Origin: Desulfuromonas sp.
GTDB lineage: Bacteria; Desulfobacterota; Desulfuromonadia; Desulfuromonadales; UBA2294
Length of the DNA: 40,207 nucleotides
Assembly (NCBI GenBank): GCA_002868925.1
Contig: PKTZ01000174.1
Coordinates: forward strand, 1-40,207
Direction: 5' to 3'
Shown in pieces: positions 1-40,207 of this stretch. Under the pieces are notes generated by a model. It had not been told where the DNA came from and did no database searches. It was given only the letters and a program-made list of their open reading frames with translations. The position numbers and the translations under genes are program-made. Every line of letters begins with the position of its first letter. Positions within the stretch are counted from its first letter, which is position 1.

Positions 1-162
1 TCACCCGGTGAATCGGGAGAGGAGATGGATGAAGATCGGCCAACCGATGAGGGTCGCCGCAACGACAACCGAGATACCGGTCAGCAGCGAGAGGACGACG
101 ATCCAGGCGTTGTAGAAAGCTTTTGCGTGGGCGTCGGGCCGATGTGTTGTTTTACTAATCAT
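1..162 (-). CDS. Single-helix mini membrane protein, third tandem paralogue (53 aa)
   Basis: Reads from an ATG at 162 to a TGA whose complement is the first three bases of the window. A strong ribosome site (AAGGAG) lies just upstream of the ATG. The protein has a short polar, His-containing N-terminus (THRPDAHAK), one hydrophobic helix at about residues 19-43, and a C-terminal GWPIFIHLLSRFTG. The W...G..GWPI..HL.(K/R)F.G pattern is shared with the two genes upstream on the same strand, so this is a diverged paralogue. Function is unknown; I do not recognise the family. The conserved Trp, Pro and His near the end of the helix suggest a membrane partner or cofactor, which is inference. It is probably the third gene of a sigma-54 operon that may continue beyond the left edge. 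Confidence 0.8.
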   Translation of the reverse strand: MISKTTHRPDAHAKAFYNAWIVVLSLLTGISVVVAATLIGWPIFIHLLSRFTG

Positions 163-195
163 GATTCGCTCCTTTTCTGCGTCTGTCGCGCTGTT

Positions 196-232
196 GCCAC
201 AGCCTGCTTTTTTGTTTGCGGCAGGCTGTGGC
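196..232 (-). repeat. Intercistronic hairpin between mini-protein genes 2 and 3
   Basis: GCCACAGCCTGC (196-207) and GCAGGCTGTGGC (221-232) form a perfect 12-bp stem with a 13-nt loop. No U-tract follows on the minus strand, so it is unlikely to be a full terminator. It may instead stabilise or process the mRNA and set different levels of the second and third small proteins. Confidence 0.7.
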
Positions 233-241
233 GCAAAAGCC

Positions 242-409
242 TTAGCCCATGAACTTGGAAGCGAGGTGGGCGATGATCGGCCAGCCGACGAGAACGGCGG
301 TGCTGAGTACGGTCAGGCCTACGATAACGGCCAGTGATACGAGCCAGAAGTTGGTCAGGGTTTTGGAGGCAGAGGCTTCGTGGTTCATGGTTCTTGCTTT
401 TGCTGACAT
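242..409 (-). CDS. Single-helix mini membrane protein, second tandem paralogue (55 aa)
   Basis: ATG at 409 with GGAG about 10 nt upstream; TAA at 242-244. The polar N-terminus (MSAKARTMNHEASASK) is followed by one hydrophobic helix, about residues 22-46, and ends GWPIIAHLASKFMG. Over the last 37 residues it matches the first paralogue at 29 positions by eye, including W, G, GWPI, HL and KFMG, so the pair arose by tandem duplication. N-termini differ strongly, so selection seems to act on the helix and C-terminal tail. No function is known to me. The gene is 70 bp downstream of paralogue 1, with no promoter I can see between them. Confidence 0.85.
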   Translation of the reverse strand: MSAKARTMNHEASASKTLTNFWLVSLAVIVGLTVLSTAVLVGWPIIAHLASKFMG

Positions 410-479
410 GATGTTTCTCCGTTTGTTAGGGTTACGTTGTTTTCTTCTGTTTACGTTTTGTTTATCTCTAAGCTATCCA

Positions 480-650
480 TTAGCCCATGAATTTGGCGGC
501 GAGATGGGCGACGATCGGCCATCCGACCAAAACCGATGTAACGATAACGGTCAAGCCGACGATGACGGCCAGCGCGACCAACCAGATGTTTGCGGCAACG
601 TTAGAGATGTGAGAGTGACCAGTTTCCATTTTTTCTATTTTGGCGTTCAT
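480..650 (-). CDS. Single-helix mini membrane protein, first tandem paralogue (56 aa)
   Basis: ATG at 650 preceded by a strong AGGAGG site; TAA at 480-482. The protein has a polar, His-containing N-terminus (KMETGHSHISN), one hydrophobic helix at about residues 23-47, and a C-terminal GWPIVAHLAAKFMG. It is the promoter-proximal gene of the three paralogues and starts about 33 nt after the start site predicted from the sigma-54 promoter at 695-710. It is too short for ordinary gene callers, but the AGGAGG site, three diverged copies and the shared C-terminal motif make it a real coding gene. It could be a small subunit of a membrane complex encoded further left, or a stand-alone regulator of one; neither can be shown here. 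Confidence 0.87.
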   Translation of the reverse strand: MNAKIEKMETGHSHISNVAANIWLVALAVIVGLTVIVTSVLVGWPIVAHLAAKFMG

Positions 651-694
651 GGCAGCCTCCTTTCGGCTTGTTTGTCTGTTTGACTTGTTATAAA

Positions 695-710
695 TCCAAG
701 TCCCGTGCCA
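695..710 (-). promoter_or_regulatory. Sigma-54 (-24/-12) promoter
   Basis: On the minus strand the sequence reads TGGCACGGGACTTGGA, against the sigma-54 consensus TGGCACR-N4-TTGCW. The invariant -24 GG and -12 context are present with correct spacing; only the -12 C is G. Transcription would start about 12 nt downstream, giving a short leader before the ATG at 650. Confidence 0.82.
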
Positions 711-810
711 AAAACATTAATTTAAATTAATTTTTTAAAAAAGCAATAAAATCAATAATTTAGACTTGACATGAGGCGTCATTTATGGTTTTATCATTAG
801 CGAGTCAAAT

Positions 811-824
811 GTTGCAAACGCAAC
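811..824. promoter_or_regulatory. Probable activator site, GTTGC-N4-GCAAC palindrome
   Basis: GTTGCAAACGCAAC is a perfect 5-bp inverted repeat centred about 115 bp upstream of the sigma-54 promoter, the usual distance for an enhancer-binding protein. It shares the GTTGCA core with sites at 945-1000 and 2365-2388. Confidence 0.6.
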
Positions 825-944
825 GAAGGTTAATCGAAATTAATGTTAATAGGATTAATCGGGTTTAATATTCAAATATCGCCATGGGGTATATTTTAGC
901 GGGTTTGTAAGAAGTTAAAGAGTTTTAATTTAAGGCAGTTAGTC

Positions 945-1000
945 ATAAATGTTGCATTTGGCGTTGCATTGCACTGCACTGCAACGAATGCAACATTTAT
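945..1000. repeat. Large inverted repeat with four GTTGCA half-sites
   Basis: ATAAATGTTGCATT (945-958) and AATGCAACATTTAT (987-1000) are perfect 14-bp inverted copies, and an inner pair (GTTGCA at 963, TGCAAC at 980) adds two more half-sites. It lies 6 bp after the activator stop and about 270 bp upstream of the sigma-54 promoter. It could be a distal activator-binding array, a transcript-end hairpin of the activator gene, or both; no T-tract follows on the minus strand. Confidence 0.6.
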
Positions 1001-1006
1001 TTTTGC

Positions 1007-2308
1007 CTAAATATTATGACGTTTCATCCAGCGCCAGAGAGTAGTCCGGTCGACGTTGAATTCCTGGGCGGCGAGATTGCGGTTGCCCTCGTGTTTTTCC
1101 AGAACCCTCAGTAGAGTTTCCCTGTTCGGTCTTTTTCTGGAACGGGTTGTCGGGTCGGGGGTGTATTCGTTTTGCTGCAGGGTGATCGGCAGGTGTTCGG
1201 CTTCGATTTCGGCGCTATGGCAAAGAATCACGACCTGCTCGACCAGATTGAGAAGTTCTCTCACATTTCCCGGATAGTCATGTTCCACTAGTATCTGCAT
1301 CGCCTCGGGGCTGAAGCCACGCACCCGCTTGCCATATTTCCTGTTGAATTTATCGACAGCAAAATCGAGCAGCAGGGGAATGTCCTCTTTGCGCCGCCTC
1401 AGGGGCGGGATCTGCAGGGAGACGACATTGATCCGGAAGAAGAGGTCGCGGCGGAAGGTTCCCTCCTCGACCATTTGGGCAATATTACGGTGTGTCGCCG
1501 TGACGAAACGGATATCTGCCGTTTGCGGGCTCTTGGCGCCGAGCGGTTGAAACTCCCTGTTTTCCAGAACGCGGAGCAGTTTGACCTGCAGCGGCAGCGG
1601 CAGATCGCCGATCTCGTCGAGAAAAAGGGTCCCCCCTTCGGCCATCTCGAGGCGTCCAGGCCTGTTTTCGACGGCGCCGGTGTAGGCGCCCCGCTTTGCG
1701 CCGAAAATTTCCGCTTCGAGTAGCGGCTCCGGCAGGGCACCACAGTTGATGGTGACCAAAGGTTTGTCCTTGCGACTGCTCAGGTTGTGAATGGCCCGGG
1801 CGACCAGTTCCTTGCCGGTGCCGCTCTCGCCCTGCACGAGGATGGTGGCGTCGCTGTAGGCGACGTCCTGAACCACGTCGAAAAGATGCTGCATGGCGTC
1901 GTTGCGGCTGATCATGTCCTCGAACGAGAACATGTTGCTGACCTCCCGCTTGAGAGAAAGAAACTGCGAGATGTCGCGCATGGTTTCGACCCCGCCGACA
2001 GCGACACCGTTTTTATCACGCAGCACCGAGGCGCTGATCGAGACGTCGATCTTCTGCCCGCGTCGGTCCTTGATCTGCATTTCGAGCTCAGTGATTGGTT
2101 TGTCGTCTTTGAGTGCCTGGCGGATGGGACAGGCTGTATCACAGAGGTTTGATCGGAAGACCTCGTGGCAGGGATGCCCGATCACTTCTGAACGCTCAAA
2201 GAGGGTCAACTCCTCGGCGGCGCGGTTGAACGAGGTGATCCGCATTTCATTGTCGACGGTGAAGACGCAATCGGCGACGCTGTCGAGTATGGCCTCACAA
2301 TGTTCCAT
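1007..2308 (-). CDS. Sigma-54-dependent activator with PAS, AAA+ and Fis-type HTH domains
   Basis: 433 aa. The start is placed at the ATG at 2308 (MEHCEAILD) because AGAGGT precedes it; longer starts in the frame lack a ribosome site. The N-terminal PAS domain (about 5-115) carries Cys47, Cys56 and Cys60 in HPCHEVF and LCDTACPIR, a pattern I associate with redox- or metal-sensing PAS domains of anaerobes (inference). The AAA+ domain has Walker A GESGTGKE (160-167), a GAYTGA variant of the sigma-54 contact loop (207-212) and Walker B GGTLFLDE (225-232). The C-terminal Fis-type HTH ends [10 protein letters not shown]. There is no receiver domain, so it is not a classical response regulator. Adjacency to a sigma-54 promoter and shared GTTGCA sites suggest it activates the mini-protein operon and controls itself. 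Confidence 0.93.
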
Positions 2309-2364
2309 ATTACCTCTTGTTTCATTCATCATTGAATAGTTGAGGGTATCACATGAATATATAT

Positions 2365-2388
2365 TAATGCAACATAATTGCAACATGG
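2365..2388. promoter_or_regulatory. Direct repeat of TGCAACAT upstream of the activator gene
   Basis: TGCAACAT occurs at 2368-2375 and 2379-2386, 11 bp apart, so on one DNA face. It is the same core as the sites at 811-824 and 945-1000 and lies 60-80 bp upstream of the activator start. It fits autoregulation. Confidence 0.5.
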
Positions 2389-2500
2389 GTAGATAAAAAT
2401 GGAGTTGTGGAACCGTATGTGGAGAAGCGAACTGCTAATTAATTAGATTTACACTGCTGATTAAGGTATTTAGGAAGTCCTATAGGTGAGCTGGGAATCA

Positions 2501-2530
2501 GTTGCCGCAGGATTAAAAGGAAGCGGCAAC
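2501..2530. repeat. Inverted repeat downstream of the phosphoribosyltransferase gene
   Basis: GTTGCCGC (2501-2508) and GCGGCAAC (2523-2530) form a perfect 8-bp stem with a 14-nt loop, about 46 bp past the stop of the minus-strand gene. There is no U-run, so it may be a 3' stability hairpin rather than an intrinsic terminator. Confidence 0.5.
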
Positions 2531-2575
2531 TTGGTATGGTGAGCACTGTATGTCGTGACAATAAATGATGAACGT

Positions 2576-3316
2576 CTAGTTGTTGTCCTTACTTTTGGGG
2601 TTGGTGGATCGCGATACAGTAAAATCAAGAAATAGCTTTTCAGCTTCAGCTTCGCTGACATCATTCCAGTGTTGGTAGGCTGATGCCACTGCAAAGGAAT
2701 GCCCACCCCTGATGTTGGGGCAACAGACCACATCAACATTTTCTGCCAAGCGCTGCACAGAACTATCATGGCCAGTAGGGACAGCGACAATGATCTTTTG
2801 GGCGCCCGCCCGACGTATGGCGTCCACAGCTACTTGCATAGTGAATCCGCTGGCCAGGCCGTCGTCTACCACAACTATTTCGCGCTCTGTCATATCTGGC
2901 ATCGGCCGATCTTTTCTTAAAACGGCGACCCGCCGGTCAACTTTTGCCCTGGTCCTTTCAAGCCCAGATGTTACGACGGTTGTACTCAGACCAACAGCCA
3001 TGATCATGGCTTCATTAAGCAAGTAACCGTCATCGAAGGCTACCGCACCGTAACCGGCCTCGGTGTTCCAGGGTAAAGTAATTTTACTGACGACAGCTAA
3101 GTCCAGTTGGCAGTTCAAGGATTTGGCAAGCGGGACTGCAACAGGTAACCCTCCGGCTGGAATAGCCAACACCAAAGGATGCTGAAGATCCAGTTTTCCG
3201 ACCAACATCGACAGCACCTGTCCGGCCTCATGTCGATCTGCAAAGATTCCGGTTTGGTCTCGTAACTTTTCAATTTCTAGGATCTGCTCACAGTTCAATA
3301 CGATATAATCTTTCAA
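2576..3316 (-). CDS. Phosphoribosyltransferase-family protein
   Basis: 246 aa. The type I phosphoribosyltransferase fold is indicated by the PRPP-binding loop EIVVVDDGLASGFTM (about 145-159), with the preceding FADRHEAGQVL and AIPAGGLPVAVPLA segments typical of stand-alone family members. The PRPP loop has the acidic pair followed by small residues needed to bind ribose phosphate. The substrate base cannot be told, and these proteins often sit in stress or accessory loci rather than nucleotide operons. The start is uncertain: the frame opens with TTG at 3316, 7 bp after the stop of the upstream gene and without a clear ribosome site, so translational coupling is likely. Base composition is visibly AT-richer than the energy genes nearby. 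Confidence 0.82.
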   Translation of the reverse strand: MKDYIVLNCEQILEIEKLRDQTGIFADRHEAGQVLSMLVGKLDLQHPLVLAIPAGGLPVAVPLAKSLNCQLDLAVVSKITLPWNTEAGYGAVAFDDGYLLNEAMIMAVGLSTTVVTSGLERTRAKVDRRVAVLRKDRPMPDMTEREIVVVDDGLASGFTMQVAVDAIRRAGAQKIIVAVPTGHDSSVQRLAENVDVVCCPNIRGGHSFAVASAYQHWNDVSEAEAEKLFLDFTVSRSTNPKSKDNN

Positions 3317-3323
3317 CTAAAAG

Positions 3324-3569
3324 TTACTTGCCGTATTTTTTGAATATCTCCCGCCGGGTCGGGCAAAAACAGATGTAGCCATCGCCGTAACTTCTTCGAT
3401 ATGAACAGTGACCTTTGCTAATACATTTGACAAACAAAACCTTCTCGTTGATTAAAGATTCAACCGGGCACAGTGGATTATCTCCCTCTAAGCAAGAAAA
3501 TTCCTTCTGGCATTTATCTGAATTGCAGACAGTAATTTTAGAGACATGATATTTCGATACTTTACCCAT
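3324..3569 (-). CDS. Small Cys-rich protein of unknown function (81 aa)
   Basis: The start is put at the ATG at 3569 (MGKVSKYHVSK), preceded by a GGGGGGA stretch; an in-frame ATG 15 bp upstream has no ribosome site. Eight cysteines are spread as VCNSDKCQKEFSC, NPLCPV, VKCISKGHCSYR and GYICFCPTRREIF, and there is no signal peptide or membrane helix. The spacing suggests a metal site or Fe-S cluster. It resembles small conserved proteins ending CxCPxRxEIxxKY that I recall from marine proteobacteria, but I know no function. It is the first gene of a two-gene unit with the phosphoribosyltransferase. Confidence 0.7.
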   Translation of the reverse strand: MGKVSKYHVSKITVCNSDKCQKEFSCLEGDNPLCPVESLINEKVLFVKCISKGHCSYRRSYGDGYICFCPTRREIFKKYGK

Positions 3570-3654
3570 CGTCCCCCCGGACATTAAGGCTACGAATTCT
3601 TATTTATTTACATGAACATTATAACGCCAATGTACTTTGAACATAAAGTCAGGT

Positions 3655-3669
3655 TTGATTTCAAATCAA
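3655..3669. promoter_or_regulatory. 15-bp palindrome in a divergent intergenic region
   Basis: TTGATTTCAAATCAA is a perfect inverted repeat (7+1+7) between the Cys-rich gene and the divergent dioxygenase-like gene, 56 bp before the latter's ATG. It may be an operator for one or both transcripts. No matching regulator is visible in the window. Confidence 0.4.
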
Positions 3670-3724
3670 CAAACCCAAATAGAGTATCTCCGGTATTGCC
3701 GAATAAATTTGTTACACTTTCGTT

Positions 3725-4180
3725 ATGAATCGGTTGCTTACAGTTATGCTTCTGCTACTCATAGCTGCTCCGGCCTTTGCTCAGCAGTGGGCCTGCCAAC
3801 CAACCCGCCCAGATGCTGATGGGCCGTATTATAAAAAAGACGCTCCGGTACGAAATAGTGTCGGGGAAGGTTTTTTATTGTTTGGCGAGGTGAAGTCTGC
3901 AGCGGACTGTAACGCAATTGCTCAAGCCAAAATAGAAGTTTGGATGGCCGGTCCGGCAGGCAGATATTTAGACCGTTGGCGTGCTACGCTTTATGCCGAT
4001 AAAGTGGGCCGGTACTGGTACAAAACTGACTTTCCTGGAAATTATGGTAGTCGTCCACCACATATCCATATCATCGCCAACGCTCCCGGCTACCTGGAGC
4101 TCGTTACGCAGTACTATCCAAAACAGGGAACAGGTGAAGCCCAATTCGATCTCATTCTTATCCCCGAAACGACAAAGTGA
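3725..4180 (+). CDS. Secreted intradiol ring-cleavage dioxygenase-like protein
   Basis: 151 aa with a signal peptide (MNRLLTVMLLLLIAAPAFA, cleavage predicted after AFA). The mature part begins near PDADGPYYKKDAPVR and contains PGNYGSRPPHIHI, matching the C-terminal core of intradiol dioxygenases: a Tyr in the GPYY motif and the HIH pair are candidate Fe(III) ligands. It is shorter than catechol 1,2-dioxygenase and lacks the N-terminal helical domain, like other periplasmic minimal members. The aromatic substrate is unknown, and ring cleavage needs oxygen, which is odd in an apparently anaerobic genome. The ribosome site is weak. A bidirectional terminator follows, so it is monocistronic. Confidence 0.78.
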   Translation: MNRLLTVMLLLLIAAPAFAQQWACQPTRPDADGPYYKKDAPVRNSVGEGFLLFGEVKSAADCNAIAQAKIEVWMAGPAGRYLDRWRATLYADKVGRYWYKTDFPGNYGSRPPHIHIIANAPGYLELVTQYYPKQGTGEAQFDLILIPETTK

Positions 4181-4247
4181 CATTCATTGTCTTGAACTGC
4201 AGCTGAGCCTACATTGCAGATAACTTAATTTTTCGAGACAAAAAAAA

Positions 4248-4267
4248 GGCAGCCCTTGCGGACTGCC
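4248..4267. terminator. Bidirectional intrinsic terminator between the dioxygenase-like gene and atpE
   Basis: GGCAGCCC and GGACTGCC pair (one G-U) around a short loop, flanked by seven A on the left and by CTTTTTT on the right. It therefore has a U-tract in both directions and serves the plus-strand gene ending at 4180 and the atp operon ending at 4293. Confidence 0.88.
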
Positions 4268-4292
4268 CTTTTTTCTGTTTGCTCAGAACTGA

Positions 4293-4550
4293 TTAGTGAG
4301 CGACGGCCTGGAAAATCGGGCCAACACCGAAGATAATCAGCATTGCAACGACGAGCACGTAGATAGCGAGGGACTCGATCATTGCCAGACCAATCAGCAT
4401 GATGGTCATGATCTTGCCGCTGGCACCCGGGTTACGGGCAACGCCTTCGACAGCCTTGCTGACTGCAATACCCTGGCCGAGACCGGTACCGAAAGAACCG
4501 ATAGCCATGCCGAAAGCAGCAGCGAGAACGCACATTGAGTAAAATTCCAT
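4293..4550 (-). CDS. atpE: ATP synthase Fo subunit c
   Basis: 85 aa, two transmembrane helices joined by the polar loop ARNPGASGK, normal for subunit c. It forms the membrane rotor ring of F-type ATP synthase. The ion-carrying carboxylate is Glu59 in GLAMIESLAIY. Gln26 in GLGQG and Ser60 next to the Glu have the same 33-residue spacing as the sodium ligands Gln32, Glu65 and Ser66 of the Ilyobacter c-ring; the following Thr is Leu here. Ion specificity is therefore open. The gene is last in atpZ-I-B-E, after a 68-bp gap with a small hairpin, and has a strong ribosome site (AAGGAG). Confidence 0.97.
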   Translation of the reverse strand: MEFYSMCVLAAAFGMAIGSFGTGLGQGIAVSKAVEGVARNPGASGKIMTIMLIGLAMIESLAIYVLVVAMLIIFGVGPIFQAVAH

Positions 4551-4578
4551 GATGTTTCTCCTTCCTGTTTTTTGTTGT

Positions 4579-4595
4579 TCCTATACGATATAGGA
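4579..4595 (-). repeat. Intercistronic hairpin atpB-atpE
   Basis: TCCTATA-CGA-TATAGGA is a perfect 7-bp stem with a 3-nt loop in the 68-bp gap before atpE. Structures here could help raise atpE translation or mRNA stability, since subunit c is needed in excess; that role is inference. Confidence 0.5.
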
Positions 4596-4618
4596 CTTAA
4601 ATAAAACGCAAAGCGTTA

Positions 4619-5293
4619 TTAGTGTGCTTCTTCAAGAGCGCCGGCGATGTAGATCATCGACAGCAGCATGAAAACGTAAGTCTGGATGAACGCGACCAGC
4701 ACGCCCATGATCATGATCGGCACCGGAACGATCAACGGGGCCATGAAGATGAAGACCATGATGACGATCTCGTGGCCGTACATGTTGCCGAACAGACGCA
4801 GGGTCAACGACAGCGGCCGTGCCATGTGACCGATGATCTCGATCGGCAGCATCAGCGGTGCCATCCACCAGATCGGGCCGGTGAAATGCTTGATGTAAGA
4901 CATCCCGTGCTCTTTAACGCCGATGATGTGGGTCATCACGAAAACGGTAAGCGCCATGGCGGCGTTGGTATTCAGAGACGCGGTCGGCGGATAGAAGCCG
5001 GGGATCAATGCAATCAGGTTGCAGGTCAGGATGAAGAAGGCGATGGTCGCGATCAGGGGGAAGTAGGTTTTCCCTTTCGGCCCCATGATCTCTTCCATCA
5101 TGTCTTCGATCATGACGATAATCGGCTCGAAAAAATTCTGAAAGCCGGTCGGCACCAGCTTCATGCCGCGTGTCGCAATGACGGAGAGGACGATGAGAAT
5201 CGCCATGACCAGCCAGGTGTACAGGACGTGGTCGCCGACATGCAGGTGAAGCTTTTCTGCAATCCATTGAAGGAATAAAAAAGGATGTACCAT
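4619..5293 (-). CDS. atpB: ATP synthase Fo subunit a
   Basis: 224 aa membrane protein that supplies the ion half-channels beside the c-ring. The essential Arg is in [14 protein letters not shown] (about 158-171), followed by the C-terminal helix [21 protein letters not shown], which is diagnostic. Length is typical of compact delta- and epsilonproteobacterial versions. The ATG at 5293 overlaps the atpI stop by one base (TAATG), with GGAG about 10 nt upstream, so translation is coupled. Genes for b, delta, alpha, gamma, beta and epsilon are not here; the split Fo cluster is common in this lineage. Confidence 0.97.
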
Positions 5294-5697
5294 TACGAGA
5301 AATCTCCTGTGAATAAACTCTTTATCGCTACAAAGAAAACGTTTATGACAATTACTGACAACCCGATGAGCAGTCCGATCGGGTTTATATCAAAGTTCAT
5401 GAACAGCAGCATCAGGATCAGCGCGATAATCGCAAACTTCAGTATCGACAGCAGCTGCATCCAGAACTTCGAGCCGCCTGATCCATTGCCGAACAGTGAT
5501 TTCAACGACCGTTGCAGCTGGTAAAAGCTCGCAATCGAAATCAGGCCGCCGGCGAGGATACCATAGACAACCGGCAGGTCACCGAAAATCAGGCCGCCGA
5601 TCAGTGCCGCTCCGAGGATCAGCCAGTTGCGACGGAAGAAGCTCCGGGTAAATGCCAACTCGGGGTTAATCTTCTGGGTCACGCTGATCGTCGTCAT
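5293..5697 (-). CDS. atpI: ATP synthase-associated protein I
   Basis: 134 aa with about four hydrophobic helices (for example [15 protein letters not shown] and [20 protein letters not shown]). Position immediately before atpB and after atpZ, size and topology fit the AtpI/UncI family, which helps assemble the c-ring and has been linked to magnesium supply. Sequence conservation in this family is low, so the call leans on context. It overlaps atpZ upstream by 32 bp and atpB downstream by one base. Confidence 0.85.
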
Positions 5698-5911
5698 CCT
5701 TCATCGCCCGACTGGATAATATAAAAATATTCCTGAATCCCGAAATGATGCCGAACAATAAAAAAATCAGGGTAAACCAAGGCGATGTGTCGAGCCATTT
5801 ATCAAGTTGGTAGCCAATATACAACCCGATTAAGATCGAGGCTACCATCGCGATCCCGAGGCTTGAAGCGAACATCAGGGACCGATACATTTGATTTTTG
5901 TTGTCTGACAT
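5666..5911 (-). CDS. atpZ: AtpZ/AtpI-family small membrane protein
   Basis: 81 aa with two helices: SLGIAMVASILIGLYIGYQLDKWLDTSPWF followed by TLIFLLFGIISGFRNIF. The G..xGxxLDxxxxTSPWF..xF..xG...G pattern is typical of AtpZ, the small protein encoded ahead of atpI and thought to act with it in Fo assembly or Mg/Ca transport. It has an acidic C-terminal tail ([11 protein letters not shown]). It is the first gene of the operon; the leader carries the promoter and a palindromic operator. Confidence 0.88.
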   Translation of the reverse strand: MSDNKNQMYRSLMFASSLGIAMVASILIGLYIGYQLDKWLDTSPWFTLIFLLFGIISGFRNIFILSSRAMKDDDDQRDPED

Positions 5912-5924
5912 TCAAAGCCTGGCA

Positions 5925-5945
5925 AATTGTATACAGCATACAATT
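5925..5945. promoter_or_regulatory. Palindromic operator of the atp operon
   Basis: An inverted repeat with 8-bp arms (AATTGTAT ... ATACAATT) and a nearly symmetrical centre sits about 18-38 bp downstream of the predicted -10 box. Its plus strand contains GTATACAGCATA, close to GTATACAGTATG on the minus strand next to the nuo promoter. Its location suggests repression, probably by a regulator shared with nuo. Confidence 0.55.
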
Positions 5946-5962
5946 CGGTCTAAAAACGACTT

Positions 5963-5991
5963 CTTCTAGCACACGGGGTGGTTGAAGTCAA
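5963..5991 (-). promoter_or_regulatory. Sigma-70 promoter of atpZIBE
   Basis: Minus strand TTGACT (5986-5991), 17-bp spacer, TAGAAG (5963-5968). Five of six and four of six consensus bases match, about 52 bp upstream of the atpZ ATG. Confidence 0.5.
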
Positions 5992-6019
5992 CCGTTTTTG
6001 GCCGGATTGTGCCAATAGT

Positions 6020-6045
6020 AAAGCCCTGCCGTGAGGCAGGGCTTT
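6020..6045. terminator. Hairpin terminator after hemL
   Basis: AAAGCCCTGCC-GTGA-GGCAGGGCTTT is a perfect 11-bp stem with a tetraloop, 25 bp beyond the hemL stop. The U-tract on the minus strand is only the three T of the stem, so efficiency may be modest. Confidence 0.7.
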
Positions 6046-6069
6046 AGGTTTATGAATAGTTCCCGATCG

Positions 6070-7353
6070 TTACAGCGCTTTGAGAGATTTCTCGGCAGCG
6101 GCGATCGTTTTATCGAGGTCTTCGGTCGAGTGGGCGGCGCTCATGAAACCGGCCTCGTACTGGCTCGGAGCAAGGTTGATTCCTTCTTCGAGCATCGACT
6201 GGAAGAACTTGGCGAAGACGGCAGGCGTTTCCGGCTTGACGTCGGCGAAGCAGAAGACCTCCTCCGGCTGGAAGTAGGTGCAGAACATGCCGCCGACCCG
6301 TTGCAGCGAAGTGGCAACCCCGGCGCTTTCCGCAGCGGCGCGCAGACCCTTCTCGAGATAAGCGCTCTTCTCTTCGATTACGTCGTAGAATCCGGGCTCT
6401 TTGAGTAGTTTCAGGGTGGCGATGCCGGCGCTCATTGCCAGCGGATTGCCGGAGAGGGTGCCGGCCTGGTAGACACCGCCGACCGGTGAAAGGGATTCCA
6501 TGATCTCCCTCTTGCCGCCGAAAGCGCCGACCGGCAGCCCGCCGCCGATGATCTTGCCGAGGCAGACCAGGTCGCCACGGACACCGAAGCGCTCCTGGGC
6601 GCCGCCGTAGGCGACGCGGAAGCCGGTCATGACCTCATCGATTATCAGAACGATCCCTTCGGCATCGCAGAGCTGGCGCAGCCCTTCGAGGAAGCCAGCC
6701 CTCGGAGCGACGCAGCCCATATTGCCGGCGATCGGCTCGAGGATGATGCAGGCGACCTCGCCCTTGTTGGCGGCGACCATCTCCTTGACTTCAGCTAGGT
6801 CGTTATAGGTTGCGGTTAGGGTGTACTTGGCGAAATCGGCCGGAACACCGGGAGAGGTCGGGACACCGAAGGTGGCGAGTCCGCTGCCCGCCTTGACCAG
6901 CAGTGAATCGGCGTGGCCGTGATAGCAGCCGTCGAACTTGATGATCTTGTCGCGGCCGGTGTAGCCGCGGGCGAGGCGGATGGCGCTCATCGTCGCCTCG
7001 GTACCGGAGGAGACCATGCGGACCATCTCCATGTTCGGATAGGCGTCGCAGACCATCTCGGCGAGGATCGTCTCCTTCTCGGTCGGTGCTCCGTAAGAGG
7101 CTCCACTTTCGGCCGCCTCTTTGATCGCCTCGACGACCTTCGGGTGACAATGGCCGAGGATCATCGGTCCCCACGAGCCGACATAATCGATATAGGCGTT
7201 GCCATCGGCATCGTAGATCTTGGAGCCGGCGGCCTTGCTGATGAAGATCGGGTCGCGACCGACCGATTTAAAAGCACGAACCGGGCTGTTGACCCCTCCC
7301 GGGATGATTTTTTTTGCCTGGGCGAAAAGCTTTGACGATGTCTGCTGGTTCAT
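6070..7353 (-). CDS. hemL: Glutamate-1-semialdehyde 2,1-aminomutase
   Basis: 427 aa, usual length. This PLP enzyme converts glutamate-1-semialdehyde to 5-aminolevulinate in the C5 tetrapyrrole pathway, supplying heme for the many cytochromes expected in such organisms. Evidence is [12 protein letters not shown] near the N-terminus, [28 protein letters not shown] and the PLP Lys in [16 protein letters not shown] (about residue 266). The start is the ATG at 7353, with GAGGAG four bases upstream; an in-frame extension lacks a ribosome site. It is monocistronic and divergent from rnfA. Confidence 0.97.
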
Positions 7354-7409
7354 GGCACTCCTCGTAAGTTGTATATAAGAGAGTTTCGATGATTCACGAA
7401 ATGAAAATC

Positions 7410-7438
7410 TGCTTAACACACCGCCTTGATGATGTCAA
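7410..7438 (-). promoter_or_regulatory. Possible hemL promoter
   Basis: Minus strand TTGACA (7433-7438), 17-bp spacer, TAAGCA (7410-7415). The -35 is perfect and the -10 poor, about 57 bp upstream of the hemL ATG. Confidence 0.35.
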
Positions 7439-7599
7439 GAAAGGGGAGGGGCCGTGCTCATATATATTATATATAGAGAGGGAAGATGTTTATCCGTAGA
7501 GCGGAGGGGGATAAGACGGAGATGCGGGCTAATTTACTTTCATTAAATTTTTTAGATAAGTAGCGGTTATTGTTTTAGTAATATTATAGGGATTTCTAT

Positions 7600-7628
7600 T
7601 TGACAAGCGGCGCGATCCTGATTTATAA
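7600..7628 (+). promoter_or_regulatory. Sigma-70 promoter of rnfABCDGE
   Basis: TTGACA (7600-7605), 17-bp spacer, TTATAA (7623-7628): perfect -35 and a good -10. It gives a leader of about 45 nt before the rnfA ATG. Confidence 0.65.
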
Positions 7629-7633
7629 ACCAG

Positions 7634-7644
7634 TGGTCAGACCA
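7634..7644. promoter_or_regulatory. GntR/FadR-like operator at the rnf start site
   Basis: TGGTCAGACCA is a perfect TGGTC-N-GACCA palindrome over the expected transcription start. It matches the half-site pattern used by FadR, PdhR and LldR members of the FCD branch of GntR regulators, pointing to repression by an acid-sensing regulator. The regulator is not in the window. Confidence 0.55.
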
Positions 7645-7681
7645 ATTTTCAACATGAGTGTGCTGGAGCTGTATTTCACAA

Positions 7682-8263
7682 ATGGCTGAACTGTTGCTGA
7701 TTCTGGTCAGCGCCATCTTTGTCAATAACTTCGTCCTCTCCCGGTTCCTCGGGATTTGTCCCTTTCTCGGTGTCTCGAAGAAGGTGGAAACGGCCCTCGG
7801 GATGGGGATGGCCGTTACCTTCGTCATGACGGTGGCAACCGTCGTCACCTGGTTTATTCAATATTTCGTCCTGATCCCGTTCGGTATCGAGTACCTGCAG
7901 ACCATCGCCTTTATCCTGGTGATCGCTTCCCTGGTCCAGTTGGTCGAGATGGTGATTCAGAAGACCAGCCCGGTTCTGTACCAGTCCCTCGGCATTTTCC
8001 TGCCGCTGATTACGACCAACTGCGCCGTGCTCGGCCTGGCGGTTCTCAATATCCAGAAGGAGTATTCTTTTCTCGAAGGGATCGTGTTCGCTCTCGGTGC
8101 GGCGATCGGTTTTACGCTGGCGATGATCCTCTTTGCCGGTCTGCGCGAGCGGATCGATCTCTGCCCGGTGCCGAAGTCGTTTCGCGGCACTGCCATCGCG
8201 CTGGTTACGGCCGGCCTTTTGTCTCTCGCTTTCATGGGATTTGCCGGCCTAGTTAAAGGATAG
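7682..8263 (+). CDS. rnfA: Rnf complex membrane subunit RnfA
   Basis: 193 aa, about six transmembrane helices. RnfA and RnfE are homologous inverted subunits that form the ion-translocating core and can bind a cluster between them. [20 protein letters not shown] near the N-terminus and [10 protein letters not shown] mid-protein are diagnostic, including the paired Cys motifs. The ATG at 7682 is used because it gives the conserved start [19 protein letters not shown]; a GTG eight codons upstream is less likely. It is the first gene of rnfABCDGE, in the proteobacterial order rather than the clostridial one. Confidence 0.96.
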
Positions 8264-8275
8264 GTGTAAACAACG

Positions 8276-9127
8276 ATGTTTGCAGCAATAGCAAGTTTAG
8301 GTGCCATCGGCCTGCTGGCGGCGTTGGCGCTCGGTTTTGCCGCCAAGAAGTTTGCGGTCGAAGTCGATCCGCGTGAATTGGCAATTCTCGAAATCCTGCC
8401 GGGCGCCAATTGCGGTGCCTGCGGTTATCCCGGGTGTTCCGGTTACGCCAAAATGGTTGTCAACGGCGACAAGATTGCCGCGACCTGTCCGCCCGGTGGA
8501 GCGATGGTCATGGGCAAGATCGCCAATATTATGGGGTTTGCCCCGGTGGAGATCGATCCGCAGGTGGCGGTCGTCATGTGCCAGGGGGACAACCAGAAAT
8601 CAAAAGAGAAGTATCATTACCTCGGGCTCGCTGACTGCCAGGCGGCACAGAAGGTTGCCGACGGGCCGAAGCAGTGCCCCGGCGGTTGTCTCGGGCTCGG
8701 CACCTGCGAGCGGACCTGCCCCTTCGGCGCCATCGAGATGACCGAAGAAGGGCTGGCGGTGATCAGCCGGAAGAAGTGTACCGGCTGCGGCAAGTGTGTC
8801 GAAGCCTGCCCGCGCGACGTGATCCATATGACGCCGCTCGATGCGACCACCCACGTCCTCTGCAACAGCCACGACCGCGGAGTGCTGGTCCGCAAGTACT
8901 GCGATATCGGCTGTATCGCCTGCCAGATCTGCACCAAGCAGGTACCGGATGCGTACCGGGTCGAGGACTCTCTGGCGACGGTCGTTTACGAATACTATGA
9001 CGAGGCACCGGAAGCGGTCGACAAGTGTCCGACCAAGTGCATCCGCGATTTTACCGAAGGCTATCCCGAGGGGAGCAGCTTCGCCGATATTTCGGTCCCG
9101 GTGAAACGGGGCAGGAGGGCGGCCTGA
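8276..9127 (+). CDS. rnfB: Rnf complex Fe-S subunit RnfB
   Basis: 283 aa, longer than the E. coli homologue (about 190 aa). An N-terminal membrane anchor (MFAAIASLGAIGLLAALALGF) is followed by the 4Fe-4S domain CGACGYPGCSGYA with a distal CPPGG, then Cys groups CPGGCLGLGTCERTCPF, CTGCGKCVEACP and a C-terminal CDIGCIACQIC with a later CPTKC. It probably receives electrons from ferredoxin and passes them into the membrane core. The C-terminal Cys-rich extension implies at least one cluster beyond the short RnfB type. Confidence 0.95.
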   Translation: MFAAIASLGAIGLLAALALGFAAKKFAVEVDPRELAILEILPGANCGACGYPGCSGYAKMVVNGDKIAATCPPGGAMVMGKIANIMGFAPVEIDPQVAVVMCQGDNQKSKEKYHYLGLADCQAAQKVADGPKQCPGGCLGLGTCERTCPFGAIEMTEEGLAVISRKKCTGCGKCVEACPRDVIHMTPLDATTHVLCNSHDRGVLVRKYCDIGCIACQICTKQVPDAYRVEDSLATVVYEYYDEAPEAVDKCPTKCIRDFTEGYPEGSSFADISVPVKRGRRAA

Positions 9128-9128
9128 A

Positions 9129-10451
9129 ATGGCGAGACTCAAGACATTTCCGGGCGGCCTGCATCCGCCTGACAATAAAGCCTGGACCGCCGCCAAGGCG
9201 ATCGAGATCTGTCCGCTGCCGGAGGAGTTGATCATTCCGCTCTCGCAGCATATCGGCGCGCCGGCCGAAGCCTGTGTCGCGGTCGGCGACAAGGTGAAGA
9301 AGGGGCAGGTGGTCGGTCGGGCCAAGGGCTTTGTCTCGGTCCCGGTTCACGCTTCGACTTCGGGTGAGGTGACGGCGATCGAGCCGAGGCCGCACGCTTC
9401 CGGGCGTAACCTGCCGGCGGTTGTAATCGCACCGGACGGTGAAGACGAATGGGTTGACGACCTGGCGGCGGCCGATCCGGAGGCGCTGTCGGTCGAAGAG
9501 ATCAAGGATCGGTTGCGCGATGCCGGCATCGTCGGCATGGGCGGGGCGACCTTCCCGGCCCACGTCAAACTGTCGCCGCCGGGGGAGAAGCCGATCGATA
9601 CCCTGATCCTCAACGGGGTCGAGTGCGAGCCGTACCTGACCGCCGATCATCGGCTGATGCTGGAGACACCGGGCAAGGTCCGGCAGGGGATCGAGATTCT
9701 GCGCAAAGTGCTCGCGGTCGACAATATATATCTAGGGATCGAGGCGAACAAACCGGACGCCATTGCGCAGATGCGCGAAGAATGCGCCGGCAGTGACATC
9801 AAGGTCGAGGCGCTCGAGGTCAAGTACCCGCAGGGGGCGGAGAAGCAGCTCATCCTGGCCCTGACCGGCAGGGAAGTGCCGAGCGGCGGCCTGCCGATGG
9901 ATGTCGGCGTGGTGGTGCAGAACGTCGGCACCGCCGCCGCGATCGCCGATGCGGTGACGCTGGGCCAGCCGTTGATCGAGCGGATCTGCACCGTGACCGG
10001 CAGCGGCGTCAACGAGCCGAAGAATCTGCGGGTCCGGGTCGGCACTCCGCTGGCGCACCTGGTCGAGCAGTGCGGCGGTCTCGACGGTGAACCGTCCAAG
10101 TTGATCATGGGTGGTCCGATGATGGGGATGGCGCAGCTGACCCTCGATGTCCCGGCCACCCGCGGCACCTCCGGTCTGCTCATCTTCCGTCGGGGCGATA
10201 TCAAGGTGCGCGAGCCGGGGCCCTGCATCCGCTGCGGCCGTTGCGTCAGTGCCTGTCCGGCCGGCCTTTTGCCGACGACGATCGCCGCCTACGCCCGGCT
10301 GTCGATGTTCGATGAAACCGAAGAGTTCAAAGCGATGGACTGTATCGAGTGCGGCTGCTGCAGCTTCAGTTGCCCGTCGCTGATCCCGCTGGTGCAGACC
10401 CTGCGTTACGCCAAGGGAGCGATTCTCGAAAAGCGGAGGAAGATGCAATAA
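9129..10451 (+). CDS. rnfC: Rnf complex NADH-binding subunit RnfC
   Basis: 440 aa. This peripheral subunit exchanges electrons with NAD(H) through FMN and two 4Fe-4S clusters. An N-terminal lipoyl-like barrel (about 30-100) is followed by GMGGATFPAHVKLSPP and NGVECEPYLTADHRLM (NADH/FMN domain homologous to NuoF) and by CIRCGRCVSACP and CIECGCCSFSCP near 360-415. It lacks the long Ala/Lys-rich tail of enterobacterial RnfC. The ATG follows the rnfB stop by one base, and its TAA overlaps the rnfD ATG (TAATG). Confidence 0.96.
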   Translation: MARLKTFPGGLHPPDNKAWTAAKAIEICPLPEELIIPLSQHIGAPAEACVAVGDKVKKGQVVGRAKGFVSVPVHASTSGEVTAIEPRPHASGRNLPAVVIAPDGEDEWVDDLAAADPEALSVEEIKDRLRDAGIVGMGGATFPAHVKLSPPGEKPIDTLILNGVECEPYLTADHRLMLETPGKVRQGIEILRKVLAVDNIYLGIEANKPDAIAQMREECAGSDIKVEALEVKYPQGAEKQLILALTGREVPSGGLPMDVGVVVQNVGTAAAIADAVTLGQPLIERICTVTGSGVNEPKNLRVRVGTPLAHLVEQCGGLDGEPSKLIMGGPMMGMAQLTLDVPATRGTSGLLIFRRGDIKVREPGPCIRCGRCVSACPAGLLPTTIAAYARLSMFDETEEFKAMDCIECGCCSFSCPSLIPLVQTLRYAKGAILEKRRKMQ

Positions 10452-11443
10452 TGTCGGATCAGCTTTACCTCTCATCTTCGCCGCATATTCATTCCGGCGA
10501 GACCACCGACAAGGTGATGCGGGCGGTCATCTACAGCCTGCTGCCGGCCTGTGGGGTCGCCATCTACTTTTTCGGCCTTCCGGCCCTGATGCTGTTGCTC
10601 GTCTGCACGGTCGGGGCGGTGGCGTTCGAGGCGCTCTGCGCCAAGCTGTTTCACAGCAAGCTGGCCATCGCCGACGGCAGTGCCGCTCTGACCGGCATCC
10701 TGCTGGCGCTCAACCTGCCGCCGTCGGCCCCCTGGTGGCTCGCCCTGCTCGGTGCCGCGATCGCGATCATCGTCGGCAAGCAGGTCTACGGCGGGCTCGG
10801 CTATAACCCGTTCAACCCGGCGCTGGTGGCGCGGGTGGTGCTGCTGATCTCGTTCCCGGTGCAGATGACCTCGTGGTCGGCCCCGGCCCCGCTCGGCAGC
10901 GGCGTCGACGCGCTGACCACGGCCACCCCGCTCGGCGAGTGGAAGACGGCGGTGATGCTGACCGGCAAGCTGCCGGAAGGGATGGCGTCCGGGTTCGGCA
11001 GCTATTTTGTCGGCAACATGGCCGGCTGCATCGGCGAGGTCTCGGCGATCGCGTTGCTGCTCGGAGCGCTCTACCTGTTCTGGAAGCGGATCATCACCTG
11101 GCAGATCCCGGTTTCGTTCATCGGGACGGTGGTCGTAGTCGGCGGGCTGTTCTGGCTCTCCGATGCGACCCGTTATCCCGATCCGCTGTTTCATCTTCTC
11201 ACCGGCGGCCTGATCCTGGGCGCGTTCTTCATGGCAACCGACATGGTGACCTCGCCGGTGACCGGCAGGGGGATGCTGGTTTACGGCTTTGGCTGTGGCC
11301 TGGTGACGGTGCTGATCCGCCTGTTCGGAGGCTACCCGGAGGGTGTCTCCTTTGCCATCCTGTTGATGAACGCGGCAACGCCGCTGATCGACCGTTATAC
11401 TCGGCCGCGGGTTTTCGGGACGGTAGCGGAGGTTGAACGATGA
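10451..11443 (+). CDS. rnfD: Rnf complex membrane flavoprotein RnfD
   Basis: 330 aa, multi-helix membrane protein homologous to NqrB. The covalent FMN Thr is expected in DALTTATPL (about residues 154-162). The segments GGLGYNPFNPALVARVVLL and FFMATDMVTSPVTGRGM are family signatures. The start is the ATG overlapping the rnfC stop; a longer in-frame opening upstream lies inside rnfC. It overlaps rnfG by four bases (ATGA). Confidence 0.95.
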   Translation: MSDQLYLSSSPHIHSGETTDKVMRAVIYSLLPACGVAIYFFGLPALMLLLVCTVGAVAFEALCAKLFHSKLAIADGSAALTGILLALNLPPSAPWWLALLGAAIAIIVGKQVYGGLGYNPFNPALVARVVLLISFPVQMTSWSAPAPLGSGVDALTTATPLGEWKTAVMLTGKLPEGMASGFGSYFVGNMAGCIGEVSAIALLLGALYLFWKRIITWQIPVSFIGTVVVVGGLFWLSDATRYPDPLFHLLTGGLILGAFFMATDMVTSPVTGRGMLVYGFGCGLVTVLIRLFGGYPEGVSFAILLMNAATPLIDRYTRPRVFGTVAEVER

Positions 11444-12027
11444 AAGATATTCTGCGCCTGGTCGTCGCCCTGACCCTGATAACCGTCGGTGCCGGTTTCG
11501 TGCTTTCCATGGTCGAGAGTGTGACCCGCGAACCGATCGCCGAACAGCGCCGCCTGGAGATGATGCGCGCCCTCGAGGCGGTTCTGCCCGGGATGGAGAT
11601 CGATCCCGAGGCCGACTCGGTCGAGCTGGTGACCGGTACCGACCGTAAAGGGCGGGACGTGATCCGGACCTTCTACCGGGGACGCCGTCAGCAGGAGCTG
11701 GCCGGGATCGCTTTCAGTGTGGTCGCCCCGGACGGCTATAGCGGAAATATCGCGATCATGGTCGGAATCGACCCCGAAGGGAGCGTCGCCGGCATCGAAA
11801 TCCTCAGTCACGCCGAGACCCCGGGGCTCGGCGACAAGATCACCCATGAAGCGTTCAAGGGGCAGTTCAAGCAGAAGAGCCTCGATAATGCCGAATGGCG
11901 GGTCAAAAAGGACGGCGGCGAGTTCGACCAGATCACCGGCGCCACCATATCACCGCGCGCCGTGGTCAAAGCGGTCAAATCGGGGCTGGAATTTTTCCGT
12001 GAACACCGGCAGGAGATTGTCGAATGA
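11440..12027 (+). CDS. rnfG: Rnf complex FMN-binding subunit RnfG
   Basis: 195 aa. One N-terminal membrane anchor ([21 protein letters not shown]) precedes an extracytoplasmic FMN-binding domain homologous to NqrC. The covalent FMN attachment is the Thr of [14 protein letters not shown] (about 166-179), and [12 protein letters not shown] is the second conserved segment. It overlaps rnfD and rnfE by four bases each, showing tight translational coupling. Confidence 0.95.
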
Positions 12028-12629
12028 ACCTGGCACGTGAATTCAGTAAAGGGATCTGGCGCGAGAATGCCGTCTTCCGCCTGCTGCTTGGGCTCTGCCC
12101 GACCCTGGCGGTGACGACCAGCGCCGAGAACGGCCTCGGTATGGGATTGGCGACCACCTTTGTCCTGATCTGTTCGAATATCGTTGTGTCTCTGCTGCGT
12201 AAGCTGATCCCGGCCAAGGTCAGGATTCCCGCCTTTATCGTCATCATCGCTTCCTTTGTCACCGTGGTGCAATTGGGGATGGAGGCGTATGTCTACGACC
12301 TCTACAAGTCCCTCGGTATCTTTATCCCGCTGATCGTGGTCAACTGCCTGATTCTCGGCCGGGCCGAGGCCTTCGCCTCCCGCAACAACCCGCTGCTCTC
12401 GGTCGTCGATGGTATCGGCATGGGGAGCGGCTTCACGCTGGCGCTCTTTATTCTCGGTGCGGTGCGGGAGATTTTGGGAAGCGGTACCCTGCTCGGGTTC
12501 TCCCTGTTCGGCCCCGGTTACCAGCCGTTTCTGTTGATGATTTTACCGCCGGGCGCATTCATCACCCTCGGCTTCCTGCTTGCCGGGATGAACCGGATCG
12601 ACGCCATCCGTAGCGTCACCCGTTCCTGA
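12024..12629 (+). CDS. rnfE: Rnf complex membrane subunit RnfE
   Basis: 201 aa, about six helices, the partner of Rnf[21 protein letters not shown] and [17 protein letters not shown] hold the conserved Cys and polar residues of the family. It is the last rnf gene; no strong terminator is seen before the long non-coding stretch that follows. Confidence 0.96.
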
Positions 12630-12783
12630 CCCCGGATTCATATCCTTCATTTTGCATTCCGCCATCGATGATGTGGGGTGTTATTTGCTCCTCCATTCAA
12701 CCTAAATTTCGGTTATTCAAGTGATAAAAATGATCATTTTCCCGGCCGGGGAAGATGAGAGGGAATATGGAGATTTGAATGTC

Positions 12784-12913
12784 GCAGTAGCGGCTTTGCA
12801 AACCGCATCTGAATTCCCGCAAGAAGCCAGCAGAAAACGGGGCTTCTAAAGTCGACAAAAATGGTTGTAAATAGCCAAAATAAGGGGCTTTGCAGCCAAG
12901 ATTCGAATCCCTC
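12784..12913. repeat. Structured, tRNA-like repeat remnant
   Basis: Three hairpins can be drawn: GCGG-CTTTGCAAA-CCGC, AGAAGCC with GGCTTCT across 12 bases, and GGCT-TTGC-AGCC. GGCTTTGCA occurs twice about 95 bp apart, each followed by a GAATTCCC or CGAATCCC element. The second, ATTCGAATCCCTC, looks like a tRNA T-loop, and the first hairpin like an anticodon arm, but no full cloverleaf forms. It may be a degenerate tRNA-derived insertion or an intergenic repeat family. Confidence 0.35.
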
Positions 12914-12920
12914 AAAAGTG

Positions 12921-12937
12921 CATACTGTATACTGTAT
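12921..12937. promoter_or_regulatory. Operator upstream of the nuo promoter
   Basis: Two overlapping copies of ATACTGTAT (12922-12930 and 12929-12937), each a 4+1+4 palindrome, end 7 bp before the -35 box. The minus strand reads GTATACAGTATG, nearly the same as the atp operator. A common regulator is likely. Confidence 0.5.
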
Positions 12938-12944
12938 TTTTCCC

Positions 12945-12973
12945 TTGACAAAGACCTTAAAGTATCCTAACTT
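12945..12973 (+). promoter_or_regulatory. Promoter of the nuo operon
   Basis: TTGACA (12945-12950), 17-bp spacer, TAACTT (12968-12973). The perfect -35 and weak -10 suggest that regulation or an activator matters. The leader is about 70 nt. Confidence 0.45.
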
Positions 12974-13049
12974 GCTCACGCTTTAATACCGTAAACCCAA
13001 CCACTTTTTAATTAAAAATGACCACAATTTAGTTGGGAGGAGCCTTTAC

Positions 13050-13406
13050 ATGTTAGATAATTACCTGCCGATCCTTGTGCTCGTTGCCATCGCCTTCGCT
13101 TTTGCGGCTGGCTCGGTGGTTTTTTCACGCCTCGTAGGCCAGAAAAAACCCTCCGTCGTTAAGCTGGCGCCATACGAGTGCGGCATGCCGCTTTTTGGTA
13201 CGGCTCGGGACCGATTTTCGATCAAGTTTTACATCATCGCCATGCTCTTTATCGTCTTCGATATCGAAGTCGTCTTTCTGTATCCCTGGTCGGTGATGTT
13301 CAAGAGGCTGGGCATGTTCGGTTTTGCCGAAATGGGTGTCTTTATCGTCATCCTGTTTGTCGGTTACGTTTATGTCTGGAAAAAAGGAGCGCTGGAATGG
13401 GAGTAG
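13050..13406 (+). CDS. nuoA: NADH-quinone oxidoreductase subunit A
   Basis: 118 aa, three transmembrane helices. The loop [39 protein letters not shown] is characteristic, with the conserved Cys and acidic pair near the quinone channel. It has a strong ribosome site (GGGAGGAG). It is the first of 14 nuo genes on one strand; its 3' end overlaps nuoB by 10 bp. Confidence 0.97.
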
Positions 13407-13906
13407 ATCAGACACTGGGAAATAATGTAATTACGACAAGCCTGGACAAGCTGGTTAACTGGTCCAGGTCCCGCTCTTTGTGGCCGATGACCTTCGGCCT
13501 GGCCTGTTGCGCGATCGAGATGATGGCAACCGGTGCGGCCCGCTTCGACCTCGACCGCCTCGGAATTCTCTTCCGTGCCTCACCGCGCCAGTCTGACTGT
13601 ATTGTTATTGCCGGTACGGTCACCAAAAAGATGCTGCCGGTTATTAAGACCGTTTACGAGCAGATGCCCGAGCCGAAGTACGTTATCGCTATGGGCGCCT
13701 GCGCCTGCTCCGGCGGTGTCTTTGATACTTACAGTACGGTTCAGGGGATCGATGAAGCTCTTCCGGTCGACGTTTATGTTCCCGGTTGCCCGCCGCGTCC
13801 GGAAGGTCTGCTCTACGGGATCGGCAAGCTCCAGGAAAAGATCATGAACGAGCGCAACTCGTTCGGTGCCGTCATCGGCGTCGGCGAGCGGATTTCCGAA
13901 GTTTAA
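13397..13906 (+). CDS. nuoB: NADH-quinone oxidoreductase subunit B
   Basis: 169 aa. It carries the terminal cluster N2 that reduces quinone. Ligands are the adjacent Cys pair of ACCAIEMM, the Cys of GACACSGG and the Cys of VPGCPPRPE. The start is the ATG at 13397 inside the end of nuoA, with AAGGAG about seven bases upstream. Confidence 0.97.
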
Positions 13907-13956
13907 TCTCTCCGGTTGTGTCCGGAACTTACCAATTATAGACAGGGAAGCAAACA

Positions 13957-14439
13957 ATGAGTGAACATGCCGCCATTGGCAAGCTGAAGCAGAAATTTGC
14001 AGATGCCGTTCTCGATGCTGTCGAGTACAGAGGTGAGACGACGATTACGGTCAAGAAGGAGCAGATCGTCGAGATCTGCAAGTTTCTCAAAGAAGACCTT
14101 GGCTACAATTTCCTCTGCGATCTTTGTGGGGTCGATTACCTCGGTAAATCCCCCCGCTTCATGGTTGTCTACAATATCTACAATATCGCACTCAAAGATC
14201 GCCTCCGGATCAAGACGCCGGTTGAGGAGAGCGATGCCACCATCGATACCGTCAGCTCGGTCTGGGGTACCGCCAACTGGCACGAACGCGAGTGCTGGGA
14301 CCTGATGGGGATATCTTTTAACGATCACCCCGACCTGCGCCGCATCCTGATGCCGGCTGACTGGGAAGGGCACCCTCTGCGCAAGGACTATCCGGTGCAG
14401 GGCCCCGATCGCGAACCGTATCAGGGCCGCCTGCAGTAG
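13957..14439 (+). CDS. nuoC: NADH-quinone oxidoreductase subunit C
   Basis: 160 aa peripheral-arm subunit. The signature HERECWDLMGISFNDHP and the following LRRILMPADWEGHPLRKDYP identify the 30-kDa family. NuoC and NuoD are separate genes, unlike the E. coli fusion. A 50-bp gap follows nuoB, with an AGGGAAG ribosome site. Confidence 0.97.
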   Translation: MSEHAAIGKLKQKFADAVLDAVEYRGETTITVKKEQIVEICKFLKEDLGYNFLCDLCGVDYLGKSPRFMVVYNIYNIALKDRLRIKTPVEESDATIDTVSSVWGTANWHERECWDLMGISFNDHPDLRRILMPADWEGHPLRKDYPVQGPDREPYQGRLQ

Positions 14440-14489
14440 GCGACGAATCTTAAAGAGACTTCAACTCTGAAGGATAAACGAGGATAACG

Positions 14490-15668
14490 ATGGCACAAAC
14501 CGAAACCATGACCATAAATATGGGTCCGCAGCACCCTTCGACCCATGGTGTTCTCCAGCTGATTCTCGAGCTCGATGGCGAGACCGTTGTTAGTGCGACG
14601 CCGCACATCGGCTTTCTGCACCGCGGTGTTGAGAAGCTCTCCGAACACCGGACCTATCATCAGACCATTCCCTTGACCGACCGGCTCGATTACCTGGCGC
14701 CGATGAGCAACAACCTCGGTTACGTTCTCGCCGTGGAGAAACTGCTCGGCATCACCGATCAGATTCCGGAGCGGGCCAAGGTCGTTCGCGTTCTGCTGAC
14801 AGAGCTGACCCGGATCAAGAGCCACCTGGTCTGGTTGGCGACCCATGCACTCGATATCGGTGCGATGACCGTCTTTATCTACTGTTTCCGTGAGCGTGAA
14901 GCGATCATCGATATCTACGAGAAGATTTCCGGTGCCCGCATGACCTCCAACTACTTCCGTGTCGGCGGCCTGTCGGCCGATCTGCCGGCCGGTGTGACCG
15001 ATGATATCCGTAAATTCGCCGAAGAGATGAACTCTTATGTTGATGAGTATGAAGGTCTCCTGACCGGCAACAAGATCTGGCAGAAGCGGACCCAGAGCGT
15101 TGGTAAGATCAGCGCCGAAGATGCGATTGATATCGGTCTTACCGGGCCTGCGCTGCGCGGCTCCGGCGTTGACTGGGATCTGCGGCGCGATAATCCGTAC
15201 AGCGGCTACGAAGATTACGATTTTGAAGTGCCGGTCCGGGAAGAGGGTGATACCTTTGCCCGCTACCAGTGCCGTCTTATCGAGATGCGCGAAGCGGCCA
15301 AGATTATCCTGCAGGCGCTCGATAAGCTTGAGGAAGGTCCGATTCTCGCTGACTGCCCCAAGGTCTGTCTGCCGCCGAAGCAGGATGTCGTCAACACCAT
15401 CGAGGGCCTGATCCACCAGTTCAAGATCATTACCGAGGGTTTCGAAGCGCCGGAAGGAGAGGTTTATGTCGGTATCGAGGCGCCGAAGGGCGAGCTTGGT
15501 TACTACCTCGTATCCGATGGTTCTGCCAATCCCTATCGTATGAAGATCCGGCCGCCGTCATTCGTCAACCTGCAGGCTCTGCCGCAGATGGTTGAAGGTG
15601 CACTGCTGGCCGACGTTATTGCGACTATCGGTACCCTGGACATCGTCCTGGGTGAAATTGACCGGTAA
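14490..15668 (+). CDS. nuoD: NADH-quinone oxidoreductase subunit D
   Basis: 392 aa, normal length. It is the 49-kDa subunit homologous to the large subunit of NiFe hydrogenase and forms the quinone pocket with NuoB. GPQHPSTHGVLQLILELDGE lies at the N-terminus, and the family ending LADVIATIGTLDIVLGEIDR is intact. The Ni-binding Cys of hydrogenases are absent, as expected. Confidence 0.97.
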   Translation: MAQTETMTINMGPQHPSTHGVLQLILELDGETVVSATPHIGFLHRGVEKLSEHRTYHQTIPLTDRLDYLAPMSNNLGYVLAVEKLLGITDQIPERAKVVRVLLTELTRIKSHLVWLATHALDIGAMTVFIYCFREREAIIDIYEKISGARMTSNYFRVGGLSADLPAGVTDDIRKFAEEMNSYVDEYEGLLTGNKIWQKRTQSVGKISAEDAIDIGLTGPALRGSGVDWDLRRDNPYSGYEDYDFEVPVREEGDTFARYQCRLIEMREAAKIILQALDKLEEGPILADCPKVCLPPKQDVVNTIEGLIHQFKIITEGFEAPEGEVYVGIEAPKGELGYYLVSDGSANPYRMKIRPPSFVNLQALPQMVEGALLADVIATIGTLDIVLGEIDR

Positions 15669-15694
15669 CTGACTCCGACGCAAGAGGTAATTCC

Positions 15695-16192
15695 ATGAGC
15701 GAAGCTGTGGAGCAAGTCCAAGAAGAAGAAATCGATCTGGGACCCTGTAACGCCATTCTTGACAAGTATGTTGATATGCCGGGGGCATTGATGCCTTCCC
15801 TGCAGGCGATCCAGGATCATTATGGCTACATCCCGGAGCCGACGGTCCACCTGACGGCAGAACGTTTGAATGTTTATGCCAGCCAGATCTACGGCGTACT
15901 GACCTTTTACGCGCAGTTCCATCTCGAACCGCGTGGCAAGTACATCGTTCGCGTCTGTATGGGGACCGCCTGCCACGTCAAGGGTGCCGGCCGGATCGGT
16001 GATACGATCAAGGATCGGCTCGGTGTCGGCCATGCCGAAACGACGGAAGATCTTAAGTTTACCGCCGAATACGTTGCTTGTATCGGGGCCTGCGGTATGG
16101 CGCCGGTTATCATGGTCAACGACGACACATACGGCTCGATGACGGTCCAGAAAATGGACGAAGTCCTCGAAAAATACCAGAAGATGGATTAA
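15695..16192 (+). CDS. nuoE: NADH-quinone oxidoreductase subunit E
   Basis: 165 aa thioredoxin-like 2Fe-2S subunit (cluster N1a). Ligands are CMGTAC (about 88-93) and the Cys of CIGAC (about 129-133). The N-terminus is acidic, and a helical ILDKY...LMPSLQAIQDHYGYIPE domain precedes the cluster domain. It is followed 25 bp later by nuoF. Confidence 0.97.
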   Translation: MSEAVEQVQEEEIDLGPCNAILDKYVDMPGALMPSLQAIQDHYGYIPEPTVHLTAERLNVYASQIYGVLTFYAQFHLEPRGKYIVRVCMGTACHVKGAGRIGDTIKDRLGVGHAETTEDLKFTAEYVACIGACGMAPVIMVNDDTYGSMTVQKMDEVLEKYQKMD

Positions 16193-16217
16193 TAACCGTA
16201 GACCACCCGAGGGTTTT

Positions 16218-17999
16218 ATGGCTCAAACAGCGGAAAACATTGAAGTTTTGATCTGTACCGGAACCGGCGGTATCGCCTCCGGTTCTCTCAAGGTTGCCGA
16301 TGCTTTCGAAGCGGAATTCGAAAAGCACGGTCTCGCAGCCAAGCTGGGCAAGCGTTGCGATGTCAAGAAGACCGGTTGTCGTGGACTTTGTGCCAACGAC
16401 GTTCTGGTCGACATCATCCTGCCGGGCCAGGAGGCGGTCACCTACGATTTCGTGACCCCTGAGCTGGTTCCGCAGATCGTCGAAGAGCATATGCTCGGTA
16501 ACGAGCCGGTTCCGAAGAAGGTCGCCGGTCCCTACTACGAGAAGTTCCTCGAGAAGCAGCAGCGAATCATCTTCTCCCGTTGCGGCACCATCGACGCTGA
16601 ATCGATCGAAGACTTTATCGCCAATAAGGGTTTCACCGGCATCAAGAAGGCGGTCACCATGGCGCCCGATGATGTTATCGAGGAGGTCAAGAAGTCCGGC
16701 CTGCGCGGTCGTGGCGGCGGTGGTTTCCCGACCGGCGTCAAGTGGTCGTTCTGTAAGGCAACACCGGGCGAAGAGAAGTACCTGATCTGTAACGCCGACG
16801 AGGGTGACCCGGGGGCGTTTATGGACCGTTCTATCCTCGAAGGTGACCCGTATGGTGTTATCGAGGGGATGATGATCGCCGCCTACGCCATCGGTTGTAC
16901 CTTTGGTTATGTTTACTGCCGTGCCGAGTATCCGCTGGCGATCAAGCGTCTGCAACAAGCGATCGATACCTGCTACGAAAAGGGTATCCTCGGTGAGAAC
17001 TGCATGGACCTCGGCTTCAAGTTCGACATGAAGATCAAGGCCGGCGCCGGTGCTTTCGTCTGCGGTGAGGAAACCGCACTGATGGCTTCGATCGAGGGTG
17101 AACGCGGCATGTCCCGTCCCCGTCCGCCGTTTCCGGCGGTTCGCGGTCTCTGGCGCAAGCCGACCAATATCAACAACGTTGAGACATTCGCCAACGTCTC
17201 CTATATCTTCTACAACGGCGCCGACTGGTATTCTTCGGTCGGAACCGAGGGGACCAAGGGAACCAAGATCTTCGCGCTGACCGGAAAGGTCAAGCATACC
17301 GGTCTGGTCGAGGTTCCGGCCGGCACCACGATGAAGGAAGTTATTTACGACGTTTGTGGCGGTATCCTGAACAACCGTAAGTTCAAGGCGGTTCAGGCTG
17401 GCGGCCCTTCCGGCGGTTGTCTGCCGGCTGACGCCCTCGACGCCGAAGTCGATTATGACTCCCTGATCAAGGCCGGGGCGATGATGGGTTCCGGTGGCCT
17501 GGTCGTTATGGACGAAACGACCTGCATGGTCGATATTGCCCGATTCTTCCTCAACTTTACCCGTGTCGAATCCTGCGGTAAGTGTATCCCCTGTCGGATC
17601 GGCCTGAAGATCATGCTCGAAATCCTCGAGCGGATCTGTTCCGGTGAGGGGCAGGAAGGTGATATCGAGCTGCTGCAGGATATGGCGTACGACATCAAGA
17701 AGAGTTCGCTTTGCGGTCTCGGTCAGACAGCTCCGAACCCGGTCCTGTCGACAATCCGCTATTTCCGGCACGAATACGAGGCGCACATCAAGGAGAAGGA
17801 GTGTCCTTCCCATTCATGCAAGCCGTTGCTGCACTTCCGGGTTGTTGAGGACAAATGCAAGAAATGCGGGATCTGTCCGAAAGTCTGCCCGGTTGACTGC
17901 ATTCAGTGGGAGAAAGGGCAGGTCGCTGTCATTGACCGCGACAAGTGTACCGAGTGTACCTCCTGTTACGACGCCTGCCGGTTCATGGCGATCGAATAG
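16218..17999 (+). CDS. nuoF: NADH-quinone oxidoreductase subunit F, extended form
   Basis: 593 aa, against about 440 for E. coli NuoF. It binds FMN and NADH: GRGGGGFPTGVKW near 165 and NADEGDPGAFMDR near 192. Cluster N3 ligands are SCGKCIPCRIG near 452 plus a later SSLCGLG. Two additions resemble HydB-type subunits of bifurcating hydrogenases: an N-terminal thioredoxin-like domain (1-90) and a C-terminal ferredoxin with CKKCGICPKVCP and CTECTSCYDACR. The N-terminal cluster motif is CTGTGG rather than C-x4-C; Cys13, Cys47, Cys54 and Cys58 remain. Confidence 0.96.
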   Translation: MAQTAENIEVLICTGTGGIASGSLKVADAFEAEFEKHGLAAKLGKRCDVKKTGCRGLCANDVLVDIILPGQEAVTYDFVTPELVPQIVEEHMLGNEPVPKKVAGPYYEKFLEKQQRIIFSRCGTIDAESIEDFIANKGFTGIKKAVTMAPDDVIEEVKKSGLRGRGGGGFPTGVKWSFCKATPGEEKYLICNADEGDPGAFMDRSILEGDPYGVIEGMMIAAYAIGCTFGYVYCRAEYPLAIKRLQQAIDTCYEKGILGENCMDLGFKFDMKIKAGAGAFVCGEETALMASIEGERGMSRPRPPFPAVRGLWRKPTNINNVETFANVSYIFYNGADWYSSVGTEGTKGTKIFALTGKVKHTGLVEVPAGTTMKEVIYDVCGGILNNRKFKAVQAGGPSGGCLPADALDAEVDYDSLIKAGAMMGSGGLVVMDETTCMVDIARFFLNFTRVESCGKCIPCRIGLKIMLEILERICSGEGQEGDIELLQDMAYDIKKSSLCGLGQTAPNPVLSTIRYFRHEYEAHIKEKECPSHSCKPLLHFRVVEDKCKKCGICPKVCPVDCIQWEKGQVAVIDRDKCTECTSCYDACRFMAIE

Positions 18000-18037
18000 C
18001 TAACGAATTACGTAATCACTGACGATACGAGGAAACG

Positions 18038-20518
18038 ATGGTTAACCTGACGATCGACGGCAAAGAGATCACGGTCAGCAAAACTGCGACAATTTACGAG
18101 GCGGCAAAAGAGGCCGGTATCGACATTCCGGTTCTCTGCTATGCCAAGAAACTTCTCCCTTACGGCGCCTGCCGTGTCTGTCTGGTCGAAGTCGAGCAGA
18201 TGAAGGGACGTCTCATTCCGTCCTGTACCACGCCGGTTACCGAGGGCATGGTGGTTACGACCATGTCGGACGAAATCCAGAAGGTCCGCAAAACGGTCCT
18301 CGAGTTTCTCCTGGTCAACCATGTCATCGACTGCCCGGTCTGCGACAAGGGTGGCGAGTGCGACCTGCAGGATTTGACCTACGAATACGAAGTCGTGACC
18401 AATCGGTTCGAAGGCGAGAAATTCGACCTGCCGACCGATGAGGTCAATCCGCTGATCGAGCGCAACATGAACCGCTGTGTTCTCTGCGGGAAGTGCGTTC
18501 GAGTCTGCGATGAGATCGTCGGCTACGGCTCCTACTCTTTCATCAACCGCGGCTTCGAAACCAAGATTGCGACCGCCTTTGACCGCGGTTTGAACTGCGA
18601 GTTCTGTGGCCAGTGTGTTTCGATGTGCCCGGTCGGCGCCATCCTGCCCCGCCCGTTCAAGTTCAAGGCGAGACCCTGGCAGATCAAGGAAGTCGACTCG
18701 GTCTGCAGTTACTGTGGCAACGGCTGCACCATCACCATGGGGGTCAAGGACAACAAGGTTCAGACCATCCGTTTCAATGACAAGATCGGTGTCAACGACG
18801 GCAATCTCTGCATCCGTGGTCGTTTCGGTTATTCCTACGCCAACAGCGATGACCGGTTGACGACGCCGCTGATCAAGAAGGATGGCGAGCTGGTCGAGGC
18901 GAGCTGGGACGAGGCGCTCGAGGCGGTAGCCGAAGGATTCAAAAAGGCGGCGGCCGATAAGGGAGTCGGGATCATCTCCGGCGCCCGTCTGACCAACGAA
19001 GAGCTTTTTCTGCTCAAGAACGTCGCCAAGGCGATCGGTACCGAAAATCTCGATCACTCCGGTGGCGAATGCTACAAGGGTGTGACCGAAGGGCTGGTTG
19101 AAACCCTTGGTGTCAAGGCTTCGACCGGAACCTTCCCACAGGTCGAGGACGCTGACGTTATCCTCTCAATCCGTTCCGATTTCTACGAGACTCACCCGGT
19201 TTTCGGCATGGTCGTCAACCAGGCGGTCAAGCGCAACGAAGCACAACTCTTTATCGTTGCCGATAAGAAGGGCAAGTTCGGCAAGCTGCCGAACGCCGAG
19301 ACCTTACTGCACAAGCCTGCTCTCGAGGTCAACGTATTGAACGCGATGGCGCAGGCGTTGATCGAGGACGGCTCGGCCGTTACCGACGGGGTCGATGGTC
19401 TCGATGAATTGAAAAAATCACTCGCCGATTACGCTCCGGAAAAAGTCGCCGCGGCGACCGGGGTTCCGGCTGAACAGATCAAGGCTGCTGCCAAGGCGCT
19501 GGCCGGCGCCAACAAGAGCGCCATCCTGCTCGCTTACGGCCTGCCTTACACCGCGCAGAGCAAGGAGATCGCAGTTGCTGCGGCCAACCTTGCGATCCTT
19601 TCCGGAAACGTCGACAAGGAGGGTAGCAACCTCTACCTCTGCGGCGAGAAGGCAAACAGCCAGGGCGCGATCGACCTCGGTGTGATCCCGGCCGGTTCCG
19701 GCCAGGGCGCCCAGCAGATGCTGGATGCGGCCGCTGCCGGTAGCCTCTCCGCCCTCTACGTGGTCGGCGAGGATATGGTCACCTCCTATCCGGACCGCGA
19801 AAAGGTTGAAAAGGCTCTCGATGGAGCCGGGTTCGTCGTTGCCCAGGACCTGTTCCTGTCGCCGACGGCTCAGAAGGCAGATGTTGTTCTGCCCGCCGCG
19901 TCGTTCGCCGAGAAGGACGGTACCTTTACCAACGCCGAGCGCCGTATCCAGCGGGTTCACCCTGGAATCACCAGCCCGGGCGAAGCGAAGACTGACTACG
20001 CAATCTTCGAACTGCTCGCCAACAAGCTTGGTGCAGGCCTGAGCTATACCGGACCGGCGGCAGTATTTGCTGCCCTGGCCAACGAGGTCGATGCCTACAA
20101 AGGGGTCGAGTTCAACGCTATCGGAGCCCAGGGTGTTGTCTGGGGCGGTGAAGAGCTGAAGGCTGCGACCAAGAAGGTTGTTCCGGTGAAAGGCGCCGCG
20201 GCGGTGGATGGCAAGTTCGTCCTGCTGACCGGTAGCGCTCTCTACCACAGTGGTACCGTTTCGACCCACGCCAAGGGGCCGGTCGCGGTTGTACCCGAGG
20301 CCTACGTCGAGTTCGGAAGTGAAGATGCCACGGTATTGCAGGTTGCCGACGGCGACATGATCAAGATCAAGGCCAATGGTGCCGAGGTTCAGCTCAAGGC
20401 AAAAGTCGACAAGCGTTTGCCGCAGGGGGTTGTCTTCGCGCCGTATCATTTTGCTGAAGCCGGTTTGAACAAACTCTACAAGGGTGAAGCTGCTATCGCT
20501 GTTGAAGTCAGCAAGTAG
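18038..20518 (+). CDS. nuoG: NADH-quinone oxidoreductase subunit G
   Basis: 826 aa. The N-terminal 2Fe-2S domain has CYAKKLLPYGACRVC and a later SCTTPV. Next come the His/Cys cluster HVIDCPVCDKGGECDLQ, the pair CVLCGKCVRVC and CEFCGQCVSMCP, and the distal 4Fe-4S CSYCGNGCTI (N7-type). The rest is a molybdopterin-oxidoreductase-like domain, catalytically inactive in complex I. Retention of the N7 motif links it to the E. coli/Thermus type. The TAG stop here is used normally. Confidence 0.96.
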   Translation: MVNLTIDGKEITVSKTATIYEAAKEAGIDIPVLCYAKKLLPYGACRVCLVEVEQMKGRLIPSCTTPVTEGMVVTTMSDEIQKVRKTVLEFLLVNHVIDCPVCDKGGECDLQDLTYEYEVVTNRFEGEKFDLPTDEVNPLIERNMNRCVLCGKCVRVCDEIVGYGSYSFINRGFETKIATAFDRGLNCEFCGQCVSMCPVGAILPRPFKFKARPWQIKEVDSVCSYCGNGCTITMGVKDNKVQTIRFNDKIGVNDGNLCIRGRFGYSYANSDDRLTTPLIKKDGELVEASWDEALEAVAEGFKKAAADKGVGIISGARLTNEELFLLKNVAKAIGTENLDHSGGECYKGVTEGLVETLGVKASTGTFPQVEDADVILSIRSDFYETHPVFGMVVNQAVKRNEAQLFIVADKKGKFGKLPNAETLLHKPALEVNVLNAMAQALIEDGSAVTDGVDGLDELKKSLADYAPEKVAAATGVPAEQIKAAAKALAGANKSAILLAYGLPYTAQSKEIAVAAANLAILSGNVDKEGSNLYLCGEKANSQGAIDLGVIPAGSGQGAQQMLDAAAAGSLSALYVVGEDMVTSYPDREKVEKALDGAGFVVAQDLFLSPTAQKADVVLPAASFAEKDGTFTNAERRIQRVHPGITSPGEAKTDYAIFELLANKLGAGLSYTGPAAVFAALANEVDAYKGVEFNAIGAQGVVWGGEELKAATKKVVPVKGAAAVDGKFVLLTGSALYHSGTVSTHAKGPVAVVPEAYVEFGSEDATVLQVADGDMIKIKANGAEVQLKAKVDKRLPQGVVFAPYHFAEAGLNKLYKGEAAIAVEVSK

Positions 20519-20566
20519 CACATTCTGATTGAATTGGAATATCTAAGGTAAAGGAAGAGGATTATC

Positions 20567-21619
20567 ATGACGCCTGAAATGCTTAGCCTCTCAAACAGCC
20601 CATTGCTCTTCGTCGTCGCCATGATCGTCAAGATTCTGGTGGTGTTCGGTGTGACGATGGGGATTGTGGCCTACGCAACGTACGCTGAACGGAAGATTAT
20701 CGGTCGTATGCAGACCCGCCTCGGTCCGATGGAGACCGGTTGGTACGGTCTTCTGCAGCCGATCGCTGACGGTATCAAGCTGTTCTTCAAGGAAGACATT
20801 ATCCCTTCCGAGGCGAGCAAACTGCCGTTCATCCTGGCTCCGATGATGATCCTGGTGCCGGCCCTGATCACCATGGCGGTTGTACCGTTTGGTGGCGATA
20901 TCACCATCGGCCAGTACATCATCCCGCTGCAGATCACCGATCTTAATATCGGCATCCTGTTCATTCTGGCGATGGCTGGTCTTGGTATTTATGGCATTAC
21001 TCTCGCTGGCTGGGCATCAAACAGCAAATACTCCCTGATCGGCGGTATCCGCTCTGCAGCCCAGATGGTCTCCTACGAACTGACCGCCGGCCTGGTTATC
21101 GTTGCGATCTTCATGATGTCCGAGACTCTCAGCCTGCGCGGTATCGTCGCCGCCCAGATGGAGCCGCTCTGGGGCGCCGCATCGTTGCCGCACTGGATGC
21201 ACAACTGGTACATCTTCTCGCAGCCGCTCGCTTTTGTTCTGTTCATGTTCAGCGGCATGGCCGAGGTCAACCGGACCCCGTTCGACCTGCCGGAAGCTGA
21301 AACGGAGCTGGTCTCCGGTTTCTGTACCGAGTATTCGTCGATGAAATACGCCATGTTCTTCATGGCTGAATACGCCAACATGATCGTTATTGCAGCTATT
21401 ACGTCGACCCTGTTCCTCGGCGGTTGGGACGGTCCGTTCTACGGTCCGATCAACTTCCTGATCAAGGTCTTCGGTTTCATGTTCTTCTTTATCTGGGTCA
21501 GAGCAACCTGGCCGCGCGTTCGTTACGACCAGCTTATGTTCATGGGTTGGAAGATCTTCCTGCCCCTGTCGCTGGCAAACATTGTCGTAACCGCCGTAGC
21601 TATTCTTGCACTTCAGTAA
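20567..21619 (+). CDS. nuoH: NADH-quinone oxidoreductase subunit H
   Basis: 350 aa membrane subunit linking the quinone site to the proton channels. YAERKIIGRMQTRLGPMETG after helix 1 and FDLPEAETELVSGFCTEYSS with the following FFMAEYANM are the diagnostic loops, holding the conserved acidic residues of the E-channel. About eight helices are visible. An AGGAAGAGG ribosome site precedes the ATG. Confidence 0.97.
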   Translation: MTPEMLSLSNSPLLFVVAMIVKILVVFGVTMGIVAYATYAERKIIGRMQTRLGPMETGWYGLLQPIADGIKLFFKEDIIPSEASKLPFILAPMMILVPALITMAVVPFGGDITIGQYIIPLQITDLNIGILFILAMAGLGIYGITLAGWASNSKYSLIGGIRSAAQMVSYELTAGLVIVAIFMMSETLSLRGIVAAQMEPLWGAASLPHWMHNWYIFSQPLAFVLFMFSGMAEVNRTPFDLPEAETELVSGFCTEYSSMKYAMFFMAEYANMIVIAAITSTLFLGGWDGPFYGPINFLIKVFGFMFFFIWVRATWPRVRYDQLMFMGWKIFLPLSLANIVVTAVAILALQ

Positions 21620-21645
21620 TTATCATTCGGGAAAAGGGATTTCTC

Positions 21646-22047
21646 ATGATTAAAGAGTTTATCCAGGGTTTATTGATCACGTTAAAATACTTGGGCCCCG
21701 GTCATACGACAACCGTACAGTATCCGCGCAAGGGTCATCGGTTGCAACCGTCCGACCGTTTCCGCGGTCTGCACCGTCTGGTGCCCGACCATGACCGGGA
21801 GAAGTGTGTCGCCTGTTATCTCTGCCCGACGGTCTGCCCGGCCAAGTGTATTACGGTCGAATCGGCTGAAAACGAGAAGGGCGAGAAGTATCCGAAGGTC
21901 TACAAGATCGATCTGCTGCGCTGCATCTTCTGTGGCTACTGCGTAGAGGCCTGCCCGGTTGAAGCGATCGAGATGACCGGTGATTACGAGCTCGCTAATT
22001 ACCACCGCGACGACTTCACCTTCGACAAAAAACGTCTTGTACGATAA
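21646..22047 (+). CDS. nuoI: NADH-quinone oxidoreductase subunit I
   Basis: 133 aa with two 4Fe-4S motifs, CVACYLCPTVCP and CIFCGYCVEACP, which form N6a and N6b. The start is the ATG at 21646 with AAAAGGGA upstream; a longer in-frame opening runs back into nuoH. The short N-terminal amphipathic segment LLITLKYLG docks to the membrane arm. Confidence 0.97.
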   Translation: MIKEFIQGLLITLKYLGPGHTTTVQYPRKGHRLQPSDRFRGLHRLVPDHDREKCVACYLCPTVCPAKCITVESAENEKGEKYPKVYKIDLLRCIFCGYCVEACPVEAIEMTGDYELANYHRDDFTFDKKRLVR

Positions 22048-22070
22048 TACGTGACGGGAGCACTGAATCG

Positions 22071-22574
22071 ATGGAAATAATGTATTTTTACCTGCTTGCA
22101 GCGGTTGCGGTTGCCTCGGGATTCATGGTTGTAACCTGTAAAAGCCCGGTCAACAATGCGATCGCCCTGATGATGACCTTCGTCTGCCTGGCCAATTTCT
22201 ATGTCATGCTGGATGCGCCGTTTATGGCGGCTATTCAGATCATGGTCTACGCCGGCGCCATCCTGATGCTGATCATCTTCACCATCATGCTGCTCAACCT
22301 CGGGACGGCTGTTGCCCGCAAGGGGAGTCACAGCGTCGTTTGGGCGACGGTGCTCGCCTTGCTGATTGCGATGCAGGGTTACTTCGTGATCAACCGTGGC
22401 GAAGTCAGTGGCATCACCGGTGAGATCACCGGCGAAATGGTGAAGAAGGTCGGTCACACCGAGCTGATCGCCAAGTCGCTGTTCACCGACTTCCTGCTGC
22501 CGTTCGAGATCGCATCGATCCTGCTTTTGGTCGCCATTGTCGGTGCCGTCATTATTGCGAAAAAAGAAGTTTAA
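22071..22574 (+). CDS. nuoJ: NADH-quinone oxidoreductase subunit J
   Basis: 167 aa, five helices. The pi-bulge helix region APFMAAIQIMVYAGAILMLIIFTIMLLN and the preceding NNAIALMMTFVCLANFYVMLDA are typical. It works with NuoK and NuoA in proton transfer. It ends 26 bp before nuoK. Confidence 0.96.
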   Translation: MEIMYFYLLAAVAVASGFMVVTCKSPVNNAIALMMTFVCLANFYVMLDAPFMAAIQIMVYAGAILMLIIFTIMLLNLGTAVARKGSHSVVWATVLALLIAMQGYFVINRGEVSGITGEITGEMVKKVGHTELIAKSLFTDFLLPFEIASILLLVAIVGAVIIAKKEV

Positions 22575-22600
22575 CGGCTGATTAACTGGAGGCTGATTCA

Positions 22601-22903
22601 ATGATAACAATCAATCATTATCTGGTGTTGAGCGCGGTCCTCTTTTCCCTCGGGACCTTCGGGGTGCTGACCCGGAAAAACGCGATCGTCATCTTCATGT
22701 GCATCGAGTTGATGCTCAACGCTGTCAACCTGAGCTTTATTTCCCTGTCGAGTCATCTCGGCAACATGGACGGGCAGATCTTCGTCTTCTTCGTCATGAC
22801 CGTAGCGGCTGCCGAGGCGGCGGTCGGTCTCGCCCTGATGATTGCATTTTTCCGTAATCGGGAGTCGATTGCGGTTGACGATTTTAGTCTGCTGAAATGG
22901 TAA
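22601..22903 (+). CDS. nuoK: NADH-quinone oxidoreductase subunit K
   Basis: 100 aa, three helices. The essential Glu of the second helix lies in [16 protein letters not shown], and the third helix [20 protein letters not shown] has the second conserved Glu. It is an MrpC-like antiporter-type subunit of the membrane arm. Confidence 0.97.
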
Positions 22904-22948
22904 ACCTGCTTCTGTTAGTAGGGGTTCATTCCGGTTAGGAGAGTATAG

Positions 22949-24709
22949 ATGTACGACAAACTTTGGCTCATTCCGCTCTTTCCACTTATCGGTTCCGTTA
23001 TCAACGGCCTGCTTGGTAAGAAGGTCATCAAGAGCGAAAAGGTGATCGGCGCCATTGGAACGCTGGCGGTGGCTCTTTCCTTCGTTGTTTCATGCAAGTA
23101 TTTCTTCCAGTTGCTTGGCGACGAAGTCAAGGTTCACGAGAATATTATTGCCTCGTGGATGTCGGTCGGACAGTTCCAGGTCGACTGGGGGTTCCTGCTC
23201 GATCCGCTTTCCGCCCTGATGCTCATGGTTGTTACCGGGGTCGGTTCGCTGATCCACCTTTATTCGATCGGCTACATGCACGGCGAGGAAGGGTTCTACC
23301 GCTATTTCTGTTACCTGAACCTCTTCGTCTTCTCGATGCTGATGCTGGTCCTCGGCGGTAACGCCCTGGTCATGTTCATCGGCTGGGAGGGTGTCGGCCT
23401 CTGTTCCTATCTCCTGATCGGTTATTACTTCGAAAAGAAATCGGCCGGTGATGCCGCCAAGAAGGCGTTCGTTGTCAACCGTGTCGGTGACTTCGGCTTC
23501 CTGCTCGGTCTGCTGACCCTGTTCTGGACCCTCGGCAGCAAGCATGGTGTCTGGACAATCAACTTCGTCGAGATCGCCGAACACGGCCATCTCCTCGGTA
23601 CCGGCAGCGTGGTCGTGACTGTTATTACCCTCTGTTTCTTCGTCGGTGCAACCGGTAAGTCGGCCCAGATTCCGCTCTACACTTGGCTGCCGGACGCGAT
23701 GGAAGGCCCGACCCCGGTCTCCGCCCTGATCCATGCGGCGACCATGGTCACCGCCGGTGTCTACATGATCGGCCGGATGAACGGCCTGTTCGCCATGGCA
23801 CCGACGACGATGATGGTTATCGCGATCATCGGTGCGGCGACGGCGATCTTCGCCGCCACTATCGGCTTTGCCCAGAACGACATCAAGCGTGTCCTCGCTT
23901 ACTCGACCGTTTCCCAGCTCGGCTACATGTTCCTGGCGATGGGGGTCGGTGCTTTCACCGCCGGTATCTTCCACCTGATGACGCACGCTTTCTTCAAGGC
24001 CTGCCTCTTCCTCGGTTCCGGTTCGGTTATTCATGCCATGCACCATGCTTATCACCATGCGCACCTGCATGATGATCCGCAGGATATGCGCAACATGGGT
24101 GGTCTTGCCAAGAAGATGAAGGTGACCTATATCACCTTCCTGGTTTCGACCATCGCCATTTCCGGTGTGCCGTTGTTCTCCGGTTTCTTCTCCAAGGACG
24201 AGATCCTCTGGTGGGCCTTCGGTTCGACCCGCGGTTCCTGGATCCTCTGGCTGGTCGGCGCGGCTGCCGCCGGCATGACTGCGTTCTACATGTTCCGGTT
24301 GGTCTCGATGACTTTCTGGGGTGAACAGCGCACCGATGCCCGGGCCAAGGATCATGTTCATGAGTCGCCGTGGGTCATCACCCTGCCGCTGGTTGTCCTC
24401 GGTTTCCTCGCCCTGGTCGGTGGTTACGTCGGTATCCCGCACGTCCTCGGTAACATCTTCGGTCATATCCCGAACTACCTCGAGCATTTCCTTGAGCCGG
24501 TTTTCGGTCATGCCCAGGAGACCTACCATATCGCGGTCAAGGAGCATCTGGCGCATTCGACCAGCCTCGAGTTCCTGATGATGGGTATCTCGGTGTTGAT
24601 CGCGTTTGCCGGGATCGGGGTTGCTATCTTCATGTACATCAAGCGGCCGGAGCTGCCGGGTCAGTTTGTTGCCAAGTTCAGTAAGCTGCATCGCTGGTGC
24701 TTCAACTAG
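22949..24709 (+). CDS. nuoL: NADH-quinone oxidoreductase subunit L, interrupted by in-frame TAG
   Basis: 586 aa up to the TAG at 24707-24709. It is the distal antiporter-like proton pump. GWEGVGLCSYLLIGYYF, TPVSALIHAATMVTAGVYM and DIKRVLAYSTVSQLGYMFLA with the adjacent MTHAFFKACLFLGSGSVIH are intact. The reading frame does not end naturally: the next 78 codons in the same frame encode WYIDELYDFLFVNP and the lateral helix plus final membrane helix normal for NuoL. Read through, the protein would be 665 aa. AAG (Lys) to TAG by one substitution is the simplest explanation, since Lys is usual before WY in relatives as I recall them. Whether the truncated protein works is unknown. Confidence 0.95.
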   Translation: MYDKLWLIPLFPLIGSVINGLLGKKVIKSEKVIGAIGTLAVALSFVVSCKYFFQLLGDEVKVHENIIASWMSVGQFQVDWGFLLDPLSALMLMVVTGVGSLIHLYSIGYMHGEEGFYRYFCYLNLFVFSMLMLVLGGNALVMFIGWEGVGLCSYLLIGYYFEKKSAGDAAKKAFVVNRVGDFGFLLGLLTLFWTLGSKHGVWTINFVEIAEHGHLLGTGSVVVTVITLCFFVGATGKSAQIPLYTWLPDAMEGPTPVSALIHAATMVTAGVYMIGRMNGLFAMAPTTMMVIAIIGAATAIFAATIGFAQNDIKRVLAYSTVSQLGYMFLAMGVGAFTAGIFHLMTHAFFKACLFLGSGSVIHAMHHAYHHAHLHDDPQDMRNMGGLAKKMKVTYITFLVSTIAISGVPLFSGFFSKDEILWWAFGSTRGSWILWLVGAAAAGMTAFYMFRLVSMTFWGEQRTDARAKDHVHESPWVITLPLVVLGFLALVGGYVGIPHVLGNIFGHIPNYLEHFLEPVFGHAQETYHIAVKEHLAHSTSLEFLMMGISVLIAFAGIGVAIFMYIKRPELPGQFVAKFSKLHRWCFN

Positions 24710-24946
24710 TGGTACATCGATGAGCTTTACGATTTCCTCTTCGTCAATCCCTGCAAGGTGTTTGGACGCTTCTGCTGGCGCGGCATCGATGCCAGCGTTG
24801 TTGACGGGGTTGTCAATGCGGTCGGCTATATCACCCGCGGCCTCTCTGCCGGCTTGCGCTACATCCAGACCGGCATGACCCAGAACTACGCGGCCGGTAT
24901 GGTGATTGGTGTTGTTATTTTGGTTGGTTACTTTGTCCTTGGTTAA
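24710..24946 (+). pseudogene. nuoL: C-terminal remainder of nuoL after the TAG
   Basis: 78 sense codons in frame with nuoL, ending in TAA at 24944-24946. The product would be the long lateral amphipathic helix (WYIDELYDFL ... IQTGMTQNY) and a final transmembrane helix AAGMVIGVVILVGYFVLG, exactly the end of a normal NuoL. There is no start codon with a ribosome site: the first in-frame candidate is GTG at 24758. Codon use and protein sequence look undamaged, so the interruption is recent, read through, or a sequence error. Confidence 0.85.
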
Positions 24947-24991
24947 CGAGCAGAGGACGATTTTCAGAGTTTTTACAAGGAGCGTTTTGCA

Positions 24992-26548
24992 ATGAGCGAA
25001 CACCTTCTCAGTTTGTTGACTTTCCTGCCACTGGTAGGGATGGTAATCCTGCTGTTCATCCCCAGGGACAATGAACCGCTGCTGAAGAGCTTCACCCTGA
25101 TCGCGACCCTGGTTGTCTTTTTCGTCAGCCTGCCGCTCGCTTTCAATGACGCCTTCCGCACCAGCGCCGAGATGCAGTACACCGAGTTTGTTCCCTGGAT
25201 CAATGTCGGTGATTTCTTCCAGATGAATTATAGCGTCGGTATCGACGGCATCAGCCTCTGGCTTGTCATGCTGACCACGTTCATCATGCCGATCGCGGTC
25301 CTCTCGACCTGGACGGCGGTTGAGAAGAACGTCAAGGGGTTCATGGCCCTGCTGCTGCTGCTGGAAACAGCGATGCTCGGCGCCTTCATCTCCCTCGACC
25401 TCTTCCTCTTCTACATCTTCTGGGAGTTGATGCTGATTCCGATGTACTTCCTGATCGGCATCTGGGGCGGCAAGAATCGGATCTACGCGGCGGTCAAGTT
25501 CTTCATCTACACCGCGGTCGGTTCCCTGCTGATGCTGGTGGCGATCATCTTTGTTTACTACTACGCGATTCAGTCCGGCATCAATATGAACGGCTTCAGC
25601 ATCGATCAGTTCTACCTGATGCAGGTCCCGGCCGGAATTCAGCTCTGGCTGTTCCTCGCTTTCGCCTTCAGCTTCGCGATCAAGGTTCCGATGTTCCCGT
25701 TGCATACCTGGTTGCCGGATGCGCATACCGAGGCTCCGACCGCCGGTTCGGTCATCCTGGCCGCTATTTTGCTGAAGATGGGTACCTACGGATTTGTCCG
25801 CTTCGCGATCCCGCTCTTCCCGAACGCGCTGCAGCAGTGCATGCCGTACCTGGCGACGCTCTGCGTCATCGGCATCATCTACGGTTCGCTGGTGGCGATG
25901 GTCCAGAGCGATGTCAAGAAGCTGGTCGCTTACTCCTCGGTCGCCCATCTCGGTTTCGTTATGCTCGGTGTCTTCGCCCTCAACCTGCAGGGACTGGCCG
26001 GTGGTATGATCCAGATGGTCAACCACGGCATTTCAACCGGTGCGCTCTTCCTTATAGTCGGTTTCATCTATGAGCGTCGTCATACCCGCGAGATTTCAGA
26101 GTTCGGCGGTCTGGCCAAGCAGATGCCGATCTTTGCGACCATCTTCATGATCATTACCTTCTCCTCGGTCGGCCTGCCCGGCACCAACGGCTTCGTCGGC
26201 GAGTTCCTGTCGATCATGGGTGCCTTCGAGAGTGGACTCCGTTGGTACGCGGTCGTCGCGACCCTGGGTGTTATCCTGGCGGCAGTTTACATGCTCTGGA
26301 TGTTCCAGCGCGTGATGTTCGGCGAGCTGAAGAATCCGAAGAATGCTGAATTGAAGGATCTGAATGCCCGCGAGATCATTATCATGATTCCGCTGCTGGT
26401 GTTCGTATTCTGGATCGGGGTTTACCCCAATACATTTTTTGACAAGATGAATCCTTCCCTTGAGAAACTGGTTGACCAGATCAAAGGGAAGCAGGAAGTC
26501 GCAATGGTGCATCACGTCGATACGCCTGACAACCTCGAAATCAAGTAA
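24992..26548 (+). CDS. nuoM: NADH-quinone oxidoreductase subunit M
   Basis: 518 aa, about 14 helices, the middle antiporter-like pump. FYIFWELMLIPMYFLIGIWGG holds the key Glu in helix 5, and FPLHTWLPDAHTEAPTAGSV and DVKKLVAYSSVAHLGF are diagnostic. Length is usual. An AAGGAG ribosome site precedes the ATG, 45 bp after the true end of nuoL. Confidence 0.97.
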   Translation: MSEHLLSLLTFLPLVGMVILLFIPRDNEPLLKSFTLIATLVVFFVSLPLAFNDAFRTSAEMQYTEFVPWINVGDFFQMNYSVGIDGISLWLVMLTTFIMPIAVLSTWTAVEKNVKGFMALLLLLETAMLGAFISLDLFLFYIFWELMLIPMYFLIGIWGGKNRIYAAVKFFIYTAVGSLLMLVAIIFVYYYAIQSGINMNGFSIDQFYLMQVPAGIQLWLFLAFAFSFAIKVPMFPLHTWLPDAHTEAPTAGSVILAAILLKMGTYGFVRFAIPLFPNALQQCMPYLATLCVIGIIYGSLVAMVQSDVKKLVAYSSVAHLGFVMLGVFALNLQGLAGGMIQMVNHGISTGALFLIVGFIYERRHTREISEFGGLAKQMPIFATIFMIITFSSVGLPGTNGFVGEFLSIMGAFESGLRWYAVVATLGVILAAVYMLWMFQRVMFGELKNPKNAELKDLNAREIIIMIPLLVFVFWIGVYPNTFFDKMNPSLEKLVDQIKGKQEVAMVHHVDTPDNLEIK

Positions 26549-26581
26549 TCGGATCATCACTGTTTCCGGAGGAAGATATTC

Positions 26582-28048
26582 ATGGAAAATCTGGTGCAAG
26601 CCGCCCTGGCAAATGTGAACTTCTCAGCGATCATGCCCTCGCTGGTTTTGGTCTGCTTCGGCATGGCACTGCTGCTGATCGGGGTCTTTTCCCGTCGCGG
26701 TCGGACGACTCACATTGCCTGGATCAGTATCATTGGCCTGGTTATAACGGGCATCTATACCTACATTGACTGGGTTAACCCCGAGACGCAATTCGGTTTT
26801 GCCGGTCATGTCGCTCAGGATAACTTCGCCGTCTTTTTTAACATCATCTTCATTGCGGCGGCGGGCCTGACCATCCTCATCTCGGATGATTACCTGAAGC
26901 GCGAAGGGTATCCGATCAGCGAGTACTATGCGTTGATCCTGTTCTCGACGGCGGGTGCGATGTGGATGGCTTCCGGGACCGACCTGATGACCATCTTCCT
27001 CGGTCTCGAGGTTCTGTCGATCTCGCTCTACGTGTTGGCCGGCATGTTCCGCAACGACGTCCGCTCCAACGAGGCGGGTCTGAAATACTTCCTGCTCGGT
27101 GCCTTCTCGACCGGCTTTCTGCTGTACGGTGTTGCCCTGCTGTACGGTGTTGCCGGAACGACTAACGTTGCCGATATCGGCATGTACCTTTCGGCACACA
27201 AGGCGGCACTCGGTAACCCGATGACGATCGCCGGCATGGTCCTGCTCAGTACCGGCTTCATGTTCAAGATCGCGATCGTTCCGTTCCATATGTGGACCCC
27301 CGATGTCTATCAGGGTGCACCGACCCCGATTACCGCATTCATGAGCGCCGGTCCGAAGGCCGCGGCTATCGCCGCCTTCCTGCGGATCCTGATGTTCGGT
27401 CTGCCCGAGCTGCACGCCGAATGGGGCGCAATGCTCTGGCTGCTGGCGGTCCTGACCATGACGGTCGGTAACTTCATCGCTATTTCACAGACCAATATCA
27501 AGCGGATGCTCGCTTACTCATCGATCGCACATGCCGGCTATGCTCTGGTCGGTCTGGTCGCGGCCAATGAAGTCGGCCTCTCCGGTATCCTCTACTATAT
27601 GCTCGCCTACACCTTCATGAACATCGGCGCGTTCGCCGTGCTGATTCTTGCGGGTAAGCAGGGTGAAGAGAACCTGACCCTCGACGGTTTCGCCGGCTTC
27701 GGCTATAAACGGCCGTTCCTCGGAGTCGCGCTTTGCGTCTTCCTTTTCTCGCTGATGGGTCTGCCGCCGACAGCCGGTTTTGCCGGTAAGTTCTATGTCT
27801 TCGCCGGTGCGGTCAAGGCTGGGTATATCTGGCTCGCCATTATCGGGGTTCTTAACTCGGCGGTCTCGCTTTACTACTATCTCCGGGTCATGGTTTACAT
27901 GTATTTCCGTGAGCCGACCGAAGACTATTCCTGGATCTCAATGCCGGTGGGAGCCGTCATCTCGATCGTGATCGCACTGTTCGGTGTCCTTTACCTCGGG
28001 CTGTTACCGGACTGTGTAATGGAAATGGCTAAAATGTCGATTTTCTAA
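26582..28048 (+). CDS. nuoN: NADH-quinone oxidoreductase subunit N
   Basis: 488 aa, antiporter-like pump next to NuoK. FLGLEVLSISLYVLAG, PFHMWTPDVYQGAPTPITAF and TNIKRMLAYSSIAHAGYALVG are the signatures. A tandem near-repeat (LLYGVALLYGVAG) occurs near 180. It is the last nuo gene and is followed by a strong terminator. Confidence 0.97.
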   Translation: MENLVQAALANVNFSAIMPSLVLVCFGMALLLIGVFSRRGRTTHIAWISIIGLVITGIYTYIDWVNPETQFGFAGHVAQDNFAVFFNIIFIAAAGLTILISDDYLKREGYPISEYYALILFSTAGAMWMASGTDLMTIFLGLEVLSISLYVLAGMFRNDVRSNEAGLKYFLLGAFSTGFLLYGVALLYGVAGTTNVADIGMYLSAHKAALGNPMTIAGMVLLSTGFMFKIAIVPFHMWTPDVYQGAPTPITAFMSAGPKAAAIAAFLRILMFGLPELHAEWGAMLWLLAVLTMTVGNFIAISQTNIKRMLAYSSIAHAGYALVGLVAANEVGLSGILYYMLAYTFMNIGAFAVLILAGKQGEENLTLDGFAGFGYKRPFLGVALCVFLFSLMGLPPTAGFAGKFYVFAGAVKAGYIWLAIIGVLNSAVSLYYYLRVMVYMYFREPTEDYSWISMPVGAVISIVIALFGVLYLGLLPDCVMEMAKMSIF

Positions 28049-28070
28049 GTCAAAATATCTGAAAACAAAA

Positions 28071-28098
28071 AGCCCCCCGAAATTCGGGGGGCTTTTTT
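28071..28098. terminator. Strong intrinsic terminator after nuoN
   Basis: AGCCCCCCGAA pairs with TTCGGGGGGCT, followed by TTTTTTT on the plus strand and, for the minus strand, preceded by a run of A. It ends the nuo transcript and also serves the convergent lipoprotein gene at 28119. Confidence 0.95.
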
Positions 28099-28118
28099 TG
28101 TTGTGACTGCTGTTGGTG

Positions 28119-28247
28119 TTAGCCTTTGGTTTCTACGTCGAACTCATACCCACAGGAAGGGCACTTGACCCGATTCATTCCTGTTGTCGCACAGCCCGAT
28201 ACAACCAGTACTGTCAGTGCGATTAAAAGTGCTAAAGCTTTTTTCAT
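28119..28247 (-). CDS. 42-aa lipoprotein with a CPSCG motif
   Basis: ATG at 28247 with GAGAGGTGAC upstream; TAA at 28119-28121. MKKALALLIALTVLVVSGC is a clear lipoprotein signal with the lipobox V-S-G-Cys19. The mature part is only 24 residues: CATTGMNRVKCPSCGYEFDVETKG. It carries one CxxCG half of a zinc ribbon or rubredoxin knuckle. One CxxC is not enough for a full site, so dimerisation, a shared metal or a thiol redox role is possible. I do not know the family. It is convergent with nuoN. Confidence 0.75.
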   Translation of the reverse strand: MKKALALLIALTVLVVSGCATTGMNRVKCPSCGYEFDVETKG

Positions 28248-28445
28248 GGCGTCACCTCTCATTTGTTCGGGTTAATGATAAGCACTTATCTTTCCCTTAT
28301 GTAAATACTTTAGCGCTATGGCAAAAGATTTCAAGTAAAGATTGCGTAAAAATAGCGTAATTATTCAACAAATACCGTACTTGGAATTGGCTACAAGATA
28401 ATGGGTTCAGTCAAATAGTGGGTGCAAGATGAATTTTGAACGGAC

Positions 28446-28473
28446 TTGATTGTCTGCTGGCTACGGGTGTAAA
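28446..28473 (+). promoter_or_regulatory. Possible promoter of the mqn operon
   Basis: TTGATT (28446-28451), 16-bp spacer, TGTAAA (28468-28473), about 33 bp upstream of the mqnP ATG. The upstream 28248-28445 interval is AT-rich and contains a GATAAG-CA-CTTATC inverted repeat (28277-28290) but no gene. Confidence 0.35.
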
Positions 28474-28505
28474 CTTCGCCGGTGAGTTAAGAGCAGGAGA
28501 GTAGA

Positions 28506-29366
28506 ATGATCGATAAAATAACGGCACTGCTGCGGATGATCAAGTTTTCGCATACCATCTTCGCATTTCCGTTTGCCCTGATGGGCGTTGTCCTCGCATC
28601 CCTTGTCAATGGCGCAGCACCCGGTATCGGCCAGGTGTTCTGGGTCTGTATGGCAATGGTCGGAGCGAGGAGTGCCGCGATGGGCTTGAACCGGTTGATC
28701 GATGCCGGGATCGATGCCGAGAACCCGCGCACGGCCGAACGGGAGATCCCGGCCGGTAAGATTTCGCGCCGCGATGCAAAACTGTTCGTATTCGCTTCGC
28801 TGGCGCTGCTGCTGCTTTCAGCCTGGATGCTGAACCCGCTCTGTTTTTACCTGTCGCCGGTCGCGCTCTTCTTCCTGGTCCTCTATTCTTACTGCAAGCG
28901 CTTTACCGCGATGGCGCACGTCGTTCTTGGGATCTGCCTCGCCGCGGCGCCGATCGGCGCCTGGATCGCGCTGCGTGGTAGCATCGGCTGGCCGCCGGTC
29001 GTTCTAGGGTTCGCTGTTCTGCTGTGGGTCGCCGGGTTCGATATCTTCTACGCGCTGCAGGACCTCGAGTTCGACCAGGCCAAGGGGCTCTACTCGATCC
29101 CGTCCCGTTACGGTGTCGATAAATCGATCCGGATGGTCCGCTACTTCCATATCGGGATGGTGGCGTTGCTGTTATTGTTGCTCGCCGTCGATGGTCTCGG
29201 CACGATCTATTTCATCGGAGTTGTCGTGGTCGCATTGTTGCTACTCTATGAACATCTCCTGGTGCGGCCGGATGATCTGAGCCGTCTCGATGCCGCGTTT
29301 TTTAACATGAACGGTTATATCAGTGTTACGATATTTCTATTCACCCTGGTTGATGCTGTCTGGTGA
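28506..29366 (+). CDS. mqnP: UbiA-family prenyltransferase, menaquinone (futalosine pathway)
   Basis: 286 aa, about eight or nine helices. It attaches the polyprenyl chain to 1,4-dihydroxy-6-naphthoate. The Asp-rich motifs are NRLIDAGIDAENPRT (about 62-76) and DIFYALQDLEFDQAKG (about 180-195). UbiA itself would be equally similar, but co-location with mqnE and mqnC makes MqnP the better name. It overlaps the ubiX GTG region; GAGCAGGAGAG precedes the start. Confidence 0.9.
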   Translation: MIDKITALLRMIKFSHTIFAFPFALMGVVLASLVNGAAPGIGQVFWVCMAMVGARSAAMGLNRLIDAGIDAENPRTAEREIPAGKISRRDAKLFVFASLALLLLSAWMLNPLCFYLSPVALFFLVLYSYCKRFTAMAHVVLGICLAAAPIGAWIALRGSIGWPPVVLGFAVLLWVAGFDIFYALQDLEFDQAKGLYSIPSRYGVDKSIRMVRYFHIGMVALLLLLLAVDGLGTIYFIGVVVVALLLLYEHLLVRPDDLSRLDAAFFNMNGYISVTIFLFTLVDAVW

Positions 29367-29383
29367 GAGGCGAGGAGGACGTA

Positions 29384-30019
29384 ATGCGGTTCACCGGCTC
29401 GATTGAAAATATCGTTGTTGCCATAACCGGCGCATCCGGTTCTTGCTACGCGCTGCGCCTGATCGAATGCTTGCTCGATTCCGACAGGCAGGTCTCTTTG
29501 TTAATAACCGATGCCGGTCGGCAGGTCCTCAAGTATGAAACCGGTGAGGATTGGAGCAAGGACGAGGATTCATTACAACACGATTTGCGAGAGCTTTACC
29601 ATTCAGAGCGGATTAACTGTTACGCGATCGATGATTTCTTCGCTCCGGTCGCAAGCGGGAGCGCTGCCCCGGACGCTGTTGTTATCGTTCCCTGTTCGAT
29701 GGGGACCGCCGGACGGATCGCGAGCGGACTGAGTGAAAACCTGCTCGAACGAGTGGCGGATGTTGCGCTGAAGGAGAGGCGCGACCTGATCATGGTGCCG
29801 CGGGAGACGCCGTTGAACCAGATCCACCTGGAAAACCTGCTGCGGCTCTCCCGGGCCGGGGCGCATATCCTGCCGGCGATGCCCGGCTTCTACCAGAAGC
29901 CGACCGAAATTGCCGAGCTGGTCGATTTTGTCGTCGGTAAGATTCTCGACAGCATGGGGATTGAACATGCTCTCTACCAGCGTTGGGGTGATGCGCCGGA
30001 ACAGGATACTAACGAATGA
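29384..30019 (+). CDS. ubiX: Flavin prenyltransferase UbiX
   Basis: 211 aa. It makes the prenylated FMN cofactor for the UbiD-type decarboxylase of menaquinone synthesis (UbiD is not in the window). VVAITGASGSCYALRLIE is the N-terminal flavin motif, VIVPCSMGTAGRIASG the middle one, and RDLIMVPRETPLNQIHLENLL the C-terminal prenyl-phosphate site. The ATG at 29384 has GAGGAGG upstream and is preferred over a GTG at 29363. It overlaps mqnE by four bases. Confidence 0.94.
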   Translation: MRFTGSIENIVVAITGASGSCYALRLIECLLDSDRQVSLLITDAGRQVLKYETGEDWSKDEDSLQHDLRELYHSERINCYAIDDFFAPVASGSAAPDAVVIVPCSMGTAGRIASGLSENLLERVADVALKERRDLIMVPRETPLNQIHLENLLRLSRAGAHILPAMPGFYQKPTEIAELVDFVVGKILDSMGIEHALYQRWGDAPEQDTNE

Positions 30020-31092
30020 GTCGTTTTGATCAAATCGTAGAAAGGGTTGACGCTGGAGAGCGGATTTCCGGCGAGGATGCGCTGGTTCTATACAACCATC
30101 AGGATCTGCTCGCTATCGGTGAGTTGGCGGCGAAGATGAACCGGCGGCAGAATGGCGACACGGTCTACTTCAACGTCAACCGTCACATCAACTACACCAA
30201 CGCCTGTGTCAACCGCTGTACCTTCTGCGCCTTCAGCAAGGGGGTCGAGGACGAGGGGTGCTACACCCTGGCGTTGAACGACATCCTGGCCAAGGCGGCT
30301 GAAGCGACGGCGGCCGGTGCGACGGAGCTGCACATGGTCGGCGGGTTGCATCCCGACCTGCCGTTCGACTTCTACCTTGAAATGCTGGCAACCCTGAAAG
30401 CGGACAATCCCGATCTGCACATCAAGGCGTTTACCGCCGTCGAGATCGATTACTTTGCCCAGTTGACCGGGCAGTCGATCGAACAGGTGCTGTCTGAATT
30501 GAAGGCGGCCGGGCTCGAGTCGATGCCGGGCGGCGGTGCCGAGATCCTCGGCCGACGCGTCCGTGACCTGATCTGCCCGGAGAAGATCAGTGGCGAGCGC
30601 TGGCTCGAGATCATCGAGGCGGTACACCGCTGTGGGTTAAAGAGTAACGCTACCATGCTGTTCGGGCATGTCGAGTCCTACGAAGACCGGGTCGATCATC
30701 TCGACCAGCTGCGCCAACTCCAGGATCGGACCGGCGGTTTCCAGGCGTTTATCCCGCTGGCCTTCCAGCCGGACAACACCCGGGTACCGGGCGCCAAGGG
30801 AGTCAGCGGCGTCGATGCGTTAAAGACGCTGGCGATCAGCCGCATCTTCCTCGATAACTTCCGGCACATCAAGGCCTACTGGGTGATGCTCGGTCTGAAA
30901 ACAGCGCAGGTCGCGCTCGCCTTCGGTGTAAACGACCTGGATGGCACCGTGATCGAAGAAAAGATCGGGCACGATGCCGGGGCCGAATCGCCGCAGGCAC
31001 TGGATCGCGACCAGCTGCTCAACCTGATCCGGATCGCCGGGAAAAAGCCGGTGGAGCGGAACACCCTGTACGAAGAACTGCGCAGCTTCTGA
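30016..31092 (+). CDS. mqnE: Aminofutalosine synthase MqnE
   Basis: 358 aa radical SAM enzyme that joins the chorismate-derived enolpyruvyl benzoate to an adenosyl radical, giving 6-amino-6-deoxyfutalosine. The cluster motif is CVNRCTFC (about 65-72), followed by HMVGGLHPDLPFDFY and AGLESMPGGGAEIL. MqnE and MqnC are paralogues; VYFNVNRHINYTNACVNRC and the C-terminal NTLYEELRSF fit MqnE. The ATG overlaps the ubiX stop. Confidence 0.93.
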   Translation: MSRFDQIVERVDAGERISGEDALVLYNHQDLLAIGELAAKMNRRQNGDTVYFNVNRHINYTNACVNRCTFCAFSKGVEDEGCYTLALNDILAKAAEATAAGATELHMVGGLHPDLPFDFYLEMLATLKADNPDLHIKAFTAVEIDYFAQLTGQSIEQVLSELKAAGLESMPGGGAEILGRRVRDLICPEKISGERWLEIIEAVHRCGLKSNATMLFGHVESYEDRVDHLDQLRQLQDRTGGFQAFIPLAFQPDNTRVPGAKGVSGVDALKTLAISRIFLDNFRHIKAYWVMLGLKTAQVALAFGVNDLDGTVIEEKIGHDAGAESPQALDRDQLLNLIRIAGKKPVERNTLYEELRSF

Positions 31093-31113
31093 GCTGCGAC
31101 GAGGATAGGATTG

Positions 31114-32166
31114 ATGAACGAAAACTGCGCTATCGATTTCGCAACGGCCGTCTCCCTGCTCAAGCAGGGGGATTTGCTCGAAATCGGGCAGATGGCAGAT
31201 GCCGTGCGGCGAAAAAAGCACCCGGATAACCGGGTCAGCTTTGTCGTCGACCGGAACGTCAACTATACCAATGTCTGTGAATCGAAATGCCGCTTCTGCG
31301 CCTTCTACCGCGATATCGATGCCGATGATGCCTACGTTCTCGATGAAGAGACCATCTACGACAAGATCGAGGAGCTGGTCGCTCACGACGGCACGCAACT
31401 GCTGATGCAGGGCGGGCTGCATCCCGGGCTGAAGATCGACTGGTTCGAGAACCTGTTCCGACAGATCAGGAGCCGTTTTCCGACGGTACAGATCCACTCG
31501 CTCTCCCCGGCTGAGATTATCCAAATCGCCGGGGTGTCAGGCATGGAGATGGAAGAGTGCCTGGCCCGCCTGCATGCGGCCGGGCTGGCATCCTTGCCCG
31601 GCGGCGGCGCCGAGATCCTGGTCGATGACGTACGCCAGGAGGTGTCGCCGAACAAGATCGGCTGGGAACAGTGGGCGGCAGTGATGGAGGCGGCGCACCG
31701 GCTCGGGATGCCGACGACGGCGACGATGATGTTCGGCTCGCGTGAGCGGCCGGAGGATATCATCGAGCACCTGTTCCGGGTGCGCGCCATCCAGGAGAAG
31801 AGTGGCGGTTTTACCGCGTTTATCCCCTGGACCTTCCAGCCGGAGAATACCGAGCTCGGCGGCGAGACGGCGTCCGGAGTGGAATACCTCAAAGTCCTTG
31901 CGCTCTCCCGGATCATTCTGGATAATGTCGACAATATCCAGGCGAGCTGGGTGACCCAGGGCGACAAGATCGCGCAGATCGCGCTCTTCTTCGGCGCCAA
32001 TGACATGGGCGGAACCATGCTCGAGGAGAACGTGGTCGCCGCCGCCGGTGTCTCGTTCCGCCTCTCCCGGCAACAGATCATCGATCTTGTCCGCTCCGCC
32101 GGGTTCATTCCGGTCCGTCGAACGACGACCTACGAGACCTTGGAAGTCTACGAAAATCAGGAATAG
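31114..32166 (+). CDS. mqnC: Dehypoxanthine futalosine cyclase MqnC
   Basis: 350 aa radical SAM enzyme that cyclises dehypoxanthine futalosine. The cluster motif is CESKCRFCAFYR, followed by LLMQGGLHPGLKIDW, GLASLPGGGAEILVDDVR, AFIPWTFQPENTEL and NDMGGTMLEENVVAAAG. The start is the ATG at 31114 with GAGGATAGGA upstream. It ends in TAG. With mqnE it shows menaquinone is made by the futalosine route; mqnA, mqnB and mqnD must be elsewhere. Confidence 0.94.
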   Translation: MNENCAIDFATAVSLLKQGDLLEIGQMADAVRRKKHPDNRVSFVVDRNVNYTNVCESKCRFCAFYRDIDADDAYVLDEETIYDKIEELVAHDGTQLLMQGGLHPGLKIDWFENLFRQIRSRFPTVQIHSLSPAEIIQIAGVSGMEMEECLARLHAAGLASLPGGGAEILVDDVRQEVSPNKIGWEQWAAVMEAAHRLGMPTTATMMFGSRERPEDIIEHLFRVRAIQEKSGGFTAFIPWTFQPENTELGGETASGVEYLKVLALSRIILDNVDNIQASWVTQGDKIAQIALFFGANDMGGTMLEENVVAAAGVSFRLSRQQIIDLVRSAGFIPVRRTTTYETLEVYENQE

Positions 32167-32178
32167 GTGAGATCTCTC

Positions 32179-33219
32179 ATGCGCGACGCGATCAAACAGA
32201 TGAGCAAGTATGTCCCCGGCTTTCAGCCGCCCGACGGTGAACAGTGGATCAAGCTCAATACCAACGAGAATCCTTACCCGCCGTCACCGCAGGTCGCCGA
32301 AGCGATCAGACAGGAACTCGGCGATGGCGGTTCCCTGCGCAAGTATCCCGACCCGCCGAGCCAGTCGGCACGCGAAGCGGCGGCCGATCTCTACGGCTAC
32401 GATCCAGACTGGATCATCATGGCCAACGGCTCCGATGAACTGCTCAACAACCTGATCCGGACCTTTGTCGGTGAAGGTGAAGAGCTCGCCTATCTCAATC
32501 CCTCCTACAGCTACTACGCGACCCTGGCCGCGATCCAGGGTGCGAAAGTCAAAACATTTACCCTCACAGAAGAGGGGGAGATTGCCGATTTCCCCGAGCG
32601 TTACCGTGGCAAGCTCTTTTTTCTGACCTCGCCCAACGCTCCGCTCGGCATAAGCTTCGACAACGATCGGATCGCCGAGCTGGCCGGACGTTGCGACGGG
32701 GTGTTGGTGGTCGACGAGGCGTACGCCGATTTCGCCGAAATAAACGCCCTCGACCTGGTCGGGCAGCATGATAACGTGATCGTGACCCGGACTTTTTCCA
32801 AGAGTTATGGTCTTGCCGGGATGCGACTCGGTCTCGCCATCGCCCGGCCGGAGGTGGTCGACGCCCTCGACAAGATCCGCGACCATTACAACATTGATCG
32901 CCTGGCCCAGGTCGCTGCCGTTGCCGCCCTGAAGGACCAGGATTATCTGCAGGATACGGTGCAGAAGATCTGTGCGACCCGGCAATGGTTTGCTGGTGAA
33001 CTGGAAACACTCGGTTACGCGCTGCTGCCGTCGCAGGCGAATTACGTTTTTGCCATCCCGCCCGATCGGAACGGCAAGCGGGTTTATGACGCGCTGTTTG
33101 AGCGGAAGATCCTGGTCCGGTTCTTCTCCGACCCGGCCTTGGCACATGGGCTGCGGATCAGTATCGGCACCCGTGAAGAGATGGAGACGAGCGTTGCCGC
33201 CCTGAAAGAGATCGGCTAG
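32179..33219 (+). CDS. hisC: Histidinol-phosphate aminotransferase
   Basis: 346 aa, fold-type I PLP enzyme of histidine synthesis. [13 protein letters not shown] near the N-terminus, [26 protein letters not shown] and the PLP Lys in [14 protein letters not shown] (about 206) are the family features. The ATG at 32179 has AGGTGAG eight bases upstream and is preferred over a GTG at 32167. Its place behind mqnC is unrelated to histidine genes, so it may also serve aromatic transamination, which is inference. Confidence 0.92.
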
Positions 33220-33244
33220 ACTTCCGCATACTCTTGGATGGATT

Positions 33245-33300
33245 GAAGGGGGAGGGCGAACGAAGTGCCGCACGGTACGTTTCCCTTCCTCTTTTGTTTT
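33245..33300 (+). terminator. Possible terminator after hisC
   Basis: GAAGGG (33245-33250) pairs with CCCTTC (33283-33288) around an inner GTGCC/GGTAC hairpin, followed by CTCTTTTGTTTT. The long loop makes this less certain than the nuoN terminator. Confidence 0.4.
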
Positions 33301-33344
33301 ATCGAATGGATGGTTGAGTTAAGACGGTGCGGACAGTTTCAAAG

Positions 33345-34439
33345 ATGAAAGAACAAAATCAGGATATCAGCTTCCCGCCGGGGAAAGTGGCTGAACAGTT
33401 GCTGGCCTGGTACGGGGAACATGGTCGTGATCTGCCCTGGCGCCAGACCCGCGATCCGTACCGGATCTGGCTTTCCGAAATCATGCTGCAGCAGACGACG
33501 GTCAGTGCCGTGATCCCCTATTACCAGCGGTTCCTCGAGACCTTCCCCGACGTCCAGCGTCTGGCGGCCGCTCCCATGGAAGAGGTTCTCCACTACTGGT
33601 CGGGGCTAGGGTACTACTCCCGCGCTCGCAACCTGCATGCGGCCGCACAATCCGTTGTTGCAGAGTCCGGAGGTTGGTTTCCGGATACGGTCGAAGGGTT
33701 GATGGCTCTGCCCGGGATCGGTCGCTCGACCGCCGGTGCGATCGTCTCGATCGCCTTTGATTGTCCGGCGCCGATCCTCGACGGCAACGTTCGCCGGGTA
33801 CTGGCGCGACTGATCGCGTTGCAGCAATCGCCGCGGGAGCGCGAGGCGGAACAACAATTATGGCGCCTGGCAGAAGAGCTGACGTCACAGCAGCGGCCGC
33901 ACGATTATGCCCAGGCGATCATGGATCTGGGAGCGACCCTCTGCCTGCCGCGCAATCCGCTCTGCCCGGACTGTCCGCTGCGCGAGCTCTGTCGTGCGCG
34001 GCGTCAGGGGCTGGAGCAACAGATTCCGGTCACGAACAAGACGGTAAAGATCCCGACCCGGAAGCAGCTTATCCTCATCGTTGCCGACGGCGAGCGGCTG
34101 CTGTTAAGTCGGCGGCCGCCGTCGGGACTGCTCGGCGGGATGTGGGAGTTCCCCTGTTGCGATACCGGAGCGGACGAAGAAGAATCGTTGCAGCTCTTAT
34201 TGGATCGGTACTGCCCGGGAGGGGTAGCCCACCGGCTCGGCACCATCAATCATATCTACAGTCACTTTAAACTGGCGGCCACGGTCTATCGCGCTGTTGC
34301 CGTCAAACCGGAGATTGTTGCCGAGGAGGGGGAGACCTTCTGGCGCGGGCATGATACATTGCGACAAAGCCCCCTGCACGGCGCTCACCAGAAAGCGCTC
34401 AAACTGATAATGAAAGAGATAACGGAATGCCCGAAGTAG
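33345..34439 (+). CDS. mutY: A/G-specific adenine glycosylase
   Basis: 364 aa. It removes A mispaired with 8-oxoguanine. Catalytic Glu lies in WLSEIMLQQT, the helix-hairpin-helix is LMALPGIGRSTAGAI, and catalytic Asp is in ILDGNVRRVLARL. The 4Fe-4S cluster ligands CLPRNPLCPDCPLRELC give exact C-x6-C-x2-C-x5-C spacing. The C-terminal NUDIX-like 8-oxoG domain includes GLLGGMWEFP. The ATG at 33345 is chosen over a GTG at 33327; both have weak ribosome sites. It overlaps the next gene by 13 bp. Confidence 0.95.
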   Translation: MKEQNQDISFPPGKVAEQLLAWYGEHGRDLPWRQTRDPYRIWLSEIMLQQTTVSAVIPYYQRFLETFPDVQRLAAAPMEEVLHYWSGLGYYSRARNLHAAAQSVVAESGGWFPDTVEGLMALPGIGRSTAGAIVSIAFDCPAPILDGNVRRVLARLIALQQSPREREAEQQLWRLAEELTSQQRPHDYAQAIMDLGATLCLPRNPLCPDCPLRELCRARRQGLEQQIPVTNKTVKIPTRKQLILIVADGERLLLSRRPPSGLLGGMWEFPCCDTGADEEESLQLLLDRYCPGGVAHRLGTINHIYSHFKLAATVYRAVAVKPEIVAEEGETFWRGHDTLRQSPLHGAHQKALKLIMKEITECPK

Positions 34440-35548
34440 AGATCCTGACAACCGACAGTGAGATCGTCGACCTGGCCCTAACCCTGAGCAAGCAAACGTC
34501 CGTCGCCGTCGATTTCGAGATGGACGCCCTGCACAACTACCGGGAGAAGGTCTGCCTGATGCAGGTCTCTATCCCCGACCGCGACCTGATCATCGACCCG
34601 CTGGCCGGGGCCGATCTCAAACCGCTGGCCCCGGTTTTCGCTGCGCAGAAGATCCGCAAGATCTTCCATGCCGCCGATTACGACCTGCGCAGTCTCAGGC
34701 GGGATTACCGGTTCGAGGTGACAGGTCTGTTAGATACCATGGTCGCGGCCCAGCTCTGTGGCGAGGAGAAGATCGGTCTGGCCGATCTTCTGCAAAAGTA
34801 TTTCGGGGTCGAACTCGATAAGAAGTACCAGAAAGCCGACTGGTCGAAGCGACCGTTGTCGCCGGAGATGATCCGTTATGCGGCAGCCGATACCTGCTAT
34901 CTGCATCGACTGGCCGAACTGATGGAAGCGCGATTGCGCGAACTGGGGCGTCACGAATGGTTGGAAGAGGAGTGCCGCTGGCTGGAGGCGGTCGAGTTCG
35001 AACAGAACTCTGGCCCGCTATTCCTCCGGTTCAAGGGGGCGGGGCGGCTCGAACCGCAACAGCTGGCCGTGCTCGAGGAACTTCTGCAGTGGCGTGACCA
35101 GGAGGCGGAACGACGCAACTGCCCGCTGTTCAAGGTGATCGGCAACAAGCCGATTTTGCAGATCGCGCAAAACCGGCCGCTTAGCCGCAAACAATTGTCG
35201 GAATTCCCAGAGTTTCCACCCCGGCTGGTTGACCGTTATGGCAAGGTGCTGCTTGCATGCGTCGAGCGGGCGCTGGCGCAACAGGAGAGTGAATGGCCAC
35301 GCTATCCCCGCTCGGAACGACCGAAGCGGGATCCACAGGTTGACAGTGTCGTGGCCAAGATGAAGAAATGGCGGAGCGGTCGGGCGGAAGGGCTCAGCAT
35401 CGAACCGGGGGTTTTGATCAACAACGCGCTGCTCGAAGCGATCGCCCGAAACCGGCCAAAGTCGGTTGAAAAACTGTCGGATGTAGCCGGTCTGCGCCGC
35501 TGGCAGATTGCCGAGATGGGGGCTGAACTGGTCGACCTTGTTGACTAG
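34427..35548 (+). CDS. rnd: Ribonuclease D-like 3'-5' exonuclease
   Basis: 373 aa. DEDDy exonuclease residues: DFEMDALHNYREKVCLMQ (Exo I), HAADYDLRSLRRDY (Exo II) and YAAADTCYLHRLAE (Exo III with the Tyr). A helical HRDC-type domain (about 205-290) and a C-terminal basic HRDC-like tail follow. It would trim tRNA or other stable RNA 3' ends. Its start lies inside mutY, so translation is coupled. Confidence 0.92.
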   Translation: MPEVEILTTDSEIVDLALTLSKQTSVAVDFEMDALHNYREKVCLMQVSIPDRDLIIDPLAGADLKPLAPVFAAQKIRKIFHAADYDLRSLRRDYRFEVTGLLDTMVAAQLCGEEKIGLADLLQKYFGVELDKKYQKADWSKRPLSPEMIRYAAADTCYLHRLAELMEARLRELGRHEWLEEECRWLEAVEFEQNSGPLFLRFKGAGRLEPQQLAVLEELLQWRDQEAERRNCPLFKVIGNKPILQIAQNRPLSRKQLSEFPEFPPRLVDRYGKVLLACVERALAQQESEWPRYPRSERPKRDPQVDSVVAKMKKWRSGRAEGLSIEPGVLINNALLEAIARNRPKSVEKLSDVAGLRRWQIAEMGAELVDLVD

Positions 35549-35577
35549 GCAGCTGGCGAGTCGGGGGAGTCAAAATC

Positions 35578-36345
35578 ATGCTGTTTAAACTCCGAATAGT
35601 GTCGATTGTACTGTTCCTGTTTCTGGCCGGGCCCGCCTGGGGTCAGCCACTGCCGGAAAAGTGGGTAGCGGCGATAGCCGCGAGCCGACAGCTTGAGACT
35701 CCGGCCGCTAGGATCGAATACTTCTCGGCACAATTTCTCGAAACGCCCTATCAGGCGGGGACACTCGGCGGTGGCCCCGGTCAGACGGAGGTGCTAACCG
35801 TCAATCTCGCGGCCGTCGATTGTTTCACTCTGCTCGATTACGTCGAGGCGATACGCCGTTCCGAATCGGCAGATGATTTTAGACAACGGTTGATTAAGGT
35901 GCGCTACCGGGATGGGTACATCGCCTGGAAGAGCCGGCGCCATTTTTTCAGTGATTGGGTCGAGCTGAAGGGGATCGTCGATGTGACCGCATCGATCGGT
36001 GGTAGCGCAACCCGGCAGGTCGGCAAGCGACTGAATCGACAGGCGGACGGCCAGCTATGCCTGCCGGCTGTTCCGGTTCGGGAACGAACCATCAGCTACA
36101 TTCCGCGGGCGGACCTTTCTGCTGAAGTCTTGGAGAGACTGCAAAGCGGCGATTACCTCGGCATCTATTCCGAGCGGGACGGTCTCGATGTCAGTCATGT
36201 CGGGATTGTGGTTCGTCTGGATGATGAACTTGTTTTTCGCCATGCCTCATCGCAACCGGAACCGGGGACGGTGAGGGAGGTACCGCTTATCCCGTATCTT
36301 GAACAGACACCGGGAGTCATCGTACTGCGGGTTGAAGCTGAATGA
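35578..36345 (+). CDS. DUF1460 NlpC/P60-like cell-wall amidase, exported
   Basis: 255 aa. Signal peptide MLFKLRIVSIVLFLFLAGPAWG. Catalytic Cys is likely Cys82 in VDCFTLLDYVEAI and His207 in DVSHVGIVV, with a further FRHASSQP segment, matching DUF1460 (N-acetylmuramoyl-L-alanine amidase-like). It would act on peptidoglycan fragments in the periplasm. Its stop overlaps the next ATG (ATGA). Confidence 0.87.
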   Translation: MLFKLRIVSIVLFLFLAGPAWGQPLPEKWVAAIAASRQLETPAARIEYFSAQFLETPYQAGTLGGGPGQTEVLTVNLAAVDCFTLLDYVEAIRRSESADDFRQRLIKVRYRDGYIAWKSRRHFFSDWVELKGIVDVTASIGGSATRQVGKRLNRQADGQLCLPAVPVRERTISYIPRADLSAEVLERLQSGDYLGIYSERDGLDVSHVGIVVRLDDELVFRHASSQPEPGTVREVPLIPYLEQTPGVIVLRVEAE

Positions 36346-36671
36346 AAAAGCTCTATACCTTCAATCTCAGTGAGCGGCCGCTGGCCGGTCTGTTCAAAGA
36401 GGCGCTGCAGCGCGAAGGGGTCGACTGCATCGTCCGCAATGAGCAGCTTTTCTCGGCACTGGGAGAAATCCCCTTTATCGAATGCTATCCCGAGCTCTGG
36501 GTGGTCGATGACGAATGTTATCCGCGCGCCCACTCCCTGCTGCGGCAGTTGATGGCCGGAGGGGGGGAAGGGGAGCAACAGGCCGGCTGGACCTGCTCAA
36601 AATGCGGGGAGACACACGAGGGCCAGTTCGATACCTGCTGGCGTTGCGGGAAGGAACGTCCCGCCGGCTAG
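36342..36671 (+). CDS. DUF2007-type protein with C-terminal zinc ribbon
   Basis: 109 aa. Residues 1-70 (MKKLYTFNLSERPLAGLFKEAL ... ELWVVDDECYPRA) fit the DUF2007 fold, a small alpha/beta domain proposed to act in signalling. Residues 80-107 form a zinc ribbon, WTCSKCGETHEG and DTCWRCGKE. The function is unknown. It overlaps the DUF1460 gene by four bases and converges on fumC with a four-base overlap. Confidence 0.82.
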   Translation: MKKLYTFNLSERPLAGLFKEALQREGVDCIVRNEQLFSALGEIPFIECYPELWVVDDECYPRAHSLLRQLMAGGGEGEQQAGWTCSKCGETHEGQFDTCWRCGKERPAG

Positions 36672-38071
36672 CGGGTCTTTCCCGGGATTCCCGGCTCGGT
36701 CATCGGGTAGGGGTCGAGAATCTTGTCGAGTTCATCCTCCGGCAGCACCTTCTTCTGCCGCGCAACTTCACGCACCGTCTGCCCACTCTTGAACGCTTCC
36801 TTGGCGATGTCGGCCGCTTGGTCGTAGCCGATGCCCGGGGCGAGGGCGGTGCACATCGCCAGGCTCTGCTCGACCAGTTCACCGCACCGCTCCCGGTTTG
36901 CCTCCAGCCCTTCGAGACATTGCACGCAGAACTGGGTAACACCGTTACCGAGCAGGCGGATCGATTCGAGCAGGTTGTGCGCCATCACCGGCATCATCAC
37001 GTTCAGCTCGAAATTTCCGGAGAGGCCACCGAGAGCGATGGTTGCGTCGTGGCCGATAACCTGGCTGCAGACCTGCATCAGGCTCTCTGCCATTACCGGG
37101 TTGACCTTGCCCGGCATGATCGAGCTGCCGGGCTGCACCGCCGGCAGCTTGAGTTCGCCGATCCCGCAGCGCGGCCCGCTGCCGAGGTGACGGATGTCGT
37201 TGCCGATCTTGAACAGGGCGACGGCGGTCGTCTTCAGGGCGCCGCTGGCGGCAACGATCGCCTCCTTGCCGCCCTGGGCGGCGAAGTGATCACTCGCTTC
37301 GCGAAGCGGCAGTTTGTTGATAGCGGCGATCCGTTCGATCACCTTCCCGGCGAAGTTGGGGTGGGTGTTGATGCCGGTTCCGACCGCGGTGCCGCCGAGC
37401 GGCAGTTCGCTCAGCCCTTCGACCGCCCGTTTCAGTTCGGCGATGACCAGTTCGAGCTGTTGCGAGTAACCGCCGAAGACCTGACCGAGCCGGACCGGAG
37501 TGGCATCCTGCAGGTGGGTGCGGCCGATCTTGATGATGTCGTCAAAGGCAGTCGCCTTGTCGATCAGCAGCTTTTGCATCTGCTGCAGTGCCGGCAGCAG
37601 CGCATCGACGATTTCGGCTGCTGCCGCAAGGTGGATGGCGGTCGGGATGACATCGTTGCTCGATTGCCCAAGGTTGACGTGGTCGTTCGGGTGGATCGTC
37701 TTGTCGCCGATCTTCTGGTCGAGCAGCTGCGCCGCCCGGTTGGCGATGACCTCGTTGGCGTTCATGTTGCTGCTGGTGCCGGAACCGGTCTGGAAGATAT
37801 CGAGCGGGAAGTGTTCGTCGAGCCTCCCTTCGACCACCTCGGCCGCAGCGTCCATGACGGCCAGGGCAATCTTGTCATCGAGCAGGCCTAGCTCCCGGTT
37901 GACGAAAGCCGCCTGCTCCTTGATCTGCCCGAGGGCGCGGAGCAGGGGGCGGGGAAAACGGATGCCGGAGATCGGGAAGTTGATCATTGCCCTGGCGGTC
38001 TGTGCACCGTAAAGCGCGGTTGCCGGGACTTCCATTTCGCCCATCGAGTCGCGTTCAATGCGGGTTGCCAT
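36668..38071 (-). CDS. fumC: Fumarate hydratase, class II
   Basis: 467 aa. It interconverts fumarate and malate in the TCA cycle. The family signature GSSIMPGKVNPVMAE (about 318-332) contains the catalytic Ser region, and TGSGTSSNMNANEVIANRA and HPNDHVNLGQSSND are conserved. This is the iron-free, oxygen-stable class. Two adjacent ATG codons (38074 and 38071) follow GGGAGAGAG; the second has better spacing. Confidence 0.97.
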   Translation of the reverse strand: MATRIERDSMGEMEVPATALYGAQTARAMINFPISGIRFPRPLLRALGQIKEQAAFVNRELGLLDDKIALAVMDAAAEVVEGRLDEHFPLDIFQTGSGTSSNMNANEVIANRAAQLLDQKIGDKTIHPNDHVNLGQSSNDVIPTAIHLAAAAEIVDALLPALQQMQKLLIDKATAFDDIIKIGRTHLQDATPVRLGQVFGGYSQQLELVIAELKRAVEGLSELPLGGTAVGTGINTHPNFAGKVIERIAAINKLPLREASDHFAAQGGKEAIVAASGALKTTAVALFKIGNDIRHLGSGPRCGIGELKLPAVQPGSSIMPGKVNPVMAESLMQVCSQVIGHDATIALGGLSGNFELNVMMPVMAHNLLESIRLLGNGVTQFCVQCLEGLEANRERCGELVEQSLAMCTALAPGIGYDQAADIAKEAFKSGQTVREVARQKKVLPEDELDKILDPYPMTEPGIPGKTR

Positions 38072-38159
38072 CATCTCTCTCCCATGTCGAGGTGTTGAAT
38101 TTTATTCTGACTAAAATTTTATTGTCGCTAACAATTTATGCTTCGGGTAGAATGCGCCC

Positions 38160-39032
38160 ATGTCGACCACCGCCTTCATACTCATCGTCTTTTCGGCGCT
38201 GATGCACGCTTTCTGGAACCTTCTGGTCAAGAGCAGCCACCACAAGACCGTTTTTATCTGGTGGATGTTTGCCATCTCGGGCAGCATGTTCAATATTTAC
38301 CTGCTGCTGCGGCCGGAACCGTTTCCGGTACCGGACCTCAAGGTCCTCGCCCTCGCCTTAGGCGGCTCGGTCTGTTTCGTATTGTATCATCTTTTCAACG
38401 GCCGGTCTTACCGGACCGGCGACCTTTCGATCGCCTACCCGCTCTCCCAGACGTCGATGCTCTACGTGCCGATCTGGGGGGCGTTCCTGCTCAAGGAGAG
38501 CCTGAGCCCCGTCGGTGCCTTCGGCATCCTGCTGGTCCTGGCCGGAGCCTATGTCGTCCAGCTGCCGTCGCTCGGCTCAGCCGACATCTTACGTCCTTTT
38601 CGCAATCTCGGCAATCAATCGGTGCAGTTTGCCCTCGCCGCCGGGTTCATCTACTCGGTCGGCTCCATCCTCGATAAGATGGGGGTGATGACCTATTCGC
38701 CGCTCTACTTCACCCACCTGATGGTCTGCTGCATGTTCGTGCTGATGACCGGCAACCTGATCCGACCCGGCTATCGCGGCAAGGTGCGGGAGGAGTGGCA
38801 GAAGAGCCGCTGGCTGATCCTCCTCTCCGGGCCGGTGATGATGAGCTCCTTCCTCTCGTTCCGCTTCGGACTGCAGATGGCGCCGGTCAGCTACGCGGTG
38901 CCGGTGCGCCAGGTCAGTCTCCTGATCGCCGTCCTGATCGGGGTCCTCTTCCTCGGCGAGCGATGCGGTCGGATCCGTTTTACCGCCTGCAGCCTGATCC
39001 TGGCCGGCGTTTTCCTGATCCGCATCGGCTGA
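38160..39032 (+). CDS. EamA/DMT-family transporter
   Basis: 290 aa, about ten helices in two repeated halves (for example the AYPLSQTSMLYVPIWGAFLLKE and AVPVRQVSLLIAVLIGVLFLGER segments, each ending helix 4 of a half). The family exports or imports varied small metabolites; the substrate cannot be told. The ribosome site is weak (GGGTAGAA). It is divergent from fumC by 88 bp. Confidence 0.88.
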   Translation: MSTTAFILIVFSALMHAFWNLLVKSSHHKTVFIWWMFAISGSMFNIYLLLRPEPFPVPDLKVLALALGGSVCFVLYHLFNGRSYRTGDLSIAYPLSQTSMLYVPIWGAFLLKESLSPVGAFGILLVLAGAYVVQLPSLGSADILRPFRNLGNQSVQFALAAGFIYSVGSILDKMGVMTYSPLYFTHLMVCCMFVLMTGNLIRPGYRGKVREEWQKSRWLILLSGPVMMSSFLSFRFGLQMAPVSYAVPVRQVSLLIAVLIGVLFLGERCGRIRFTACSLILAGVFLIRIG

Positions 39033-39115
39033 AATCCTGTCCGTTTGTGGCGTGGTGTTCGCTCCCCTTTTGTGGCATAGTACGGAAAGTTTGCTAACTC
39101 TATTGCGAGGTGACG

Positions 39116-39691
39116 ATGAAAAACCTGGCCAACTTCCTGTTCGAAGTCGGAATGCTCAAAAGAACGCCGCGCACCGGCTTCCAGTTTCTCGGTTCCGGCG
39201 CCGAGTCGGTCGCCGAGCATACCTTCCGTACCGCAATGATCGGTTATACCCTGGCCCGTCTCGACGAGAAGGTGGATGTCGGCAGGGTCGTACAGCTCTG
39301 CCTCTTCCATGACCTGCCCGAAGCGCGTATGGGTGATCTCAACTATATGAACAAGAAGTATGTCAAGGCCGACGAGAAAAAAGCGGTGGAGGATCTGGCG
39401 CAGACCCTGCCGTTTGGAGATGACTACCGTGGAATGATCGACGAGTTCAGTGCCGGCGATTCCCGCGAGGCGGCACTGGCGCACGACGCCGATCAGCTCG
39501 AGATGATCCTCGCTCTCAAGGAGTACCGTGACCTTGGCAACCGGAACGCCGATGAGTGGTATCCGTTCGCGGTGCAGCGGCTGAAGACCGAATCGGCCAA
39601 GAGCCTGGCCGCGACCATCTGGAATACCGATTCTTCAAAATGGTGGTTCGATGATGACGAGGAGTGGTGGGTCAAGGGGAAGAAACCGTAA
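39116..39691 (+). CDS. HD-domain phosphohydrolase, YfbR/HDDC2 type
   Basis: 191 aa. The metal ligands of the HD fold are His in SVAEHTFRTAMIGY, HD in CLFHDLPEARMGD and Asp in AHDADQLEM. The pattern fits the YfbR/HDDC2 group of 5'-deoxynucleotidases that dephosphorylate nucleoside monophosphates. The ATG at 39116 has GCGAGGTGA upstream; a GTG at 39110 lies within that site. The C-terminus is Trp- and Asp-rich (WWFDDDEEWWVKGKKP). Confidence 0.88.
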   Translation: MKNLANFLFEVGMLKRTPRTGFQFLGSGAESVAEHTFRTAMIGYTLARLDEKVDVGRVVQLCLFHDLPEARMGDLNYMNKKYVKADEKKAVEDLAQTLPFGDDYRGMIDEFSAGDSREAALAHDADQLEMILALKEYRDLGNRNADEWYPFAVQRLKTESAKSLAATIWNTDSSKWWFDDDEEWWVKGKKP

Positions 39692-39692
39692 A

Positions 39693-40207
39693 CTAGAGAT
39701 TCGTCCGGTTTTTCTCCCGGCCGCCGTCCTGACGACCGACCAGCTTCAGTTCTTCTCTTTCAGCAACCGCCTCCGGGCGGTTCTCTTGTGCCGCTATCCC
39801 CCAAAAAAGATCGGGCTGCTTGACCAGGCGTGTTTCGAGCGGTTCCGACAGATTGTTGAATTCCCGGGCGAAGGCGAAGGCGGGGCCGCGATCGAGCGGC
39901 CGTGGCCGGAAATGGACCTCGTAATTGAAGACGTTGAGCGGTAGAATCTCGGCTTTTTCCAGCTTGCCGTTGTCAAGATGGACGCGGGCCATGCCGCCGG
40001 TGACGGCATTACGGCTGTATGAGCCGAAAGCGAAGTTGCCGAGGCTGTAATAGATGACGCCGCCGTTGTAGAGTTCCGCGCCCTGCAGAACATGCGGATG
40101 GTGGCCGATGACCACGCAGGCACCGTTGTCGATCGCCAGATGCCCGAGCGTCTTTTGATAATCCTTCGGAGCGGTCATTTTCTCAGCTCCCCAATGGAAG
40201 GAGACGA
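39693..40207 (-). CDS. CapA-family protein, 5' end outside the window
   Basis: The open frame runs from a stop at 39693-39695 to the window edge, about 170 residues. VSFHWGAE at the edge and IGHHPHVLQG, YNGGVIYYSLGNFAFGS match the C-terminal metallophosphatase-like core of CapA/PgsA proteins (poly-gamma-glutamate or capsule-related). An in-frame ATG at 40178 is internal, since HWG(A/E)E is conserved before it. It converges on the HD gene with a one-base gap. Confidence 0.88.
   Translation of the reverse strand, partial: VSFHWGAEKMTAPKDYQKTLGHLAIDNGACVVIGHHPHVLQGAELYNGGVIYYSLGNFAFGSYSRNAVTGGMARVHLDNGKLEKAEILPLNVFNYEVHFRPRPLDRGPAFAFAREFNNLSEPLETRLVKQPDLFWGIAAQENRPEAVAEREELKLVGRQDGGREKNRTNL

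Follow-up and report, generated by a model that had tools for sequence, protein, structure and literature searches.

In Geobacter, the operon cbcBA is a case in which a sigma-54 activator, BccR, controls genes for an inner-membrane quinone oxidoreductase. Very small proteins are part of other respiratory systems. CydX, CydY and CydZ are short small subunits of cytochrome bd oxidase, with CydX consisting of a single hydrophobic helix (PMC4325964). Furthermore, the gene cluster of the alternative complex III (ACIII), a quinol:cytochrome oxidoreductase of the NrfD/PsrC type, encodes ActG, a non-universal and cofactor-free protein for which one helix is predicted (PMC5928083).

A locus with features of both kinds was analyzed at the edge of a contig of Desulfuromonas sp., of which the whole stretch of 40,207 nucleotides is called the window in the following. 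The first-pass annotation had described three tandem genes for proteins of 53-56 amino acids with one helix and good ribosome sites, and an open reading frame as well as an RBS is present for each of these small proteins (SPs; Table 1). As it had stated, SP1 and SP2 are identical at 29 of the 37 C-terminal residues (alignment, counted by eye) and SP3 is a diverged paralogue, sharing 34-38% identity with the other two. For SP1, AlphaFold gives a single helix spanning residues 16-55, with a pLDDT above 90 in the helix core, and the SPs are predicted to insert into the membrane as single helices.

Table 1. Features at the left end of the window.
Feature	Position	Strand	Evidence
SP1, single-helix membrane protein (predicted), 56 aa	480..650	minus	ORF; first gene of the operon; RBS AGGAGG 656-661; profile match E 6e-21
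SP2, paralogue, 55 aa	242..409	minus	ORF; RBS GGAG 417-420; profile match E 2.5e-22
SP3, diverged paralogue, 53 aa	1..162	minus	ORF; RBS AAGGAG 169-174; profile match E 5.5e-17
Putative sigma-54 (-24/-12) promoter TGGCACGGGACTTGGA	695..710	minus	Same site in the C44 copy; equivalents in the sister genome and in other genera
Putative proximal enhancer palindrome (UAS) GTTGCAAACGCAAC	811..824		GTTGC-N4-GCAAC recurs in other cassettes
Distal enhancer-like cluster of GTTGCA/TGCAAC half-sites	951..994		Directly 3′ of the activator gene
Sigma-54 activator (EBP), PAS + AAA+ + Fis-type HTH	1007..2386	minus	Pfam PAS, Sigma54_activat, HTH_8

In the sister genome (G001), the positional counterparts of SP1, SP2 and SP3 share 66, 64 and 51% identity with them, respectively, which is above the identity to the other two SPs of that species. 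Between the sister genomes, dN/dS is about 0.08 for SP1 and 0.2 for SP2, which indicates purifying selection; dS is saturated for SP3 in this comparison. Among the tandem SP pairs located beside ImcH genes, same-position identity exceeded cross-position identity in 176 of 209 comparisons. Distinct SP paralogues are kept together, with two subtypes in the ImcH-side pairs and three in the genus of the window, while among the relatives the helix and the tail are conserved and the N-termini are variable. The maintenance of distinct subtypes side by side favours a hetero-oligomer. This agrees with the hetero-oligomer suggested as one option in the first-pass annotation.

The left edge of the window is an assembly break and not a biological end. 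The stop codon of SP3 forms the end of the contig, and 99-bp identical overlaps connect contig ends (window 1-99, L006 1-99 and L132 2988-3086); contig C213 (L006) begins with positions 1-99 of the window and then runs on. The same promoter, leader and SP1 start form the end of contig C44, where they are preceded by a region which is 80% identical and retains the UAS. According to these overlaps, the SP cassette is most likely present twice in the genome of the window and was collapsed as a repeat in the assembly; the contig stops at the SP3 stop codon because of this duplication. The second copy is located downstream of a mraZ-like gene, and downstream of one SP copy there are genes for a PAS histidine kinase and for a response regulator that is fused to a thioredoxin reductase (L006 341-4281; all labels by eye). 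Several genomes (G031, G039, G057, and G062) carry identical or near-identical duplicates of their SP cassettes. A fifth weak match in the genome of the window, on contig C118, is a short frame containing a stop and was left out of the counts.

The near-consensus sigma-54 promoter proposed earlier was found as TGGCACGGGACTTGGAT, 46 bp upstream of the SP1 start codon, with TTGG in place of TTGC at -12. A site scoring as well was obtained in 1% of the shuffles, and the sister genome has a matching sigma-54 site 45 bp upstream. The palindrome, which had been noticed at the usual enhancer distance, is indeed located 101 bp from the promoter, and the pair of UAS and promoter is also found in other genera, where it precedes homologous SP or CbcL operons, mostly in those that have an orthologous activator. 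The distance between the two elements amounts to 97-117 bp in seven cassettes (the window, the C44 copy, L040, L042, L136, L183, and L187). Half-site clusters similar to the distal one were found after the stop codon of the EBP gene in G001 (end of L126), upstream of the SPs in G048 and G001, and in the C44 copy. From the sequence pattern, both promoter activity and binding of the activator at the UAS are predicted for the window.

Genome-wide, the motif GTTGC-N4-GCAAC occurs 8 times in the genome of the window (G000) and 12 times in G048, counts which are independent of the choice of EBP-type loci, and it is found upstream of both SP cassettes in G000 and of all three SP loci in G048. In 26 EBP-type loci, the UAS was observed 21 times versus 1.05 expected from shuffles, an enrichment that is inflated, since these loci were chosen after the activators or sites were known and some of them overlap in sequence. 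None of the 8 ImcH-type loci contains a UAS; therefore, the regulation of SP cassettes is not uniform. Likewise, the search for sigma-54 sites in most ImcH-type cassettes gave nothing above the shuffles, which means that sigma-54 control is not general in the SP family.

The activator gene, which likely starts near position 2308, had been regarded as dedicated to the operon, and this is in line with its orthologues (54-64% identical), which are located beside SP, NrfD or CbcL operons; the orthologue in G001 is 74% identical. The residues Cys73, Cys82 and Cys86 of the PAS domain (C-x8-C-x3-C) are invariant in ten aligned homologues and could possibly constitute an Fe-S or thiol redox sensor. 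In addition, TGCAAC half-sites are located at window positions 2340-2400 upstream of the activator gene, which suggests autoregulation.

By profile search, SP relatives were identified in 49 of the 136 genomes of the order and, with other orders included, in 54 of the 226 genomes of the class. Outside the class, a sample of 394 genomes from across the phylum contained no relative. Among the carriers are Geothermobacter hydrogeniphilus HR-1 as well as several MAGs of Desulfuromonadales and Geobacteraceae. No family match was obtained for the SPs in Pfam, NCBIfam or PDB, and weak matches to MHYT and Collectrin (E 0.009-0.1) were put down to the composition of a hydrophobic helix. A term search of the literature, mostly of papers outside subscription, found no text naming the SPs or describing them as parts of ImcH or CbcL. 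The earlier statement that no described system has this make-up is thus correct for the small proteins, which are unnamed, but not for their surroundings, as relatives are located in or beside operons of the named cytochromes ImcH and CbcL.

In 36 of the 49 genomes the SPs are linked to such enzymes, i.e., they lie within 8 kb of ImcH or a c9-type NrfD, or within 4 kb of CbcL. Counted by partner at the same distances, this applies to ImcH in 21 genomes, to c9-type NrfD in 14 and to CbcL in 16. NrfD is encoded in an operon with a 4Fe-4S protein, a triheme cytochrome c7 and an octaheme NapC-type cytochrome (NapC8), and genes that we take to be CbcSTU-like are also among the neighbours. The neighbouring CbcL comprises nine haems and a membrane part, and ImcH was identified by its three TM helices, one CX3CH and six CX2CH motifs, as given for this protein (PMC6295460).

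The distances are short in many cases. ImcH is located 219-538 bp from the SP genes in 15 genomes, and in four genomes (G048, G026, G037, and G121) an SP gene immediately precedes CbcL at 210-250 bp. In four loci (L037, L038, L046, and L190) an SP gene lies on the same strand between the genes for c7 and NapC8; in L046, the run on one strand reads EBP, SP, SP, c10, NrfD, Fd, c7, SP, NapC8. The order EBP, UAS, sigma-54 promoter, SP, SP, CbcL in G048 (L042) corresponds to the layout of the window with CbcL added. Within the class but outside the order, SPs precede CbcL and EBP in L183, L185, L187 and L189; the order c10, SP, c22, CbcL, small gene, EBP is common to L183, L185 and L187, and the same main genes are found in L186 and L189. 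SPs are present in 18 of the 19 genomes with a c9-type NrfD versus 31 of the 117 others (Fisher p 1e-8, phylogeny ignored).

Two additional proteins recur together with SP, CbcL and EBP (L127 12776-14290; L183 9554-12936; L189), namely a ‘VPYYG’ protein of about 105 amino acids (c10) and a zinc-ribbon/HTH-like protein of about 250 amino acids (c22). A NifX-like (Nitro_FeMo-Co) protein is encoded within NrfD operons. Genes for RNR and HSP90 (L036), RNase G, HipA, Lon and efflux also occur as SP neighbours, but they differ from genome to genome and were considered unrelated.

The linkage is not complete. Many of the SP cassettes are found on their own next to unrelated genes, including both copies in the genome of the window, and the partner enzymes differ between lineages. 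In several genomes with unlinked SPs, ImcH is located right at a contig edge according to the coordinates, a place at which the assembly would be interrupted by a repeated SP cassette. Furthermore, SPs are absent from about 20 genomes with ImcH and from many with CbcL, and thus they are not essential parts of these enzymes. In the genome of the window, contig C136 carries ImcH, CbcSTU-like genes and the end of a c9-type NrfD operon, with ImcH directly beside the CbcSTU-like operon (L150 8555-12695). CbcL was not found in this genome, which is 88% complete, and no linkage between SPs and enzymes was seen among the known cassette flanks. Since the cassette is duplicated there and not adjacent to the enzymes, any effect of it on ImcH or the NrfD complex, which both have genes on C136, would be exerted in trans.

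On the basis of these neighbourhoods, the SPs are probably accessory subunits or modulators which, in the manner of CydX or ActG, affect assembly, stability or activity of inner-membrane quinol:cytochrome oxidoreductases feeding extracellular electron transfer. Their partners in the Desulfuromonadales and relatives would then likely be CbcL, ImcH and the complex of NrfD, ferredoxin, triheme c7 and octaheme NapC, all known or predicted to pass menaquinol electrons outward. The neighbourhood could also be due to common regulation or to a genomic island of respiratory genes, and not to a complex. In that sense, the SPs might be regulatory or stress-related membrane peptides, which are co-regulated with the quinol dehydrogenases, e.g., for proteolysis or the membrane state at a redox change, without being subunits. 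In favour of this explanation, many cassettes, both copies in the genome of the window included, are not beside enzymes, and it agrees with the multi-copy stand-alone cassettes distant from enzymes, with sigma-54 promoters of their own and with the many enzyme-bearing genomes lacking SPs. It is nevertheless rather unlikely, as in many genomes an SP gene is wedged among the structural genes of an enzyme operon, a position that would fit a subunit or an assembly factor better, and as it is the helix and the tail that are conserved and not the N-termini.

The same genomic evidence would also suit assembly chaperones of c-type cytochrome or NrfD complexes that are absent from the mature enzyme, and the accessory genes for the NifX-like protein and c10 share operons with the SPs. 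With two or three paralogues conserved in each cassette, a stoichiometric assembly seems more likely, and we regard a purely chaperoning role as doubtful.

The most conserved feature of the SPs is the near-invariant proline of an (A/G)WP motif close to the end of the helix. The tryptophan is usual in the relatives, whereas the glycine is mostly alanine and the histidine is often replaced by tyrosine, phenylalanine or tryptophan, so that it is not conserved as a heme or quinone ligand residue across 24 SP members. The idea from the first-pass annotation that Trp, Pro and His bind heme or quinone, with the SPs carrying electrons or quinone themselves, is therefore very improbable: GWPI..HL is strict in the three SPs of the window and in their orthologues from the sister genome, but among the relatives only the proline is nearly invariant, and the SP sequences contain no CXXCH.

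If the SPs are accessory subunits or modulators, the following mechanism can be proposed. The PAS-containing activator, perhaps sensing redox conditions via its three conserved cysteines, would bind GTTGC-N4-GCAAC and the distal half-site cluster and drive the -24/-12 promoter about 100 bp away, in agreement with the recurring pattern. Two or three distinct paralogues would be made together, inserted as single helices, and packed jointly against the quinol dehydrogenase at its membrane part. This packing may change the amount or the choice of active enzyme as the acceptor potential shifts. A more far-reaching version, which we consider improbable, is that ImcH, CbcL and the NrfD complex share one interchangeable SP set of two or three paralogues, encoded in several chromosomal copies and switched by the redox-sensing sigma-54 activator. 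If true, the cell would retune its entry points for electron export to the acceptor potential by swapping tiny subunits and not whole enzymes.

Among the known systems, CydX resembles the SPs as a short protein encoded in respiratory enzyme operons with few conserved residues (PMC4325964). However, its partner is cytochrome bd oxidase, and the SPs gave no Pfam or NCBIfam match to a curated CydX-type family model; no cydAB was noticed in the SP neighbourhood maps, in which part of the neighbouring genes is annotated. ActG, compared by description, is likewise predicted to have one helix, carries no cofactor, is not universal and is encoded in the gene cluster of an NrfD-type enzyme, and genes for NrfD and ferredoxin are present in SP-bearing clusters according to the neighbourhood maps. 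In contrast, ACIII contains ActB, ActC and ActF, whereas the SP clusters contain ImcH, CbcL or NrfD with Fd, c7 and NapC8.

On the regulatory side, the sigma-54 regulons of Geobacter offer a likeness in that a sigma-54 activator is placed over an operon for an inner-membrane quinone oxidoreductase, as with BccR and cbcBA. The main text of the paper on the RpoN regulon (PMC2725144) makes no mention of the CbcL-region locus tags searched. Finally, the inner-membrane cytochromes ImcH and CbcL of Geobacter (PMC6295460, PMC12307469), together with CbcSTU-like ones, are those which neighbour the SPs in relatives of the window's species. The findings bear on how Geobacter-type bacteria pick ImcH, CbcL or other inner-membrane entry points by acceptor potential. 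Direct handles on this choice are provided by a conserved and unnamed SP family genetically linked to all these enzymes, by its dedicated regulator and by an enhancer motif that can be read from the sequence.
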